From Cellvibrionales bacterium (GTDB taxonomy: Bacteria > Pseudomonadota > Gammaproteobacteria > Pseudomonadales > JAHEIH01), in assembly GCA_024639455.1 (NCBI GenBank), contig JAHEIH010000001.1, positions 1-64,000 on the forward strand: DNA of 64,000 nt, read 5' to 3'. The translations under genes and the position numbers were made by a program. This document shows positions 1 to 64,000 of this stretch, piece by piece; within the stretch, counting starts at the first letter, position 1, and each line of letters starts with the position of its first letter. Under the pieces are notes generated by a model. The model was given only the letters and a program-made list of their open reading frames with translations. It searched no databases and was not told the DNA's origin.

Positions 1-740
1 TGGTAACTTACGACAATCGCGATCCAGATGAATCTATCCCCTACGGTGATAGTGAACTGCAATACGGTGATTTGTGGCTTCCCAGCCAAGCCAAAGGGGA
101 GGTGCCACTGTTGATATTTGCTCATGGTGGCTGCTGGAGTAACCAGTACCGGCTTGATCACACTCGTGGTTTCGCCAGTGCGGTGGCGGATAATTTCGGC
201 GTTGCCGTCTGGTCCCTTGAATACCGTGCTACCGGCGATAGTGGCGGTGGCTGGCCTGGGTCTTACCAAGATGTTGTGGCGGCTTTGGGTAAACTGTCTA
301 GTTTGCGTGTTTATGGCATCGATACGTCTCGTGTGGTGTTGGCGGGTCATTCAGCCGGTGGTCATTTGGCACTCTTGGCGGCCTCTCAGCCAGAAGCCTC
401 ACAGTTGCAGGCAGTGATTGGTCTGGCCGCGATCGTTGATTTTGTGGCCTATGCCGAGGGTGACAGCGGTTGCCAACGGGCAGCGCGGGAATTTATCGGT
501 GTGTCAATTGGACAGGACCCTGATGCGTATAACGCGGCCAATCCTGTGGGTCGAACACTGTTGCCAAAGGTGGTATTACTGCACGGTGGTCTTGACAGTA
601 TCGTGTCGATTCAGAATCCACGTTCGGCGGGTTTCAATGTGGTCGAAATCGCTGAGGCCGGCCATTTTGATTGGTTGCACCCCGAGACGCGCGGGTTTGC
701 AAGTCTCATGGATGAACTGGATAGTATATTCGACCGCTAG
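1..740 (+). CDS. Alpha/beta hydrolase, carboxylesterase-like (5' end outside window)
   Basis: The reading frame is already open at base 3 and runs to TAG at 738-740, so the start lies before the window; the TTG at 72 is only an internal codon. The visible part has an oxyanion-hole HGG motif (about residue 38 of the visible protein) and the nucleophile elbow GHSAGGH, with a plausible late acid and the general-base His in GHFDWLHP near the end. This is the serine-esterase fold of the dienelactone hydrolase / acetylesterase / kynurenine-formamidase type. It probably hydrolyses a small ester or amide; the substrate cannot be read from sequence. No signal peptide can be judged. The last four bases (CTAG) overlap the end of the convergent oxidoreductase gene. 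Confidence 0.85.
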   Translation, partial: VTYDNRDPDESIPYGDSELQYGDLWLPSQAKGEVPLLIFAHGGCWSNQYRLDHTRGFASAVADNFGVAVWSLEYRATGDSGGGWPGSYQDVVAALGKLSSLRVYGIDTSRVVLAGHSAGGHLALLAASQPEASQLQAVIGLAAIVDFVAYAEGDSGCQRAAREFIGVSIGQDPDAYNAANPVGRTLLPKVVLLHGGLDSIVSIQNPRSAGFNVVEIAEAGHFDWLHPETRGFASLMDELDSIFDR

Positions 741-1783
741 CCTATCTTTACTGGGGTGCGCTGTGCATCAGAATCAAAACAGCTATCAATAACACCCTGT
801 AACTTGGCGCCATAGGCAAAGTCAGGCTGATCGTTAATGCCGCTTTTAATGCTGTCGACAAAACGCTGGTAGTTATTGGGGGTGTCGGGGCATTCAACGG
901 TTTCCCATAAAGCATCGTTGAGATTATCACCGCGGCAGATCTGCAGTGTTTTGGTGGCGCGATCGAGATCGATATCAATCGCGCCTTTGTCGCCGTGGAT
1001 GCGTAATCGCAAGGTGTTGATATTGCCCGTCGCCCAACGTGTGGTATGGATGCTGCCCATGGCGCCATTAGCGAAACGAGCATGAATCAGCGCGCTGTCG
1101 TTGGCGTCAAGATGGTAGTCACCGATTTGGTCATTGGGGGCTTTTTCGAAGCATGTCAACTGGCAGAAAACTTCGTCGATATCGCCCACCGGATAGCTGG
1201 CAAAGTCCAAAATATGGATGCCAACATCACCCAGAACACCCTTTGAACCGTGAGCGCTAGACAGTCGCCATAACCAGGTGTCTTCGCTGTGCCAAACACC
1301 CCACTGGTTGCTCACCAACCAACTCTGCAAGTAACTGGCGTCAACGTGCATGACTCGACCAATCTCACCGGCCGCTACTCGTGAACGGGCGTCTTGAATG
1401 GCGGGGGCATCGCGGTAGCTAAGGTTGACCATGTTGATGACACCAGCATCCTTTGCGGCGTCGGCCATTTCCTTTGCGTCGGCGGCACTTACGGCGAGTG
1501 GTTTTTCACACAGTACGTGTTTACCTGCCGCGATAATTTGTAGCGATACCGGCTTGTGGAACTTGTCGGGCGTGACGTTGCTGACACCGTCAATGTCTGG
1601 ATCGGCAAGCAGATCGTCCAGTGTGTCGTATACCTTGGCAATCCCATGCGCTTGGGCAAACGCGTTGGCTTTGGCAAGGTCTATATCGCACACTGCAACC
1701 ACCTGGCAACCTGTGGCGGCGGCAAACATTTCGGCGTGGTTTTTGGCCATACCGCCGGTGCCTACAATGGCGATATTAATCAT
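737..1783 (-). CDS. Gfo/Idh/MocA family NAD(P)-dependent oxidoreductase
   Basis: 348 aa, the usual size for the family. An N-terminal Rossmann fold (GTGGMA at about residues 8-13) binds the nicotinamide cofactor; the family signature CEKPLA sits near residue 93, and the C-terminal sheet domain carries GDVGIHILD with the catalytic-type His. Such enzymes oxidise or reduce a hydroxyl on a sugar, inositol or sugar acid. It follows the ThuA-like gene with a one-base overlap (stop/start), so the two are co-transcribed. ThuA plus a Gfo/Idh enzyme is the thuAB pair of rhizobial trehalose utilisation, where the dehydrogenase works on 3-keto disaccharide chemistry; the same role here is inference. No sugar transporter is seen beside it. 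Confidence 0.9.
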   Translation of the reverse strand: MINIAIVGTGGMAKNHAEMFAAATGCQVVAVCDIDLAKANAFAQAHGIAKVYDTLDDLLADPDIDGVSNVTPDKFHKPVSLQIIAAGKHVLCEKPLAVSAADAKEMADAAKDAGVINMVNLSYRDAPAIQDARSRVAAGEIGRVMHVDASYLQSWLVSNQWGVWHSEDTWLWRLSSAHGSKGVLGDVGIHILDFASYPVGDIDEVFCQLTCFEKAPNDQIGDYHLDANDSALIHARFANGAMGSIHTTRWATGNINTLRLRIHGDKGAIDIDLDRATKTLQICRGDNLNDALWETVECPDTPNNYQRFVDSIKSGINDQPDFAYGAKLQGVIDSCFDSDAQRTPVKIG

Positions 1784-2565
1784 TATTTAAAGCCCTTTTC
1801 GCCGGGTTTGTGCAAACCTTCGCCCTTGACTGTGACAGGGTTGGGCGCTTTTTCTGGGGGTACGTTGGGGCCGTCTTCTTCGATCCAGAACTTACCGTGG
1901 TGCTTGGCCCACACCGTTGCGTTACGCAGCACCTGGCGCACGTCTTCGTTGTAGTAGGTGGGGTAGGTCTCATGCCCTGGGCGAAAGTAGAATATGTTGC
2001 CGTTACCGCGCTTGTAGGTCAGGCCAGAGCGGAATACTTCGCCGCCTTCAAAGGCGCTAATAAATACCACTTCATCAGGGTTTGGCACACTGAAGGGTTC
2101 ACCGTACATCTCTTCGTGTTCCAATTCGATGTATTCGCCGAGTCCAAGTGCGATGGGGTGACCCGGGTTTACCACCCACAAGCGCTCGCGTTCGCCAGCC
2201 TCGCGCCATTTCAGTGAGCAGGTGGTTCCCAGCATACGCTTGAAGATTTTTGAGAAGTGGCCTGAATGCAGCACGATTAAGCCCATGCCTTCGAGAACGC
2301 GGCGTTGTATGCGGTCGACGATTTCATCTTGTACGTCGCCGTGGGCACAGTGTCCCCACCAAATCAGTACGTCGGTGTCGGCCAGTCGCGCTTCGCTAAG
2401 GCCGTGTTCAGACTCTTGCAAGGTGGCGGTGGTTGCTGCAATACGCGCATCTTCGTTGAGCGCGTCGGCAATGGCGTTATGCATACCGTTGGGGTACATA
2501 CGAGCAACGACTTCGTTAGTGTGTTCGTGGACGTTTTCACCCCACACAACAGTTTTAATGGCCAT
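1783..2565 (-). CDS. ThuA-like domain protein (class I glutamine-amidotransferase-like fold)
   Basis: About 260 aa. I choose the internal ATG at 2565 ([11 protein letters not shown]) because AGGT lies at a good distance before it and homologous ThuA proteins begin at this beta-strand; a frame-open ATG at 2592 would add nine residues without a good ribosome site. The protein shows the [11 protein letters not shown]-type strand, the [15 protein letters not shown] segment and the C-terminal [14 protein letters not shown] block typical of ThuA proteins of the trehalose-utilisation family. ThuA proteins lack the amidotransferase triad and are thought to act on keto-sugars; this function is from family knowledge only. 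First gene of a two-gene unit with the Gfo/Idh enzyme. Confidence 0.88.
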
Positions 2566-2623
2566 GAGAAATACCTGCAAGTTTTTAATCATTATGTTGA
2601 ATTGGGCCTAGATTATCATTTTT

Positions 2624-2660
2624 GCAACCGATTGCCATATGTTTGCATCCGGTATGTAAA
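2624..2660. promoter_or_regulatory. LacI-family-type operator candidates
   Basis: GCAACCGATTGC (2624-2635) is centred on CG with GCAA/TTGC half sites, the classic LacI/GalR-family layout. A weaker second site, TTTGCAT-N5-ATGTAAA, lies at 2642-2660. Both sit between the divergent ThuA gene and the first RND adaptor, about 60-95 bp upstream of the ThuA start. A sugar-responsive LacI repressor would fit the ThuA/Gfo-Idh pair, but no LacI gene is in the window. Confidence 0.45.
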
Positions 2661-2774
2661 GCTTGCATTAGCGCTTTTGGTGGCATGGGCGTAGAATATG
2701 CCGCTAATTTTCGGAACAGATATGCGCATTGGCGCGTATTTTTGCCATGGATGTAACAATCGCGGACTTTCGCC

Positions 2775-3863
2775 ATGCTTCTCAAAGATATCTCTACTAA
2801 TAAAAACTACCGTACAGCGCTGCTTATTCTTTTATTGTCGCTGCTGTGGTTGGGTTCTGGTGTGTTTACCTCGCACGACACTCAAGCGCAAGCGGACCGG
2901 GTGAACTCCTCACAGAACTTGGTGGTTAAAGCCAAGCGTTTAGAGGCAGTAGATTTTGTGCCTAGCATGGCAGTGAAGGGACGTACCGAAGCGAATCGTC
3001 GCGTGACTCTGCGTGCTCAAGTGGGTGGTTTGCTAGCGTTCCAGGCAGATGCCGAGGGGCAGCTGGTGGATAAAGGCGAGGTTCTTTGTGGTATTGCAGA
3101 AGAAGACCGCGCTTTGAAACTACAAGAGGCGCGCTCAGGGCTGGAGCAAGCTAAGATCGAATACGATGGCGCTTTGGCGCTCAAAACTGCTGGCTATCAA
3201 TCTAAGCAAGCCATCGCAGCGGCCAAGGCGCGCAGGGATAGCATGGCGGCATTATTGAAGCGTCGTGAGTTGGAAATGAATTATTTAGAGATTCGCGCGC
3301 CGTTTAAGAGCACCGTTGAAGCGTTTAACGTGGAGCAGGGCGATTTGCTTAATGTTGGCAGCCAATGTGCGGTAGTGCTTGAGCTGGATCCCTTGGTGGT
3401 AGTCGGCCAAGTTTCTGAAAAAGTGGTCGCGCAATTGCATAATGGTATGTCGCTTACTGTTGTCGTCGCTGGTCAAACCAAACAGGCTACTCTTCGCTAT
3501 GTGGCCTCTGAGGCCGACGCGCTGACGCGCACCTTCCGCGTTGAAGCGGAACTTTCCAATGAAGATTACAGCCTTCGTGCTGGACTAACCGCCAACCTGA
3601 ATATCAACTTGGATCCTGTTAAAGCCCACAAGGTACCCTCGTCTTTGCTGAGTCTAGACGACGCCGGCCGCATGGGGCTTAAATACCTCGATGCTAATAA
3701 CGTAGTGCAGTTTGCCTTGGTACAAACCTTGGATGACAGTGCCGAAGGGATATGGGTCAGCGGGCTGCCTAACAACACAACGTTGATTACTGTCGGGCAG
3801 GAGTACGTGAGCGCGGGTCAACGTGTTGAGGCATCGATGGACGATGCGGTCCTGGAGCGCTAG
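2775..3863 (+). CDS. RND efflux periplasmic adaptor subunit (membrane fusion protein)
   Basis: 362 aa. One N-terminal hydrophobic helix (about residues 14-31) anchors or exports the protein. Then come the barrel-sandwich/lipoyl half (GRTEANRRVTLRAQVGG), an alpha-helical hairpin rich in A, R, E and K (about 115-165), the second lipoyl half (IRAPFKSTVEAF) and a beta-barrel domain. It would bridge the inner-membrane permease encoded two bases downstream to an outer-membrane TolC-type channel. The substrate is unknown. No outer-membrane channel gene is adjacent, so a shared TolC is expected. Confidence 0.9.
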   Translation: MLLKDISTNKNYRTALLILLLSLLWLGSGVFTSHDTQAQADRVNSSQNLVVKAKRLEAVDFVPSMAVKGRTEANRRVTLRAQVGGLLAFQADAEGQLVDKGEVLCGIAEEDRALKLQEARSGLEQAKIEYDGALALKTAGYQSKQAIAAAKARRDSMAALLKRRELEMNYLEIRAPFKSTVEAFNVEQGDLLNVGSQCAVVLELDPLVVVGQVSEKVVAQLHNGMSLTVVVAGQTKQATLRYVASEADALTRTFRVEAELSNEDYSLRAGLTANLNINLDPVKAHKVPSSLLSLDDAGRMGLKYLDANNVVQFALVQTLDDSAEGIWVSGLPNNTTLITVGQEYVSAGQRVEASMDDAVLER

Positions 3864-3865
3864 CC

Positions 3866-6800
3866 ATGGGTGTTCTTTCTAGCGCGGTAACTCACTACCG
3901 CAGTACTTTTTCGGTGTTGCTGCTGTTAATGGCCGTCAGTGTCTACAGCTATTTTACGATTCCATTAGAAGCCACCCCGCGGGTTAAAGTCCCCTATGTG
4001 TTGGTATCGGTCGTGCTTTTTGGCGTATCGCCGGAGGATGCATCTCGCTTATTGGTTCGTCCTATTGAAAAGGAATTGCGCGCCGTAGAGGGTATCGAAG
4101 AGGTTCGAGCGGTAGGTAGAGAGTCTGTCGCGACTGTGATCATTAAATTTGAAGCGGGTGCCGTTAAATCGGATAAGGCGGTTAATGATGTTCGCGTGGC
4201 GATAGATCGCGCCAAAGCTGAATTACCCATTGATGCTGAAGAACCCATTGTAAAAGAACTTACCGCCGACGATTTTCCTGCCATTACCATTGCCTTTTCG
4301 ATGTCGGATGGCGCGACCGAGCGCATGGTGTTCCAAACAGCGCAGATGATTCAGCGCGAAGTTGAAGGGTTGAGCGGTGTGTTAGAGGCTACCCTTAGTG
4401 GAGAGCGTGAGGAATTAGTCGAGATCGTTTTAGATCCCTCCAAGCTAGAAAACTACGGCTTAACTGCCGAATCTTTCGCGCAAATTCTCAGTGCGAATAA
4501 CTTGCTGATTCCCGCCGGCGATATTGACTACGGTCGAGGCCGATTCCCAGTAAAAGTCCCCGCGCTTATCGAGCAATATGAAGATGTTGCCAATATACCC
4601 GTCCTGTCAAATGCCAATGGTACCGTCTTGCTGTCTGATGTGGCCGAGGTTCGGCGAACCTTCAAGGACGCGATGAACTTCAGTAATTTCAACGGCGAGC
4701 CAGCGATTTTGTTGGAGGTCAATAAACGCGTTGAAGCCAATCAAATAGAAGTCGCTGCGTTAGTCCGTGAAAAAATCGATGCGATCGCAGATAGGATTCC
4801 CCGCGGCGTTACCGTCTCCTACGCCTTTGATTTGTCGCAGTTCTCACGGGGCCTTATCGAAGAGATGCGAGGTAATATCCTTACCGCCGTGGTATTGGTA
4901 ATGGTTATCGTCGTGGGGGCGCTTGGCTTTAAAACGGGGGTGTTGGTTGGACTTGGTATTCCATTTTCTTTGCTCTTATCCCTCATCGCCTTGCATGCGC
5001 TAGCCTACTCGTTCAATTTCCTGGTCATGTTTGGCATGTTGTTGGCTCTGGGGATGTTGATTGACGGCCCCATCGTTATTTCTGAATTTGCCAACCGCAA
5101 AATGGCGGAAGGCCTGGGTAACAGAATGGCCTACATGGTGGCGGTAAGGCGCATGTTCTGGCCTGTGATGGCATCGACCGCCACCACCTTGGCGGCTTTT
5201 TTACCTATGATGTTTTGGCCGGGCATTGCTGGCGATTTCATGAAGTATCTTCCCGTCACGGTATTCAGTGTGCTGCTATGCTCGCTGGCGTATGCACTGT
5301 TTTTTGCACCGGTGTTGGGTTCTCTGATTCCCAGTTCAACAATGGACATCAAAACGCGTAGTTATTTGAGGCATCTTGAAGAAGATGACCCACTTGTTTT
5401 AGGTGGCTACACCGGCGCTTATGCTCGTGGTCTTTACCGGGTTATCCGCCATCCAATAAAGAGTTTGTCGTTCGCCCTGCTGGTGGTTTTTGCCATTTTT
5501 GAAATATATGGATCATTTAATAACGGCGTGATCTTTTTTGCTGAAACGGAAGAAACCGCCGGTATTGTGGCAGTTCGTGCTCAGGGCAACTTATCGGTTG
5601 AAGAGACGAGGAAAATTGTAGCGGACGTTGAGACGCGTTTGTTGACCCTAGAAGAAGTAAAACTGATCAACACGCGAAGCGGGGGAACGCGCTCAGCAAG
5701 AATTGCCTCCAAGGATGAAGTGGCGAATATTCTGGTGGAGTTACATGATCCTAAATCATTTGATCGTTCAACCCGCGAAGTGTTTGAGGAGATGCGTGAG
5801 ATTACTCGCGATATTCCAGGTATTTATATTTCCGCGGAAGTATTTGAAGGTGGCCCACAAGTTGGTAAGCCAATTCAAATTCAGTTGGAAAGTATTAACC
5901 GCGAGAAATTGTTATCTACGACCCGCTACCTTCAGCAGGTGGTTGAAAACCAAATCGAAGGTACACGTGATGTTACCGATACGACGCCACTGCCCGGCAT
6001 ACAATGGGAAATGGAGGTTGATCGGGCGTTAGCTGCACAAATGGGTGTCAACATTTTGCAGGTGGGTAGAGCAATACAGCTGGTCACGGATGGATTGTTG
6101 CTGGCGGAATATCGCCCAGATGACGCCAATGACGAAATCGAAATTCGTCTGCGCTACCCAGAGGAATACCGCGGGTTAAAAATGTTGCAGGAACTGACGG
6201 TCAGTACTCCGCAGGGTCCCGTTCCCGTGAGCACCTTTGTGAATCGTGTGCCTAAACCCAAGGTCGATAAGGTAGAGCGTGTCGACTATATCGATATCAT
6301 GTCGGTACAAGCGGATGTCCAAGCCGGTTATTTAGCCGATAACGTTGTTAAAAATATTCAGGCCTACCTTGAGAAAAATCCCGTCGATCCCGAGGTGCAA
6401 GTGGTTTTTCGCGGGGCAAACGAAGAGCAAGAAAACTCCTTACAGTTCCTAGCGTTGGCCTTTTTGCTCGCCTTATTCCTGATGTATGTGCTGTTGGTTA
6501 CCCAATTTAATAGCTTTTATCAGGCGTTTTTGATTTTGAGTTCGGTGGTCTTGTCCACGGCGGGTGTGCTGTTGGGCCTGCTCATTACGGGAGATCCCTT
6601 TAGTACCATTATGACCGGCGTGGGCGTCGTGGCGCTGGCGGGTATTGTGGTCAACAACAATATTGTTTTGATCGACACGTACAACGAGGTTTACAGCAAC
6701 GCCGAGGTGTCACGTATGGAGGCGGCCGTGCGAGCCTGTGCCCAGCGTTTGCGTCCCATTTTCTTGACGACGACAACGACTATCCTTGGCTTGCTGCCGC

Positions 6801-7012
6801 TAGCGGCGGGATACAGTATCGATTTGGTTGGCCGCGAAGTGGTGATCGATGGGGTAGTGTCCTCGTACTTTATCGCCGTAGCGCGCGCCATTGTGTTTGG
6901 CTTGTTCTTCGCGACCATCATGACACTGTTTTTAACCCCCGTGATGCTGATATTACCAGGTGTTATCAAGGATAAGTGGCTGGCGTGGCGCCAGCCTAAG
7001 CAGGCGCTTTAA
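3866..7012 (+). CDS. RND efflux permease with altered proton-relay residues
   Basis: 1048 aa, the usual RND length, with TM1, a large periplasmic loop, TM2-6, a second loop and TM8-12. It begins two bases after the adaptor, so the two are one unit. It belongs to the hydrophobe/amphiphile group by overall layout. In TM4 the usual Asp-Asp pair reads Asp400-Gly401 (LIDGPIV), and in TM10 the usual Lys is Asn930 (VVNNNIV). These positions match AcrB D407/D408 and K940, which carry protons, so coupling may differ from AcrB. I recall marine homologues with an IDG motif, so this is probably a subfamily trait rather than damage. The gene ends four bases inside the convergent transporter gene. Confidence 0.92.
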   Translation: MGVLSSAVTHYRSTFSVLLLLMAVSVYSYFTIPLEATPRVKVPYVLVSVVLFGVSPEDASRLLVRPIEKELRAVEGIEEVRAVGRESVATVIIKFEAGAVKSDKAVNDVRVAIDRAKAELPIDAEEPIVKELTADDFPAITIAFSMSDGATERMVFQTAQMIQREVEGLSGVLEATLSGEREELVEIVLDPSKLENYGLTAESFAQILSANNLLIPAGDIDYGRGRFPVKVPALIEQYEDVANIPVLSNANGTVLLSDVAEVRRTFKDAMNFSNFNGEPAILLEVNKRVEANQIEVAALVREKIDAIADRIPRGVTVSYAFDLSQFSRGLIEEMRGNILTAVVLVMVIVVGALGFKTGVLVGLGIPFSLLLSLIALHALAYSFNFLVMFGMLLALGMLIDGPIVISEFANRKMAEGLGNRMAYMVAVRRMFWPVMASTATTLAAFLPMMFWPGIAGDFMKYLPVTVFSVLLCSLAYALFFAPVLGSLIPSSTMDIKTRSYLRHLEEDDPLVLGGYTGAYARGLYRVIRHPIKSLSFALLVVFAIFEIYGSFNNGVIFFAETEETAGIVAVRAQGNLSVEETRKIVADVETRLLTLEEVKLINTRSGGTRSARIASKDEVANILVELHDPKSFDRSTREVFEEMREITRDIPGIYISAEVFEGGPQVGKPIQIQLESINREKLLSTTRYLQQVVENQIEGTRDVTDTTPLPGIQWEMEVDRALAAQMGVNILQVGRAIQLVTDGLLLAEYRPDDANDEIEIRLRYPEEYRGLKMLQELTVSTPQGPVPVSTFVNRVPKPKVDKVERVDYIDIMSVQADVQAGYLADNVVKNIQAYLEKNPVDPEVQVVFRGANEEQENSLQFLALAFLLALFLMYVLLVTQFNSFYQAFLILSSVVLSTAGVLLGLLITGDPFSTIMTGVGVVALAGIVVNNNIVLIDTYNEVYSNAEVSRMEAAVRACAQRLRPIFLTTTTTILGLLPLAAGYSIDLVGREVVIDGVVSSYFIAVARAIVFGLFFATIMTLFLTPVMLILPGVIKDKWLAWRQPKQAL

Positions 7013-7767
7013 TCGTACGTTGGTTCGTCAAACTGCAGATAGTGACGCAGCTTGAAAGTGAAATAATAAAAGAAAGGGGTGTCTGCCAAGGCGCAGACCA
7101 CCTTAAAGAAGTAGTTGCTTGCCAGCAGTATAAACATGGCCTTTAACGTGAGGTCGCCGCTTAAAAAAGCGGCGCCAAAGGTCACCGCAATCACGGTAAA
7201 AGAATCCACCAGTTGGCTCACCATGGTGCTAAAGTTGTTGCGCACCCATAGGTATTTTCCCTTCGTTACCCGTTTCCAAAAGTGAAACAATTTAACGTCG
7301 CAGTACTGGGCAGCAATGTAGGCCATCATCGAGGCAAACATGGCGCCCGAGGTGCAGGCGTACAGCAGGGTAAACAGTTCCGCCGAGTCTTTTAGTACAC
7401 TCCCGTCGGGTAGCCCCACTTCGTTCGCCAACATCAGTGCCTGCCAAGGGGGCACAGATTCCGCAGCGGGCAGTACATTGCCGAGGCTCATCACGGCAAA
7501 AATGAACAGATTGAGAAACAAACCCACGGTCACCATGAAATTGGCGCGTCGTTGCCCATAGAGTTCACAAATTAAGTCAGTACACAAAAAGGTAATGGGG
7601 TAGGGTAGGACTCCGACGGCAAGCGACATGGGGCCCAGTTGTACAAAGCGCGTAATGCCAATGATGTTGAGCATAGTCATGCTACATATGAAAACCCCGG
7701 CCAATACCAAAAAAACGCGTTCGCGTCGTTCAACGAGCCATGCGGGAGTGTCGTCTTTATGCACCAT
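7009..7767 (-). CDS. yhhQ: Queuosine precursor transporter, VUT/YhhQ family
   Basis: 252 aa with about six hydrophobic helices starting at residue 18. The block PYPITFLCTDLICELYGQRRA (near residues 55-75) is the hallmark of the VUT/YhhQ family (ECF-independent importer of 7-cyano/7-aminomethyl-7-deazaguanine), and a second mark is the VRNNFSTMVSQLVDSF stretch in the C-terminal half. It would import queuine precursors across the inner membrane for tRNA queuosine. It is a single gene, convergent with the RND permease (four-base overlap) and divergent from feoAB. The ATG at 7767 gives the normal short cytosolic N-terminus. Confidence 0.9.
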   Translation of the reverse strand: MVHKDDTPAWLVERRERVFLVLAGVFICSMTMLNIIGITRFVQLGPMSLAVGVLPYPITFLCTDLICELYGQRRANFMVTVGLFLNLFIFAVMSLGNVLPAAESVPPWQALMLANEVGLPDGSVLKDSAELFTLLYACTSGAMFASMMAYIAAQYCDVKLFHFWKRVTKGKYLWVRNNFSTMVSQLVDSFTVIAVTFGAAFLSGDLTLKAMFILLASNYFFKVVCALADTPFFYYFTFKLRHYLQFDEPTYD

Positions 7768-7816
7768 ATCAACGTTTTTCCTTGTGGTTGGGCTAAACTA
7801 TTTCCTATAGCGGAAC

Positions 7817-7835
7817 GTAAATGATAAAGATTGTT
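7817..7835 (+). promoter_or_regulatory. Fur box candidate upstream of feoAB
   Basis: GTAAATGATAAAGATTGTT matches 13 of 19 positions of the Fur consensus (three GATAAT-type hexamers). It lies 52 bases before the feoA start and 50 bases before the yhhQ start, where iron-loaded Fur would block feoAB transcription. Counted by eye. Confidence 0.55.
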
Positions 7836-7886
7836 ATTTGCATTTAAAGTGCTAAAATTATACGCGTACTTTACTGGAGCGAAACC

Positions 7887-8138
7887 TTGATTAATAGTGC
7901 CCCCTCACTGTGGCAGATGAGCCGCGGGAAAAGTTGTGTTGTCACCGGCTTTGATGAAAGCATTCGAGCCAATATCCGCATGCGCCTTGAGGAGTTAGGG
8001 TTTCATAAAGGGGCAGTGGTGACCTGTTCGACGTCACCCTCGCTTGGTGCTCCCAAGTTGTATCAAGTGGCCAATAGCGTGTATTCCTTGGAACAGCCCA
8101 TCGCTGAGCTCGTTCAGATTCAGTCGCTGCAAGCATGA
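7887..8138 (+). CDS. feoA: FeoA family ferrous iron transport accessory protein
   Basis: 83 aa with a single SH3-like FeoA domain; the ...RLEELGFHKGAVV... turn (about residues 32-44) is the family core. It starts at TTG 7887 with GGAG eleven bases upstream; no ATG or GTG fits better at the N-terminus. FeoA is a small cytosolic partner that tunes FeoB. It overlaps feoB by four bases (ATGA), a sign of translational coupling. A Fur-box-like site precedes it. Confidence 0.9.
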   Translation: MINSAPSLWQMSRGKSCVVTGFDESIRANIRMRLEELGFHKGAVVTCSTSPSLGAPKLYQVANSVYSLEQPIAELVQIQSLQA

Positions 8139-9976
8139 AAAAAGTTTTATTAGTTGGTAGCCCGAATTCGGGTAAGAGTATGCTGTTCAACCGCATGACC
8201 GGCATGAATCAGCGCGTGGCCAATTTTCCAGGTATCACTGTGTCCACTCACGCCGGCATGTGCCGCGATAACCATGAGCTAGAAGTGATCGATTTCCCCG
8301 GCGTGTATTCGCTGCAATATATCTCGGGTGAAGAAGAGGTCGCCGTGCAAGCCTTCAACAACGCTCTTGAGGCGCCTGTTGGCGAAATCGCTGCGGTGGT
8401 CTGTGTGGTTGACGCGACTCGCCTAGAAAAAGGTTTATTTTTTGCGCTTCAGGTTCGCGAAGCCTGTCGCGCCGCGGGTCACCCCATGGTGATCGCCAGC
8501 AACTTGACCGATATTCTCAGCCGCCATGGTATGGCGATCGATGCCAACGGGTTATCGACTGAGGTAAGTGTGCCGGTGGTGCCGGTGTCAGCCCGCAGTG
8601 GCGATGGCGTGTTAGCGCTGGTCGCGTTGCTCGGCGGTGAGATGCCCGCCCCAACATCGCTGCTAGCGAAGAACGAAATCGCGGTTGATCAAAACCGTCT
8701 GCGTAACCTTGCAGAAGACCTGACTCAGGCGTTCGGCCCCAAAGGGGATTATCTGCTGCAGTCACACAACAAAGCCGACCAGTTCTTCCTGAATACCTTT
8801 ACCGGCGGTATCAGTTTTCTCCTTATTATGTTCTTGCTGTTCCAGTCCATCTTTACTTGGGCGTCGCCGTTAATGGATGGTGTGGAAACCCTGATCGGCG
8901 CGACCGCGGAGGCAGTATTGCCGTGGTTTGATGATGGTTGGACGCGCGACTTCGTGGCGGACGCGCTGTTTGGTGGCCTGGGATCATTCTTGGTTTTTGT
9001 GCCGCAAATTTTCATTCTCACTATGGTAGTGGGCATGATGGAAGATTCTGGTTATTTGGCTCGTGCCGCGGTGATCTGTCATCGCCCACTGCGCAGTTTT
9101 GGCTTAACCGGCAAGAGCTTTGTGCCGATGTTGTCTGGCGTTGCTTGCGCCATTCCCGGCATCTATGCCGCGCGTACCATTGAATCGCCTCGCCGCCGTT
9201 GGCTTACCTATCTCGCTATTCCTCTGATGCCCTGTTCGGCGCGACTACCGGTATACGGGTTATTGATTGCGGCGTTTATTCCCGATCAAACCGTCCTTGG
9301 TGGCTGGGTAGGACTACAAGGCCTGGCGATGTTATTTATCTATCTGTTTGGGATCGTGGCAGGTTTGTTGGTCGTCGCGGTAGTGTCGCGCTTCGATGAT
9401 GCAGACAAGGACGATACGCCCTTTGTGCTTGAAATGCCGCCCTATCGCACGCCTGGCTTTTTGACCCTTGTGCGCAACGCTTGGGAGCGCAGCGGTGATT
9501 TCATCAAGCGCGCTGGCCCGGTGATTTTCTGGGTTAGCTTAGTCGTGTGGGTGTTGGGCTACATGCCTAACTATGGCCAGGATCTAGGTGAATCGTGGCT
9601 GGGTTATGCCGGACGCTTAATCGAGCCCATATTTGCCCCCTTGGGTCTGGACTGGAAATATGGGGTGGCGATTCTGGCTTCGTTCCTCGCTCGCGAGGTA
9701 TTCGTGGGCACACTGGGTACTCTTTTTGGTATTGAGGACAGTGAAGAGAATATTGGTTCATTGGCAGATCAGATCACTGCCAGCGGTTTAGGTTTAGCGT
9801 CGGGCGTGGCTGTGGTGGTGTTTTTCGCGTTGGCCTCACAGTGTATTTCTACTCTGGCCACCTTGCGCCGTGAGTCGCGCTCGTGGCGCTTGCCTGCTCA
9901 GTTGTTCGTAGGTTACGGCGTGATGGCCTATGTCGTTGCCTATCTTTGCTACTTATTGGTGGGCGCCGTCGTTTAG
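8135..9976 (+). CDS. feoB: Ferrous iron transporter FeoB
   Basis: 613 aa, shorter than E. coli FeoB (773). The N-terminal G domain shows G1 GSPNSGKS (residues 8-15), G2 around FPGITVS, G3 DFPG (about 52-55) and an N-x-x-D G4 (NLTD, about 124-127). The membrane part has the two Gate regions, each with its conserved Cys (GVACAIP and ASQCIST). The first Gate reads ACAIPG rather than the common GCNVPA, and the linker is short, which explains much of the length difference. It moves Fe(II) across the inner membrane with GTP-dependent control. No feoC follows. Its last 24 bases overlap the convergent truC gene. Confidence 0.95.
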   Translation: MKKVLLVGSPNSGKSMLFNRMTGMNQRVANFPGITVSTHAGMCRDNHELEVIDFPGVYSLQYISGEEEVAVQAFNNALEAPVGEIAAVVCVVDATRLEKGLFFALQVREACRAAGHPMVIASNLTDILSRHGMAIDANGLSTEVSVPVVPVSARSGDGVLALVALLGGEMPAPTSLLAKNEIAVDQNRLRNLAEDLTQAFGPKGDYLLQSHNKADQFFLNTFTGGISFLLIMFLLFQSIFTWASPLMDGVETLIGATAEAVLPWFDDGWTRDFVADALFGGLGSFLVFVPQIFILTMVVGMMEDSGYLARAAVICHRPLRSFGLTGKSFVPMLSGVACAIPGIYAARTIESPRRRWLTYLAIPLMPCSARLPVYGLLIAAFIPDQTVLGGWVGLQGLAMLFIYLFGIVAGLLVVAVVSRFDDADKDDTPFVLEMPPYRTPGFLTLVRNAWERSGDFIKRAGPVIFWVSLVVWVLGYMPNYGQDLGESWLGYAGRLIEPIFAPLGLDWKYGVAILASFLAREVFVGTLGTLFGIEDSEENIGSLADQITASGLGLASGVAVVVFFALASQCISTLATLRRESRSWRLPAQLFVGYGVMAYVVAYLCYLLVGAVV

Positions 9977-10744
9977 CGATGGCGTCCAATTAAACGCCTC
10001 AAATACGTTTTTAAACGCCTCGTCCATGGAGGCCTCGCAGCAGATGATATCGCCGCTGTAGGGGTGTTCAAACGTTAGTCTCTTGGACATCAGTAACAGC
10101 CGATTCGCTTGATAGGCCTGTTGAAAATAGCGATTGTGTACCCCTTTACCATGGCGTGCATCGCCGATGATGGGGTGGCCAATATGTTTCATGTGCCGCC
10201 TAAGTTGGTGGCGTCTTCCCGTGATGGGTGTCAGTTCGACCCATGAATAGCGCGACTGCGGATAGCGATCAACAAAGACAGGAATCTCCACGGTCGCCAA
10301 ACGTCTAAAGTGCGTCAAGGCAGATTGGGCTTCAGGGAGTCCACGACGGTCTTTATCGGCGTGGTCATCGGCTTGGTAGCTCAACGCGTGATCAATACTG
10401 CCTGCGTCTGGGGCATAGCCTCGTACCACTGCCCAGTATGTTTTTTGGACGGCCTCGATGTGCATGTGCTCGGCCATCGCTCTGGCTGCTTCGCTGCTTA
10501 GGGCGAACAACATGGCACCTGAGGTCGGTTTGTCGAGGCGATGGATAGGGTAGATGTATTGCCCGAGTTGATCACGGAGCAGTTGCAAAGCAAAGCGTGT
10601 CTCGTGACGATCGATGGGGCTGCGGTGTACTAATAAACCTGATGGCTTGTCGATAGCGACGTAGTGTTCGTCGATGTAGAGGATGTCGAGTTGCTCGACA
10701 TCCTCTTTGGGGAGGTCGGTCAATTTAGCGACCGCGCAATCCAC
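9953..10744 (-). CDS. truC: RluA-family pseudouridine synthase, TruC-like (tRNA U65)
   Basis: 263 aa from GTG 10744; an in-frame TTG two bases after the upstream stop (at about 10723) is an alternative start. The catalytic motif HRLDKPTSG holds the active-site Asp (about residue 68), and the GRRHQLRRHMKHIGHPIIGD block is the RluA-family RNA-binding and fold signature. There is no S4 domain, and the compact form, Y-I-D-E-H-Y start and HRSPIDRHET segment match TruC, which makes pseudouridine 65 in tRNA-Ile and tRNA-Asp. An rRNA target cannot be excluded from sequence. It follows the Blh-like gene with an overlap of about 20 bases if the GTG is used. Confidence 0.85.
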   Translation of the reverse strand: MDCAVAKLTDLPKEDVEQLDILYIDEHYVAIDKPSGLLVHRSPIDRHETRFALQLLRDQLGQYIYPIHRLDKPTSGAMLFALSSEAARAMAEHMHIEAVQKTYWAVVRGYAPDAGSIDHALSYQADDHADKDRRGLPEAQSALTHFRRLATVEIPVFVDRYPQSRYSWVELTPITGRRHQLRRHMKHIGHPIIGDARHGKGVHNRYFQQAYQANRLLLMSKRLTFEHPYSGDIICCEASMDEAFKNVFEAFNWTPSLNDGAHQ

Positions 10745-11129
10745 TCAGGTCGTAGCCTGCTTCTTGTGCTTTGCTGACAATGGTGTCGGTATCGTATTGC
10801 TCAGGGTTCGATAAGCCCCACAGAATGGTGCAGCGCGTGCCGGTGCGACAAAACGCCAAGATGGGTTTTTCAGCCGCAGCGTAGTGGTTGGCGAAATCGA
10901 TGATGTTTTGTTGGGTAAACTGACCTGAGATTACCGGCTGGTGGATCCACCCCAGACCCGCTTTTTGGGCGGCGTCTTCGATCATCGCCATGGGCACCTG
11001 GCCGATTTCTTCGCCATCGGGACGGTTAGCAATGATTGTCTTAAAGCCCAATTCGGCTGCTTTAGCGACGTCCACAAGGCTGATTTGTGGTGTCACTGAG
11101 ATGTTGTCATCGAGTTCGCGTGGGGTCAT
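10725..11129 (-). CDS. Blh-like phosphatase-fold sulfur transferase (TIGR01244/DUF442)
   Basis: About 134 aa. I choose the ATG at 11129 (MTPRELDD) because AAGGG stands seven bases before it; two earlier in-frame ATGs (11150, 11135) lack such spacing. The P-loop FCRTGTRC is the active-site cradle of dual-specificity-phosphatase-like and rhodanese-like enzymes. This is the stand-alone form of the N-terminal domain of Blh, the beta-lactamase-like hydrolase of BigR operons. In that setting it handles persulfide sulfur. The next two genes encode a split YeeE/YedE transporter, the same companion set, but the persulfide-dioxygenase half and a bigR gene are absent here. Confidence 0.88.
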   Translation of the reverse strand: MTPRELDDNISVTPQISLVDVAKAAELGFKTIIANRPDGEEIGQVPMAMIEDAAQKAGLGWIHQPVISGQFTQQNIIDFANHYAAAEKPILAFCRTGTRCTILWGLSNPEQYDTDTIVSKAQEAGYDLSGLRGR

Positions 11130-11149
11130 TGTCATTCCCTTTGGTGTCA

Positions 11150-11575
11150 TTAATTTTTGAGGGTGTTGCGGTCAAGATATTCAAATAGCAGCATGCCAGC
11201 AATCATCGATAAGACAAATACTAATGCCTTAAATTCGCCCGAGCCTAATGCTACCAGCGCAGGACCTGGGCAAAAACCGGCTAATCCCCAGCCCATGCCA
11301 AATAGCAGACTACCACCGATCAAGCGGTTGTCTACTTTGTCTGCTGTAGGGAGTTTAATCCCAAGGCCTAAAAAGCTCAGCGTGCGATGTTTAGCTATCC
11401 GGAATGATACCAAGCCAACGGCAATAGCTCCCACCATAACCAGCATCAAGGAAGGATCCCAATGGCCGGTGATATCTAGAAAATTGAGGACTTTCTGGGG
11501 GTTGGCCATGCCGCTAACCAGCAGACCAATACCAAACAAAAGACCTGATAGAAAAGAGAAGAATCCAATGTTCAT
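11150..11575 (-). CDS. YeeE/YedE-family transporter half (DUF6691 type)
   Basis: 141 aa with about four membrane helices; GGSLLFGMGWGLAGFCPGPALVALG-type sequence (about residues 87-111, shown here only in part) holds the conserved Cys-Pro of this transporter family. GGAGG at nine bases before ATG 11575 fixes the start. It pairs with the next gene, four bases away; the two half-size proteins together match one full YeeE/YedE thiosulfate importer (PmpA/PmpB arrangement). Role: moves a sulfur compound, probably thiosulfate, over the inner membrane; direction and substrate are inference. Confidence 0.85.
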   Translation of the reverse strand: MNIGFFSFLSGLLFGIGLLVSGMANPQKVLNFLDITGHWDPSLMLVMVGAIAVGLVSFRIAKHRTLSFLGLGIKLPTADKVDNRLIGGSLLFGMGWGLAGFCPGPALVALGSGEFKALVFVLSMIAGMLLFEYLDRNTLKN

Positions 11576-11578
11576 GAC

Positions 11579-12016
11579 TTAACCTCCGAAGGCGTGGCGA
11601 GCCACGTAGGTCATAACGAACCCGGTCCCCATGAAGCACAGGGTGGCCACCAGTGAGCGCACGGAAAAACGCGACAAACCGCATACGCCGTGGCCACTGG
11701 TACAACCTGATCCAAAACGGGTACCAACACCGACAAGTAGACCGGCGAGTATCAATGTGTCGTACCCTGCGTCGATTTCAATCGCCGGCAAACGAGCAAT
11801 GGCTTGCCATACCCAGGGAGCAGCGAACATACCGATGATAAAGGCAACGCGCCAGAAAATGTCGCCGGGCATGGGGCGAAATAAACCTCCCATAATGCCA
11901 GATATACCAGCGATACGACCGTTAAAAAGTAAAAATACAGCGGCAGATACACCTATGATAGCGCCGCCAATAATGGCTGCCCAAGGTGTAAAGAGTTCCC
12001 ACGCAATATCGATCAT
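11579..12016 (-). CDS. YeeE/YedE-family transporter half
   Basis: 145 aa with about four membrane helices. The motif RFGSGCTSGHGVCGLSRFS (about residues 101-119) carries the conserved Cys and the GHGVCG signature of the YeeE/YedE family; in the crystal-characterised family such cysteines relay thiosulfate. First gene of a three- or four-gene unit (this half, DUF6691 half, Blh-like protein, possibly truC). Confidence 0.88.
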   Translation of the reverse strand: MIDIAWELFTPWAAIIGGAIIGVSAAVFLLFNGRIAGISGIMGGLFRPMPGDIFWRVAFIIGMFAAPWVWQAIARLPAIEIDAGYDTLILAGLLVGVGTRFGSGCTSGHGVCGLSRFSVRSLVATLCFMGTGFVMTYVARHAFGG

Positions 12017-12034
12017 AATTTCCTCGAACGATGC

Positions 12035-12048
12035 TACTTAAATTAGTA
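12035..12048. promoter_or_regulatory. Imperfect palindrome upstream of the sulfur-transport genes
   Basis: TACTTAAATTAGTA pairs at five of seven positions and lies 19 bases before the start of the YeeE/YedE gene. ArsR-type repressors such as BigR bind AT-rich dyads in this position. No regulator gene is adjacent, so the assignment is weak. Confidence 0.3.
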
Positions 12049-12109
12049 AATAATAATATACGTATTGCGGTCGCTGAACAAGCGTTCGGCGACCATAAAG
12101 GCGAGTATT

Positions 12110-13828
12110 TTACGCGTTTTCGTCGAGAAGTGTACTAGGAGTGAAGCCCATGATTAGGGAGCCCCAGTGGCGGCCGCCGATATAGAGCGGGATGGATAGA
12201 TCGTTGAGGACTTCGCCGGTATCGCGAATAAAGGTTTGCAGCAGGAAAGGCTCGGTGTGTGAGGCGCGGCGCACTTCGGCACGGTTACCGTTAAAGAGGC
12301 GGCGGTGACGGCTTTTTACATTGTCGACGGTAAAATCGCCTGTGATGGGCGCAGAAACTTTAGCGTGGTGTGCGGGGGCGTAGCCCTTGTTGTCTACAGC
12401 AATGGCGTAGATGAATTCCGGCCGCTCGCTGATAAAGCTATCGAAAAGAGGTTGCATGACTCGCTCGTAAGCTTCCACATAAGACACATGGTGTTTTTCA
12501 GGTTTTTGGCCTTTGTTGACGCGTTGGTAATTTTGGTCAAATAGGTTTTGTCCTTGCCCACTGAGCTGGCTCAAAGCCTCTTCTGTGCGTCGCGCCCAGC
12601 GCCGACCTGTTTGAATCATAGATTCAAAACCACCATAACCAATGATGAATCGAGACAGTAGTTCCTGGGTTTGTTCGGTCGCCAGTTCCAGCTCTTCAGA
12701 ATAAAGCAGAGTCTCTTGCATTTTATGCTGAATGCCCTTGGAAATCTGGGTGATTTCTTCGACTCGGGTATGCGACTCTTTATTGGTGTACACCAACTCG
12801 TCTAGGGCAGCGCTGATGCCTGTTAACTGGCTGTTCACGCCTTCAAACTCATCGGCCAAACGGGCAAAATGTTCACCGGTATTGTCGATCACAGATTTGG
12901 TGTTGTTGACGTATTGCAAAATCGTATCGGCGCTGCCTTTGGTATGTTTCACAAGACCTGTCATTTCGCCGATGTTCTTTTCGATTTCGGTGGTGGCCTG
13001 GCTCACTTTCTGCGCCAGTGTGCGCACTTCGTCCGCGACCACCGCAAAGCCTCGCCCTGCATCGCCCGCGCGGGCCGCTTCAATAGACGCGTTGAGTGCC
13101 AGTAAGTTGGTTTGGTCGGAGAAGTCCTGCACCATGCCGAGCACCTTGGTGACATTGGCCGAGTTAACACTGAGGGATTCAACGGTTTCTTGGAATTGGG
13201 CCACCTGTTGGCGCATATCTTCAACCTGTTTGGCCACCTTGTGAAGTTCGTTGGTAGACTCGCGAACGTTGTCCATATTGGCGATGTTGCGTTGGTTGAT
13301 GTTAACGGTGGTTTCGGCGATGCCATCGATCGCTTGGGTAGCCTCCGAGCTCGACTGGAAGACTTGTTTGGCTTGGTCGCCTTGTTGTTGTGCGACTTGC
13401 TCGGCGTGTAAGATTACTTTGCGCACTTGGGTGCCAGCAAGAGCCACTTTTACAGAGCGGCGGCGCGTCTCGGAAATCATCGCTTTCAGACTGCTTGAAA
13501 ATTGGTTGTAGGCACGCGCGAGGTCGGCGTATTCGTCGTGCGACATCACGTGTAGTTCCGCTGATATATCACCGTCGTTGTTTTTAATGTTTTCCAGGAT
13601 ATCAGTCATCGTGACCACCGGTCGAATCACCAAAATTCGCAACGACCAAGTGGCTAAGGGAACAGTGACCACAAGCCACAGAAGAGAAAACCAAGCGACG
13701 GCGTTACTGTGATCTGCACTCAAGCTGAAGATGGCGGCAGCGAGGGGTCCCGCCGCTAGGAGTATGACATTAGCAAACAGTTTTTTCCCCAGCGTATTTA
13801 GCACGCTGGCTTCGAGAGCATCGAACAT
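12110..13828 (-). CDS. Methyl-accepting chemotaxis protein with C-terminal sensor-like domain
   Basis: 572 aa. Two close membrane helices near residues 18-65 leave almost no periplasmic loop, so outside sensing is unlikely. A HAMP-like region follows (about 65-120), then the signalling hairpin with the very conserved tip around [20 protein letters not shown] (about 235-255). After the hairpin come about 180 more residues, in which the last 110 ([11 protein letters not shown] ... [20 protein letters not shown] ... [12 protein letters not shown]) look like a separate ligand-binding domain of PAS/Cache type found at this end of other receptors. The receptor therefore probably reads an internal or membrane-linked signal. 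Transcribed alone, divergent from the second RND pair. Confidence 0.92.
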
Positions 13829-14008
13829 AGTAAATTTATCTTCATGTTGGTTTCATAACATGTCGGCGGTCTACCCATCAACTTGACCAGTTTTACTTGG
13901 AAAAATGCCTTTGAATCTTGTCATATAAAAAAGCATTTATATGACATTCGTCTAATATCGGCGCACTATATCGATCGCTTAACATTAAAAAATTGCTTGG
14001 AACAGGCT

Positions 14009-15025
14009 ATGCGAAACCCCACTTTCTTCCCCCTAGTCTTAACATTGATGGCCGGTCTTTTGAGCCCCTTTAGCTGGTCGGCAGCGGTGCCGGTCGAGCT
14101 GGCCAACATTGAGAAGCGTTATGTGACCGAGAAGCTTGACGTCGTGGGCGATTTACAAGCCCACGATCAAGTGCAGTTGGCGGCTGAGGTGGCTGGCACC
14201 GTGGCAGCAATTGCCTTTTCGGAGGGGGGGCGCGTCTCAGCGGGAGAGGTGGTGATTGCCCTTGATGATGCACTTTACGCGGCTGAACTGCGCCGTGCCG
14301 AGGCGAGCTTCAATCTCGCAAACCTGCGCTTTGAGCGCGATCAGCAGCTTTATCAAAAGCGGACCATTAGTCTGTCAGTTTACGAGCAAAGCCAGGCCGA
14401 ATTAGCGCAGAGCCGTGCGGCCTTAGATGTCGCGCGGGTGAGGCTGTCTAAAACCAATGTTGTCGCTCCCTTTGATGGCTGGGCAGGGTTGCGCCACCTG
14501 TCTGTGGGGGATTATGTGTCGCCCGGTGAGTCGCTGTTAAGCTTGGTTAACGATAGCCCCATGTTGCTGGATTTTAGCGTGCCATTCCGTGCCGCTGGTC
14601 TCATTAAGCCTGGCGACGTGGTGACATTTTCTGTGGGCGCCTCGCGTCAATTACGACGCGCTACTGTCGTGGCGGTTGAGCCGAGCATGAGCAGTGCCTC
14701 GCGTACGCTGAAGGTGCGCGCCAGTTATCCTAATGTCGAGCGCGATGTGTTAAGCGGCAATTTTGCGAAGGTGCAATTTGAGATACCCAGTGCTGCACCG
14801 CTGTTGGTAATTCCAGCGCAGGCCTTGATAGGTGTAAGCGGTGGTTATGTGGTGTATCTGAATGACAACGGTAAGGCCTCGCGCCATAACGTGCGCATTG
14901 TGCGCCGTGAGGGTGAGCTGGCCATTTTAGAGGATACCCTGCCAGAAGGATTGCCATTGATCGTGGCGGGCTTTCAGCGACTGCGCCCCGGTTCTGATGT
15001 TGTGGCAGTGATGGTAGGAGAATAG
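14009..15025 (+). CDS. RND efflux periplasmic adaptor subunit
   Basis: 339 aa from ATG 14009; the frame is open upstream to a TTG at 13883 but the signal peptide (MRNPTFFPLVLTLMAGLLSP, cleaved near SWSAA) begins at 14009, so the upstream part is not coding. Domains: lipoyl halves (VVGDLQAHDQVQLAAEVAG and NVVAPFDGWAGLRHLSVGD), a short helical hairpin between, then beta-barrel. Periplasmic link of a tripartite pump. The permease follows after two bases. No TolC gene is near. Confidence 0.9.
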   Translation: MRNPTFFPLVLTLMAGLLSPFSWSAAVPVELANIEKRYVTEKLDVVGDLQAHDQVQLAAEVAGTVAAIAFSEGGRVSAGEVVIALDDALYAAELRRAEASFNLANLRFERDQQLYQKRTISLSVYEQSQAELAQSRAALDVARVRLSKTNVVAPFDGWAGLRHLSVGDYVSPGESLLSLVNDSPMLLDFSVPFRAAGLIKPGDVVTFSVGASRQLRRATVVAVEPSMSSASRTLKVRASYPNVERDVLSGNFAKVQFEIPSAAPLLVIPAQALIGVSGGYVVYLNDNGKASRHNVRIVRREGELAILEDTLPEGLPLIVAGFQRLRPGSDVVAVMVGE

Positions 15026-15027
15026 CG

Positions 15028-18000
15028 GTGTCCTTGTCAGAATTGTGTATCAAGCGGCCGGTCTTTGCGACGGTCTTGTCGCTGGTTATTTTGTTGGTGG
15101 GTCTGGTGGCGATGGAGCGCATGGTATTGCGCGAATACCCCTTAGTGGACAAGCCGACGATTAATATTCGCACCTTTTACATCGGTGCGTCGGCGGAGAT
15201 CGTTGAAAGCGAGGTGACCACGCCCATTGAAGAGTTAATGGCGGGGTTAGAGGGGGTGGACTTCATGTCGTCGACCTCCCGTCCTGGCGTTAGTCAGATC
15301 GATATCACGTTTAAGTCAGACCACAGCATCGAAGAAGCGGCCTCAGGGGTGCGCGATCGTATTGCACGCGTACAGGCACGGTTACCGCGGGAAATTTTAC
15401 CGCCGACCATTTATAAACAGGAAGCTGATTCTGACCCTATTATTTATTTGGTGTTTTCTAGCGCGACCAGGTCGATTGAGACGCTGACTGAAATTACCCG
15501 TGATTTGGTCAAGGATCGTCTGCAGGTCATTGAAGGTGTCAGCGAAATTTACACCTATGGTGGTCGTGATCTGGCCATGCGTATTTGGATCGATCGCTCG
15601 GCATTAGCGGCCTATGGCCTCACCGTTCAGGAGGTAGAAAACGCTATCCGCCGTCAGAATGTCGATATTCCTTCGGGTTTTGTCGAAAGCGCTGCCACCG
15701 AACTGACCATTTTGGCTAACACTGGGCTGCGTTCGCCCGAGGAGTTCGCCAATATTGTGGTGGCCAAGAAAGGCGCCGTGCAGATCCGCGTGCGCGATGT
15801 GGCTCGCGTTGAATTGGGCTCCGCGGCGACGCGAACACAGGTGCGTGTCGATGGCATCAGTGCCATGTTACTTGCAGTGCGCGCTCAATCGGTCGCCAAC
15901 CCACTAAATGTGTCGAACCTTGTACACGCCGAATTAGAAAAAATTCGTCCGCTGCTGCCCGAAGGAGTGCAGATGGATGTGACGATGGATGTTGCGCAAG
16001 ATATTCGCGCCTCAATCGACAACGTCTATGACACCTTTTTCGAAGCGGTGCTGTTAGTGGTATTAGTCATTTTCCTATTCTTGCGGCGTGTTCGAGCGAC
16101 CCTTATTCCCTTGGTAACGATTCCGATTTCCTTGATCGGCGTTAACGCCTTGATGTGGTGGTGGGGCTTTACCATAAATACTCTGACCTTGCTGGCGATG
16201 GTGCTAGCTATTGGTATCGTTGTCGACGATGCTATCGTGGTGCTTGAAAACGTCTATCGACATATTGAACAAGGTAAGCCAGCCCGACAGGCGGCTATTG
16301 ATGGTTCGAAAGAAATCTTCTTCGCGGTGGTGGCTATGACACTCACCTTGGCAGCGGTATTTGCTCCGCTGGCCTTTGCCGAGGGAGATACGGGCAAATT
16401 GTTTATCGAGTTTGCGCTCACCCTGGCGGGCGCAGTGCTGATTTCAGGATTTATTGCGGTCACACTAACGCCAATGATGTGCTCGAAGATGTTGTCTAAA
16501 ACGGATCACAAGCCTTCAGACAGTGCGTGGCAACGTATGTCACAGCGCTTAGATGATCATATCGACTGGTGGTCAGAAGGCTATGGTCGTGTAGCCGCTT
16601 GGTTTGTTTGGCACCGTTGGACGGCCATCGCCGCGTTGATCATTAGCGCAGCGGGGGCTTTTGCGATGCTGAGCCAGTTGCCGCAAGAATTAGCCCCTAA
16701 AGAAGACAAGAACAGGGTGGTGATCATAGCCATGGGGCCAGAGGGGTCGAACATTGGCTATGCTGAAAAATATATGGATGCCCTGGCGACAGACATTCGC
16801 AAAATTCCTGAAATGCGTTTGGTGTTCGCCATCTATGGCCGCCCGACCGTCAATCGGCACATGTTTACGGCTCTTTTGAAGGATGTCGATGAGCGCGAGC
16901 GCAGCCAGTTCGAGGTGCACGCCGATATCAAAAAGATCATCGCTAAACATACCGGGATGATTTTTATCTCCATGGATATGCCCTCGCTCAGCCGCTCGCG
17001 TGGTTCTAGACCTATTCAGTTGGTGCTGCGTTCCAGTGCGCCGACTGAGGCGCTTGCAGCTAAGGCGCAACAGGTCGTGGATATGCTGAATGAGAGCGGT
17101 GTGGTGACTGGGGTCAATCTCGATCTCAGGCTAAATAAGCCGCAGTTGGAGATTGACTACAACCGCGAGCGTTTAGCCGATGCCGGTATTGCAGTGGAGA
17201 CGGTCAGTCGTACCCTTGAGACCCTATTCGGTGGGCGCGTCGTTACTGAATTTCAACGGGGTTCGCGGCAGTATGACGTGATTGTACAAACGGAAAATGA
17301 CGATAGGGTGGATCCACGCGATGTCGATGAGGTCTACCTTCGAGCGGAAGATAGCAGTTTAGTGGCATTGCAAGATGTGATTGAGCAACGCGAGACCATC
17401 GTACCGCGTGAAATTTCACACTTTAATAAACTGCGTGCGGCGCAGATCACTGCCTTACCCGCTGAAGGCTTTGGTCTAGGTGACGCGCTGGCTGAGGCGG
17501 TAGAAAAAATAAACGCCATGAATATTCCTGACCTGGAGGTGGATTTCATGGGGCAGTCGCGGGAGTTTATGAGTGCAGGTGGTGAAATATATGTCACCAT
17601 GCTGTTAGCAGTTATTTTTATTTATCTGGTGCTGGCAGCTCAGTTCGAAAGTTTTACTGATCCTGTCATCATTTTGCTGTCGGTACCTTTTGCAGTATTC
17701 GGTGCGGCGCTACTGCTGACCCTGACCGGCAAAACACTCAGTATCTTCTCACAGATAGGGATTATTACCCTGGTGGGCTTGATTACCAAGCACGGCATTA
17801 TGTTGGTGGATACCGCCAATCGACTGCGCGATGAAGGCATGGAAAAAATTGCCGCCATCCTTGAAGCTAGTCAACAGCGTTTCCGACCCATTATTATGAC
17901 CACCGGTGCTATGGTACTGGGCTCTTTGCCCTTGGCTATGGCGGTAGGTGCTGGTTCTGAAAGTCGTTCGCAAATCGGCTGGGTGGTGGTCGGTGGTTTG

Positions 18001-18078
18001 GCCGTAGGCACGGTATTTACACTGCTCATTACACCTGTCTTGTATGGTATGTTGAGCCGCACGGCGCGACAACAATGA
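15028..18078 (+). CDS. RND efflux permease (HAE-1-like)
   Basis: 1016 aa from GTG 15028, two bases after the adaptor. It begins SELCIKRPVFATVLS, the usual amphipathic start plus TM1 of hydrophobe/amphiphile efflux pumps. The proton relay is complete: Asp400-Asp401 in TM4 (VVDDAIVVLEN) and Lys921 in TM10 (LITKHGIML). Of the three permeases in this window this one is closest to the textbook MexF/AcrB pattern. Exports small hydrophobic compounds with an outer-membrane partner encoded elsewhere. Confidence 0.93.
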   Translation: MSLSELCIKRPVFATVLSLVILLVGLVAMERMVLREYPLVDKPTINIRTFYIGASAEIVESEVTTPIEELMAGLEGVDFMSSTSRPGVSQIDITFKSDHSIEEAASGVRDRIARVQARLPREILPPTIYKQEADSDPIIYLVFSSATRSIETLTEITRDLVKDRLQVIEGVSEIYTYGGRDLAMRIWIDRSALAAYGLTVQEVENAIRRQNVDIPSGFVESAATELTILANTGLRSPEEFANIVVAKKGAVQIRVRDVARVELGSAATRTQVRVDGISAMLLAVRAQSVANPLNVSNLVHAELEKIRPLLPEGVQMDVTMDVAQDIRASIDNVYDTFFEAVLLVVLVIFLFLRRVRATLIPLVTIPISLIGVNALMWWWGFTINTLTLLAMVLAIGIVVDDAIVVLENVYRHIEQGKPARQAAIDGSKEIFFAVVAMTLTLAAVFAPLAFAEGDTGKLFIEFALTLAGAVLISGFIAVTLTPMMCSKMLSKTDHKPSDSAWQRMSQRLDDHIDWWSEGYGRVAAWFVWHRWTAIAALIISAAGAFAMLSQLPQELAPKEDKNRVVIIAMGPEGSNIGYAEKYMDALATDIRKIPEMRLVFAIYGRPTVNRHMFTALLKDVDERERSQFEVHADIKKIIAKHTGMIFISMDMPSLSRSRGSRPIQLVLRSSAPTEALAAKAQQVVDMLNESGVVTGVNLDLRLNKPQLEIDYNRERLADAGIAVETVSRTLETLFGGRVVTEFQRGSRQYDVIVQTENDDRVDPRDVDEVYLRAEDSSLVALQDVIEQRETIVPREISHFNKLRAAQITALPAEGFGLGDALAEAVEKINAMNIPDLEVDFMGQSREFMSAGGEIYVTMLLAVIFIYLVLAAQFESFTDPVIILLSVPFAVFGAALLLTLTGKTLSIFSQIGIITLVGLITKHGIMLVDTANRLRDEGMEKIAAILEASQQRFRPIIMTTGAMVLGSLPLAMAVGAGSESRSQIGWVVVGGLAVGTVFTLLITPVLYGMLSRTARQQ

Positions 18079-18087
18079 GGGCTTATT

Positions 18088-19131
18088 GTGTTTAAAGTAG
18101 CCATGGTGGGGTGGGGCATGTCGGCTAAGACCTTCCACCTACCGTTCATCGAAACCAACGAGTCATTACAGTTGGCAGCTCTGGTGACATCGCAGCAAGA
18201 GTCGTGTCGAGCGAAGTACCCCGGTGTTGTTCTCCATTCCTCGGTCGATGCCCTTGTCGCCAGAGGCGGTATTGATGTAGCTGTTGTCGCGACTCCCAAT
18301 CATTTGCATTATTCGCAGGCCAAACAGTTACTGAGTCAGGGCATTTCTGTGGTAGTGGACAAACCTGCTACGTTGATGACAGACGACCTCGCCGACCTCT
18401 ATGCTACTGCTCAAAAGCATGGGGTTTGGTTGGCGGTGTTTCACAATCGACGTTGTGATGGCGACTTCCTTGGCTTGCAGCAGGCCTTGCAGAGCGGTGA
18501 GTTGGGTCAGCCACGAGTGTTGTTAAATCAATTTGATCGATTTCGCCCCACGCCCCGTGATCGCTGGCGCGAGCATGCCATTGATGGGGCGGGTATCTGG
18601 TACGATCTGGGGCCACACTTGGTGGATCAAACGCTGTGTTTATTTGGTCGCCCCAATGCGGTGACCGCCTCGTTGCGGGCGTTGCGCGAGGGTTCTCAAA
18701 ATATTGATTACTTTAATGTCGTTCTGCACTACCTAGATAAAGAAGTGGTGCTGCGCAGCTCGCCTTTCTGTTGTGACCCCATGCTTCGTTATCAGTTGGA
18801 GACCGATCGTGGCACATGGCGGAAATATGGCCTTGATCCGCAAGAGGATCAATTAAAGGCAGGTGTGACGCCAGGCACTGATTCTTGGTGCGAACAGCTT
18901 CCCGTTCAGCACGCGTTGTGGTCCGACACGTCTGGGATTGCCCAAGTCGATATTGCCGCGGGGGACTACGGCGCGTTTTATCGATCCGTGGCGCGAGCGT
19001 TGGCTGGAGAGGGCCTCGCGGCTCTCGCAGTGACGCCACAGCAGGCGATAGATGTCGCCACAATTATAGACGCTGCTCAATTGAGTGAGCAGCGTGGTGA
19101 GCGCGTGGTAGTGCCCTGGCGGTCGATATAA
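18088..19131 (+). CDS. Gfo/Idh/MocA family oxidoreductase (YdgJ-like)
   Basis: 347 aa from GTG 18088 with GAGG eight bases before it, nine bases after the RND permease, so possibly read through from that unit. Rossmann motif GWGMSAKTFH at residues 8-17, active-site VDKPATL near 93 and the C-terminal domain with YDLGPHLVDQ. The sequence style (GMSAKTFHLPFI, VATPNHLHY, GAGIWYDLGPH) is that of the E. coli YdgJ/YhhX branch. Substrate unknown, probably a sugar or cyclitol. Confidence 0.9.
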   Translation: MFKVAMVGWGMSAKTFHLPFIETNESLQLAALVTSQQESCRAKYPGVVLHSSVDALVARGGIDVAVVATPNHLHYSQAKQLLSQGISVVVDKPATLMTDDLADLYATAQKHGVWLAVFHNRRCDGDFLGLQQALQSGELGQPRVLLNQFDRFRPTPRDRWREHAIDGAGIWYDLGPHLVDQTLCLFGRPNAVTASLRALREGSQNIDYFNVVLHYLDKEVVLRSSPFCCDPMLRYQLETDRGTWRKYGLDPQEDQLKAGVTPGTDSWCEQLPVQHALWSDTSGIAQVDIAAGDYGAFYRSVARALAGEGLAALAVTPQQAIDVATIIDAAQLSEQRGERVVVPWRSI

Positions 19132-19151
19132 GTGATGTCGTATAGCCTGCC

Positions 19152-19406
19152 CTATAAGGGGGTGCGTACTACAAATTGCTGTTCTCTATCCGCTATCTTG
19201 CTTTCTACCGCTTTCAAGCGGGTTTCAATTTGTATCTTTTTACGCTGATCAATATAGCGTCGCAGTGCGTTTTCGGATGATTCGCGCAACGCCTGCTTAC
19301 TTTCGATGACTTTTACCTCAAGGCTAGGTTGTGCGCTGTTGTCAGCGTTTGCCTGGGTACTTAGCAGACCAAATAATAGTGCGGTAGTGAATGATTTAGT
19401 GTTCAT
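19152..19406 (-). CDS. Small exported protein of unknown function
   Basis: 84 aa. GAGAGGAA six bases before ATG 19406 is a strong ribosome site, which supports a real gene. A signal peptide (about residues 1-21, ending TQANA) is followed by a charged, helix-forming body rich in K, E, R and Q (ESKQALRESSENALRRYID and KIQIETRLKAVESKIADRE), likely a short periplasmic coiled coil. I do not recognise the family. It lies between the second RND unit and the frameshifted CadC-like gene on the same strand as the latter. An inverted repeat GTTAC-N5-GTAAC at 19442-19456, 36 bases before the start, may be an operator. Confidence 0.7.
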   Translation of the reverse strand: MNTKSFTTALLFGLLSTQANADNSAQPSLEVKVIESKQALRESSENALRRYIDQRKKIQIETRLKAVESKIADREQQFVVRTPL

Positions 19407-19620
19407 GTTTCCTCTCTTATCGCTTGTGGCGATTGCTGTTTGTTACTCTTGGTAACGCTTATGTCTATTATCGGCATTAATAGTAACAAATCAAGTTTTT
19501 TTGTATGAAATTTTTATGAATAAATATGCAAAAAAATCGAATAAATATATTTATTATTAGTCATTTAGTTACAGAAGAAACTTTTTTGAATTGGTGTAAC
19601 GGGGGGCTGTTAAGGTAACA

Positions 19621-20097
19621 CTAATGAAGGCAGCTAATGTAATTATCTGTCGCTCGGCAGGTGTCGGGAATACCTGCTTTTTGCCAGAAGGCGAGGTAGC
19701 CACTGTCCGCCACCCAATTCTGAAAGTCTGCATTGTCAAATAGCTTGCCAGCCCCTGGCCACCATAGGGTATAGCCATTCGCTAAGGTGTGGTCGCTAGC
19801 AAGCCAGGCCTTGGCAGCGATTTCTGAAAGATCGGCGAGCAGTGCGAGTTTGTGGATCAAATAGGCCTCTGTTGGAGATTGAGCTAGTGCTAGGTTAAGA
19901 CGCTGTTTTAGCGCTAATAGTTGGGGCTCATCTTGGGACTTGTGCCAGTCAATGTAGGCGGCGATTAGCTCGCTTTTTGGCGGGGATTTGTGTTCCAAGA
20001 AGCGACGCGCAGAGGAGTAATCGTTGCTTGAAATAGAAAATGCGCAACCAAGATAGTCTGTCTCCGCCATAGGTTTCAAAGCCGAATTCCTCTGCAT
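19621..20097 (-). pseudogene. 3' part of frameshifted CadC-like TPR regulator
   Basis: This frame holds the C-terminal portion of the gene that begins at 21157. Its own first ATG at 20097 directly follows a stop in the same frame and has no ribosome site. From about GCAFSISSNDYSSARRFLE it continues the tandem-repeat region, and it ends in the block NWVADSGYLAFWQKAGIPDTC, which is the usual end of CadC-like TPR regulators (D-x-x-x-x-W ... Y-W ... G-x-P-D-x-C). The two frames overlap from 19949 to 20097, and the switch must lie between about 20040 and 20097. See the partner entry and the finding. Confidence 0.7.
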
Positions 20098-21157
20098 TCA
20101 GTAAGGTGGCTTCAGCGTCCGAAGGCATACCTTGTTGCAGTAAGGCATCAGCGAGATCACCCTGAACTGTGCTATTCCTTGGGTCAAGTTGCTCGGCCTT
20201 TTCCAGCCACTCCATGGCCATTCGTAAGTAGCCCGTGCGCCAATAGAATTCACCTGCCGCACGTGCTATTTCGCTATTTTCTGGCTCCAATCGCAATGCG
20301 TGTTGTATTCGGTAGTACTGCCGTCCCATGGCATTAAATTGCCAGTTTTCAGGAACATCTCCTGCAATAAGGTAGGCTTCAGCACTAGATGAGCATATGG
20401 CAAGCGCCTGCTTGGCTGTATTAACGGCGGTGTTTTGATGATTAATGCTTGGTGGGTGAAATTCGCCTCGCTGTGTGTAACTGGGCATTAAGTCCTGTGC
20501 GAAAGCGAGTGTTGACCACGCTTTCGCGAAATTAGGGCTTATCTTGATCGCATTGATTAGGTGTTCAATGGCTTGTTGTATTTCCTCTTCACCGCGACGA
20601 CCTAACAACGACTTAGCCGTAAAATAATATTCAATGGCCTCAATCTCTAAAGGCCAAAGGCAGGGTGGATTGGTCTCATTGCTCGTGGGATCTACGTTAT
20701 AGGCTGCATTTTGCTGTGGCCATAAAAAGATCACCGCGACCAATATCGTAAAGCAAACACCGAGTGAAATGGTGGCAAGCCAGCGAAAATTATCGGCGGT
20801 TTTGATGACTTCTTCGATATCGGGTGGTGCAACTTGGTGAGCGTGTTCGGCATGCAGCGTCCACTGGTAACCGCGTTTCCGGTGTGTAACCAGTAGCTCT
20901 TGTTCTATGCCTAGTTCGTGGAAGGCGGAACGTATACGATAAATGATACGGTTGACGGCTTCCTCATTAACGAGGCGATCGTGCCATACACTGTGGATGA
21001 GTTCGTCGCGGGTGAGAATTTGATTGCTATGGGTTAGAAAAAAAACCAAGCAGTCCATCACCTTGGGTTCAAGGTGCACGTGCTTGTCGCCCCGCGAGAT
21101 TGCATTATTCTCAAGTGCTATTACGCAGTCTAATACGTAGTAACGTTCGCTTTCCAT
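19949..21157 (-). CDS. CadC/ToxR-like membrane transcriptional regulator with TPR region, probably frameshifted
   Basis: 402 aa as read. N-terminal OmpR/ToxR-type winged helix (about residues 5-105, with the RKRGYQW wing), one membrane helix at about 124-146, and a periplasmic region with TPR-like repeats from about 165 (GRRGEEEIQQAIEHLINAIK; then LRLEPENSEIARAAGEFYWRTG; MEWLEKAEQLDPRNSTVQG). After residue about 360 the frame runs into an unlikely tail (YFKQRLLLCASLLG, KKRANRRLH) while the next frame (+1) carries the expected C-terminus, so one extra base or two missing bases seem to break the gene. The DNA-binding and membrane parts are intact. Target genes unknown; the neighbouring small secreted proteins and the divergent ToxR-like gene are candidates. 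Confidence 0.8.
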   Translation of the reverse strand: MESERYYVLDCVIALENNAISRGDKHVHLEPKVMDCLVFFLTHSNQILTRDELIHSVWHDRLVNEEAVNRIIYRIRSAFHELGIEQELLVTHRKRGYQWTLHAEHAHQVAPPDIEEVIKTADNFRWLATISLGVCFTILVAVIFLWPQQNAAYNVDPTSNETNPPCLWPLEIEAIEYYFTAKSLLGRRGEEEIQQAIEHLINAIKISPNFAKAWSTLAFAQDLMPSYTQRGEFHPPSINHQNTAVNTAKQALAICSSSAEAYLIAGDVPENWQFNAMGRQYYRIQHALRLEPENSEIARAAGEFYWRTGYLRMAMEWLEKAEQLDPRNSTVQGDLADALLQQGMPSDAEATLLNAEEFGFETYGGDRLSWLRIFYFKQRLLLCASLLGTQIPAKKRANRRLH

Positions 21158-21570
21158 CAGTGGATGTCTCCGCTTTCCTGTTAAGACCTTAATACATGTA
21201 GTTGAAAAGTGTTTGTTGCGCGAGGACGCAGCGAATGTATGCCGTTATGATTTTTAAGATATTGATTTTTATTGTTTTTAATTGGTGGTCGTCGTGTGAC
21301 GGGCTTGTAAATATGGTAGCTGAAATTATTATATTGGCTTGAAATATGCGTAAAAGTGCTTTAATTCAGTCAATTAAAAAACCAGAGTAAATTCATTTCC
21401 TTAGCAATCATTACCTCATCATCATCTTTCCATCATGCTTTAAAAGCCGTTAAAGCGTAGTGTCCATATCCGGCGAAGATGATGGAAAAGAAATATTTGT
21501 CTGAACTGCATCCAGAGGGGCGGTTTTTTACATCTATAATGTATGAATCATTCTTTGCGCTGAGGCAGCT
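21158..21570. other. 413-bp gap between two divergent wHTH regulators
   Basis: AT-rich, without a convincing gene. It contains an imperfect inverted repeat: CTTTCCATCAT (21426-21436) against ATGATGGAAAAG (21479-21490), one base bulged, with a 42-base loop. Short open frames crossing it (for example on the minus strand at 21433-21693) have no ribosome site and are shadows of the regulator downstream. It probably holds the two divergent promoters, which I cannot place. Confidence 0.5.
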
Positions 21571-21957
21571 ATGCACATTATCAAAGTGGGTGATTGTGAA
21601 TATTGCGAAGATACTGGTGAGCTGCGTATGGGCTCTGACATTGAACACCTGCAACCCCAGGTTGCCAAAGTTTTTGTTTGCTTGGCAACACACGTTGACG
21701 AAGTTGTGAGTCGCGATGAATTAATGGATAAGGCGTGGCACCATCAAGTGATATCTGACGAATGTCTAACGCGCTGTATCAGTGTTATTCGTAAGATCCT
21801 CAAGCGTCACAACAGCCACGTGCACGTTGAGACGCTTCACAAACGGGGGTATCGCATGATCTGTGATGAGTCACCTTTCCATGCGGCTCTCGACAAAATG
21901 CCTTTTGTCATTGCTGCTATGCTGCTATTGATGTTTGGTGTTGCCGTTTTCTTATAA
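21571..21957 (+). CDS. Minimal ToxR-like regulator: winged helix plus C-terminal membrane helix
   Basis: 128 aa with GAGG six bases before ATG 21571. Residues about 5-105 form an OmpR/ToxR-type winged helix: the beta-strand start, VVSRDELMDKAWHH, the recognition helix region CLTRCISVIRKILK and the wing HKRGYRM. After a short linker, residues about 109-127 (MPFVIAAMLLLMFGVAVFL) form one membrane helix, and the protein stops there. So it has no periplasmic sensor part, unlike ToxR or CadC. It could be tail-anchored and rely on a partner protein for sensing, as TcpP/TcpH and ToxR/ToxS do. Divergent from the CadC-like gene. Confidence 0.85.
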   Translation: MHIIKVGDCEYCEDTGELRMGSDIEHLQPQVAKVFVCLATHVDEVVSRDELMDKAWHHQVISDECLTRCISVIRKILKRHNSHVHVETLHKRGYRMICDESPFHAALDKMPFVIAAMLLLMFGVAVFL

Positions 21958-22096
21958 GTGTTAAATCTGACTTTTAAATTTCAACTATCCCTGTGGCTGT
22001 GTTCACCTTTCTACGCCCCTTTATGAAGCGGCGTTTTTTTTGACCTAACGTTTTTTAATTGATAATAATTTTATTGTATTTCATGGGCTTGCGTAA

Positions 22097-22152
22097 TTTG
22101 ATCAGGTTTTTATTGGATTTTTATGTGGTTATGCAGGGGTTTTGATCAGGTT
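22097..22152 (+). promoter_or_regulatory. Phased 12-bp direct repeat upstream of the DUF3718-like gene
   Basis: TTTGATCAGGTT occurs at 22097-22108 and again, without mismatch, at 22141-22152. The copies start 44 bases apart, close to four helical turns. Winged-helix regulators of the OmpR/ToxR class commonly bind such direct repeats, and one is encoded just upstream. The second copy lies 69 bases before the next gene's ATG. Confidence 0.45.
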
Positions 22153-22220
22153 AATTATTATCCGCAGATTACATTGAATATGTCTGAACAAAAACCGCAC
22201 AGCGGATCAAGGAGAGCGTT

Positions 22221-22556
22221 ATGAAAGCAAAAGCATTGGGTATTTTTGGTTTGGTTACTGCTTTGGCAGCGGGTGCTGCGTTGGCTCACGACGGCAGTGC
22301 CATTGTTTACCAAGGCGATAATGGTGCAAAAAATGTTTGCCTGTCGATTATTCAGGATGATACTGCACAATTAAAAGCGGCCTTGCGTTGGGATCGTCTG
22401 AAATCACGTCAGATAGGTGATAATCAAGACAACTTCCGCTGTAATGATATGGCGCTATTGAAATTTGCCAACGATGTTGGAGCCTATAATGTCAGCAAAT
22501 ATCTCGACCGCAATAATCGAGGCCGTGTTGAAATGGAAGAAGTCGCTGCCCGTTAA
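22221..22556 (+). CDS. Small exported protein, DUF3718-like
   Basis: 111 aa. AAGGAG nine bases before ATG 22221. Signal peptide of about 22 residues (cleavage near ALAHD), then a compact domain with two cysteines (KNVCLSIIQDD and FRCNDMALLKFA). The VC...DD...RCND...FA layout resembles DUF3718 proteins of Shewanella and Alteromonas, from memory and not searched; the two Cys may form a disulfide. Function unknown. It is followed by a clear terminator and stands alone. Confidence 0.75.
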   Translation: MKAKALGIFGLVTALAAGAALAHDGSAIVYQGDNGAKNVCLSIIQDDTAQLKAALRWDRLKSRQIGDNQDNFRCNDMALLKFANDVGAYNVSKYLDRNNRGRVEMEEVAAR

Positions 22557-22580
22557 GCGTATTTTTTGAAAGCTTTTTCT

Positions 22581-22603
22581 AAGCCCTCCGTGGAGGGCTT
22601 TTT
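22581..22603 (+). terminator. Rho-independent terminator
   Basis: AAGCCCTC-CGTG-GAGGGCTT forms a perfect eight-pair stem with a four-base loop at 22581-22600, followed by T residues. It ends the DUF3718-like gene, 24 bases after the stop. Confidence 0.9.
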
Positions 22604-22674
22604 GCGTTCATTCATGTTTCTCAGCAGGTTTGGATGTATTGCCTATACTGTCGATAATCAATTAAGGAACGACA

Positions 22675-24591
22675 ATGGGTGCCTTGCAGCGGAAAATTTT
22701 TGTCATCACAACACTGGCAGTAATAGTCTTTATTTTTCTGTTAGTCAGTTACTACTATTCTGTGCTTAGCGTGCAGAATGACGTCGTTAAGAATGATGTA
22801 ATCCACGCCGCCAATATTAGATATGATGCCCTTCAGGATGCAGTAGAGGCAAAGCGCGATCAGGTGAGTGCCATGGCCAGTACCGAGGCCACCCGAGAAG
22901 CTCTTTTGGCGCTGGATAAAAGCTTTACTTTTGGTGCGAAAACCGCTGCATATGAGGTTGCCGCAAATAAAGCAGATAGTTATTTACGATTTTTATCGAC
23001 GATATCTAATGCAGATGACGTGTATTTGATAAATAAGGCAGGCGATGTCGTCCTGAGTTTGAGTCAAAACTCTCCTTATGATCACAACCTATTTGAAAGT
23101 ATTTTTCAAAACCTCGGTTTGGCCAAGGTCTCTCAAGCTGTCTTAAATGGGGCTCAAACGACGGTTTCACCGTTTGATTTACACACTGATTTTGGCCCCA
23201 AGCACACCAACAGAGTTAACATTCCGTCGGCTTATTTTGTGGCTCCTATCTATCACGAAAACGAGTTGCTGGGGGCGTTAGCGCTGAAGGCTTGGCCTGA
23301 AAACCTGCACACTATTTCGGGAAATTGGCGTGATATTCAAGAAGGCGGCATTATTGCGTTGTTTGCCTTTGCCGATAGTGAAGTGGTTTTGCTAAATTCT
23401 TTGCAACCCTATTTTACTCTCAATGCTGGCGATACTTTGATGTTTAATCAGTTTGATACTAAGGGTTCTGTGACTAGAATTGTCAACGGCTTGTCTGGTT
23501 ATCATCTGGTTAATGATATGGTTCACGGGCTCCCTCGATACGAGGCGTATCGTTCTATTCCTGAGATGAAACTGGGCCTTTTGATTTCAGTGCCTGAGCA
23601 GGCTATCTACGATGCCACTTGGCAAATCGTAAGGGTTCGAATCATGGTGGGCGGTTTTGTCTGTCTTGCGTTTTTACTATTTGCCATTGTTACCATGCGA
23701 CACGAACAAAGAGTCTACGCCACGATAGTTGATGTGTTGCGTCTGGCTTACGAAAAAGGCCAAATCCCTATATTTCCAGATGCCATTAAAACACGCTTTA
23801 GAGATGTGCTTACTTATTTGGACGGCATCTTGAACTATGAAAATAGTGAAAAACATAAGCGAGAGAGAGTCTTACAGCACATAAAGACACAGGAACATGC
23901 CGAGTCTTTACTGCTCGATGCAATTCACCTCAAAGCAATCGAGGCTCTCGAATTTGCCTATCAACGTAATAAAGCTGTACTCCTAGATAGCGACTTCAGG
24001 GGGCGGTTGGAAGGCACTCTGGGTCTCAGTCAGCAGCAGATTCAGGAGGCTATTTCGATGTTACATGAGGCTAAAGATCTGCAGAATTTAATAGCAGAGA
24101 AATTAGTCCTTGACCATCAGGGTTGTAATTTAATCGTGTTTTTGAACAGTGTTGATGAAGAGTATCGCTTGTTTGCCTCGCGTTCGGGTCGGCAATTTGA
24201 AATGAATTTGCCTGACTCGATTCCTGAAGCCATCATCTCAGATGTCAAACGATTGTCTCAGGTATTTAGTGTTCTTATTGATTACGCCTTTTCCATGTCC
24301 AGTAATGGCCGTGTTGAGTTACATGTCGATATCACCCAACGCACGGCAAATAATGCCACCTTTGCGATTGAGATAGAGTGTTGCGAAGGCCGCTTTAACC
24401 CGACACTGATTGCCATTATGGAAAAAGAATTCAGTGTGTCACTGGTAGAGCACGTGGTGACAAGTTTCATTGAGCACCTTGATATGGCTGTTTGCAAAGG
24501 CTTGCTCGCAAAAATGAATGCCAGCATGACGTTGGCTAATAAGCAAGAAGGGGCCTCAATCGGACTGAATATCAATTTCAGATTTGCATAA
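22675..24591 (+). CDS. Cache-domain membrane protein with degenerate histidine-kinase-like C-terminus
   Basis: 638 aa; AAGGA precedes ATG 22675. TM1 (about residues 8-30), a periplasmic region of about 280 residues that looks like a double Cache sensor (DDVYLINKAGDVVLSLSQ; SAYFVAPIYHENELLGALALK; MKLGLLISVPEQAIYDATW), TM2 at about 322-342. The cytosolic part has a helical linker but no recognisable phospho-acceptor H box. The end (about 505-638) aligns loosely with the HATPase domain: DVKRLSQVFSVLIDYAFSMSSNGRVEL mirrors the N-box region (only part need be compared), yet the essential Asn is Asp and the DxGxG and GxGLG boxes are missing. It is therefore probably a receptor without kinase activity. 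No response regulator is adjacent. Confidence 0.75.
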   Translation: MGALQRKIFVITTLAVIVFIFLLVSYYYSVLSVQNDVVKNDVIHAANIRYDALQDAVEAKRDQVSAMASTEATREALLALDKSFTFGAKTAAYEVAANKADSYLRFLSTISNADDVYLINKAGDVVLSLSQNSPYDHNLFESIFQNLGLAKVSQAVLNGAQTTVSPFDLHTDFGPKHTNRVNIPSAYFVAPIYHENELLGALALKAWPENLHTISGNWRDIQEGGIIALFAFADSEVVLLNSLQPYFTLNAGDTLMFNQFDTKGSVTRIVNGLSGYHLVNDMVHGLPRYEAYRSIPEMKLGLLISVPEQAIYDATWQIVRVRIMVGGFVCLAFLLFAIVTMRHEQRVYATIVDVLRLAYEKGQIPIFPDAIKTRFRDVLTYLDGILNYENSEKHKRERVLQHIKTQEHAESLLLDAIHLKAIEALEFAYQRNKAVLLDSDFRGRLEGTLGLSQQQIQEAISMLHEAKDLQNLIAEKLVLDHQGCNLIVFLNSVDEEYRLFASRSGRQFEMNLPDSIPEAIISDVKRLSQVFSVLIDYAFSMSSNGRVELHVDITQRTANNATFAIEIECCEGRFNPTLIAIMEKEFSVSLVEHVVTSFIEHLDMAVCKGLLAKMNASMTLANKQEGASIGLNINFRFA

Positions 24592-24593
24592 AA

Positions 24594-24613
24594 AAAGCAC
24601 CCGAGGGTGCTTT
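24594..24613. terminator. Bidirectional terminator
   Basis: AAAGCACC-CGAG-GGTGCTTT, an eight-pair perfect stem with A residues before and T residues after, lies three bases after the Cache-protein stop and 15 bases from the end of the convergent TetR gene, so it can serve both. Confidence 0.8.
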
Positions 24614-24627
24614 CGATCTTTCGTCAT

Positions 24628-25119
24628 TTAGCGTTGAAACTGGCTGACATAGTTGACGCTAAGGCGTTTAGCATAAAAATACTGATAGTAGTGGCAACGA
24701 AATTTCTCATCCATTGCACTGAGCGTTGTGTGCAGTTCATTGAGTTGTTGTTTGGCACTACTCAGTGGTGCTGTGTTGTTTTTTAATGCCTCTGCCGTTG
24801 CTAAAATAGCATCTTCATACAGTGTGGTGACGATAGCTTCAGTATTGGGGTAATACTGGTACAGTGAACCCATACAAATACCGGTAATCTCAGCGATTTT
24901 GGTAGATTTTAACGCTTCCATTGGCGTCTCTTGTAGCAACATTTCAGTGGTTTGTTTAATGCTGTCTACAAGAATCTTTGAGCGGGTTTGTTTGGGGTAC
25001 TTGCGCGGTTTAGGTGGCGCAAAATCGACACTTTCTTCAGTGTAGACTGAAAAAAACGGAGCGCCTACTTGAGTCGAGGGAGATGTATGGACATTTATTC
25101 CTTTGGCAATACCGTTCAT
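24628..25119 (-). CDS. TetR/AcrR family transcriptional regulator
   Basis: About 163 aa from ATG 25119 (MNGIAKGINV), preferred because AGGAAA stands eight bases before it; an ATG 33 bases further up has none. After an unusually long, low-complexity N-terminus of about 45 residues comes the TetR DNA-binding domain (QTRSKILVDSIKQTTEMLL ... ALKSTKIAEITGICMGSLYQYY). The rest, about 75 residues, is short for a TetR ligand domain (usually 120 or more), so ligand sensing may be reduced or the gene truncated. It is divergent from the AraC regulator. A near-palindrome TATTGCGCGATA (25175-25186) in the gap is a possible operator. Confidence 0.82.
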   Translation of the reverse strand: MNGIAKGINVHTSPSTQVGAPFFSVYTEESVDFAPPKPRKYPKQTRSKILVDSIKQTTEMLLQETPMEALKSTKIAEITGICMGSLYQYYPNTEAIVTTLYEDAILATAEALKNNTAPLSSAKQQLNELHTTLSAMDEKFRCHYYQYFYAKRLSVNYVSQFQR

Positions 25120-25315
25120 GCTCTGTTTCCTGTGCTCGTTGAAGAATGTCATTGTCTACGCAACGTTGAAACTATATTGCGCGATACACTGTTTTTATAA
25201 AAGGTCGTATTTCATCAAAAAAACTCACATTAATTATCATTTTTATTGTCATTGGCCGCTGCTATTGGTATTAATTGCCATTATTTTTCACTAAATTTAG
25301 CTTGGGAGTCGTACT

Positions 25316-26317
25316 ATGGCGACCATTTGTCACCACCACGTCATTACCAGCACCGCAGGGTTGCGTGCGAGTGGTATGGAGGCCGAACCCCTGTATGCGA
25401 GAGCCGCTATACATCCACGCTTGTTTGATGACCCGAATAAACGCGTTCATACAGATCAAGTAGCACGTTTGTTTAAATCGGTCATGGAAATGCTAGATGA
25501 CGAATTTATGGGATTTACCTCTCGTCCGATGCGGGTAGGTGTTTTTGCCATCATGGCCGAATTGGTAAGTCGTTGCCGCACTATGGGCGAGCTGCTCACT
25601 AAAGCGGCTGATTTTTATAATCTTGTCGGTAGCGACATATCAATGTCGCTTCAGCAAAGCGATCTATACGCCCGCTTTAATATTGATTTTGCCAAGCCAG
25701 AACTGGATGCTGAGCATTTTCTACGCGAATTTCTATTAGTGATCTGGCATCGCTTTCCCAGTTGGTTTGTCGGCTCAGCCATTCCATTAATCGAGACACA
25801 CTTCACCTTTGAAAAGCCTGCACATTTTAGTGAATTGAAGGTGATGTTTCCGTCTCGTCTGTATTTTAAGCAGCCCACAAACTGTTTGGTGTTTGACGCG
25901 GCAGAATTACAACGGCCATTGATTAGAACGGCCTATGAGTTGGACAATTTTTTGCAGAATGCGCCGGCTGACTTTATGACGATTCCCAGTTCAGAAGGTA
26001 GCCTCGAGCGTCAGCTAATGCGCTATCTGATTGATCCACGTGGAGGTGGAGTGCGCTCAATGAGCTTGCAGCAATCCGCGAAATTTTTAGGTATTAGCCA
26101 GCAAACCTTACATCGTAAACTACTGGCCGAAGGCACCAGCTTTCAAGCCATTAAAGATAGTCTACGCCGCGAGAAAGCTATTTCGTTGCTTTACGGTACG
26201 CACTCTGTGGAAGAGATATCAGCTTTGCTAGGTTTTGGAGAGGCCCGTTCCTTTACGCGCGCTTTCAAATTATGGACCGGCGTGTCACCGCGCGAATACC
26301 GCAATACACATCAATAA
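25316..26317 (+). CDS. AraC family transcriptional regulator
   Basis: 333 aa. The first two thirds match the helical arabinose-binding-type domain (PF12625 type) of OruR/VirF-like regulators (GVFAIMAELVSRCRTMGELL near residues 75-94), and the last 85 residues hold two helix-turn-helix motifs with SAKFLGISQQTLHRKLLAEG and GFGEARSFTRAFKLWTGVSPREYR. The hydrolase starts 11 bases downstream, so the two are one unit and this regulator may control it and perhaps the convergent beta-oxidation operon. The inducer is unknown; members of this subfamily often respond to acyl or amino-acid compounds. Confidence 0.9.
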   Translation: MATICHHHVITSTAGLRASGMEAEPLYARAAIHPRLFDDPNKRVHTDQVARLFKSVMEMLDDEFMGFTSRPMRVGVFAIMAELVSRCRTMGELLTKAADFYNLVGSDISMSLQQSDLYARFNIDFAKPELDAEHFLREFLLVIWHRFPSWFVGSAIPLIETHFTFEKPAHFSELKVMFPSRLYFKQPTNCLVFDAAELQRPLIRTAYELDNFLQNAPADFMTIPSSEGSLERQLMRYLIDPRGGGVRSMSLQQSAKFLGISQQTLHRKLLAEGTSFQAIKDSLRREKAISLLYGTHSVEEISALLGFGEARSFTRAFKLWTGVSPREYRNTHQ

Positions 26318-26328
26318 GAGAATCTTGT

Positions 26329-27198
26329 ATGTCGATAACTGCCAGTATGTTCAAACTGTTGATGCTCCTGAGTGGCTTTAAATTTTGGTTAGGATTGGCA
26401 TTCAAACATCCACCACAGCGTTTATTTACCCATTGGCCTAAGTTGTTATCATCTCGGTGGCCGGTGGTATGGCATGAGCTGGAAGGTCGCAAAATAGCGA
26501 CGCTTGATCCCCATGGCAAATGTGCAGGGCACGTGATTTATCTCCACGGTGGCGGTTATGCACTAGGATTTTTGCCGATGTTTATCCGCTTTGCGCGTCG
26601 TCTTGTCAGCGAACACAATTTGCGGGTGAGTCTACTCGATTACCCCTTGGCGCCTAAAGCTGGCGTCGATGAAGTGCAAGCCTTTGTCGCTGCCGCTTAC
26701 GCTAATTTGCGGCATCGTTATCCCGACGATAGGTTTAGTCTTTGTGGCGACTCGGCAGGTGGCGCTTTGGCCTTGGTGTTACTGCAGCAATTGCGCGACA
26801 TTGGCGAGGATATGCCCGCTAAGACTGTACTGATTTCGCCTTGGGTCGACGCGGATATGCAGCGAGATTTTGATCCTTGGTGCCGGCAAGAGGTGGTGTT
26901 GCAGCAAGCGGCGTTAGTGGCAGCCATCGACCAGTATCGCCGTCATTTACCCGTTGAGCACCCACGAATTTCACCTATAAATGGTGGTTTGCAGGGATTG
27001 GGTGAGGTAGCGTTGGTCGCAGGGGGAGGCGAGTTATTTTATCCTGACTTGTGTCGTTTGAAGCGAGAGCTTACAGCCAGTGATGGGACGTCCTTACTGT
27101 GGTTCGAAGGCACTGGTCTATGGCATGATTGGCTTTATTTTCCCCTGCCTGAGGCTAGAGTCACAAGGCGGGATATTGGCCGCTGGCTAGCGAGCTAG
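26329..27198 (+). CDS. Alpha/beta hydrolase of the hormone-sensitive lipase (GDSAG) type
   Basis: About 289 aa from ATG 26329 (AAGAGAA lies eight to ten bases before it); an in-frame ATG at 26272 inside the AraC gene is unlikely. It has the oxyanion HGGGYALGF motif (about residue 70), the nucleophile GDSAGGALAL (about 141) and late Asp/His in the FEGTGLWHDW region. Family members hydrolyse short- to medium-chain esters or lactones. The gene sits behind AraC and faces fatty-acid genes, so it might release acyl groups for them. Confidence 0.9.
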   Translation: MSITASMFKLLMLLSGFKFWLGLAFKHPPQRLFTHWPKLLSSRWPVVWHELEGRKIATLDPHGKCAGHVIYLHGGGYALGFLPMFIRFARRLVSEHNLRVSLLDYPLAPKAGVDEVQAFVAAAYANLRHRYPDDRFSLCGDSAGGALALVLLQQLRDIGEDMPAKTVLISPWVDADMQRDFDPWCRQEVVLQQAALVAAIDQYRRHLPVEHPRISPINGGLQGLGEVALVAGGGELFYPDLCRLKRELTASDGTSLLWFEGTGLWHDWLYFPLPEARVTRRDIGRWLAS

Positions 27199-27208
27199 CG
27201 GCCAATAT
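27173..27208. terminator. Inverted repeat spanning the hydrolase stop codon
   Basis: ATATTGGCCGCT (27173-27184) and AGCGGCCAATAT (27197-27208) are exact complements around a 12-base loop. The hairpin covers the last codons of the hydrolase and ends five bases before the convergent enoyl-CoA hydratase stop. There is no strong T run on either side, so it may be a factor-assisted or bidirectional stop. Confidence 0.5.
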
Positions 27209-27212
27209 GGCC

Positions 27213-28001
27213 TTACTTTCCGCGGAATACTGGCGCGCGCTTCTGGAAAAAGGCGCTGGCACCTTCCTTAAAATCTTCGCTGGTGAAGCAGACGTTCTGA
27301 TGGATTGACTCCTCGTCCATGGTGGCAAAGAGATCGTGATCCTCGGCAAATCGCAGGACTTTCTTGGCGTGCTTCAAGGTTAGCGGTGCACAGCTTGCCA
27401 ATTGGGCGGCGAGCGCTTGCGCAGCGCTTAGCAGCTGCTCGCTGGGAACCACGCGATTGGCCATGCCCATTTGTAAGCTAGTGGCCGCCTCTAGGCGCTG
27501 CGAGAAGGCAATCATTTCAAAGGCTTTCTGAGGGCCAAGGCTCGTTAATAGGTGTTTGTGGAGCCCGCCGTCAGGGATCAAGCTTATGGCGCCAAAGGCA
27601 GAGTAGAAGAAGGCATCCTCGGCCATTACTACCATGTCGCACACCAGGGCTAAGGAGGCGCCAATGCCTGCCGCAGCGCCATTCACTGCCGCTACTACCG
27701 GTTTATCCCCTTTGCCGATCGCTTCCATTAGCGTGTGGTATTCCTTGCGTAACATCTCGGTGACGTAGCCGTCTCGATCAGCGTCGGCGTCGCGTTCCAT
27801 TAAATCTGTCCCGGCACAGAACCCCGCGCCGTTTGCTGCCAACACAATAGCGCGGACGCTGTCGTCGGCGTTAAGGGCATCCACCGCGTGCCGCACTTCG
27901 GTACGCAGTTGTCGGTTCATGGCGTTACGTGCCTCGGGTCGATTCATAGTGATAGTGGCGACAGCGTCTTGTGTATCCACCGAAATCGTTTGATAGCTCA
28001 T
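27213..28001 (-). CDS. Enoyl-CoA hydratase/isomerase family protein
   Basis: 262 aa, a single crotonase domain. CoA/oxyanion segments FCAGTDL (about residues 61-67) and NGAAAGIGASLAL (about 105-117) are present. In the second acid position the sequence reads ISLIPDGGLHKHL, with Asp where hydratases have Glu, which is more like PaaG/isomerase-type enzymes than classic hydratases. Last gene of a four-gene unit (thiolase, FadB/J-like, SDR, this). It probably hydrates or isomerises an enoyl-CoA; the chain type is unknown. Confidence 0.88.
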   Translation of the reverse strand: MSYQTISVDTQDAVATITMNRPEARNAMNRQLRTEVRHAVDALNADDSVRAIVLAANGAGFCAGTDLMERDADADRDGYVTEMLRKEYHTLMEAIGKGDKPVVAAVNGAAAGIGASLALVCDMVVMAEDAFFYSAFGAISLIPDGGLHKHLLTSLGPQKAFEMIAFSQRLEAATSLQMGMANRVVPSEQLLSAAQALAAQLASCAPLTLKHAKKVLRFAEDHDLFATMDEESIHQNVCFTSEDFKEGASAFFQKRAPVFRGK

Positions 28002-28010
28002 GGTTTTTCC

Positions 28011-28781
28011 TTATCTTGGGGGCATACGAATAGCGCCATCCATGCGGATGCATTCGCCGTTGATGTAATCGTTGTCGACAATATGAGCCGCCAGTTTGGC
28101 AATCTCTTCGGGTTTACCTAATCGCTTAGGATAGACTGTGGAGGCGACTAAACCATCGATATATTCTGGGTTTAAGGTGTCAAATAATGGCGTGTGAATG
28201 ATACCGGGAACGATGGTAGCGACACGGATGCCGTAGGGTGCCAACTCACGCGCCATGGGAAGTGTCATGCCAACGATCGCGCCTTTGGTGGCAGAGTAGG
28301 CGACTTGACCGACTTGTCCCTCGTAAGCGGCCACCGAGGCGGTGTTCATGATCACTCCGCGACTGCCATCGGCGGTGACGGGCTCACCTTGCGCCATTGC
28401 TTGCGCGGCTAATCGGCACACGTTGAAAGTACCCACTTGGTTCACCATCACCACCTTCATATAGGTATCGAGAGGGTGGGGACCATTTTTGCTGTAGGTT
28501 TTGCAGGCGGGTCCGATGCCCGCGAAGTTGTTGACGATATGTAAGCCGCCGCGGTGGGCCACGACCTCGTTGATAGCGGCCTCAACGGCCACTTCATCGG
28601 TGACGTCGACGTGGTAGTAACGGCATGCTTTGCCAAGTTGTTCCGCCAATGCCTCGCCTGCTTCGCGGTTTAAATCGAAAATAGCGACATATGCGCCATC
28701 CGCCACGTAGCGCTCCACTGTGGCGCGACCAAGTCCCGACGCTCCGCCAGTAACGATGGCTGATTTTCCTTGAATATCCAT
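28011..28781 (-). CDS. SDR family 3-hydroxyacyl-CoA dehydrogenase (HSD10-like)
   Basis: 256 aa. Classical short-chain dehydrogenase: TGGASGLG cofactor motif at residues 11-18, NNFAG-type strand (about 84-88), Ser of NTASVAAYEGQ and the catalytic YSATKGA (about 162-168). Sequence style resembles human HSD17B10 and bacterial type-2 3-hydroxyacyl-CoA dehydrogenases, which oxidise (2-methyl-)3-hydroxyacyl-CoA with NAD. Nine bases from each neighbour in the operon. Isoleucine or fatty-acid breakdown are both possible. Confidence 0.87.
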   Translation of the reverse strand: MDIQGKSAIVTGGASGLGRATVERYVADGAYVAIFDLNREAGEALAEQLGKACRYYHVDVTDEVAVEAAINEVVAHRGGLHIVNNFAGIGPACKTYSKNGPHPLDTYMKVVMVNQVGTFNVCRLAAQAMAQGEPVTADGSRGVIMNTASVAAYEGQVGQVAYSATKGAIVGMTLPMARELAPYGIRVATIVPGIIHTPLFDTLNPEYIDGLVASTVYPKRLGKPEEIAKLAAHIVDNDYINGECIRMDGAIRMPPR

Positions 28782-28790
28782 GTTGATCTC

Positions 28791-30959
28791 CTAGTTAAAT
28801 ACGCTATTGTCGGCAGCGGCTTGGCGCAAGATGTGGGGTGGGATAAAACGTTCACCGTATCTTTTCGACAGTTCATCGCAGCGCGCAGCCAGCGCGGCCG
28901 GGCCATAAAATGATCCGTGGCTGTAAGTGTTTGCCATTTGAATGAACCCCCCCGTCCACGTTGGTGCTCCGATACCTAGTAGCGAACCGACATTGCCATC
29001 AGCGACCGAGCTCAGTACCCCTTCTTCTAGACAGCGTAAGCTTTCTAATACCTGACGAAATAACAGTCGCTCTATGATGTCCTCGGGCAGGGGTTCTTGG
29101 CATGGGTTGAAGAAGTGTTCACGCAGCCCTGGCCAGAGTGATTTATGCCCCGCATGGTAGTCAAAAAATCCACCGCCGTGGTGGCGCCCGCCGCGATTAA
29201 AGTCATTAACCATGCGCGAACACAGCTCGGCATTGGCCGAGGTGTCGGCCTTGCTACCGAAAACTCCCATCGCCTTGTGGGTCTCGGCGATACGCACCGC
29301 GAGTTGTTGGCTCACTTCGTCCTGCACGGTCAACGGCCCGACCGGCATACCAATATGGCGTCCGAGATTGTCGATCAACAAGGGGTCAATGCCTTCTAGT
29401 ACCATCCGAGCGGCTTCATCTAGGTAGGTTGAAAACACCCTGGAGGTAAAAAAGCCCAATGAATCGTTGACTACGATTGGCGTTTTCCGAATCTGCTGAG
29501 AGAAATCAAAGGCCAGTGCCAGTGCCATGTCGTCGCTTGCTTCGCCGCGAATGATTTCAATCAGCGGCATTTTATCCACCGGTGAGAAAAAATGTATTCC
29601 GATAAAGCGTTGCGGTTGGGTCACCGCCTTAGCCAGTAAGCTGATAGGCAAGGTTGATGTATTCGAGGCGAGCACACCGTGTTCGGCCAGTAATGGTTCT
29701 GCCTCAGCCAGTAGGCGGTGCTTTAAGTCAAGGTCTTCAAATACCGCCTCGATGATCAGATCGCATCCAGCTAGATCCGCCATTTCTGAGGTCGGCGTAA
29801 TCAACGCCAGTAGATCCGCTTTGTCTTGTTCGTTGGCGCGTCCACGACGGATACGCTTGTCCATCAGCATTGCACTATAAGCTTTGCCTTTGTCCGCGGC
29901 CTCTTGCGTGACATCTTTTAGTATCACTGTTAGGCCAGCAGCGGCGGCGCTGTAGGCTATGCCTTGACCCATCATGCCGGCACCGAGGATTCCAAGTTTG
30001 GCAATTTTGCGGCGGGCAATGTCGCGCGGGCGGCTAGCGCCGCTATTGATTTTGTTCATTTGGAAGAAGCCGCCGTTGATAAGGTTTTTGGCTTCTTTGG
30101 TCGGCACTAACGAGGCGAAGGCGCGCGATTCAATTCGCTGAGCGGTGTCAAAATCTACTGCCATCACGTCAGCGGCTACGGAAAGAATTCGTTCGGGTGC
30201 CGGGAGTAGACCGCGGGTTTTTTGAAACAACATGGCTGGGGCAGCGGCAAGTGTTTGTTGGATGGTGGGGTGCCATATATCTCCACCGGGGATACGATGC
30301 TTGGGGCGGTCCCAGGGCTGTTGCCATTGGCCATCTGGGTGGTTATCGATCCAATCTTTGGCGGCGTCTAGCAAGTCACTGTCGCTATCCACTAGCGCAT
30401 CGATGAATCCAACCTCGAGCGCTTCGTTAGGGCGAAGCCGTTTACCTTCGAGAAGCAAGGGAAGCGCTTTCTGTAGGCCGAGCAAGTGGATGCTACGCAC
30501 TACTCCACCTCCGCCAGGCAGAAGGCCGAGCGAGACTTCAGGGAGGCCGATGAGGGTATTGGGTTTGTGACTGGCAATTCGATAGTTGCAGCTCAGACAA
30601 AGCTCTAGTCCGCCGCCCAGCGCCGAGCCGTTGATGGCGGCAACAACAGGTACCTGCAAGCGTTCCACACGACGCATGTACGATTTAATTTGTTCCACCA
30701 TCTCAAAGTAGGTGTTTTCTTCACCCAATTGACAGGTCAGCATTTCTTTCAGGTCGCCGCCAGCGAAAAAGGTGGGTTTGGCCGAGGCAAATATCACACC
30801 TTGCAAGTGGGGTTCTTCACAAAGACGTTCAACCGTCGCAGCATATGCCTGGCGAAATTGGGCGTTCATAGCATTCACCGGACCATCCAAATCCATGGTG
30901 ATAGTGACAATACCCTGCGCGTCTTTTTGGTAGTTAAAACCGTGCAAATTTTCGTTCAT
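28791..30959 (-). CDS. Multifunctional fatty-acid oxidation protein, FadB/FadJ-like
   Basis: 722 aa. The N-terminal crotonase domain (about residues 1-290) has FFAGGDLKEML and NGSALGGGLEL; the C-terminal 3-hydroxyacyl-CoA dehydrogenase has the NAD site LGAGMMGQGIAYS (about 320-332), IHFFSPVDKMPL with the catalytic His, and two C-terminal helical domains. It catalyses the hydratase and dehydrogenase steps of beta-oxidation in the cytosol. The thiolase gene lies nine bases upstream in the same operon, the reverse of the usual fadBA order; the FadJ-type label is from layout. Confidence 0.92.
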   Translation of the reverse strand: MNENLHGFNYQKDAQGIVTITMDLDGPVNAMNAQFRQAYAATVERLCEEPHLQGVIFASAKPTFFAGGDLKEMLTCQLGEENTYFEMVEQIKSYMRRVERLQVPVVAAINGSALGGGLELCLSCNYRIASHKPNTLIGLPEVSLGLLPGGGGVVRSIHLLGLQKALPLLLEGKRLRPNEALEVGFIDALVDSDSDLLDAAKDWIDNHPDGQWQQPWDRPKHRIPGGDIWHPTIQQTLAAAPAMLFQKTRGLLPAPERILSVAADVMAVDFDTAQRIESRAFASLVPTKEAKNLINGGFFQMNKINSGASRPRDIARRKIAKLGILGAGMMGQGIAYSAAAAGLTVILKDVTQEAADKGKAYSAMLMDKRIRRGRANEQDKADLLALITPTSEMADLAGCDLIIEAVFEDLDLKHRLLAEAEPLLAEHGVLASNTSTLPISLLAKAVTQPQRFIGIHFFSPVDKMPLIEIIRGEASDDMALALAFDFSQQIRKTPIVVNDSLGFFTSRVFSTYLDEAARMVLEGIDPLLIDNLGRHIGMPVGPLTVQDEVSQQLAVRIAETHKAMGVFGSKADTSANAELCSRMVNDFNRGGRHHGGGFFDYHAGHKSLWPGLREHFFNPCQEPLPEDIIERLLFRQVLESLRCLEEGVLSSVADGNVGSLLGIGAPTWTGGFIQMANTYSHGSFYGPAALAARCDELSKRYGERFIPPHILRQAAADNSVFN

Positions 30960-30968
30960 GGCTGGTTC

Positions 30969-32177
30969 CTATACGCGCTCGATAATGGTGGCAATGCCCT
31001 GGCCGCCGCCAACACAAAGTGCCACCAGCCCACGCTTGAGATCACGGCGCTCTAGTTCGTCTAATAAGATGCCGAGGATCATGGCGCCCGTGGCACCTAA
31101 TGGGTGCCCCATGGCGATGGCACCGCCATTGACGTTGGTAATATCAGCACTTATCCCCATATCCTTCATGAAGCGAAGGGCGACAGAGGCAAAGGCTTCG
31201 TTAATCTCCCAAAGATCGATATCAGCCACCGACAACCCAGCCTTGGCAAGCGCTTTATAGGCGGCGGGACCCGGTGCTGTCAGCATAATGGTTGGGTCAT
31301 TAGCCGTGACCGCGGTGGCGACGATACGCGCTCGTGGGGTGAGGTTATTAGTTTTGGCGGCGGTTTCGCTGCCAATAAGGACAGCCGAGGCGCCATCCAC
31401 AATGCCCGACGAGTTGCCTGGTGTGTGGACGTGTTCTATGGCGGCGAGTTGAGGGTACTTTTTTAGCACGATATCGTCGAACCCCATGGCGCCAAGGTTG
31501 GCGAACGATGGCTTGAGCCCGGCGAGTGCGTCCAAGGTGGTATTGGGTTTGATGAATTCATCACGTGTCAGGATCACGATGTCATTACGATCGCGCACGG
31601 GAATAACGGAGCGGTCGAAATAACCGGCAGTTTGTGCCGCGGCAGCGCGTTGCTGGGACTGTAAGGCAAATCGGTCGATATCTTCGCGCCCCCAGCCCTC
31701 AAGCGTAGCGATGGTGTCGGCGCCTATTCCCTGAGGCGTAAACCCTGTGTGAATGCTGATTTCAGGGTCGTTGGACCAGGCGCCGCCGTTGGCCCCCATC
31801 GGTACGCGTGACATCATTTCAACCCCGCCCGCAACCACCAGGTCTTCCCAGCCAGAAGCGACTTTTTGGGCGGCTATATTCACTGCCTCTAAGCCTGACG
31901 CACAGTACCTATCGAGTTGAACACCGGGTACCGATTCATCCCAGTCGGCATACATCACCATAGACTTGGCGATATCAGAGCCCTGTTCGCCAATTGGCGT
32001 AACGCAACCCATGACGACGTCGTCAACTCGCGCAGTATCTAATTGGTGGCGCCGTTGCAAAGCCTTTAGTAATCCAGCACCCAGTAGGGTGGGTTTAACT
32101 TCGTGCAAGCTGCCGTCACGCTTACCTTTGCCGCGTGGTGTGCGAATAGCATCAAATATATAGGCGTGTTGACTCAT
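30969..32177 (-). CDS. Acetyl-CoA C-acyltransferase (thiolase), FadA/FadI-like
   Basis: About 402 aa from ATG 32177 ([19 protein letters not shown]), chosen for AGAAGA about nine bases upstream; an ATG 21 bases earlier is possible. It shows the acyl-enzyme Cys in [12 protein letters not shown] (about residue 94), the [18 protein letters not shown] block with the catalytic His and the final [12 protein letters not shown] with the proton-relay Cys. It splits 3-ketoacyl-CoA to acetyl-CoA and a shorter acyl-CoA. First gene of the four-gene beta-oxidation-type operon 32177 to 27213. Confidence 0.93.
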
Positions 32178-32329
32178 GGTATGTATCTTCTTTTCCATTA
32201 CTTATCCGATTATGAATTTGTTGGCGATTAGTAAAAGGGTTATTTTTAGCGTGGCGTCAAATGACTTCAATGGAGGCGGTTGCTTTGCAAAGTGCGCACG
32301 ACTAAAGTGTCGCCTCTTGCGGAGGGTCT

Positions 32330-32983
32330 ATGTTTTACGGCGTTATCGATATCGGCACGTTTGTGCTGGGTACTATTTTCATTGTTCTGATTCCAGGGCC
32401 TAATTCTCTCTATGTGATGACCACCGCATCGCGGCAAGGCCATCGCGCCGGCTTTATCAGTGCCTTTGGCGTATTTTGTGGCGATGCTCTATTGATGCTA
32501 ATGACGGCCATGGGCGCCGCCACCTTGCTGCAAGCCCATGGCCTAGTATTCACATCTCTGCAAATCTTGGGGGCGGGTTACTTAATGTGGCTTGGGGTTG
32601 GGCTTTCCCGTGAGGCAGCGGCTATGTGGCGCGCGGGAAAGATGGAAAAGCCGACGCAACTGGTGATCGATAAACGCCATCCGTTCAAGCGAGCCTTGGT
32701 CATTAGCTTGCTCAACCCTAAAGCCATTCTATTTTTTGTATCGTTCTTTATTCAGTTCGTATCGCCCGACTACGATTACCCCGCGCTGAGCTTTTTGATC
32801 TTAGCCAGTATTGTGCAATTAGTGAGCGTGTTGTATCTGACCGTGTTGATCTATGGTGGGGTGGGTTTGGCGAAAATGTTTGCCAGTCACGCCCGCTTGG
32901 GTGCCGCCGGCAATGGCTTGGTGGGGCTTATTTTTCTCGTCTTTGGTGGCAAGATGATTGTCGATGCGTTGATGCTAGTGTGA
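32330..32983 (+). CDS. LysE family exporter (RhtB-like)
   Basis: 217 aa with about six membrane helices. The N-terminal IPGPNSLYVMTTASRQGHRAG block and the later LISLLNPKAILFFVSFFIQF are the LysE/RhtB family marks. GGAGG four bases before ATG 32330. It exports an amino acid or derivative; the specificity (YggA, RhtB, LeuE type) cannot be read. It ends exactly where the convergent AEC transporter gene ends (no gap). Confidence 0.9.
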   Translation: MFYGVIDIGTFVLGTIFIVLIPGPNSLYVMTTASRQGHRAGFISAFGVFCGDALLMLMTAMGAATLLQAHGLVFTSLQILGAGYLMWLGVGLSREAAAMWRAGKMEKPTQLVIDKRHPFKRALVISLLNPKAILFFVSFFIQFVSPDYDYPALSFLILASIVQLVSVLYLTVLIYGGVGLAKMFASHARLGAAGNGLVGLIFLVFGGKMIVDALMLV

Positions 32984-33925
32984 TTACAGCCAGCCCCAGT
33001 GGTGAAGACCACCGATAAGGGCGCTATTGGTAATGATCGACCCGAGAGTGGTGCTGGCGATGATCGTTGCCGCGAGCTTGGCGTCGCCGCCCATAGCGCG
33101 CACCATCACGTAACTGGCTGCTGCTGTGGGGCCGGCGCACATCATCGCTAACACGCCAAGATCGATTCCTCTTACCCCTAGCCATACGCCGGCGGCCGTT
33201 AGCCCTAGCGGCATCAATATCAATTTGAAACTACTCGCCACAAGGGTACTACGCATGTTGCTACGCAGTGACTTGAAGGGCAGGCTAGCGCCGGTGCAAA
33301 GCAGCGCCAGTGGCAGCGTCATTTGGGCAAAATAACTGCCCGTGCGCTCTACCCAGCCTGGCAGCCCAAGTTCGAACCAAGCTAGGGGGAGGGCGGCCAG
33401 AATACTTAAGATAATAGGGTTGCGAGCGATGCCGCGAAGGGTGTTGCGAAGATTGAATCCGCCGTCTAACCAGCGGCTCAGCGTTATCACACTAAGTACG
33501 TTGTAGATGATGGTGACAATGCCTAAATAAATAGAGGCCGCCGCTAACCCCTCATTGCCATAGGCGTTAAAACAATACGCTAGCCCAATGATGCCCATAT
33601 TGGCGCGAAAACCGCCCTGTACCACAACGCCGCGGTCGCGTGGTTCGGTAATCCACCAGCGCGCTGCGATTTCCAAAAGAATGTAAAACATCACCGTGCC
33701 GATCACGCCAATACTGAGCATGGTGAGATTGGCAGCCGAGTGCAGCGGTGTATTGGCGACATTGATGAACAATAGTGCCGGCAAGGTCACGTTAAATACC
33801 AGCTTGGAGCCGACATCGATAAAGTTATCGTTAATTTGGCCACTGTTATTAAGCCATATACCCAATGCCATCACGATGAAAATAGGGCCTGTAATGGAGA
33901 GTGAGAAAAGGAGGCTTTCAAACAT
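32984..33925 (-). CDS. AEC family transporter (auxin-efflux-carrier fold)
   Basis: 313 aa with about ten membrane helices in two five-helix halves. The half-ends carry NPIILSILAALPLAW and the C-terminal GGDAKLAATIIASTTLGSIIT block with the helix-break used by the AEC/BASS fold. Bacterial members move malonate, malate or other organic acids, or sugars. Single gene, convergent with LysE. Confidence 0.88.
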   Translation of the reverse strand: MFESLLFSLSITGPIFIVMALGIWLNNSGQINDNFIDVGSKLVFNVTLPALLFINVANTPLHSAANLTMLSIGVIGTVMFYILLEIAARWWITEPRDRGVVVQGGFRANMGIIGLAYCFNAYGNEGLAAASIYLGIVTIIYNVLSVITLSRWLDGGFNLRNTLRGIARNPIILSILAALPLAWFELGLPGWVERTGSYFAQMTLPLALLCTGASLPFKSLRSNMRSTLVASSFKLILMPLGLTAAGVWLGVRGIDLGVLAMMCAGPTAAASYVMVRAMGGDAKLAATIIASTTLGSIITNSALIGGLHHWGWL

Positions 33926-33984
33926 GGCGATGTTCAGGTGGTTGGGGATCAGCGCGCTATAATAGCACGCCGCGGAGTAATTCT

Positions 33985-34509
33985 TTAGTTGTTATACACC
34001 AGCACAGCGTTGTCATCGCGGACATAGTGGGCGGTGCGTCCGGGGACTTTTTTATTGCCTTTCATGTAAAACGATTCAACAGTCATACCCCCATCGGGGT
34101 TGAGGGTGCTGCGCGCCACGACTTCTGTGATTCCCTGGGCGTTGCCCGACACTACTTCTCGTGACACAAAGGTGCTGTCTTCGAAGCTCCCAGTGCCATT
34201 GGTCTGAAAACCGGCGTTAGTGACGTAAAAAAAACCAATGGATTGTGCTTTTGCATCCCAAAAAATAAGGCTTTCACCCGCATAATCACCATCGTTAAGT
34301 GAGTGGCTGATGCGGATGGCGCGACCGTCGAGAATACGTTCCCAACGCGATACGTCTATCGCGACATTGCCCTTGTCATCGGGCGCGAATTCGCCGCGGT
34401 AGGTGTGTCCGACAAAGGGCTCAAATTGCGCTAATTCCGCTTGCATGCCTTGCGCCATAGTGACGCAGCTGACGAGTAAGCCACCTAGGGCGAGTAACCA
34501 TTTTTTCAT
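33985..34509 (-). CDS. Exported protein of unknown function (DUF1579-like)
   Basis: About 174 aa from ATG 34509: AAGGAGG stands eight bases before it, and a signal peptide (MKKWLLALGGLLVSCVTMAQ) begins there; an upstream ATG at 34533 is not likely. The mature part is beta-rich: FVGHTYRGEF, DGRAIRISHSLNDGDYAGESLIFW, GFFYVTNAGF, MTVESFYMKG. The pattern (measured effect of a small lipocalin-like barrel) resembles DUF1579/heme-binding barrel proteins, but I cannot name the family with confidence. It is divergent from liuR. Confidence 0.75.
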   Translation of the reverse strand: MKKWLLALGGLLVSCVTMAQGMQAELAQFEPFVGHTYRGEFAPDDKGNVAIDVSRWERILDGRAIRISHSLNDGDYAGESLIFWDAKAQSIGFFYVTNAGFQTNGTGSFEDSTFVSREVVSGNAQGITEVVARSTLNPDGGMTVESFYMKGNKKVPGRTAHYVRDDNAVLVYNN

Positions 34510-34586
34510 AAGCAAACCTCCTTTTGCGTCCACCTAGTGTAGTTCATCTCTTCGCGTTAGGTGATAAACGTGGTGCGATTTACTGG

Positions 34587-34614
34587 TTGACGTTTACGTA
34601 AACTTACTTAGACT
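34587..34614 (+). promoter_or_regulatory. liu promoter with LiuR operator
   Basis: A perfect 12-base palindrome GTTTACGTAAAC (34592-34603) follows a -35-like TTGACG (34587-34592) and precedes a possible -10 TAGACT (34609-34614). An operator placed between -35 and -10 is the arrangement used by MerR-type regulators, and the motif agrees with the LiuR motif I recall for gammaproteobacteria. The site is 36 bases before the liuR start. Confidence 0.7.
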
Positions 34615-34638
34615 CTATGTCATGCTAGGAGAGTATTT

Positions 34639-35049
34639 ATGAGTGCACGTTACACGATATCTGAATTGGTAAAGGAATTTGGAACCACCTCCAGAACCAT
34701 TCGTTTTTATGAAGAAAAAGGCTTGTTGAGCCCGCAGCGAGAAGGGCAACACCGCCTTTACAGCGCTGCTGATAGGACACGCCTAAAATTAATTTTGCGC
34801 GGTAAGCGCATCGGTTTAAGTCTGGAAGAATCGCGTGAAATCATCGACATGTACGATCCGTTAAGCAACAACCGGCAGCAGTTGGAGCGCCTGTTAGAAA
34901 AGGTTGCTCAGCGTCGCGCTCTTCTGCAACAGCAACGTAGCGATATTGACGCGACCTTGGCTGATTTAGCCGAGGTTGAGAGCAAGGCAAAACAAGTCCT
35001 CGCTAGTCACGATGCCACTAACCAACAAGGAGCGAAGCATGCACAGTAA
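34639..35049 (+). CDS. liuR: MerR family regulator of leucine degradation, LiuR
   Basis: 136 aa. The MerR DNA-binding half is textbook: [26 protein letters not shown] (only partly quoted) with the wing [15 protein letters not shown], then a coiled-coil dimer helix (about residues 80-118). No Cys-based metal site. It is the first gene of the liu operon and overlaps liuA by 11 bases. In relatives LiuR represses the branched-chain degradation genes until the pathway's CoA intermediates accumulate. Confidence 0.9.
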
Positions 35050-36208
35050 CTACAAAGCAATGGACTTTGGTCTCGGCGAAGAGATCGATATGTTGCGCGG
35101 CACGGTATATCAGTTTTGTCAGCGCGAGTTAGCGCCGCGCGCGGCTCAAATCGACATCGACAACGATTTTCCCGCCGATATGTGGCGCAAATTGGGTGAT
35201 CTTGGCTTGCTGGGAATTACCGTGAGTGAAGAATACGGTGGCGCTAATATGGGCTACTTGGCGCATAGTGTGGCGATGGAAGAAATATCCCGCGCTTCTG
35301 CGTCGGTGGGGTTGTCGTATGGGGCCCATTCTAATTTATGCGTGAATCAGATCTATAAGAACGGCAACGCTGAACAGCGCGCTAAATATTTGCCATCGTT
35401 GGTGAGTGGAGAGCACGTTGGGGCGTTGGCGATGTCCGAGCCGAACGCTGGCTCGGACGTGGTGAGCATGACCTTGCGCGCCCAGCGCCAGGGTGATCAC
35501 TACCTCCTCAATGGCAGCAAAATGTGGATAACCAATGGCCCCGATGCCGACGTGTCATTTGTTTACGCTAAGACAGACCCCGAGGCGGGCTCGCGGGGGA
35601 TTAGCGCCTTTATTATCGAAAAGGGCATGGCCGGATTTTCCTGTGCGCAAAAACTGGACAAATTGGGCATGCGTGGTTCTAACACGGGAGAGCTGGTGTT
35701 TGAAAACTGCCAGGTGCCGCTTGAAAATCGTGTCGGTGCCGAGGGCGATGGGGTGCGTATTTTAATGTCTGGGTTAGACTTCGAGCGCACGGTTTTATCG
35801 GGCGGACCGGTGGGTATCATGCAGGCGTCGCTGGACTTGATGTTGGACTACGTGCACCAGCGCCAACAATTCGGCCAAGCCATAGGAGAGTTTCAGTTGA
35901 TCCAAGGCAAATTGGCCGATAACTATACCCAGCTTAATGCTAGTCGTGCCTATTTGTATGCGGTTGCAAGGGCCCTAGATAATGGCTTTGAGTCGCGTAA
36001 GGATGCTGCCGCCGTGATTTTGTACACCGCAGAGCGTGCCACCCAAGCGGCACTGGATGCGATCCAAATACTGGGGGGTAACGGCTATATCAATGAATAC
36101 CCCGCGGGGCGTTTGTTGCGTGACGCCAAGTTGTACGAGATTGGTGCGGGCACCAGTGAGATTCGCCGCATGCTGATCGGTCGTGAGCTATTCAAGGAGA
36201 GTCACTAA
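35039..36208 (+). CDS. liuA: Isovaleryl-CoA dehydrogenase
   Basis: 389 aa from ATG 35039, set by AAGGAG eight bases before it; the upstream TTG at 34976 lies within liuR. Acyl-CoA dehydrogenase signatures: [16 protein letters not shown] (about residues 131-146) and [22 protein letters not shown] (partly quoted). The segment [12 protein letters not shown] (about 240) holds the catalytic Glu in the position special to isovaleryl-CoA dehydrogenase instead of the usual late site. It oxidises isovaleryl-CoA to 3-methylcrotonyl-CoA with FAD and passes electrons to ETF. Confidence 0.95.
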
Positions 36209-37815
36209 TGGCGCGCCTTCATAGTCTGTTAGATACCCGCAGCGAGGCCTATATGGCCAACACCGCAGCGATGCAAGCTCTGGTCGATGACCTAAGAGCC
36301 ACTTGTGCCACGCTCGCCGCAGGGGGTGGGGAAAGCTACCGCGCAAAGCATAAGGCGCGTGGCAAGCTGCTCGCACGTGAGAGGATCGATGGACTACTTG
36401 ATCCGGGTAGTGCCTTTTTGGAGATCGGACAATTGGCGGCGTACCAAGTATATGAAGAGCGTGTGCCTTGTGCCGGCGTGGTGGCGGGTATCGGCCTGAT
36501 CGAAGGCCGTGAGTGTATGGTGATCGCCAATGATGCCACCGTCAAAGGCGGTACTTATTTTCCGCTGACGGTGAAAAAGCATTTGCGCGCTCAAGCTATT
36601 GCCGAGCAAAATCACTTGCCATGCGTTTACCTTGTTGATTCTGGCGGGGCCAATCTTCCCCATCAAGACGATGTGTTTCCAGATCGAGAGCACTTCGGCC
36701 GTATCTTTTTTAATCAAGCGCGTATGTCGGCGCAGGGAATTGCCCAAATCGCAGTGGTGCTTGGGTCTTGTACAGCCGGCGGTGCCTACGTGCCCGCCAT
36801 GGCGGATGAAACCATTATCGTGCGCGAGCAAGGCACTATTTTTCTTGGCGGCCCACCCTTGGTCAAGGCGGCGACCGGTGAGGTGGTGAGCGCCGAGGCA
36901 CTTGGTGGTGCCGATGTGCACTGTCGCACCTCTGGGGTGGCGGATCACTACGCCCACGATGACCACCACGCCCTAGCGCTGGCGCGCGCGGCGGTGAAGC
37001 GAATTAACCGTCCGGCGAAAGCTACCCTAGATGTCCGTCCAAGTGTGCCTCCTGCGTATGATCCAACGGAGATCTACGGCTTAATTCCATGCGATTTACG
37101 CCAGCCCTACGATGCGCGTGAGTTAATCGCGCGGCTAGTGGACGACTCGGATTTTGACGAATTCAAAGCCCTGTTCGGCACCACCTTGGTATGCGGTTTT
37201 GCCCGCTTGCACGGCTATCCAATGGGTATTGTTGCCAATAATGGCATCCTGTTTAGCGAGTCGGCGGTGAAGGGGGCGCACTTTATCGAGCTTTGTTGCC
37301 AGCGTGGTATCCCCTTATTGTTTTTGCAGAACATCACCGGCTTTATGGTGGGCAGCCAATACGAAGCCGGGGGCATTGCCCGCCACGGCGCTAAGTTGGT
37401 GACAGCTGTTGCCTGCGCCAACGTGCCTAAATTTACCGTCGTGGTCGGAGGCTCTTTTGGCGCCGGTAATTATGGTATGTGTGGCCGCGCCTACGACCCG
37501 CGTTTTATGTTTATGTGGCCCAATGCGCGCATTTCTGTGATGGGTGGCGAACAAGCAGCGGCGGTGCTAGGGCAGTTAAAACTCGATCGAGCCGAGGGGC
37601 AGGGCGAGACTATCAGTGACGCCGAGATGGCAGCTTTTAAACAGCCCATTCTTGATACCTACGACAAGCAAGGTCACCCGTACTACGCCTCGGCGAGGTT
37701 GTGGGATGACGGTGTCATCGATCCATTGGATACGCGCGATGTATTGGGGATGGCGCTGTCGGCAAGTTTAAATGCCCCGATCGAAGAGACACGCTTCGGC
37801 GTGTTCCGCATGTAG
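36208..37815 (+). CDS. liuB: Methylcrotonyl-CoA carboxylase beta (carboxyltransferase) subunit
   Basis: 535 aa; its ATG overlaps the liuA stop by one base. Both halves of the carboxyltransferase fold are present: [20 protein letters not shown] (about 137-156) and [19 protein letters not shown] (about 415-433) are the acyl-CoA- and biotin-site glycine-rich turns, and [14 protein letters not shown] is typical of the MCC beta chain. It transfers CO2 from biotin to 3-methylcrotonyl-CoA, forming 3-methylglutaconyl-CoA with the LiuD chain. Confidence 0.95.
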
Positions 37816-37824
37816 GAGGTTAGT

Positions 37825-38619
37825 ATGGCAGCGACAATTCACTACCAATTAGATGAACGAGGGGTGGCAACGGTGACCTTGCGTCGACCCGCGGTGCACA
37901 ATGCCTTTGATGACAGCATGATCGAGGCGATGATAAATGCGTTGGCTGAGATTGAAGAAGAGCCCACAGCGCGGATATTAGTATTGCAAGGAGAGGGCAA
38001 GAGTTTTAGCGCGGGTGCGGATCTGGCGTGGATGAAACGCATGGCAGACTACGATTTCGATACCAACCTCAGCGATGCTGGTCGCATGGCGGACATGTAT
38101 AACGCGCTTTATCAGCTTTCATTGCCCACTATCGCCTTGGTCAACGGTGCTGCTTATGGTGGTGGCGTGGGTCTTGTGGCGGCTTGTGATTTTGCCATTG
38201 GCGGACCACAGGCGCAGTTTTGTTTGTCTGAGGTAGCCCTTGGGTTAGTACCGGCGGTCATTAGTCCCTTTGTGGTGGAGACGATCGGTGTCAAAGCGTT
38301 TAAGCGCTTTTCAATGAGTGGCCAGCGCTTCAGTGCCGACGAAGCCCTGCGTCTGGGCTTGTTGTCGTATTTGGTTGATGAAGCGGCACTGGCGCAGGCT
38401 GTCGATGCCATGATAGCCCAGTTGTTGCACAACGGCCCTGCGGCGATGACCGCCACTAAGCGTCTGGCAACAGACGTTGCCTTGCAGCCTATTGGCGTAG
38501 AAAGCAAACGCCATACCAGTCATCTGATTGCTAGTTTGCGCGGTTCAGAGGAGGGAAGAGAGGGCATTCAGGCCTTCTTGCACAAGCGTCCAGCGGCGTG
38601 GCGGAAGGAGGCACAATGA
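37825..38619 (+). CDS. liuC: Methylglutaconyl-CoA hydratase
   Basis: 264 aa, crotonase fold. FSAGADLAWMKRMADY (about residues 62-77) is the AUH/LiuC-type active-site entry, and NGAAYGGGVGLVAACDFAIG (about 109-128) the oxyanion loop; the catalytic Glu lies in CLSEVALGLVPA. It hydrates 3-methylglutaconyl-CoA to HMG-CoA. GGAGG precedes the ATG; nine bases after liuB, and its stop overlaps the liuD start (ATGA). Confidence 0.93.
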   Translation: MAATIHYQLDERGVATVTLRRPAVHNAFDDSMIEAMINALAEIEEEPTARILVLQGEGKSFSAGADLAWMKRMADYDFDTNLSDAGRMADMYNALYQLSLPTIALVNGAAYGGGVGLVAACDFAIGGPQAQFCLSEVALGLVPAVISPFVVETIGVKAFKRFSMSGQRFSADEALRLGLLSYLVDEAALAQAVDAMIAQLLHNGPAAMTATKRLATDVALQPIGVESKRHTSHLIASLRGSEEGREGIQAFLHKRPAAWRKEAQ

Positions 38620-40559
38620 AGCGCTTATTAATTGCCAACCGCGGCGAAATCGCTTGCCGGATCATTCGGACTGCCAAGGCCTTGGGCATTGAAACAGTGG
38701 CGATTTACTCCAGTATTGATGCGAATGCACAACACGTTAAACAGGCCGATTTGGCTTACTGTGTCGGCGGGGCAGCAGCCAGCGATTCCTACCTACGTGC
38801 CGATCTGGTGCTAGAAATCGCGCAGCGCACGGGCGTTGATGCCATCCACCCCGGCTACGGTTTTTTAAGTGAAAATGCCGATTTTAGCCGAGCGTGTGAA
38901 AAGGCGGGCATTATCTTTGTGGGGCCTAGCGCCGATGCTATTGCGGCGATGGGGTCAAAGTCGCGTGCCAAAGCTACCATGCAGGCGGCAGGTGTTCCGG
39001 TGGTGCCCGGCTATCACGGCGATGATCAATCTGACACAGCACTGTTGGCGGCCGCCATGGAGATCGGTTTTCCGGTATTACTCAAGGCTTCTGCGGGCGG
39101 CGGTGGTAAGGGGATGCGCCGTGTAGATAGTCAGCAGGCATTCGCCGAGGCATTGGCGGCGGCCAAGCGTGAATCCCTTGCTAGTTTTGGCGACGATCAC
39201 ATGTTGATCGAAAAGTGCTTGTTGACACCGCGCCATATTGAAGTGCAATTGATGTGCGATAAGCACGAAAACGCTATTTATGTGTGGGATCGTGATTGTT
39301 CGGTGCAGCGCCGTCACCAAAAGATTATTGAGGAAGCACCGGCCCCAGGATTAACAGACGAGATTCGTCGCGCCATGGGAGAAGCCGCGGTGGCCGCGGC
39401 AAAGGCCATCAACTACAGCGGTGCAGGTACCATAGAATTTCTCTACCAAGACGGCGCCTTCTATTTCATGGAAATGAACACCCGCCTGCAGGTGGAGCAC
39501 CCTGTCAGTGAGGCTATTTCAGGGCTGGATCTTGTGGCGATGCAATTGTGGGTGGCGGATGGACAACCCCTTGGGCTCACACAGCAACAGGTAAATCTCT
39601 CTGGCCACGCCATCGAATTGCGGGTCTATGCTGAGGACGTTGCTGGAGGTTTTTTACCCGCCTCGGGTCGACTTGATATCTATCGTGAGCCAGCTTCAGC
39701 TGAGGGGTTGCGTATCGATAGCGGCGTGGTGCAGGGCGATCACATCAGCCCCTATTACGATCCCATGATCGCTAAGGTGATTGGTTATGGCGCCAGTCGT
39801 GCGGCGGCGCTGGCGCGTTGTCGCGAGGCGTTACGTGAATATCGCCTTGAGGGTGTGGCGCATAACTTGGATTTTCTCTACAACGTGCTGGGAGATGAAA
39901 CTTTTGTCGAGGGGGAAGTGTCGACAGCCTTTTTAAACGATAGACTGGAACAGGCAATGCAGTGGCGCGAGCCCCTTCCCCTCGGGGCGGTGGTCGCACT
40001 GCAGCAGACGCTACGAACGCGGGGCGACAATGTGTGGCTTGCGCAGCCATTTCGCCGCTTTAATTTGCCCGCACTCCACACCGTGTCCGTTGCGCGGCAA
40101 ACGTGGCATGTTCAGCAACAGGGCCAGGGTTGGTGCGTGAGTCATGGCGATCAGCACTTTCATCTTAGCGCTGACTGGCATGGCGATAAGTGGCGCTTTT
40201 ATCATAATGAGGCAAGCTATCGATTTACCTGTTTCGAAACCTGTGATGGCCTGCGCTTACTCGGTGCGCAATCGGCGCAACACATACGCTGGCCGGTGCC
40301 AGAATGGCACGAACACGACGCGGCGGATGATACGGCGTTGATAGCGCCGATGAACGGCCGCGTCGTGGCCTGTTGTGTCGAGCCAAATACGCGAGTGCGC
40401 AAGGGGGATAGTTTGCTGGTGATGGAGGCAATGAAGATGGAATACGCCCTTAAAGCGCCCGAAGATGGTATGGTAATGTGCTATCGAACTGCCCCTGGCG
40501 AATTAGTAGAAGGTGGGCAAATGCTGATTGAATTTACCGTAGAGCCGGGTGTCATATGA
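38616..40559 (+). CDS. liuD: Methylcrotonyl-CoA carboxylase alpha (biotin carboxylase) subunit
   Basis: 647 aa from ATG 38616, which overlaps the liuC stop (ATGA) and has AAGGAGG upstream; an in-frame start 18 bases earlier is unlikely. Biotin carboxylase: KRLLIANRGEIACRI at the start, ATP-grasp loop SAGGGGKGMR (about 160-169), EMNTRLQVEHPVSE (about 287-300). The C-terminal biotin carrier domain holds the biotinylated Lys in VMEAMKMEYAL (about 612). It carboxylates biotin with ATP and bicarbonate. It is the last gene of the liu operon; liuE (HMG-CoA lyase), often next, is not here. Confidence 0.95.
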   Translation: MKRLLIANRGEIACRIIRTAKALGIETVAIYSSIDANAQHVKQADLAYCVGGAAASDSYLRADLVLEIAQRTGVDAIHPGYGFLSENADFSRACEKAGIIFVGPSADAIAAMGSKSRAKATMQAAGVPVVPGYHGDDQSDTALLAAAMEIGFPVLLKASAGGGGKGMRRVDSQQAFAEALAAAKRESLASFGDDHMLIEKCLLTPRHIEVQLMCDKHENAIYVWDRDCSVQRRHQKIIEEAPAPGLTDEIRRAMGEAAVAAAKAINYSGAGTIEFLYQDGAFYFMEMNTRLQVEHPVSEAISGLDLVAMQLWVADGQPLGLTQQQVNLSGHAIELRVYAEDVAGGFLPASGRLDIYREPASAEGLRIDSGVVQGDHISPYYDPMIAKVIGYGASRAAALARCREALREYRLEGVAHNLDFLYNVLGDETFVEGEVSTAFLNDRLEQAMQWREPLPLGAVVALQQTLRTRGDNVWLAQPFRRFNLPALHTVSVARQTWHVQQQGQGWCVSHGDQHFHLSADWHGDKWRFYHNEASYRFTCFETCDGLRLLGAQSAQHIRWPVPEWHEHDAADDTALIAPMNGRVVACCVEPNTRVRKGDSLLVMEAMKMEYALKAPEDGMVMCYRTAPGELVEGGQMLIEFTVEPGVI

Positions 40560-40718
40560 GCTTAGCAAAACACGTCACCTTGCCATGACACCGAAGGCTA
40601 GGCGCCGGCACAATCACATTAAGATTTTCGATACACACTATTTGTCGCATTGACTTAGCAGTGGCGTCCTTCAGTGTTACTATTCACAAAAATTCTATTC
40701 ACGGATTAAACGGATATT

Positions 40719-42392
40719 ATGAGCTCTAACCCCATCTATATCCCCTACGCGGGACACATGTTATTAGAATCCCCCCTGTTGAACAAAGCCAGTGGTTTTA
40801 CCCCACAAGAGCGCGCCGAGTTCAATTTAGACGGTTTGTTGCCATCGATTGTTGAGACCATCGAAGAGCAGGTTGGCCGTGCCTACGAACAGTTGACATC
40901 TTTCGAAACACCGATTGATAAGCATATTTTTTTGCGCAATATCCAAGATACCAATGAGACACTTTTTTATCGCTTGGTGGTGGAACACTTAGAAGAGATC
41001 ATGCCGTTGATCTACACCCCGACCGTAGGTGAAGCGTGTCAGAATTTTTCGCATATTTATCGCCGCGCGCGCGGCTTATTTATCAGCTACGAAGATCGCT
41101 ATCGCATCGACGACATTTTGCATAACGCCACTAAGCAAAACGTGCGTGTCATTGTGGTGACCGATGGTGAGCGCATTCTCGGCTTGGGAGACCAAGGGAT
41201 TGGGGGTATGGGGATTTCCATTGGTAAATTGTCGCTGTATGTCGCCTGTGGCGGTATTAGTCCTGCCAATACACTGCCCGTTGTGCTTGATTGTGGTTGT
41301 AACAATGAGGAATTGTTGAATGACCCTATGTACATGGGGTGGCGCCACAAGCGCATCGACGGTGAACAATACGATGAATTTGTCGATTTGTTTATTCAAG
41401 CGGTAAAACGTCGCTATCCCGACGCGATATTGCAGTTTGAAGATTTCGCTAACAAAAACGCCAGCCGTTTGTTAGAGAAGTACCGCGATGAACTGTGCTC
41501 GTTCAATGACGATATTCAAGGCACCGCCTCAGTCACCGTGGCTACATTGATTGCAGCCGCTCACGCTAAGGGTGAGAAACTCTCTGACCAGCGCGTAGTG
41601 ATTGTTGGTGGGGGGTCAGCCGGTTGCGGTATTGCCGAATCAATCATTCAGAAAATGGTGCGTGAAGGTAGCGGCGAAGAAGAGGCGCGCCGTCGTATCT
41701 TTTTAGTGGGTCGAAATGGTCTTTTCCTGCAAAGTATGGATGGCATGACCGACGGCCAACAGAAATTAGCCTTCCCGAATGAGTTGGTGGCGAACTGGTC
41801 GAGCAGTGAAGTACTTCACTCAGTGGTCGAAAACGCCAAAGCCACGGTACTGGTGGGTGTCACCGGGAAACCTGGTTTGTTCGATGAGTTGTTGATCAAT
41901 ATCATGCAGCGCAACACTGATCAACCGATTGTCTTCCCGCTGTCAAATCCCACCTCGCACATGGAAGGCGTCCCCGCAGATATTTTGAAATGGACCAACG
42001 GTAAAGCCATTATTGCAACCGGTAGCCCGATTAAACCAATAGAGTTGAATGGTGAGGTCTATCCGATTGCACAGTGTAACAACAGCTATATCTTCCCCGG
42101 CTTAGGCCTGGGTGTGCTGGCGAGTAAATCGACCCGTATCAGCGATAGCATGTTGATGGCGGCGGCGGAAGAATTGGCGCGTCAATCACCTCGTGTTAAG
42201 GATGGCGTAGGCCCCTTGTTGCCGCCCTTGAGTAATATTCGAAAAATTAGCCACGCCATTGCCTATGCGGTCTATACCCAGGCGATTGAGGATGGTTACG
42301 CTAAGTTGCGTGACCCTGAAGAAATGGATGCGCGGATTGAGAGGTTCTGGTGGCATCCGGAGTATCGTGTATATAAACGTGTTTCCTTCTAG
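40719..42392 (+). CDS. maeA: NAD-dependent malic enzyme (oxaloacetate-decarboxylating)
   Basis: 557 aa, the E. coli MaeA (SfcA) size. The N-terminal malic domain has [20 protein letters not shown] (about 91-110) and the catalytic Tyr/Lys region [19 protein letters not shown]; metal ligands lie in FEDFANKNA and [11 protein letters not shown]; the NAD site is [15 protein letters not shown] (about 289-303). It decarboxylates malate to pyruvate in the cytosol, making NADH and supplying pyruvate during growth on organic acids. Its stop codon lies inside the terminal arm CTAGGAGC of the repeat element downstream. Confidence 0.95.
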
Positions 42393-42514
42393 GAGCTAGT
42401 CACGTTGGCATTACGGCGTTGATCACTATTTTTTATCTCGTCATTTAGGAGAACTAAACTCCTCGTTAAAAAATAGTGATCGCCTTGTACTGCCTGCCTT
42501 ACTGACGCTCCTAG
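42389..42514. repeat. 126-bp imperfect inverted-repeat element between maeA and asparaginase
   Basis: Outer arms CTAGGAGC (42389-42396) and GCTCCTAG (42507-42514) are exact complements. Inside, GATCACTATTTTTTA (42421-42435) pairs exactly with TAAAAAATAGTGATC (42467-42481), and the core AGGAG-AACTAAA-CTCCT (42447-42463) forms a small hairpin; between the exact blocks the arms pair imperfectly (GTCA/TGAC, GGC/GCC). So almost the whole element can fold into one long hairpin. The maeA stop TAG (42390-42392) is part of the left arm. It looks like a MITE- or REP-like intergenic repeat. Confidence 0.75.
42397..42447 (+). repeat. Direct repeat copy 1 (51 bp)
   Basis: The left half of the inverted-repeat element, from TAGTCACGTTGG to CGTCATTTA. 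It recurs 126 bases downstream with one T fewer in its T run and no other change. Confidence 0.9.
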
Positions 42515-42522
42515 GGAATTTT

Positions 42523-42572
42523 TAGTCACGTTGGCATTACGGCGTTGATCACTATTTTTATCTCGTCATTTA
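42523..42572 (+). repeat. Direct repeat copy 2 (50 bp), ending in the asparaginase stop codon
   Basis: Second copy of the left half of the element, identical to copy 1 apart from one T. Its last three bases, TTA on the plus strand at 42570-42572, are the TAA stop of the asparaginase-like gene on the minus strand. The copies plus the hairpin therefore fill the whole gap from stop codon to stop codon. Confidence 0.9.
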
Positions 42573-43058
42573 ACTGTGGGTCGACGTTTTTTTAAAGCTC
42601 ATGCTGGCGCGGTCTTTGGCCACGTCATTGGGGCGGAATATCTCCCCGTTCATCGCGATATATACCCCTGCTGGCAGAAGCTGGCAGGCGGCGCTAGCAA
42701 ATCCAATGTTGTACACCGCATCACTGGCAATAATTCGGGCAGGCTGCATCGCGCCCACCAATACCAAGGTTTTATCCTGTAACTCGCCAATGGCCTTGGC
42801 AGTCTGCACCATGGTATCGGTACCGTGGGTAATCAAGATGTGTTGCTCGGGGCATTGATGTACGGCGTCTTTGATTATCGCTCGGTCAGCATCGTCAATT
42901 TCTAGGCTATCTTTTTTCAGTAGCGAGGTGACACGATAGCTAAAATTGACGTTGGCTTCGTGCAACAGGCGAGATATTTGAGGTTCACCTATCTGAAATT
43001 CGCTCTGAGCATCGAAGTAGATTTTGTCGATAGTACCGCCGGTGGTAAAGATATGCAT
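42570..43058 (-). CDS. Asparaginase-domain protein, single N-terminal domain only
   Basis: About 162 aa from ATG 43058 (MHIFTTGGTIDK), chosen for AGGA six bases before it; an ATG six bases up touches that site. It keeps the first catalytic Thr (TTGGTID) and the ITHGTDTMVQTAKAI block with the second Thr and Asp, so the active-site loop of L-asparaginases is present. The C-terminal domain of the usual 320-340-aa enzyme is absent. Stand-alone N-terminal forms exist in other proteobacteria as I recall, but here a repeat copy supplies the stop codon, so a trimmed end is also possible. Last gene of the pyrC-rnt-amidohydrolase-nfsB unit. Confidence 0.85.
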   Translation of the reverse strand: MHIFTTGGTIDKIYFDAQSEFQIGEPQISRLLHEANVNFSYRVTSLLKKDSLEIDDADRAIIKDAVHQCPEQHILITHGTDTMVQTAKAIGELQDKTLVLVGAMQPARIIASDAVYNIGFASAACQLLPAGVYIAMNGEIFRPNDVAKDRASMSFKKTSTHS

Positions 43059-43066
43059 GGTCATTC

Positions 43067-43729
43067 CTAGAGGTGTGTGAAAAGCTCACCCATTGGAAGG
43101 CGAGATTTGGGTAAATCAGCGTTGAAGTCTTCTTGGGCGGCGTAACCAAAGCAGATAATGGCTAATGGCTGCAGGCCTTGGTTGTTAAGATTCAACGTTT
43201 TGTTTAACCCGTCAGTGTCAATACCTTCCATCGGGAGGGCATCGATTCCCATCTGCGCCGCTGCCATTAAACTCGCCCCTATGTTCAAGTACACCTGTCG
43301 AGCACACCAGTCGGCTAAGCCACGTGGGTCTTCGCGATTGATAGTCACGAACTGTAGGCGGGTGTTTTGATAGTTACTTCGAGCTTGCGGTGATTTATAT
43401 CGTCCATCGGCTTGTTCTACCCCGCTTAAGTGATGCAAGTAATCATCGCTCAGCGTCTGTTGGGCAGAAAAAACAACCGAGTGTGAAGCGGCCAAGATTT
43501 TTGGTGCGTTGTAGGCATATATACTTCCCACTGGCGCCGCGGCGGCGGCTAGACGAGTTTTGGCGTCGTCATCGGCCGCCACGAAGAAATGCCACGGCTG
43601 GGTGTTGACGCTTGAAGGTGCCAAGCGCATCACCGCCATCAGTTGCGCAAAATCATCGTCGCTAATGCGCTGCGTAGGGTCAAAGACTTTTGTGGCGTAG
43701 CGCTTGGCGGCAACGTCGGCTGGTGTCAT
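43067..43729 (-). CDS. nfsB: NAD(P)H nitroreductase, NfsB-like
   Basis: 220 aa. FMN-binding start (AAKRYATKVFDPTQ), APSSVNTQPWHFFVA (about 37-51), and the end block KSRLPMGELFTHL are as in E. coli NfsB/oxygen-insensitive nitroreductases. It reduces nitro-aromatics, quinones or flavins with two electrons. It starts on the stop codon of the amidohydrolase (TAATG) and is eight bases from the asparaginase start, so it is part of one operon. Confidence 0.9.
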   Translation of the reverse strand: MTPADVAAKRYATKVFDPTQRISDDDFAQLMAVMRLAPSSVNTQPWHFFVAADDDAKTRLAAAAAPVGSIYAYNAPKILAASHSVVFSAQQTLSDDYLHHLSGVEQADGRYKSPQARSNYQNTRLQFVTINREDPRGLADWCARQVYLNIGASLMAAAQMGIDALPMEGIDTDGLNKTLNLNNQGLQPLAIICFGYAAQEDFNADLPKSRLPMGELFTHL

Positions 43730-45015
43730 TATTTATTCTCACTATGTTTGTATACGACGCCATCCTTCATCACAAATGGGATGTCTTCTAATACTTTGAT
43801 GTCGCTTAGAGGGTCGCCTTTTACCGCCACAATATCGGCCAGTTTACCCGCGATTAGCGTGCCGAGTTTGTCATCTATCTGCAGCAACTCGGCAGCGGTT
43901 TTAGTGGCGCTCACGATCGCTTCCATGGCGGGCATGCCGGCCTCTACCATGTAACCAAACTCACGTGCATTGAGGCCGTGGGGGAAAACGCCAGCATCGG
44001 TGCCAAATACGATGGGTACTCCTTCACGATAGGCTTTGCCAAAGGTATTTTGAATTAACGGGCCAATCGCGGCGGCCTTGGGGCGAACCAGGGCAGGGTA
44101 GTAACCTTCTTCTTTAGCCATTTCAGCCACCCATCTGCCCGCCGTGATGGTCGGCACATAATAGGCATTATTGCGTTTCATAAGCTTCATCGCTTCGGCA
44201 TCCATATAGGTGCCGTGTTCCACCGTTTTAGCACCCGCGCGCAGGGCGCGTTTCATACCTTCAGTGCCGTGGGCATGGACCGCGACGTGGAAGTTGTAAT
44301 CCTTGGCCGCTGCCATTACTGCTTCGAGTTCTTCATCGCTAAACTGTGGGTTATCACCGCTTTTAGCGACACTCAAAACGCCACCTGTAACCGTGAGTTT
44401 GATAAAGTCGGCGCCGTCTTTGTAGCGTTGACGAACGGCTTGCCAGGCATCGGCGGCGCCATTAATGACGCCGGCTTCGGGGCCTGGGCTGCCCATCAGG
44501 TCATGGCGAAAACCATTGGTTGGATCGGCGTGACCGCCCGTGGTGGCCAGGCTCTTACCGGCGCTAAATATGCGTGGGCCGATGGCCTTGCCGCTATCGA
44601 TGGCCTTGCGTAAGGCGATGGTGGCATTAAAGTTGTCGCCGGGGTTGCGTACAGTGGTGAACCCTGCCATCAAGGTTTTGTTGGCGAAGTAAGCCGCATT
44701 CAGGGCGTAATCGGCCTCATTGCGGGTAAATCGACCCAAAAAGGAAGAGCGGTCATATTCGCCGTCGAGGTGGACATGCATGTCCATCAGCCCAGGAAGT
44801 ACGGTGTATTCACGCAGGTCGATGACTTTGTCGTCGGCGGGGTCGATGAAGCCGCTTTCGATGGCTTTGATACTGTTATCTTCAATTACAATAGACACGT
44901 TATCGCGCGGCGCTTTACCGTTGCCGTCGATTAACGTGCCTGCGTATATGATGTCGCTGTGAGCCGTTTGACTAACAACAGTTGAAATGAAAAGTCCGAG
45001 TAGGTGTTTTCGCAT
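43729..45015 (-). CDS. Exported amidohydrolase (imidazolonepropionase/prolidase-like)
   Basis: 428 aa with a signal peptide of about 20 residues (cut near TAHSD). Metal-dependent amidohydrolase: HVHLDG (first two metal His, about residue 80), the Lys that becomes carboxylated in [10 protein letters not shown] (about 200), HAHG (about 243), EHGTYM (about 263), and the Asp of [10 protein letters not shown] (about 332). The family includes periplasmic Xaa-Pro and cyclic dipeptide hydrolases and organophosphate-active enzymes. Likely clips dipeptides in the periplasm; substrate unknown. Preceded by rnt with a 34-base gap. Confidence 0.9.
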
Positions 45016-45049
45016 AACGCTCTCCAGGTTGTGAGCGGGGCGGCAACAC

Positions 45050-45721
45050 CTAATCTACGTTGGGCAGGTGTCGCTCGCTATCCCATCCCCCTAGATTCTT
45101 CCATCGATTGACGATCCAGCAAAACAATTCTGCTGTTTTTACGGTGTCATATCTAGCCGAGTGCGCTTGGCTATTACTAAACTCAACACCTGCGGTCTTG
45201 CAGGCCTTTGCCAACACTGTTTGACCGAGCGCCAAACCCGACAGGGAGGCCGTGTCAAAACAAGAAAAGGGGTGGAAGGGGTCGCGCTTGATGGCGCAGC
45301 GGTCGGTGGCGGCGCGCATAAAGCCGTGATCGAAGTGGGCGTTGTGACCCACTAAAACGGCGCGTGTACATCCGTTGTCTTTGACTGCTCGTCGCACATG
45401 GTTGAAAAGTTGCTTGAGGACTTCTTCTTCCGACTGGGCATTGCGGTCAGGGTCATCCGGGTCGATACCTGTAAAATCAAGCGCCGAGGCTTCTAGGTTG
45501 GCACCAAGGAACGGTTCTACTTGATAGTCGTAGGTCGCGCCTAGGCAAAGCTGGCCATCGTCATTCATATCGATAATCGTGGCTGCTATCTCAAGAATGC
45601 CGTCGGTGGCGGCATTAAAGCCGCCCGTTTCTAGGTCAATGACTACGGGTAGAAAACCCCTGAAGCGCAGCGCGAGCGGCGACTTCTCGTAAACCTCGGG
45701 GTTCAGGAAGGCTTCATCCAT
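45050..45721 (-). CDS. rnt: Ribonuclease T
   Basis: 223 aa. DEDDh exonuclease: VIDLETGGF with the first Asp and Glu (about residues 27-35), [13 protein letters not shown] with the third Asp (about 123-135), and the closing His-x5-Asp in [15 protein letters not shown] (about 186-200). It trims the 3' ends of tRNA (CCA turnover) and rRNA. It lies nine bases after pyrC, the same pair as in Pseudomonas. Confidence 0.95.
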
Positions 45722-45730
45722 GAGGATTCC

Positions 45731-46768
45731 TTAGGCGATAACACGCCACTGAAGATTTTCACCCGCACGCAGTGGTGTGAGATTCTCACCGCCAAAGTCA
45801 ATGCTGTTTGGCGCGGTCCATTCGGTGCGCTCAAGAATAATACGGTCTTGGTGTCGGGGCAAACCGTAAAAGTCGGCACCAAAATCGCTAGCAAAGCCTT
45901 CTAGCTTTTCAAGTGCGCCCGCTTGATCAAAGGCCTCGGCGTAAAGTTCGATAGCTGCGTAAGCGGTATAGCATCCAGCGCAACCGCAGCTAGTTTCTTT
46001 GCGGTGGGTGGCATGGGGCGCCGAATCGGTACCGAGGAAAAACTTGGGGTTACCACTCGTGGCAGCCTTAAGCAGCGCTTCTTGGTGGGTGCCACGCTTT
46101 AAAATGGGCAGGCAATAGAAGTGGGGTCGAATACCGCCGGCCAACATGTGGTTGCGGTTGTATAGCAGGTGGTGAGCCGTAATGGTTGCCCCCACGTTGC
46201 TGCCAGCGGCTTCCACAAAAGCCACAGCATCAGCGGTGGTGATATGCTCTAAAACCATTTTAATGTTCGGATAGTGCTGCAAGATCCAGCTTAACTGTTG
46301 GTCAATAAAGGCCTTCTCGCGGTCGAAAATATCCACATGCGAGGCGGTCACTTCGCCGTGTACCAACAGCGGAAACTGGTGTTCTTCCATGGCCGCAAGG
46401 GTATCGCGGATGTTGACGAGGTCGGTGACGCCTGAGTCCGAGTTGGTGGTGGCGCCCGCAGGATAGAGTTTGGCGGCGTGCACAAAGGGGTTGGCGGTAG
46501 CGGCGGCGATATCTTCGGGGCTGGTTTTGTCCGTTAGATAAAGCACCATCAGGGGTTCAAACTGCCGTGGGCAGTCCGCTTGCGCGGTGTTGATGCGGTC
46601 TCGATAGGCGAGGGCTTGCTCGACGTTCATCACCGGCGGGGTTAGGTTCGGCATGATAATGGCACGGCCAAAATAGCGTGCGGCATCGCGGCAGGTCGAC
46701 GCTAAATAGTGACCGTCGCGAAGGTGAATATGCCAATCGTCGGGGCGACGAATTTCTAACCGCTGCAT
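45731..46768 (-). CDS. pyrC: Dihydroorotase
   Basis: 345 aa, the E. coli PyrC length, from ATG 46768 ([13 protein letters not shown]) with GGAG seven bases before it; an ATG 12 bases earlier has no site. [12 protein letters not shown] holds the first zinc His pair (about 13-20), [11 protein letters not shown] the carboxylated Lys (about 102), HGE and EHITT more zinc His, and FLGTDSAPH the Asp. It closes carbamoyl-aspartate to dihydroorotate in pyrimidine synthesis. Confidence 0.95.
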
Positions 46769-46894
46769 GCCTGTCTCCATCTGTGGGTGTCGCAGTAAAT
46801 TTGCCTCTATGTTATCGCAAATGCTGCACCGCTGACAGACTCCTTCAGAATTTTGTCCTCGCGCCGATAGTCTAGGTGTTGGAGGATGCCGCCC

Positions 46895-47827
46895 ATGATC
46901 GCCCGTTTAAAAAGACTGTCAAGCCTTTGTTTTTTGGCCGCTATGCCCGTTCACGCTATGAATTATAGTGCCGACGTTGGGCAGGCGGACTGGCGCGTGT
47001 CGACCTCACTTTTTGAGTGTAGGGTCACCCAGGATATCCCCGTGATGGGGGAGGCGCGATTCATGCAGCGAGCCGGTGATAAGCTGCGTTTTGAAGTTGA
47101 AGCGTCTAGCGAGCTACCTATGCGAGATAATGCTAGCGTAAATTTGGTCGCGCCGGTGTGGAACGATTTCCTCAAGGGTCGTGAGGTGCATCAGTTCGCT
47201 GTAGAGCGCCGTGATCGCGTGCGCTTTGACGATGAGCTTTCAAAGCAACTACTGGAAGGCCTTCTGTTGGGTTACTCAGCAGAAATTCGCGATCTCAGCC
47301 CCAATACGACCCGCAAAGACCGGGTCGCGGTGGTGCCCGTTCGTTTCAAGAGCGCCTACCGAGAATTTCAAAATTGTATGGCGCAGTTGTTGCCCTTTAG
47401 TTTTGAGCAAATTGAGAAAAGTAAAATTACTTTTACGAGTGGAGACTACAAGCTTAGTGAGGCTGATAGGGAGTTGCTAAGAAACGTCGCTCGATATGTC
47501 AACGCAGATAATGAGGTCAATGCGATTTATATTGATGGCCACACCGATAATGTTGGCGACCGCAACGATAATTTTGAGTTATCCCGCCATCGTGCCGAGC
47601 AAGTGGCGCTGTATCTCATCCAGCAGGGGGTGAACCCTGATTTTGTTGCGCTGCGCTACCACGCTGATTTCTATCCGGTGAAACCTAATACCAATGCGAG
47701 TAATCGCTCGCTGAATCGCAGAACAACGGTTCGTTTGGCTAAAGAGCCCAATGAGACCATTCGCGATAAATTGTACAAGGCGATGGCGCAGCGTGAAATG
47801 CCAACCCCCATTGATGTACAGCCTTAA
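46895..47827 (+). CDS. motY: Flagellar T-ring protein MotY (OmpA family)
   Basis: About 310 aa from ATG 46895; GGAGG at 46881-46885 is nine bases off, whereas the ATG at 46886 touches it. Signal peptide ([21 protein letters not shown], about 21 residues; cut after HA). The N-terminal half ([27 protein letters not shown]) is the MotY basal-body-binding domain and the C-terminal half the OmpA-type peptidoglycan-binding domain ([19 protein letters not shown], about 210-228; [12 protein letters not shown]). MotY anchors the PomAB-type stator. Its position between pyrC and argG equals the Pseudomonas locus. Confidence 0.88.
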
Positions 47828-47934
47828 TGTATTGATGAATAGTTGCTGAAATCTCAACGCGCATGCTGTAAAATCCGCACCCTAATTTATGGGCAGGCTG
47901 GTTGCTTGCCCGCCATTTTTTGGAGAGCGGATGA

Positions 47935-49155
47935 ATGGCTGACATCAAAAAAGTCGTACTCGCCTACTCGGGCGGTTTGGATACCTCAGTAATTGTACGT
48001 TGGTTGCAAGATACCTATCAGTGTGAGGTGGTGACTTTTACTGCCGATATCGGTCAAGGCGAAGAAGTGGAACCTGCGCGCGCTAAGGCTCAAGCCTTAG
48101 GTGTTAAAGAGATCTACATCGACGACCTTCGCGAAGAGTTTGTCCGCGATTACGTTTTCCCTATGTTCCGCGCTAACACCATCTATGAAGGTGAGTATCT
48201 GCTGGGTACCTCGATTGCTCGTCCGTTGATCTCAAAGCGCATGATCGAAATTGCCAACGAAACCGGCGCGGATGCTATCTCCCATGGCGCCACCGGCAAA
48301 GGCAACGACCAAGTGCGTTTTGAGTTGGGTGCTTACGCTCTGAAACCCGGTGTACGTGTCATTGCCCCTTGGCGTGAATGGGATCTCAACTCGCGTGAAA
48401 AACTCATGCAGTACTGTGAAGAGCGCGATATCCCTGTCGATTTTTCAAAGAGCAAGAAAAAATCACCTTACTCAATGGACGCTAACTTGCTGCACATCAG
48501 CTACGAAGGCGGCATTTTGGAAGATCCCTACGCGGAAGCCGAAGAGTCTATGTGGCGCTGGAGCGTTAGCCCAGAGGCAGCCCCTGACAAACCGACGTAC
48601 CTTGAATTGACTTACCGTGGTGGTGATATCGTGGCCATCGATGGTGAGGACATGTCGCCCGCCACTGTGCTTGCACAATTGAACAAGGTCGGTGGTGAAA
48701 ATGGTATCGGACGTTTGGATATCGTGGAAAACCGTTATGTAGGTATGAAGTCTCGCGGTTGTTATGAAACGCCCGGCGGCACCATCATGTTGCGTGCTCA
48801 CCGCGCGATCGAGTCCATTACGCTCGACCGCGAAGTAGCGCACTTGAAAGATAGCCTCATGCCTAAGTACGCTGAGTTGATCTACAACGGTTACTGGTGG
48901 AGCCCCGAGCGCAAGATGCTGCAAACCATGATCGATGATTCACAGGCGGTAGTAAACGGCGTGGTTCGCGTGAAACTGTATAAAGGCAACGTGATCGTGG
49001 TTGGCCGTAAGTCCGATGATTCACTGTTCGATGCTAGCATCGCCACCTTCGAAGACGACGCCGGTGCCTACAACCAGAAAGATGCCGAGGGCTTTATTAA
49101 ACTCAACGCCCTGCGCATGCGTATTGCAGCCAATAAAGGCCGCGGAGTACTGTAG
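47935..49155 (+). CDS. argG: Argininosuccinate synthase
   Basis: 406 aa. The PP-loop [15 protein letters not shown] (residues 9-23) binds ATP; later blocks [13 protein letters not shown] (about 119-131) and the [15 protein letters not shown] citrulline/aspartate region are present. It joins citrulline and aspartate using ATP, giving argininosuccinate for arginine synthesis. GGAG precedes the start. A separate unit ended by a strong terminator. Confidence 0.97.
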
Positions 49156-49176
49156 GTCGCACCTATTTTTTAAAAA

Positions 49177-49198
49177 TCCAGCTTCGGCTGGGTTTTTT
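49177..49198 (+). terminator. Rho-independent terminator after argG
   Basis: CCAGC-TTCG-GCTGG (49178-49191) is a stable five-pair stem with a UUCG tetraloop, extended by a T-G pair, followed by six T residues. It lies 22 bases after the argG stop. Confidence 0.92.
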
Positions 49199-49367
49199 GT
49201 GTATATGCCTTCGCAATGTCCCACATGGCCTGACAAGTTATTTAAAAAAAGGCGAAATCATTTTTTTCAACTAAGATGCATCCAAACCAATGATAAGCCG
49301 GGTCTAACCAATGAACCCGCTAGAGTTATGCGGTGTCCACAAGACGCCGCAAAGATAAGGAACCCCA

Positions 49368-50561
49368 GTGAAAAAATTAAAAGCGATCGCCATCCCCTTG
49401 CTCATTCTCGTCGGCAGTATCGGTATTTACCAAGTACTCCACGCCACTAAGCCTGAGCCAGAGACGAAAGAAGACGCGGCTCGGCCGCTGTCGCTGTTTG
49501 TTGAGTCTGTCCGTCAAGTTGATAAAACCCTCGATGTACAAGTGACCGGTGAAGTGCGCGCACGCAACGAAATCGATCTCGTCGCTCAGGTGTCAGGCCG
49601 TATTGTGCGTTTGAGCGATGCCTTTACCGAGGGCAGTGCTGTCGCACCGGGCGAGGTTCTGATTGAGATTGACGATCGCGATTATCGTGTCGCGGTGGCT
49701 AGCGCAGAAGCCCGTGTCGCCGAGGCTGAGGTGCGCTTGGAGCAAGCCTTGGCGGACGCCGATGTGGCGCGCAAACTCCTCATTGATCGCGTGAACCCCA
49801 CCGCCTTGGCGCTAAAAAAACCGCAGGTCGCTCAAGCCCGCGCGGCCCTTAAAGCGGCCAAGGTAGAATTACAACGTGCCGAACTAGATCTAGAGCGCAC
49901 CAAGCTGACGGTACCCTTTAATGGACGCGTGAAATCGCGCCTGGCGGGTCTTGGTCAATTTGTGACGCCTGGCACATCACTGGGGCGCGTTTTTGCTACC
50001 GAGCAAGTAGAAGTGCGTTTAGCATTGACCGATGCGCAGCTGCGCACCCTAGGTAAGAACATGGGGTATGTCGCTCAGAGTGAGGCCGAGGCGCCTCGGG
50101 TGATATTTAGCAATGCCATGGCGGGCACCACCCACCACTGGCACGGTTACTTAAAAAGTGTCGACGCGGCGGTAGATAGCAACACGCGCTCGATTTATGC
50201 CCTCGCTGTATTGGATAACCCCTATCAACAGGACGCGGAAATCCCCATGGCGGTAGGAATGTACGTCGAGGCCAGTATTGCCGGACGAGAAGTCAGCCGT
50301 GCCACTCTCATTCCACGCAGCGCGCTTCGCCCAGGTAACGTGGTGTTTACTATCGAGGAGGGGGTGTTACGCCGGCACTTGGTTGATATCCTTTTCCAAG
50401 ACGATGAGTTTGCCTTGTTGAACGGTGGTGTGCAGCCGGGCCAAGACGTGGTGGTATCGCCAATCCGTAATCCGATCGATGGCATGGCCGTGGAGGGGCG
50501 TCATCTCGATGCCAGCGACATTGCCAACGGCCATTCGCCCGCGCAAGACCCTATTAACTAG
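49368..50561 (+). CDS. RND efflux periplasmic adaptor subunit
   Basis: 397 aa from GTG 49368 with AAGGA seven bases before. One N-terminal membrane helix (about residues 6-24), lipoyl halves (VTGEVRARNEIDLVAQVSG and KLTVPFNGRVKSRLAGLGQ), an alpha hairpin (about 110-165, rich in A, E, R) and beta-barrel. Nine bases before the third RND permease, so one unit. No outer-membrane factor adjacent. Confidence 0.92.
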   Translation: MKKLKAIAIPLLILVGSIGIYQVLHATKPEPETKEDAARPLSLFVESVRQVDKTLDVQVTGEVRARNEIDLVAQVSGRIVRLSDAFTEGSAVAPGEVLIEIDDRDYRVAVASAEARVAEAEVRLEQALADADVARKLLIDRVNPTALALKKPQVAQARAALKAAKVELQRAELDLERTKLTVPFNGRVKSRLAGLGQFVTPGTSLGRVFATEQVEVRLALTDAQLRTLGKNMGYVAQSEAEAPRVIFSNAMAGTTHHWHGYLKSVDAAVDSNTRSIYALAVLDNPYQQDAEIPMAVGMYVEASIAGREVSRATLIPRSALRPGNVVFTIEEGVLRRHLVDILFQDDEFALLNGGVQPGQDVVVSPIRNPIDGMAVEGRHLDASDIANGHSPAQDPIN

Positions 50562-50570
50562 GAGGCTACC

Positions 50571-53500
50571 ATGGACGGATTAATCGCATGGTGGGCACGC
50601 AATCCCGTTGCCGCCAATCTACTCATGGTAGGTATTATCATCACTGGCCTGTTGGGCTTCATGAATATCGAGCGCGAGGCTTTTCCCGTCGTTAAAGCCA
50701 ACAACGTGGAAGTCATTGTGGCTTGGCCCGGCGCTGCACCGCAGGAAGTGGAAGAGCAGATCATTGTCCGTGTGGAAGAGGCGCTCACGGATCTGGATAA
50801 CATCGATCGCATATTTGCCAGCGCCAACGAAGGCTCGGCCTATATTTGGGTGCGCGCGCTTGGGCCGGTCGATATGGGTGCCTTTGTCGGCAATATTAAG
50901 CGCCGCGTTGATGCCATTAGTTCGCTACCGCGCGATATTGAGCGCCCCATTGTGCGCGAACAAATCTATCGCGATCAGTCGATGCGCATTGGACTATACG
51001 GCGATATCGGGGAGCGCCAATTGAATCGACTGGCGGAAGAGTTGCGTGACGAAGTCGCCATGTTGCCCGGTATTTCGATTGTCGAATTGTTCGGTACTCG
51101 CCGCGAAGAAGTCTCAGTGGAGTTGTCGGAAGCAGCGTTGCGTCGCTACGGTCTGACCTTTGACGAAGTCGCGCGCGCGATTGGCTCGACGTCGGTGAAC
51201 GTTTCTTCTGGTCGCGTGCGCACCGAATCAGGCGACATATTGCTACGTGCCCGCAACCTAGCTAATACTCAAACTGAGTTTGAAAACATTATTCTGCGTC
51301 AGGATATCGAGGGCGGTATTTTACGTGTAGGTGATGTCGCCAAGGTCATTGATGGCTTTGAAGACGAAGATATCCTCGCCACCCTCAATGGCGAACCCGC
51401 GGTGCTGATTCAGGTGTTATCGCAGGAGCACATGGATGTCGTGAAGGCCTCAGATTCAGTGCACAAATGGGTCGAAGAAACCCAGCAACGCCTCCCCGAA
51501 GGCGTCGGTCTCACGATTTGGTGGGACAACGCCGATGTCTATAAAGGCCGCATGGAAACCATTGTCAGCTCCGCGGTAACGGGACTCTTATTAGTATTTA
51601 TCATCCTCATTTTGACCCTGCGCCCCAAAGTTGCGCTATGGGTGACAATTGGTATTGCCACGGCCTATATGGGGTCGTTGGCCTTGTTACCCTCGGCAGA
51701 TGTGTCGCTTAACATTATTTCGACCTTTGCCTTTTTGTTGGTGTTAGGTATCGTGGTAGACGACGCTATCGTGGTGGGAGAGAGTATTCACCACCTATCC
51801 CAACAACGCGGCGGCGTTGTCGAATCGGCCATCTTGGGTACTCAGTTAGTGGCTAAGCCGGTGATGTTTGCGGTGCTAACTACCATGATTGCCTTCATGC
51901 CTTGGCTTTTCTTATCTGGTGAAGACGTACAGATTACACGCCATATTTCTATCGTGATCATTTTGGCGCTGACATTTTCGCTCATCGAAGCCTTTTTTAT
52001 TCTTCCCTCTCACCTGCGCCATCTATCACCCGAAAGCACCGATTCCAAATACTTGGTGGTGCGCAAATTTTTAGCCTTACAGCAGGCTATTGCCCACTCG
52101 ATTATGCACTTTGCTCGCACCCGTTATCGTCGCAGTCTGGCGTTTAGTTTGCGTCATCGCTACGCCACTGCGGCTACCTTTGTGGGTGTTTTCATTATAT
52201 CAATGGGGGTGTCCAGTTCCGGATGGGTGAAATTTTCCTTTATGCCTGAAATCGAGGGTGATGGCGTCTTCATCAACGTTGATTTACCCAACGATACGCC
52301 TTACGAGCGCGCGCTGCAGATTTTGAAACAGATCCAAGGCGCTGAAAAACAGTTGGTGGAAGAGGTCGATGCTCAGGCGGAACCTGGCCAAGAGAAGTTG
52401 GTAGAAAACTGGTACAGTCGTTCACGCCGCGACAGTGTATTGGCGATGGTAAAACTAGTGCCACCCTCAGAGCGCGAGTTGTCTGCTAAGGATGTAGCGT
52501 TACGCTTGAAAGCCTTAATTGGTGATATTCCCGATGCCGAAGAAATTACCGTTAATTACACTACCAACGATTCGGTGCCGCGCTTGAGTTATGCCATCAG
52601 TCACCCCGATATGGAGATGCTGTTGCAAGCCAGTGATGCCCTACAGGCCAAACTGCGTAGCTACGATTCGGTCTACTACGTGCGTGACGATATGCAGGGT
52701 TCGGTCAGCGAACTGCACTTTTCATTGTTGCCAGGAGCTGAGCGCATGGGATTGACCCTGCGCGAGGTGTCTCGCCAGGTTCGCCAAGCTTACTACGGCG
52801 AAGAAGTACAGCGCTTGCCGCGCGAAAATGGCGATGTACGCGTGATGGTGCGTTACCCCAGAGCGGATCGCTATAACCTGGCTAGTTTAGAAAATTTCCG
52901 CTTGCGTACGGCTGATGGTCGCATGGTGCCGCTGTTGTCGGTGGTCGATGTGGAGGTTGCTTCAGGTGTGAAAGAAATTAAACGGCGCGAGCGTCGCCGC
53001 TCGACCACGGTTAATGCCAACCTCACTTCGGATGTCAGTCGTGATATTCAAAAGGACTTAGACGAAAACTTTTTCCCGCAGTGGGAAAAAGAATTTCCTG
53101 GGGTTGTACGCGGAGCTGTTGGTCAGGCCGAGGGTGAGGCCCGATTTATGAAAGAGGTGACCAGTCTCTATTTGCTCGCTTTCTTCGTCATGTACTGGTT
53201 GCTGGCGGTGGCATTTGGTAGCTATATACAGCCTTTGCTTATTATGACAGCGATTCCCTTTGGCTTTATGGGCGCTGTCTACGGGCACCTCATTTTTGGC
53301 CTGTCGATGGCACTATTTTCGTACTTCGGGATCGCAGCAGCAGCGGGGGTCGTGGTCAACGATAATCTGGTACTGATGGACTACGTTAACCGTGCTCGTG
53401 CCAGGGGGATGAATGCTGCTGATGCGGTGTTGGAGGCTGGTCCTGAGCGTTTCCGCCCCATTTTGTTGACCACAGTGACCACCTTTGTCGGCTTGATACC

Positions 53501-53705
53501 CATGATGGCTGAGCGTTCCATCCAAGCGCAATTTCTGCACCCTGCGGTGATTTCGTTAGCCTTTGGTGTATTGGTTGCTCTGGTTGTGACCCTTTACTTG
53601 GTGCCTTCGCTGTACTGTATTGGTGAGGATGTGAGATGTGTCTTCGCGCGCCGTTTCAATCGAGCTAAAAACGAGCCGCCACGTAGTGAGGCAATTGACG
53701 GATAG
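50571..53705 (+). CDS. RND efflux permease lacking the TM10 lysine
   Basis: 1044 aa; AGGAGG before ATG 50571. It starts IAWWARNPVAANLLMVG, a pattern common in a marine/environmental HAE-like subfamily. TM4 keeps Asp397-Asp398 (VVDDAIVVGES), but the TM10 Lys of AcrB is Asn930 (VVNDNLVLMDY), so the relay differs from AcrB at one of its three main residues. Substrates unknown. It converges on ylqF, with a GGCGGCC/GGTCGCC imperfect hairpin at 53705-53723 between them. Confidence 0.93.
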   Translation: MDGLIAWWARNPVAANLLMVGIIITGLLGFMNIEREAFPVVKANNVEVIVAWPGAAPQEVEEQIIVRVEEALTDLDNIDRIFASANEGSAYIWVRALGPVDMGAFVGNIKRRVDAISSLPRDIERPIVREQIYRDQSMRIGLYGDIGERQLNRLAEELRDEVAMLPGISIVELFGTRREEVSVELSEAALRRYGLTFDEVARAIGSTSVNVSSGRVRTESGDILLRARNLANTQTEFENIILRQDIEGGILRVGDVAKVIDGFEDEDILATLNGEPAVLIQVLSQEHMDVVKASDSVHKWVEETQQRLPEGVGLTIWWDNADVYKGRMETIVSSAVTGLLLVFIILILTLRPKVALWVTIGIATAYMGSLALLPSADVSLNIISTFAFLLVLGIVVDDAIVVGESIHHLSQQRGGVVESAILGTQLVAKPVMFAVLTTMIAFMPWLFLSGEDVQITRHISIVIILALTFSLIEAFFILPSHLRHLSPESTDSKYLVVRKFLALQQAIAHSIMHFARTRYRRSLAFSLRHRYATAATFVGVFIISMGVSSSGWVKFSFMPEIEGDGVFINVDLPNDTPYERALQILKQIQGAEKQLVEEVDAQAEPGQEKLVENWYSRSRRDSVLAMVKLVPPSERELSAKDVALRLKALIGDIPDAEEITVNYTTNDSVPRLSYAISHPDMEMLLQASDALQAKLRSYDSVYYVRDDMQGSVSELHFSLLPGAERMGLTLREVSRQVRQAYYGEEVQRLPRENGDVRVMVRYPRADRYNLASLENFRLRTADGRMVPLLSVVDVEVASGVKEIKRRERRRSTTVNANLTSDVSRDIQKDLDENFFPQWEKEFPGVVRGAVGQAEGEARFMKEVTSLYLLAFFVMYWLLAVAFGSYIQPLLIMTAIPFGFMGAVYGHLIFGLSMALFSYFGIAAAAGVVVNDNLVLMDYVNRARARGMNAADAVLEAGPERFRPILLTTVTTFVGLIPMMAERSIQAQFLHPAVISLAFGVLVALVVTLYLVPSLYCIGEDVRCVFARRFNRAKNEPPRSEAIDG

Positions 53706-53723
53706 GCGGCCAACTAGGTCGCC
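53705..53723. terminator. Weak hairpin between convergent RND permease and ylqF
   Basis: GGCGGCC (53705-53711) and GGTCGCC (53717-53723) pair at six of seven positions around AACTA. T residues follow only after ten bases, so the call is weak. Confidence 0.35.
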
Positions 53724-53732
53724 AATCCCCGC

Positions 53733-54662
53733 TTAATTTTTGCGCTTTCCTTTCATTTTTTCCGCCTTGCGTGCTTCGCGCTCGGCCTCTTTCTGAGCCT
53801 TCATTTCCTCCACTTCAATCAATTCACTGGCCATCATAGCGGGTGTTTCGAGTGAGATGGGGCCAAGCCGACCCTCGCGCAGTTCGGTCAGGAACAGTTT
53901 GCAGGCACGATTTAAATCGACCTGCTTGCCGCCGCGCAGGCAGCCGCGGCGGCGGCCCAATTCTTCCAACGCCTCAATTTCTACCATACCTTTTGGGTCA
54001 AAACCGTAGCGCTCTGCAAGGGCATCGGCGTAGTTATGCAGTAAATACTCCATGCCAAAAAACGCGACATCGTCATAGTCCATGGCGGTTTCTCGGATGG
54101 CCCCAGTCACGGCTAGGCGATAGCTGCTTTTAGGGTTTTCTACTTTGGGCCAGAGGATTCCTGGGGTGTCCGATAGGGTAATGCCATCACCGAGATTGAT
54201 GCGTTGCTGGCCTTTGGTAATGGCCGGCTCGTTGCCAGTCTTGGCAATCATGCGACCTGCAAGGCTATTGATGAGGGTGGACTTTCCGACGTTGGGAATA
54301 CCACAGATCATGGTGTGAATGGCGCGGTGTTGATCGGCTCGCTGAGGGCACAACTGGCGAATCAAATCTTTTAACTTGGCGGCGCGATTCGCTTCTTGAG
54401 CGCACATTTCCAGAGCGGCCATGTTGTCGCGTTGCGAAAGATGTTTCAGCCACAGTGCGGTTACGGCGGGGTCTGCTAAATCGGCTTTGTTGAGAATCTT
54501 TAGACAAGGCTTATCACCGCGCATCTCGGCGATCATCGGATTTTCGCTGCTGTAGGGGATGCGCGCGTCGATGACTTCGATAATGACATCGACCAGCGGA
54601 AGGACTTCTTTCATTTCCTTGCGGGCTTTGTGCATATGCCCTGGGAACCAATGAATAGCCAT
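53733..54662 (-). CDS. ylqF: Circularly permuted ribosome-assembly GTPase YlqF/RbgA
   Basis: 309 aa. The order of G motifs is permuted, as in this family: G4 LNKAD (about residues 57-61), then G1 GIPNVGKSTLIN (about 119-130), then G3 DTPG (about 167-170). Starts MAIHWFPGHMHKARKEM, the usual signature, and ends in a very Lys/Arg-rich tail that suits rRNA binding. It helps mature the large ribosomal subunit. Single gene, divergent from yigZ. Confidence 0.93.
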   Translation of the reverse strand: MAIHWFPGHMHKARKEMKEVLPLVDVIIEVIDARIPYSSENPMIAEMRGDKPCLKILNKADLADPAVTALWLKHLSQRDNMAALEMCAQEANRAAKLKDLIRQLCPQRADQHRAIHTMICGIPNVGKSTLINSLAGRMIAKTGNEPAITKGQQRINLGDGITLSDTPGILWPKVENPKSSYRLAVTGAIRETAMDYDDVAFFGMEYLLHNYADALAERYGFDPKGMVEIEALEELGRRRGCLRGGKQVDLNRACKLFLTELREGRLGPISLETPAMMASELIEVEEMKAQKEAEREARKAEKMKGKRKN

Positions 54663-54693
54663 GAATAAATGCTCTTAAAATAATTAAATAGTT

Positions 54694-54709
54694 ATTTTAC
54701 GTGTAAAAT
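54694..54709. promoter_or_regulatory. Inverted repeat between ylqF and yigZ
   Basis: ATTTTAC-GT-GTAAAAT, seven exact pairs around a two-base centre, in the divergent gap 32 bases from the ylqF start. It could be an operator for either gene. No known regulator can be assigned. Confidence 0.35.
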
Positions 54710-54763
54710 GCCCAATTGTCTGGTGCGTTGAAAAATGTCGCCCTCAAGAACCAGAGAGTCTTT

Positions 54764-55357
54764 GTGAGTTACCTAATCCCTGTCGCTAGAGCAGATGTTG
54801 AACTCGACGTGAAAAAGAGTCGTTTCATTGCTTCTGCATATCCTGTTACCAGTCGCCAGCAAGCCTTGCAGATTGTTGCCGAATTACGTCAGCAATACCC
54901 CGATGCGCGCCATGTTTGTTGGGCCTATGTGTTAGGTAATCAATTGAGTGCAGCCATGTCTGACGACGGAGAACCAAGTGGCACGGCAGGTAAACCGATA
55001 CTGAATGTGCTGCAGCACAAGAACATTGGCAATGTATTGGTGGCCGTGGTGCGTTATTTTGGCGGTATCAAACTGGGCGCCGGTGGTTTGGTAAGGGCAT
55101 ACAGTGCGGCGGCGCAAGGGGTTGTGGATGCGCTACAATTGCAACCATATGTGGCCCTTCAATGCGTTGAAGTTATGTTGGATTTTTCCCAGGAGCAACT
55201 GCTGCGTCATTGGTGCCAACAACACGATGCCTTGGTGGAGGACGTGGCTTATGGCAGCCAAGTAAATATCTGGCTGCAGTTGCCGGCAGAGGTCATGCCG
55301 GCATTGCAGGTGTTTTGCGATAACCTGGGGGCAAACCTAAGCCCCCAGAATGAGTAA
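54764..55357 (+). CDS. yigZ: YigZ/IMPACT family protein
   Basis: About 197 aa from GTG 54764 (VSYLIPVARADVELDVKKS), close to E. coli YigZ (205 aa); a TTG at 54716 would add 16 odd residues. KKSRFIASAYPV starts the IMPACT domain and DDGEPSGTAGKPIL (about 83-96) and RYFGGIKLGAGGLVRAYSAA (about 110-129) are its core motifs. The C-terminal part is the DUF1949 domain. Function unclear in bacteria; IMPACT in eukaryotes acts on translation control. The 3' end holds an exact inverted repeat CTGGGGGC/GCCCCCAG (55325-55348). Confidence 0.9.
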   Translation: MSYLIPVARADVELDVKKSRFIASAYPVTSRQQALQIVAELRQQYPDARHVCWAYVLGNQLSAAMSDDGEPSGTAGKPILNVLQHKNIGNVLVAVVRYFGGIKLGAGGLVRAYSAAAQGVVDALQLQPYVALQCVEVMLDFSQEQLLRHWCQQHDALVEDVAYGSQVNIWLQLPAEVMPALQVFCDNLGANLSPQNE

Positions 55358-57265
55358 TTACTGATCGTCGACTTTTTCTAGCACGAAGGGCAGATTGGTT
55401 TTTACAGTGAGCGGATGGTAGCCATCTCTCGCTTGAGCAAAGGCCTTGGCGCCAAAAGCGCGCCCCTCAGGTGTCTTAGCCAATTCGCGGTAAAGTGGTT
55501 TCACCAGTTTGTTGCGACCAATAGTCACAAGGTAGTTGTGAAGGCGATCAAAGGCATTTTCGTACCAATGCTCTACCGACAACATTAGCCACACGTGGGC
55601 AATCTCATTGTTGCGACTAGCGGTGAAGTCGTAGGCCGCATCCAGCGCTTCCATCTGCTGCAAGCTCAGGCTGTCGGGCATGCCTTGCAAAAAGTGCATC
55701 CACTGGTGGAATGCCCAGTCACCACTGGGGATATCAGCGGCGGAAATTTCACCCGTTAACCAGGCATTGCGTGCGCTGTCTACCATCTCAAACGCCGGGC
55801 TGCTAGGCTCCGGGGCGCCTTCTGGGATACCTGGCTGATGTATCCATTTCGCCAAGCGTTCAGGGCTAATAGCTTCCGGGTGAGCGGACAATAATTCTTC
55901 TCTAAGGTACTTTTCAAACTGCGCGGTGGTGATGCTTTGAAAGGCAAAGTGTTCAAAATATTTCAGTAGGAAGGCATCAAATTCGGCACGGCCGATACGT
56001 TGTTCCAGTTCGCGCAGGAAGAGAGCTCCCTTTTCGTAGGGGATGTTGCTAAACACGGCATCAGGGTCTCTACCCTTCATATCGATAGCCAAGATGGTGT
56101 CATCGGCGACCAAATCGCCTATATCGGCCTGCAAGTCGCCATAACCTAGCACAAACTCCATCGCCTCTCGCTCTTTGCCATAGACGATTTCCATGATGCG
56201 GTAGGTAAGGTAGGTTGTGAAACCCTCGTTCATCCACAGGTCGCGCCAAGTGGCGTTGGTCACGGTGTTGCCCGACCAAGAGTGCGCCAGTTCGTGGGCG
56301 ATCAAAGATACTAGGCTTTTATCACCCGCCAACACGGTGGGAGTGATAAACGATAAGCGAGGGTTTTCCATGCCACCAAAGGGGAAGGAGGGTGGCAAGA
56401 TCAGAAGGTCATAGCGGTCCCAGCGGTACTTGCCGTAAACCTTTTCGGTTGCGATTAGCATCGCTTCAGTGTCTTCAAACTCCGCCGCGGCGGCATCGAG
56501 GTAGGCTGGCTCAGAGTAGATGCCGGTGCGCTCGCCCATCGGTTTGAAGTGGATGTCACCGACGGCGATGGCAATTAAGTAGGAGGGAATTCGCTGTGGC
56601 ATATTGAATTCGTAAACCCCGTCGCGCTCGGCGTTAGGGTCGTTAGACGCACTCATCACCGCCATCAACTCAGGTGATGTGCGAATGGTGGCATCGTAGG
56701 TAATTCTTACGCCAGGGGAATCTTGAAGCGGGATAAAGCTGCGTGCGTGAATCGCTTGTGCCTGGCTAAACAAGAAGGGGTGTTTTTTGCCGGCGGTTTG
56801 TTGTGGGCTGAGCCACTGAAGGCCTGAGGCATCCGGTGATGTGGCGTAGTCAATACGCACGCGTTGGCAGTCGCTCGACAGTTCAATGCTGAGAGGCGTG
56901 CCAAGGTGTTGATCGGTGTCGCCTAAGTTGAAGGGTACCGCTTGCTCGCCGCAATAGGTGCCGGCGATATTGAGGTCTCGGGTGTCTAAAAACAGTGTGT
57001 TTGTTGAGCTATCGATGCGTTCAACGTCAAGACTCGCACTGCCTTGTAGGGTGCGCTCTTCAAAGTCGACCGATAAGTCGAGCGATACATGCCGCACAAC
57101 CATCTGTTCTGGATTGCTAAAAGAGTGGTGGTCGACGCGACTGGTCGCATGTGCTGGTTTGGGCTGAGGCGCTTGATTGGTAGGCGCTTCTGGTGATGAA
57201 CAGCCAGCCAAAACGCCAATGAGGGAGGCGAGAGCCAAACGTCTGAGGGGGGCGTTACGTGTCAT
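55358..57265 (-). CDS. M1 family metallopeptidase lipoprotein (LTA4-hydrolase-like)
   Basis: 635 aa. Signal with lipobox LAGC (about residues 18-21) makes it a lipoprotein, probably in the periplasm. GGMENPRLSFITPTVLAG (GxMEN exopeptidase motif) and LIAHELAHSWSGN with the HExxH zinc site and the third ligand Glu in WMNEGFTTYLTYR are textbook M1. The C-terminal helical domain is LTA4-hydrolase-like (about residues 480-630). It cuts N-terminal residues from peptides. Nine bases downstream of the small lipoprotein gene and ending exactly beside yigZ. Confidence 0.93.
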   Translation of the reverse strand: MTRNAPLRRLALASLIGVLAGCSSPEAPTNQAPQPKPAHATSRVDHHSFSNPEQMVVRHVSLDLSVDFEERTLQGSASLDVERIDSSTNTLFLDTRDLNIAGTYCGEQAVPFNLGDTDQHLGTPLSIELSSDCQRVRIDYATSPDASGLQWLSPQQTAGKKHPFLFSQAQAIHARSFIPLQDSPGVRITYDATIRTSPELMAVMSASNDPNAERDGVYEFNMPQRIPSYLIAIAVGDIHFKPMGERTGIYSEPAYLDAAAAEFEDTEAMLIATEKVYGKYRWDRYDLLILPPSFPFGGMENPRLSFITPTVLAGDKSLVSLIAHELAHSWSGNTVTNATWRDLWMNEGFTTYLTYRIMEIVYGKEREAMEFVLGYGDLQADIGDLVADDTILAIDMKGRDPDAVFSNIPYEKGALFLRELEQRIGRAEFDAFLLKYFEHFAFQSITTAQFEKYLREELLSAHPEAISPERLAKWIHQPGIPEGAPEPSSPAFEMVDSARNAWLTGEISAADIPSGDWAFHQWMHFLQGMPDSLSLQQMEALDAAYDFTASRNNEIAHVWLMLSVEHWYENAFDRLHNYLVTIGRNKLVKPLYRELAKTPEGRAFGAKAFAQARDGYHPLTVKTNLPFVLEKVDDQ

Positions 57266-57274
57266 AGCTACCTC

Positions 57275-57784
57275 TTATTCTTTCAGTAAAACCCAGTCGA
57301 TTAAGTATTTGCTGGGGCGTAGGTCGTCTTGCCACTCCGTGGCGCGTACGATGTACAGTGTCCACAATTCACCGTCGACGTACACCGGTGCAAATTGGCC
57401 ACTTTCCAATAGTCGACGCTCGCCATTGTTGTCAGTGATTTTTACGACCGCCTCGCGATAACTGTTGGCAAAGCGAAGGTTGAATACCGAGTCTTTGCGT
57501 TGTGGACTAATGCTAAACGCTTTCAGGATGTCGCCGCCGCGATCGGATTTTGCCGCTACGATGCGCAGTTCGCCAGATTTACGTGCTTCAACGCGGCGAA
57601 TAACCCCATCCTTAATAGGTTGGTCGTTGTCTTGCCAGTCACAGCCAAAGCATTGAATAGGTGCCCACGGCCATGGCTCAAAGGTAAGCCCATAAAGGCT
57701 CTGTTTACTGTGGTTGGCAAGGCTTTGACAGGCGGCAAGAAAAACAAAAGAAACCAGCGCGATGCTCAGTTTTATACGTGACAT
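57275..57784 (-). CDS. Lipoprotein of unknown function
   Basis: About 169 aa from ATG 57784 (AAGGAC six bases before; an earlier ATG at 57808 has no site). Lipobox LAAC at about residues 15-18. The rest is beta-rich with IQCFGCDW (a Cys pair) and a core EARKSGELRIVAAKSDRGG, KITDNNGERRL, PVYVDGELWTLYIVRA. Family not recognised. Same operon as the M1 peptidase, so perhaps a helper at the membrane. Confidence 0.75.
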   Translation of the reverse strand: MSRIKLSIALVSFVFLAACQSLANHSKQSLYGLTFEPWPWAPIQCFGCDWQDNDQPIKDGVIRRVEARKSGELRIVAAKSDRGGDILKAFSISPQRKDSVFNLRFANSYREAVVKITDNNGERRLLESGQFAPVYVDGELWTLYIVRATEWQDDLRPSKYLIDWVLLKE

Positions 57785-57867
57785 GGTATCGTCCTTGAAA
57801 GTTGACATTAATTATAAGCCCTGTGGCGGGCTATTGTATTGAGGGCCTTTGTGAAAGGTCGCCAGTT

Positions 57868-58803
57868 TTAGTCTTCTCTGGCCAGGTCGACGATGAGTCT
57901 GCGCAGCCATTGGTGTCCTGGATTGTGTTGCAACAGTGGACTCCAGATCATTTTTATTTCAATAGGCACCAGCGGAAAGGGCGGGGTGCGTATCGCCAGT
58001 TTTGGCTCGTTGGCGTAAACCTGAGCCATACGCCTTGGCAAGGTAGCGATCAGATCCGGTTGTGTGGCGAAGGTTGAGGCCACCATATAATTACGGGTAA
58101 AGACGCGAATGTTACGTTTTACATCGAGCTCGGCTAAAGCTTCATCGATCCACCCAAGACGCGACGTGTTGCCCCGATCCATGCCTGTGCCTACCCCCAT
58201 GTTGGTTTTATTCACCCAGATATGGTTTGAGGCGAGGTAGGCGTCCAGATCGAAGTTATCGACAGCAGGGTGGTCAGAACTAAGCAGGCAGGCAAAATTG
58301 TCGCGCCACAGCGTGGTCTGGTGAAACGATTGTGGCAGTTGGTTGAAGCGATTGATCGCCATATCGACCTTGCCTTTCTCGATGTCTTGAAAACTGACGT
58401 CACTGGGGGTCAAAATGTCGAGACAAATGCCCGGTGCTTGTTCATGCAGAGCGGCAATGACTTTGGGTAGCAAGGTCGCTTCAATGTAGTCGCTCGCCAT
58501 CACGCGGAAGGTGCGGTCGCTAGTAGTGGGCTCGAAGGGGGTCGATGGTTGAACGGCTTTTTCTACCTCGTTGAGTATGTTGCGAACTAAAGGTTGCAGT
58601 GTTTCGGCCCGCTCGGTGGGTGTCATCCCTTCGCTGGTGCGAATAAGCAATGGATCATCGAGTAGGTCGCGCAGACGTTTTAAACCGTTGCTCATGGCGG
58701 GTTGGGTAATGCCTAGTTGCTCTGCGGCCTTGGTAACGTTGCGTTCGCGCAACAAAACGTCTAAAAATACCAATAAATTCAAATCTACTCGTGACAGGTT
58801 CAT
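57868..58803 (-). CDS. LysR family transcriptional regulator
   Basis: 311 aa. N-terminal winged helix (LNLLVFLDVLLRERNVTKAAEQLGITQPAMSNGLKRLR, partly: about residues 7-44) then a LysR substrate domain. The LSRVDLNLLVFLDVLL start and FTPTERA linker place it near NodD/LeuO/PcpR-like regulators. It is divergent from aceK with an 85-base gap holding an inverted repeat. It may regulate aceK or itself; the ligand is unknown. Confidence 0.9.
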   Translation of the reverse strand: MNLSRVDLNLLVFLDVLLRERNVTKAAEQLGITQPAMSNGLKRLRDLLDDPLLIRTSEGMTPTERAETLQPLVRNILNEVEKAVQPSTPFEPTTSDRTFRVMASDYIEATLLPKVIAALHEQAPGICLDILTPSDVSFQDIEKGKVDMAINRFNQLPQSFHQTTLWRDNFACLLSSDHPAVDNFDLDAYLASNHIWVNKTNMGVGTGMDRGNTSRLGWIDEALAELDVKRNIRVFTRNYMVASTFATQPDLIATLPRRMAQVYANEPKLAIRTPPFPLVPIEIKMIWSPLLQHNPGHQWLRRLIVDLARED

Positions 58804-58823
58804 TTTCTTGCCTAATAGTGACC

Positions 58824-58848
58824 ATCAATTCCATAAAATAGAATGATG
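58824..58848. promoter_or_regulatory. LysR-type operator candidate between lysR gene and aceK
   Basis: ATTC-N9-GAAT at 58828-58844 fits the T-N11-A layout of LysR boxes, and the arms extend to CATCAATTC/GAATGATG with one bulged base. It lies 21-45 bases from the regulator start and 41-65 bases before aceK. Confidence 0.45.
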
Positions 58849-58888
58849 TTTTACCATGGGTAGTGCAAAACAACAATAAGGAAAGGCT

Positions 58889-60652
58889 ATGCCTAGCCAG
58901 TTGCAACGACTTAAAAACGATATGGCACAGCGTCTCGCCAGTGCCATCCTCAATGGCTTCGAAGCGATGTTTGCCGATTTTACCAACGTCACCCTTGGGG
59001 CTAAGGTGCGTTTTGAAAAGGCCGACTGGCCGGCGGTGCAAGAGGCCTCGTCACAGCGTATCGAGATTTACAAGGGCAAAGTGCACAGCATCGCCGAATT
59101 GATCAAAGGCCTCGTGGGGCCACCCATTTATGAGCCCGAACTCTGGGTGCTTGCCAAGGTTTATTACATCGATATTTTGCAGTACCACGCCAACTACGAA
59201 ATCGCTGAAACCTTCTACAATTCCATCTATTGCTACGTGTTTGGTCACGACAATATCAACGATGATCACGCCTTTGTGACCTCGTCGCAAAAGCCTCAAT
59301 CGCTGGAAGTCAGTCAAAATCTTTACCATCGCTACTCGCCAGGTGAACAGGTGACTGACTTAACACGCGACCTATTGGACGGCTGCTTATTTAATGTGCG
59401 GTGGGAGGACAAAGAACGCGATATTCACAATATCGTTGCCGCCGCTCGTGAGCCGTTGTTGCGCTTTTCGCCGCAGGAGCGCAACAATATGCAGGTTGAT
59501 GTGCTGAAGTCCGTGTTTTATCGCTCAAAGGCCGCCTATGTTATCGGTCGGGTGGTGCTGAGGGATAATACTATTCCCTTTGTGTTGCCCATCATGCACA
59601 ACAGGCAGGGGGAATTATTTGTTGATACGGTGATTTTTGACCGCGACGAATTGTCGGTGGTGTTCAGTTTCACTCGCTCCTTCTTTATGGTCGAGACCAA
59701 CGACCCCTCCAGTATTGTCGACTTTTTGAAGATCTTGATGCCGCACAAGGCGCGCTCAGAGCTTTATGCCTGTATCGGCTTTCGCAAGCACTCAAAAACC
59801 GAATTCTTCCGAGATTTTCGTCGCTACATGGCCAAAACGGAGGAGCAATTTGTCATCGCCCCAGGTATTAAAGGTATGGTGATGTCGGTGTTCACGCTGC
59901 CGAGTTACGACTTTGTGTTCAAACTCATCAAAGATCGTTTTGCCCCGCCCAAGGATATGACCCGCGATCAAGTTAAGGAAAAGTATCGCTTGGTGTCGCG
60001 CCACGACCGTGTAGGCCGGATGGCTGACACTCATGAATTCTCCAATTTTGAATTTGATAAACGGATGCTATCGGAAGAGCTTTTGCATGAGCTATACCAG
60101 CTGGCCCCCTCACTGCTGAAAGAAAAGGGCGAACACCGCCTCGTCATTGATCACTTGTATATCGAGCGCAAAATGATTCCGCTCAATATATATCTTCAAC
60201 ATGCCAGCGATGAGGACATTGTCGATGTCATGGACGAGTACGGTAATGCCATCAAACAATTGGCCGCGGCTAACATCTTTCCGGGCGATATGCTGTTGAA
60301 AAACTTCGGTGTTACGCGCCATAAGCGGGTAGTGTTCTATGACTACGACGAAATTTGTCCGTTGACAGACTGTGTGTTCAGAACGCTCCCCGAGCCCCAG
60401 AATGAATACCAGGAGATGTCGGGTGAATTGTGGTACACCGTCGGGCCGTTTGATATCTTTCCAGAAGAATTTAGGTTGTTTTTTTCTGGGAATCCCAAGG
60501 CGCGCAAGGCCTTCGAAGAGCGCCATGGCGATCTTTACAACGTCAGTTATTGGACTAGCATTCAAGAAAATATTCGGGCGGGTCAAATTCTCGACGTCTT
60601 TCCCTATCGCAAGCGTCGTCGTTTCCAGCGCAATGTAGACAAGGCATCATAG
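58889..60652 (+). CDS. aceK: Isocitrate dehydrogenase kinase/phosphatase
   Basis: 587 aa, normal AceK size. The ATP-loop APGIKGMVM near residue 320 and DRVGRMADTHEFSNFEFD, FYDYDEICPLTDC blocks are AceK-specific. It phosphorylates isocitrate dehydrogenase to send isocitrate to the glyoxylate shunt, and removes the phosphate when sugars are rich. AAGGAA precedes ATG 58889. In E. coli aceK follows aceBA; here it is alone with a small Rieske gene 11 bases downstream. Confidence 0.95.
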   Translation: MPSQLQRLKNDMAQRLASAILNGFEAMFADFTNVTLGAKVRFEKADWPAVQEASSQRIEIYKGKVHSIAELIKGLVGPPIYEPELWVLAKVYYIDILQYHANYEIAETFYNSIYCYVFGHDNINDDHAFVTSSQKPQSLEVSQNLYHRYSPGEQVTDLTRDLLDGCLFNVRWEDKERDIHNIVAAAREPLLRFSPQERNNMQVDVLKSVFYRSKAAYVIGRVVLRDNTIPFVLPIMHNRQGELFVDTVIFDRDELSVVFSFTRSFFMVETNDPSSIVDFLKILMPHKARSELYACIGFRKHSKTEFFRDFRRYMAKTEEQFVIAPGIKGMVMSVFTLPSYDFVFKLIKDRFAPPKDMTRDQVKEKYRLVSRHDRVGRMADTHEFSNFEFDKRMLSEELLHELYQLAPSLLKEKGEHRLVIDHLYIERKMIPLNIYLQHASDEDIVDVMDEYGNAIKQLAAANIFPGDMLLKNFGVTRHKRVVFYDYDEICPLTDCVFRTLPEPQNEYQEMSGELWYTVGPFDIFPEEFRLFFSGNPKARKAFEERHGDLYNVSYWTSIQENIRAGQILDVFPYRKRRRFQRNVDKAS

Positions 60653-60663
60653 CGGAGCAGACT

Positions 60664-60981
60664 ATGCAGACCTATCATCGGCTAGAAAGTTTGATGAATT
60701 TAGCACCGGGATATCGGCGGGAATTTATTGTCGCTGGTCGCCAAATGTTGTTACTTCAAGAGGGCGATGTCACTGCATTGGTGGAAAATCGCTGCCCCCA
60801 TCAGGGTTTTTCACTAGTCGATGCGCGTATTAAAGGGGGTGTTTTGACTTGCGCCGCCCACGCGGTGAGCTTTTCCCTGCGCAGTGGCGAGGTTCAGCCC
60901 GGTGCAGCATTTCACTGTTCGGCACTCAAGGTGTACGAATTGATTTATCGTGGTAACGAGGTAGGGGTCTACCTCGATTGA
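60664..60981 (+). CDS. Small Rieske [2Fe-2S] protein
   Basis: 105 aa, one Rieske domain. The two ligand motifs are CPHQGF (Cys43, His45) and CAAH (Cys62, His65), with the usual spacing of 16 residues. It resembles the ferredoxin-like Rieske proteins of NirD or dioxygenase systems and is cytosolic (no signal or membrane helix). An electron-carrier role is likely; the partner is unknown. Co-transcribed with aceK by its 11-base gap. Confidence 0.88.
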   Translation: MQTYHRLESLMNLAPGYRREFIVAGRQMLLLQEGDVTALVENRCPHQGFSLVDARIKGGVLTCAAHAVSFSLRSGEVQPGAAFHCSALKVYELIYRGNEVGVYLD

Positions 60982-60989
60982 GCATGGCG

Positions 60990-61832
60990 CTACTTGGCGA
61001 CTTTTGTCAGGTCCAAACTGTGCTTGATCAACTGTAGGCGGTTTTCAATATCGGGCCCCATCTGCAGAGCAAGCCCTGTGGTCAGGATGTCGATAATCGT
61101 CAGGATGACGATGCGGGTGACCATGGGCACGTAAATCGTGGTGTCTTCCAATTCCGAAGCCGAGCTGATAGCGACGTCTGCCAGTTTGGCGATGGGCGAG
61201 TCGGTAGCTGTGATGGCTATTAGATCGCCACCTGCACGCTTGACGATTTCAGCTGTCTCGATCATGTCCTTGGTGCGCCCGGTGAAGGTAATGATCAATA
61301 CCGCTGTTCCCTTGGTGGCGCTGGCTGCGGCCATGCGTTGTTTCAATGTATCTTCATAGCACACGGTGGGAATACCACTGCGAAAGAAGCGGTTTTGTGC
61401 ATCGGCGGCAATCGACGCACAACCGCCCATGCCAAAAATTTCGATTCTCTTGGCGTTTCGAATAATCTCAATGGCTCTGTCGATAGCGTCGAGTTCGAGT
61501 CCATTACGCAGATATTCCAAGCCATTCATGTTGGCGCCGATAATCTTTTGTGCAATTTCTTCGCTGTTATCGCCAGCGGATACTGTGCTAGAAATATAGG
61601 AATTTCCACTTGCCATGGCACTGGCGAGTTGTACTTTTAAATCGGGGAAGCTTCGGCAACCGGCTGACCGACAAAGACGCGAGACCATTGGGTCGCTAAC
61701 GTCGGCCGCGCGAGCCAACTCGGCGGTGGTCATGTGCACCACGGCGGCAGGATCCTTCAAGATGACTTCGGCAATCCGGCGTTCTGCTTTGCTGAAGTTA
61801 TTGATTGATTGCTGTAAGCGATTGAGTAGCAT
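60990..61832 (-). CDS. hexR: MurR/RpiR family regulator HexR
   Basis: 280 aa. N-terminal HTH_6 domain (MLLNRLQQSINNFSKAERR at the start, ELARAADVSDPMVSRLCRSAG about residues 39-59) and a C-terminal SIS sugar-phosphate domain (EIFGMGGCASIAADAQNRF near 133-151; TFTGRTKDMIETAE near 185). The order hexR-pgi-edd and these residues match HexR, which represses glycolytic and Entner-Doudoroff genes and is released by KDPG. Divergent from pgi. Confidence 0.9.
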   Translation of the reverse strand: MLLNRLQQSINNFSKAERRIAEVILKDPAAVVHMTTAELARAADVSDPMVSRLCRSAGCRSFPDLKVQLASAMASGNSYISSTVSAGDNSEEIAQKIIGANMNGLEYLRNGLELDAIDRAIEIIRNAKRIEIFGMGGCASIAADAQNRFFRSGIPTVCYEDTLKQRMAAASATKGTAVLIITFTGRTKDMIETAEIVKRAGGDLIAITATDSPIAKLADVAISSASELEDTTIYVPMVTRIVILTIIDILTTGLALQMGPDIENRLQLIKHSLDLTKVAK

Positions 61833-61894
61833 GTGATTACCTCGTAGATATGCGCAAAATATACCATCGAGATGTCATTGCAAGAAGTCTTTTT

Positions 61895-61909
61895 TGTAAC
61901 TCAATTAAA
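61895..61909 (+). promoter_or_regulatory. HexR operator candidate
   Basis: TGTAACTCAATTAAA matches 12 of 15 positions of the HexR consensus TGTAATTAAATTACA, counted by eye. It lies 63 bases from the hexR start and 162 before pgi, in the divergent gap, where it could regulate both directions. Confidence 0.55.
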
Positions 61910-62070
61910 AAATATAGCTTTATTTTGTTGTTCAAGTGTGGAAAAATTTAACCCAATTAAAAGATGTTAAGGTTTCGTAATACTTTAGCACGCCAGTTTG
62001 CAGCGTCTATGTTTAAGCTTACAATCGGTTGCAACGCTGACTGGATATAAACCTTAAAAGAGGGTTAACA

Positions 62071-63750
62071 ATGAGTTCAAGATCGACACTGCCTGCATGG
62101 ACAGCCCTACAATCACTCGCTGCACAGCAGCGCGAAATCCATCTCAACGATCTATTCAGCGCCGATCCCTCGCGCTTCAGTACTTTTTCTGCTGAGCTGC
62201 CTGGCGTATTGTTTGACTATTCTAAGCAGCGTGTTGACGCCAATGTCATGCAATCTTTGCTGGAACTGGCTGAGCAATGCGATGTCGCCGCTTGGCGGGA
62301 TAAAATGTTCAGCGGCGAACACATCAACATCACTGAAGACCGCGCCGTGTTGCATGTCGCCCTTCGCGACCGCGCTAAGCGTTGTATATTGGTGGATGGT
62401 GTTGATGTCAGCGGCGAAGTTAGCCGCGAGTTGGCTCGTATGGAAGCCTTTGTCAACGCCGTTCGTAGCGGTGATTGGAAGGGTTACAGCGGCGAAATGA
62501 TTACCGATGTGGTCAGTATTGGTATCGGCGGTTCGCATTTGGGCCCACAAATGGTCACTGAGGCCTTAGCGGCTTACGCCGATGAGACGCTTAACGTTCA
62601 CTATGTGTCTAACGTCGATGGTACTCAAATTGCAACCACCTTGAATGGCTTAGATCCTGCCACGACATTGTTCGTTATTTCCTCGAAGACGTTTACCACC
62701 TCTGAAACGATGACCAATGCCCGCACGGCGTTGGCCTGGTTGACAGCCGCGGCCGCCGAGGCCGGTATTAGCGATAGTAAGTCGGCAGCGGGTAAACACT
62801 TTGTGGCTGTCTCATCCAATGTGGCCGCCGCGGGTGAGATGGGCATCGAGCAAGACAATATTTTTAGTATGTGGGATTGGGTGGGTGGCCGTTTCTCGCT
62901 GTGGTCAGCGATCGGTCTTCCCGTTGCCCTCTACCTTGGTTTTGAAAAGTTTGTCGAGTTGCTAGAAGGCGCTCACGAGGTCGATGAGCATTTTGCTAGC
63001 GCTGATTTCGCTAGCAATATCCCCGTACTGATGGCGTTGCTGAGCGTTTGGAATACCACCTTTATGGGGTTCCCTGCGCAAGCTATTTTGCCCTACGACC
63101 AAGCGATGCATAGGCTGCCGGCCTACTTGCAGCAAGCAGAGATGGAATCCAATGGTAAATTTGTTGTGCGCGATGGTGGTAGCGTTGACTACGCTACGGT
63201 GCCACTGATCTGGGGCGAGGTGGGTATTAATGGCCAGCACGCGTTTTACCAGTTCCTGCATCAAAGTCCCGCCATTATTCCCGCTGATTTCATTGGTTCG
63301 GTGCGTAGTAGCATTGAGGTGGATGGTCACCACGATGTACTGATGTCGAACTACTTTGCACAAAGTAAGGCGTTGATGACAGGCGTTAGCGCGGCTGAGA
63401 TTCGTGCTGATTTGACCGCCAAAGGACTCTCGCCTGAGCGTATTGATGAAATCGTACCGCACAAGGTACATCAAGGTAATCGCCCTACCAGTAGTTTCCT
63501 GCTGTCTCGCGTTGAGCCTCGTACCTTGGGCATGATGATCGCCCTGTATGAACACAAAATCTTTGTACAGGGTGTCATTTTGGATATTTGTTCATTCGAC
63601 CAATGGGGTGTCGAGTTGGGCAAAGTAATCGCCAAGAAAATTGAAGCAGATATCGCCGCCGATTCGATGGGCGAAGCTGAGTTACAGCAGCAATACGATG
63701 TCTCCACCGCGGGCCTTATGGCGCGCTACAAAACTATGCGTCGGAGTTAA
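62071..63750 (+). CDS. pgi: Glucose-6-phosphate isomerase
   Basis: 559 aa, near E. coli Pgi (549). GIGGSHLGPQMVTEAL (about residues 151-166), SKTFTTSETM (phosphate site), MESNGKFV with the catalytic Glu (about 353-360) and KVHQGNRPT with the catalytic Lys region. It interconverts glucose-6-phosphate and fructose-6-phosphate. AAGAGGG lies before the ATG. edd follows after two bases. Confidence 0.96.
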   Translation: MSSRSTLPAWTALQSLAAQQREIHLNDLFSADPSRFSTFSAELPGVLFDYSKQRVDANVMQSLLELAEQCDVAAWRDKMFSGEHINITEDRAVLHVALRDRAKRCILVDGVDVSGEVSRELARMEAFVNAVRSGDWKGYSGEMITDVVSIGIGGSHLGPQMVTEALAAYADETLNVHYVSNVDGTQIATTLNGLDPATTLFVISSKTFTTSETMTNARTALAWLTAAAAEAGISDSKSAAGKHFVAVSSNVAAAGEMGIEQDNIFSMWDWVGGRFSLWSAIGLPVALYLGFEKFVELLEGAHEVDEHFASADFASNIPVLMALLSVWNTTFMGFPAQAILPYDQAMHRLPAYLQQAEMESNGKFVVRDGGSVDYATVPLIWGEVGINGQHAFYQFLHQSPAIIPADFIGSVRSSIEVDGHHDVLMSNYFAQSKALMTGVSAAEIRADLTAKGLSPERIDEIVPHKVHQGNRPTSSFLLSRVEPRTLGMMIALYEHKIFVQGVILDICSFDQWGVELGKVIAKKIEADIAADSMGEAELQQQYDVSTAGLMARYKTMRRS

Positions 63751-63752
63751 TG

Positions 63753-64000
63753 ATGTCTATGAATTCAGTGGTGGCAGCAGTCACCGCACGTTTGATTGAG
63801 CGCAGCAAATCCAGTCGCGACGACTATGTCAATCGCATGAACAAGGCTCGCAGTGTTGGCCGCGTCCGTTCTCGTTTGTCGTGTGGCAACTTGGCCCACG
63901 CCATTGCTGCTTGCAGTAGCAGCGTTAAGGGACAGCTTGCGGGTGATGACGTGGCCAACGTGGCCATTATCTCGGCCTATAACGAAATGTTGTCGGCGCA
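63753..64000 (+). CDS. edd: Phosphogluconate dehydratase (3' end outside window)
   Basis: First 82 codons only. I start at ATG 63753 because GGAG (63743-63746) is six bases before it; ATGs at 63750 and 63759 are in the same frame. SCGNLAHAIAACSS holds the start of the Fe-S Cys region and the end NVAIISAYNEMLSA matches E. coli Edd, which converts 6-phosphogluconate to KDPG in the Entner-Doudoroff pathway. It forms a unit with pgi. Confidence 0.9.
   Translation, partial: MSMNSVVAAVTARLIERSKSSRDDYVNRMNKARSVGRVRSRLSCGNLAHAIAACSSSVKGQLAGDDVANVAIISAYNEMLSA

Follow-up and report, generated by a model that had tools for sequence, protein, structure and literature searches.

The window, that is, the whole stretch of DNA that was analysed, is the first 64 kb of a 230-kb contig (C22) from a 2.88-Mb genome, which is assembled in 29 contigs and 99.5% complete. 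The part discussed here contains the following features:

19152–19406, minus strand: small exported-looking protein of 84 residues, no family over the cut-off
19621–20097, minus strand: frame into which the C-terminal part of the CadC-like gene is putatively displaced, from coding potential
19949–21157, minus strand: CadC-like winged-helix regulator with a transmembrane stretch and TPRs, N-terminal part before the predicted frameshift (Trans_reg_C 53 bits, cut-off 26.2)
21571–21957, plus strand: winged-helix regulator of 128 residues, called wHTH-TM below (Trans_reg_C 47.5 bits, cut-off 26.2)
22097–22151, plus strand: five tandem 11-bp direct repeats, the proposed operator of the DUF3718 gene (from repeat, matrix and surrogate analysis)
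22221–22556, plus strand: DUF3718 exported protein of 111 residues (PF12514 25.2 bits, cut-off 22.5; hydrophobic N-terminus)
22581–22600, plus strand: terminator hairpin of the DUF3718 gene (8 pairs, then a T-run)
22675–24591, plus strand: Cache-like membrane receptor of 638 residues with a degenerate histidine-kinase end (dCache_1 and HATPase_c matches below threshold)

The initial annotation described two winged-helix membrane regulators in this region, and both indeed exceed the Trans_reg_C cut-off and have a transmembrane stretch. It also described two small exported proteins. This holds for the DUF3718 protein, from its family match and its hydrophobic N-terminus; the 84-residue protein has a start that looks like a signal peptide by eye, but with a short hydrophobic core in which no 19-mer reaches 1.4, and a search for it in three genomes gave a credible match only at its own place. 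The ribosome sites of both small genes, which the initial annotation called strong, are purine-rich (AAGGAGA for the DUF3718 gene and GAGAGG for the 84-residue one). The genes are separate units, also as described: they lie on opposite strands, a terminator follows the DUF3718 gene, and a stem-loop with a T-run, seen by eye at about 22015–22041 and absent from the list of the terminator scan, follows wHTH-TM. No RNA family has a match in 18900–25400.

The CadC-like protein has one transmembrane stretch (from residue 127). When codon usage is taken from 25 further long frames in the window, the coding potential passes, near position 20050, from the 402-residue CadC-like frame to an overlapping frame of 158 residues (20097–19621). 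A search of the 94 other genomes gave no relative of this overlapping frame, so that the frameshift is placed from coding potential and position; it suggests that the CadC-like gene is either a pseudogene or carrying an assembly error.

The receptor has two strong transmembrane stretches (from residues 8 and 323), and both of its family matches are below threshold: 23 bits for dCache_1 (cut-off 45) and 15.6 bits for HATPase_c (cut-off 26.4), with which we do not class it as a sensor histidine kinase. Histidine kinases have an HE.RTPL-like H-box and a DTG.G box; inspection of the translation by eye revealed neither. No full-length relative of the receptor turned up in 95 genomes, and its fold model is too poor to be used (pLDDT 38.8). 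A plasmid origin was considered and rejected, there being no match in plasmids.

The gene order was compared with that of one congener (G001, approximately 75% complete), whose corresponding locus is on contig C58 (stretch L070). The order there is RND pump, Gfo/Idh oxidoreductase, wHTH-TM, DUF3718, TetR, AraC, ECH and SDR. wHTH-TM and DUF3718 are thus side by side and in the same order in both species, with 263 nt between the two frames in the window and 156 nt in G001. The CadC-like gene, the 84-residue gene and the receptor gene are all absent from the G001 locus, and a tblastn search of the contig leaves no credible trace of them (best E 1.6); this absence holds for the locus, since a quarter of the G001 genome is missing. 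Elsewhere in G001, the receptor finds kinase-domain matches only (best E 1.5e-4), and the CadC-like query matches only wHTH-TM itself. Relative to G001 there are three insertion points, two of which hold the three lineage-specific genes and the third an esterase, and the four lowest third-position GC values among the 42 window frames of at least 200 residues lie in 19949–27198. The CadC-like, 84-residue and receptor genes are lineage-specific neighbours that stand outside the conserved pair. The flanks are conserved too, with identities between the window and G001 of 66% for the RND pump, 49% for the oxidoreductase, 73% for TetR, 56% for AraC, 46% for ECH and 70% for SDR, so that the kept adjacency of the pair, in a comparison with a single congener, is no proof of a functional link.

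The closest solved chain to wHTH-TM is the DNA-binding domain of CadC (5ju7, E 1.3e-12), and ToxR (8b4b) matches with an E value of 7.9e-9. Like the ToxR/CadC-like transmembrane regulators, wHTH-TM has an N-terminal winged helix and a single transmembrane helix after it, which on hydropathy alone starts at residue 110 of 128. The chain ends with this helix in both species, with almost no periplasmic residues and no C-terminal periplasmic sensor domain in either, which is why we file wHTH-TM as a probable tail-anchored, VtrB-like form rather than as a sensor. The G001 orthologue (L070, 4336–4728) is 55.7% identical over 106 residues. In CadC, the residues that read the sequence are His66, Gln70 and Lys95, according to the part of the source available (PMC5430869); from our alignment to 5ju7, we map them to E64, R68 and K91 of wHTH-TM, and these three residues are identical in the G001 orthologue. 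Close orthologues of wHTH-TM (E < 1e-35) occur in 2 of the 95 genomes of the order, own genome included, and a scan of contigs with wHTH-TM alone gave no match.

Two side observations concern this type of protein. Residues 9–12 of wHTH-TM, in the cytoplasmic winged-helix domain, form a CxxC motif (GDCEYC in the window, GECSYC in G001), which might possibly be a redox or metal site. Short tail-anchored winged-helix proteins recur in two further genomes from this order, among unrelated neighbours (L046, 1390–1938, 182 residues; L041, 1327–1920, 197 residues), and the CxxC motif has no counterpart in these two.

The DUF3718 protein of the window, which is 44% identical to its G001 orthologue, is a divergent member of its family. 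Its cysteines C40 and C74 are invariant in 18 of the 18 aligned members, which suggests that they form a disulfide. DUF3718, a family of small exported proteins, is common in another bacterial family within the class (f185, 141 of 147 genomes) and rare elsewhere: at the level of the class it is found in 3 of 369 genomes (own genome and two from f185), and at the level of the order in 2 of 95, own genome included, which are the same two that have a close wHTH-TM orthologue. A scan of contigs with the DUF3718 alignment found only two loci, both in the MAG QJ.27 and on the contigs already known from G001. The fold model is too poor to be used (pLDDT 42.3). Against solved structures, the profile has only two matches, both weak (E 0.0031 and 0.19), to chains which we take, partly on our own reading, to be ankyrin-repeat proteins. 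The second half of the alignment looks ankyrin-repeat-like (CNG.SLL.FA...A..VG..L), the profile support being weak, and this hints at an ankyrin-like helix pair in DUF3718. A full-text literature search for 'DUF3718' found no paper.

Other DUF3718 genes occur in both species. In G001, a second, unlinked one is on contig C228 (stretch L072), at the end of which (6462–6806) a kinase gene, cut short by the contig border, has its end just upstream of the DUF3718 paralogue, on the same strand. In the genome of the window, contig C9 holds three tandem paralogues (L071, 4992–6646, about 162991–164645 of the contig), of which the first and third seem truncated or frameshifted by eye and the middle one intact; they are near an FKBP-type gene, and the intervening amylase-like gene is missing from the G001 locus.

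Upstream of the DUF3718 gene of the window, the five units of the array read, in order, TTTGATCAGGT, TTTTATTGGAT, TTTTATGTGGT, TATGCAGGGGT and TTTGATCAGGT, the first being identical to the fifth. The 12-mer TTTGATCAGGTT occurs twice in this promoter, 44 bp apart, and its two copies begin the first and last units. In the whole 2.88-Mb genome there are only three exact copies, the two of the promoter and one on C9; the latter is intergenic by our heuristic, yet it lies within a long frame (412–1749 of L163), which we read by eye as an Fbp-like gene. In G001 there are two exact copies, and both are upstream of the unlinked DUF3718 gene on C228. None of 5000 surrogates had TTTGATCAGGTT twice, and 220 of 5000 shared some 12-mer with the window promoter.

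A weight matrix was built from the five units of the window promoter only, and three units were scored at a period of 11. On C58 (11,792 bp), the best match (15.9 bits, against 4.6 for the next) is at 4797, 88 bp ahead of the DUF3718 orthologue. On C228 (6,806 bp), the two best matches (17.4 and 15.4 bits, next 6.0) are both upstream of the DUF3718 paralogue, where most of the score comes from the exact box TTTGATCAGGTT. Among 2000 first-order Markov surrogates of each promoter, 2 reached the score for C58 and 1 that for C228, and in the G001 promoters a period of 11 outscores periods of 9, 10, 12 and 13, as expected for a tandem 11-bp operator. The repeats had been noticed first and their register set by hand, so only the tests in G001 are independent. 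Taken one by one, the promoters show no significant self-similarity at lag 11 (p 0.06, 0.16 and 0.23); the values at lag 22 are 0.02, 0.17 and 0.19.

The array was also searched for elsewhere. It is missing from the three paralogues on C9, and the region between wHTH-TM and the CadC-like gene has no convincing array (p about 0.2 with two units; 0.035 and 0.025 with three units in two shuffle runs). The second best three-unit match of the window (14.2 bits, at 24977) is inside the TetR gene. The 36 DUF3718 promoters of f185 contain neither an exact nor a one-mismatch copy of TTTGATCAGGTT, and no array. We do not claim a wider regulon: single-mismatch copies of TTTGATCAGGTT are nearly all in coding frames, and those that are intergenic by the heuristic lie in L173, L185, L192 and L210. 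The operator and the gene pair appear to be restricted to the genus, and it is plausible that together they form a genus-restricted circuit.

We propose that wHTH-TM regulates the neighbouring DUF3718 gene through the 11-bp repeats, the two genes forming a regulator–target unit, and we would give this proposal an even chance. It is supported by the 11-bp direct-repeat operator, which is common to the DUF3718 promoters of the two species. It is also favoured because the pair has been kept adjacent in G001 though the proteins share only 44–56% identity, because a close wHTH-TM orthologue and DUF3718 occur in the same 2 of 95 genomes, and because the TTTGATCAGGTT copies and the best matches of the matrix fall at the DUF3718 promoters of G001. 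Head-to-tail binding to direct repeats of 11 nucleotides is known from PhoB (PMC4415409), on which the CadC domain can be superposed and which it resembles on DNA (PMC5430869), and VtrB is a precedent for a tail-anchored regulator (PMC10971746), all this according to the parts of these sources available. These precedents, together with the conserved reading positions of wHTH-TM, make control of DUF3718 by wHTH-TM the likeliest reading. That a protein of the OmpR/PhoB type binds the repeats is, in our opinion, quite probable; if this is so, we lean towards the neighbouring wHTH-TM being that protein.

In the proposed mechanism, wHTH-TM would be a minimal regulator of the ToxR/CadC type, held in the inner membrane by its C-terminal helix and devoid of a periplasmic sensor. 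It would bind the repeats at 22097–22151 head-to-tail and control the DUF3718 gene, whose small, probably disulfide-bonded product would go to the periplasm. Its action on DUF3718 genes would be in trans, since the unlinked paralogue of the sister species has an operator of the same kind. The predicted promoter has a TATTAT −10 element at 22156–22161 and no good −35 element by eye, the −35 position being covered by the last repeats; it may be that wHTH-TM is an activator, which is a guess from this geometry. It may even be that the exported, disulfide-bonded DUF3718 protein reports the periplasmic state to the helix of wHTH-TM, this feedback replacing the sensor domain of ToxR and CadC, and that the scattered DUF3718 genes share one operator, but we consider this extension as improbable. 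Any envelope signal would likewise be hypothetical.

The main rival to control by wHTH-TM is that the repeats belong to a different response regulator of the OmpR/PhoB family, driven by a histidine kinase, and that wHTH-TM is a mere neighbour. What can be predicted from the repeats is a family of proteins rather than a particular gene; the G001 paralogue that has two exact boxes is on a different contig from wHTH-TM and comes directly after the end of a canonical kinase gene (HATPase_c 52 bits), and the paralogues on C9 are devoid of the array. On the contrary, wHTH-TM is the OmpR-type gene that adjoins DUF3718 in both species, its DNA-reading positions are conserved, and the stretches that were read showed no response regulator next to DUF3718 at either locus. 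We regard this explanation as possible, if on the unlikely side.

It is less probable still that the genes are chance neighbours, each a single unit unrelated to the others, in a region where insertions accumulate, the pair having stayed together through a generally kept gene order. The equally conserved flanking genes, the three insertion points and the low third-position GC values mentioned above agree with this idea. So does the rarity of the association elsewhere, which leads us to reject a general linkage between DUF3718 and such regulators: in f185, with our own loci set aside, a winged-helix gene is within about 1.5 kb at only 1 of 37 DUF3718 loci. However, chance leaves unexplained the operators shared by DUF3718 genes of two species. 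The one locus of f185 with such a gene is in genome G439 (L075, 2061–3204), where a CadC-like gene is divergent from a DUF3718 gene, approximately 0.3 kb away, which is an isolated case. Among the DUF3718 neighbours in f185 (71 proteins, with the G001 kinase end as the 72nd), a GTPase, a chemotaxis receptor and hydrolases from recurring loci predominate.

Last, the initial annotation proposed, from co-location only, that the five genes form one new envelope-sensing module whose neighbourhood should be conserved in relatives; we reject this as very improbable, because in G001 only wHTH-TM and DUF3718 are adjacent and three of the five genes are missing from the locus, which leaves a two-gene core, while the receptor lacks full-length relatives, the CadC-like gene appears frameshifted, and the genes are separate units on opposite strands.

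To our knowledge, the architecture is known in kind, for both the VtrB-like regulator and DUF3718, whereas the pairing and the operator are new. wHTH-TM has the same DNA-binding domain and single transmembrane helix as CadC/ToxR-like regulators, from which it differs in that it has no periplasmic sensor domain and ends with the membrane helix. VtrB of Vibrio parahaemolyticus governs a secretion system and is induced by VtrA, whereas beside wHTH-TM there is the gene of a single small exported protein, and none for a co-component. In co-component systems (ToxR/ToxS, VtrA/VtrC, PsaE/PsaF), a membrane winged-helix gene is likewise followed by a gene for a small envelope protein on the same strand. 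Compared to what the available part of their description gives (PMC9214523), the two frames here neither overlap nor appear to form one operon, being separated by the distances given above and by a likely terminator; wHTH-TM has no periplasmic domain, and the profile of the DUF3718 partner, whose fold model is unusable, matches only the ankyrin-repeat chains, weakly, and no lipocalin. The array has tandem 11-nucleotide direct-repeat units in common with the PHO box, but its unit TTTGATCAGGT does not resemble CTGTCAT, the motif of E. coli given in the part of the source available (PMC4415409). The window protein is above the curated cut-off of PF12514, and differs from its f185 relatives in that the 36 promoters of theirs that were searched do not have this operator.

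wHTH-TM would be a compact natural membrane transcription factor without a sensor domain. As for the family of its putative target, the candidate regulator and its operator would give a first handle on when a DUF3718 gene is used.

Follow-up and report, generated by a model that had tools for sequence, protein, structure and literature searches.

The window, that is the whole stretch of 64,000 nucleotides analysed here, carries maeA and, convergent to it, a small gene with an asparaginase domain. Their stop codons are 177 bases apart, and according to a preliminary description this gap is filled by a 126-bp hairpin, the left half of which occurs a second time with 50 of 51 bases retained. Our coordinates agree with this (Table 1). 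The two stop codons were likewise found where they had been placed: the maeA stop TAG (42390-42392) lies within the left outer arm CTAGGAGC, while the asparaginase stop, which reads TTA at 42570-42572 on the plus strand, lies inside the half copy.

Table 1. Genes and parts of the hairpin element in the maeA-asparaginase region (window coordinates)
Feature	Position	Strand	Remarks
maeA (malic enzyme)	40719..42392	+	stop TAG overlaps left outer arm of element
Complete hairpin element, 126 bases	42389..42514	+	covariance-model match 42392-42511
Left outer arm CTAGGAGC	42389..42396	+	
Unpaired GTT	42418..42420	+	invariant, 99% in 94 members
Inner arm, left	42421..42435	+	hypervariable, complementary to right arm in every copy
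Unpaired TCA	42441..42443	+	invariant
Tip hairpin TTTAG / CTAAA	42444..42458	+	
CTCC facing TCA	42459..42462	+	near-invariant
Inner arm, right	42467..42481	+	15-base exact match to left inner arm
GCC directly after inner arm	42482..42484	+	near-invariant
Right outer arm GCTCCTAG	42507..42514	+	pairs with CTAGGAGC
T-rich linker GGAATTTT, 8 bases	42515..42522	+	like linker between ribA tandem-array units
Second copy, truncated to left half	42523..42572	+	50/51 bases identical, one T lost
Small asparaginase-domain gene, convergent	42570..43064	-	PF00710, E 2.9e-21; stop codon within truncated copy

The complete element forms all 39 consensus pairs and folds far better than its shuffles (z -7.4 as DNA and -6.7 as RNA), none of 200 shuffles being equally good; prediction of the RNA fold had been proposed in the preliminary description. 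The covariance model of the family matches the element in the window with E 4e-35, the window copy being one of the training sequences of that model. A weak sigma-70-like pattern, TTGGCA-16-TATTTT (9/12), occurs in both copies (42405-42432 and 42531-42558, plus strand).

Dispersed copies and empty sites

A sequence search of the window's own genome (G000; 2.88 Mb, 29 contigs) revealed the further copies that the preliminary description had suggested looking for. Diverged copies were located at about ten loci besides the window, after ribA, a thiolase gene, rho, an ABC-F gene and others. Directly 3' of the ribA stop lies a tandem array of several units with a period of 128 bases (L009; G000:C13:138900-140400, minus strand); it is broken by a run of Ns and has a T-rich linker of the same kind as that of the window. 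A second tandem array, with a period of about 117-119 bases, was seen in an order relative (L060/L066; G004:C22:347233-347466). In genomes of three different families an element follows directly on a thiolase gene (L039 in G000, L067 in G006 and L057 in G017), which may reflect chance, a site occupied since long ago or a preference for this site.

In the genome of a sister species of the same genus (G001), maeA, rho, the ABC-F gene and the gene at L049 end without the element, and three of these four are then followed by a plain hairpin-T terminator. An ABC-transporter gene holds the element at its stop codon in both species (L048 in G000, L115 in G001); there the outer ends are similar and the inner arms entirely different, though complementary within each copy. 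None of the 80 maeA loci of named genomes has the element at the 3' end of the gene. The nearest named maeA genes are those of Marinibactrum, Marinimicrobium and Gilvimarinus, the closest being about 65% identical. Dispersal of the family, presence and absence between species, and family membership of the window copy are well supported.

One origin considered in the preliminary description was a paired terminator built by duplication. An ordinary bidirectional terminator, made locally between convergent genes, would account for the stable hairpin, the convergent genes and the T-rich stretches after the unit, but a terminator scan of the gap finds no intrinsic-terminator pattern, and separate native terminators lie beside other copies. 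The dispersed copies, the empty sites in the sister species and the result of the scan contradict such an origin, the named maeA loci also speak against it, and we regard it as very improbable. It had been stated beforehand that an element found once only and conserved at this locus in all relatives would be just such a terminator; what was found is other copies, and relatives without the element.

How the element may have entered is suggested by its flanks. Of 20 own-genus copies read, eight have TA on the left, and a right TA was found in seven of these eight and in none of the other twelve (hypergeometric, about 1e-4). In the window the flanks read CTA-GGAGC...GCTCC-TAG. Such paired TA flanks fit insertion at a TA dinucleotide, here that of the stop codon, the first purine of the element presumably restoring TAG or TAA. 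Because TA is self-complementary, however, the flanks may also be an extension of the stem. Extension of the palindrome into host sequence beyond the model was significant overall, but the copies with terminal repeats accounted for this; when only the own genus was considered, 304 of 5000 permutations reached the observed value. Target duplications were also to be looked for according to the preliminary description; no base-exact empty site was found.

Orientation behind stop codons and conservation of the fold

The element is placed in a strikingly regular manner. Its 5' end faces the gene reading into it in all 22 scorable copies of the own genus and in all 12 copies of seven order relatives, and in tandem gene pairs the sense orientation prevails by 15 to 0. 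For convergent pairs, where gene direction alone is uninformative, the 5' end is the near end in 6/6 own-genus cases. In 16 of the 22 own-genus copies the element starts at most 10 bases from the stop codon. Several of the remaining copies sit just behind an intrinsic-terminator T-run, and some copies have a native terminator on their downstream side; the element therefore cannot simply be equated with the terminator of the gene. Multi-copy subfamilies in four other genomes (G020, G056, G203 and G200) showed no clear orientation bias among the scorable flanks, many flanks being unscorable. Plain cut-and-paste insertion does not account for the complete bias within the own genus.

A possible explanation could lie in the transcript. 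If the element were kept as a 3'-UTR element that stabilises, destabilises or ends the upstream RNA, its orientation would reflect this function and its mobility would be past. The sense orientation and the closeness of most copies to the stop codon agree with this, and ERIC of Yersinia reportedly alters mRNA stability in one orientation (PMC2229807, PMC10969869). On the other hand, little transcript is to be expected at those copies which lie behind an intrinsic-terminator T-run, and the multi-copy subfamilies elsewhere lack a clear bias. The pairing statistics described below also count against upkeep at the RNA level, which we think unlikely.

What is conserved in the family is structure rather than stem sequence. 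Identity among seven copies of the own genome is 73-76% in the outer and tip parts but falls to 50-53% in the inner arms; the arms are complementary throughout, with changes on both sides in 19 of 39 pairs. Across 94 members 38 of the 39 stem pairs have changed on both sides yet remained complementary, and 87.7% of cells pair, in alignments fitted to the covariance model and to that extent biased toward pairing. The covariation score was 0.714, whereas shuffles scored 0.182 and slid controls no more than 0.142. The unpaired or near-invariant bases hardly vary among these members (GTT 97-99%, TCA 98-100%, CT.C 95-97%, GCC 94-95%).

RNA helices usually hold more G.U than A.C. At the 33 well-paired positions there were 2518 Watson-Crick cells, 45 G.T and 86 A.C, and in the own genus alone 14 G.T and 16 A.C; the acceptor-stem control for these counts comprised only two tRNAs and was uninformative. 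Since G.T is no commoner than A.C, the counts point either to a DNA hairpin or cruciform as the form that is maintained, or to templated correction of one arm by the other. They argue for the DNA hairpin and against a sense RNA in this role.

Templated correction deserves attention because complementary arms might arise by it without any selection, when quasi-palindromes are corrected on a hairpin template during replication. All pair types interchange freely, the G.T and A.C counts show no wobble preference on the sense strand, and near-identical copies in G203 have wholesale differences in their inner arms, although recombination of an inner cassette could also give the latter. Such correction should, however, erase mismatched loops, whereas GTT, TCA, CT.C and GCC are 94-100% invariant. 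It is insufficient alone because the loops would not be preserved, and as an account of the arms it appears distinctly improbable, more so than a role in the transcript.

Relation to ERIC and to other repeated elements

Copies of ERIC were fetched by means of the known core sequence and compared with the family in both directions. The covariance model R2, built from 34 members, matched ERIC copies in register in Pantoea (E 2e-8), Citrobacter (6.8e-7) and Kosakonia (1.8e-4) and more weakly in Rahnella (0.005) and E. coli (0.05), all of these E values coming from small searches. The reciprocal model R3, built from five ERICs, matched the family members L054 (3.5e-5), L101 (2.3e-4) and L102 (9e-4). 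Its matches to L062 and L053, both from the own genus, were weak, and it gave no direct match to the window copy. In a first ERIC test with a smaller model, R1, only the tip region had been matched. In view of the reciprocal matches of R2 and R3, the best reading is a wider family that has ERIC as its enterobacterial branch.

The likeness extends to the architecture. ERIC, also called IRU or RU-1, and the present element are both about 120-127 bases long, form a single long imperfect hairpin with TA flanks and are intergenic and dispersed, often at the 3' ends of genes. In both the tip stem has TCA facing CTCC, and the positions of GTT and GCC match. A TA duplication of ERIC is given in reviews (PMC2229807, PMC2759123). 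The present element differs in its longer inner arm and its occurrence far beyond Enterobacterales, and in the present genus copies within one genome differ widely in stem sequence with pairing kept and stand in near-complete sense orientation behind stop codons. It is not enterobacterial ERIC proper: the sequence is too diverged, R3 missing the window copy, and the nearest named maeA genes belong to the three genera mentioned above. ERIC has been reported from E. coli, Yersinia pestis and Vibrio cholerae (PMC2267715), and the survey texts consulted place it in Enterobacterales and Vibrionaceae. Priority on its wider distribution is uncertain because of the work of Zo (2011) on ERIC divergence among Gammaproteobacteria, known to us as cited in a review (PMC10969869). 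Unnamed stem-loop families of Pseudomonas, for instance Ppu-9 with 124 bases (PMC2267715), might be members too. A copy on a plasmid of Candidatus Fukatsuia symbiotica (L311, 157-277) is an enterobacterial element closer to the non-enterobacterial core than ERIC is, and is a possible intermediate between the two.

Of the origins that the preliminary description had put forward, a MITE-like mobile element stood, and a paired terminator and a REP in the strict sense fell. The element is short, non-coding, bounded by inverted repeats, multi-copy and polymorphic between relatives, as MITEs are; its homology to ERIC copies, its imperfect hairpin of ~127 bases and its dispersed intergenic copies place it in the ERIC superfamily. 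We therefore read the gap, with a probability of about 0.68, as occupied by an ERIC-like miniature mobile hairpin in two tandem copies, one complete and one truncated. By this reading the element is a MITE of the ERIC superfamily, and the TA in the stop codon of maeA would have been its point of entry. The incoming copy would have duplicated that TA, and its first G would have restored the TAG stop of maeA. Tandem duplication and truncation would then have produced the half copy which now carries the asparaginase stop.

Other hairpin elements resemble this one in part. REPs are units of 20-40 bases tagged with GTAG or CGTC whose ends often provide the TAG stop of neighbouring genes, and RAYT reportedly binds and cleaves single-stranded REP DNA (PMC3733652). 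REP and the present element have in common a DNA hairpin with unpaired bases, but REP stems are conserved, and a unit of 126 bases without the GTAG/CGTC tag rules out identity with REP. NEMIS/Correia and RUP are non-coding MITEs of about 100-160 bases with TA duplication (PMC2229807); compared by description, they are alike in size and TA but have fixed terminal inverted repeats. The integron attC site also has features in common with our element. attC sites act as single strands whose fold leaves extrahelical bases and whose stems vary, and they lie directly behind stop codons; the present element resembles them in its unpaired bases, its variable stems and its position. Its outer ends, however, are GAAGC/GCTTC-like, its copies are scattered and not in a cassette array, and the RYYYAAC and GTTRRRY boxes of attC are absent from the ends read directly.

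Distribution, terminal repeats and mode of recognition

Of 274 genomes sampled from the class, 110 gave full-length matches to R2, as did 67 of 299 sampled from the phylum; copy numbers per genome are lower bounds because scoring was confined to 12-13 candidates in each genome. The hits that were read have the common core GCGTTR-arm-AAATGCTCATTTAC....GTAAACTCCGCTTT-arm'-GCCTTG. Among the named carriers are plasmids of Pseudomonas and Halomonas, in which the matched stretch bears no annotated feature. Phage records gave no match to the element, plasmids gave none to the maeA region, no Rfam family scored above its gathering score, and a literature search by motif letters returned only unrelated papers.

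In some genomes the core is framed by terminal repeats, which differ from case to case. A subfamily in G203 has GAACCTGTTCA ends with 3-base TNA flanks (TAA, TTA, TGA), the left and right flank agreeing in 14 of the 16 copies read, and this genome contains multi-copy subfamilies with identical copies; further subfamilies end in TCCTACTG, CAGGCTGTTGA or GGGCRCCTCTAAAAA. These ends and flanks recall IS5-type elements. In G203 the connection consists of the resemblance in ends and target and of a short remnant which Pfam does not recognise. Searches of the window's own genome yielded no transposase or recombinase with matching ends. No complete transposase with the same ends as the subfamilies was found either, and the IS5-type connection is therefore no more than a lead. 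The differing terminal repeats and the target duplications of 2-3 bases suggest that in these genomes a resident cut-and-paste transposase probably acts in trans. Four G203 copies (L181, L184, L185 and L188) have an extra palindromic insert of 24 bases (CACCCCTCAAGGGGGTACCGAGG) exactly at the invariant GTT, and L167 carries another small insert, unlike the first, at GCCT on the facing side. These GTT/GCCT loops may be the target of a second small element.

Judging by the pattern of conservation, the form in which the ERIC-like hairpin is recognised may be a folded single DNA strand or a cruciform displaying the invariant GTT, TCA/CTCC and GCC. If a folded strand were recognised by its fixed unpaired bases, the stems would be free to change in sequence provided that pairing holds. 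More tentatively, and rather against the odds in our judgement, ERIC and the present element could belong, as separate branches, to a single class of mobile DNA spread over the phylum, with folded-strand recognition through fixed unpaired bases, free stems and ends borrowed from different transposons. If this is true, they would be further examples of structure-recognised DNA beside attC and REP.

ERIC has been known since 1990-91, and a wider family bears on how it moves and why its shape persists. The covariance model can be used to annotate many repeats that are at present unlabelled, and the invariant unpaired bases together with covarying, wobble-poor stems provide a testable target, namely a protein that binds the folded strand.
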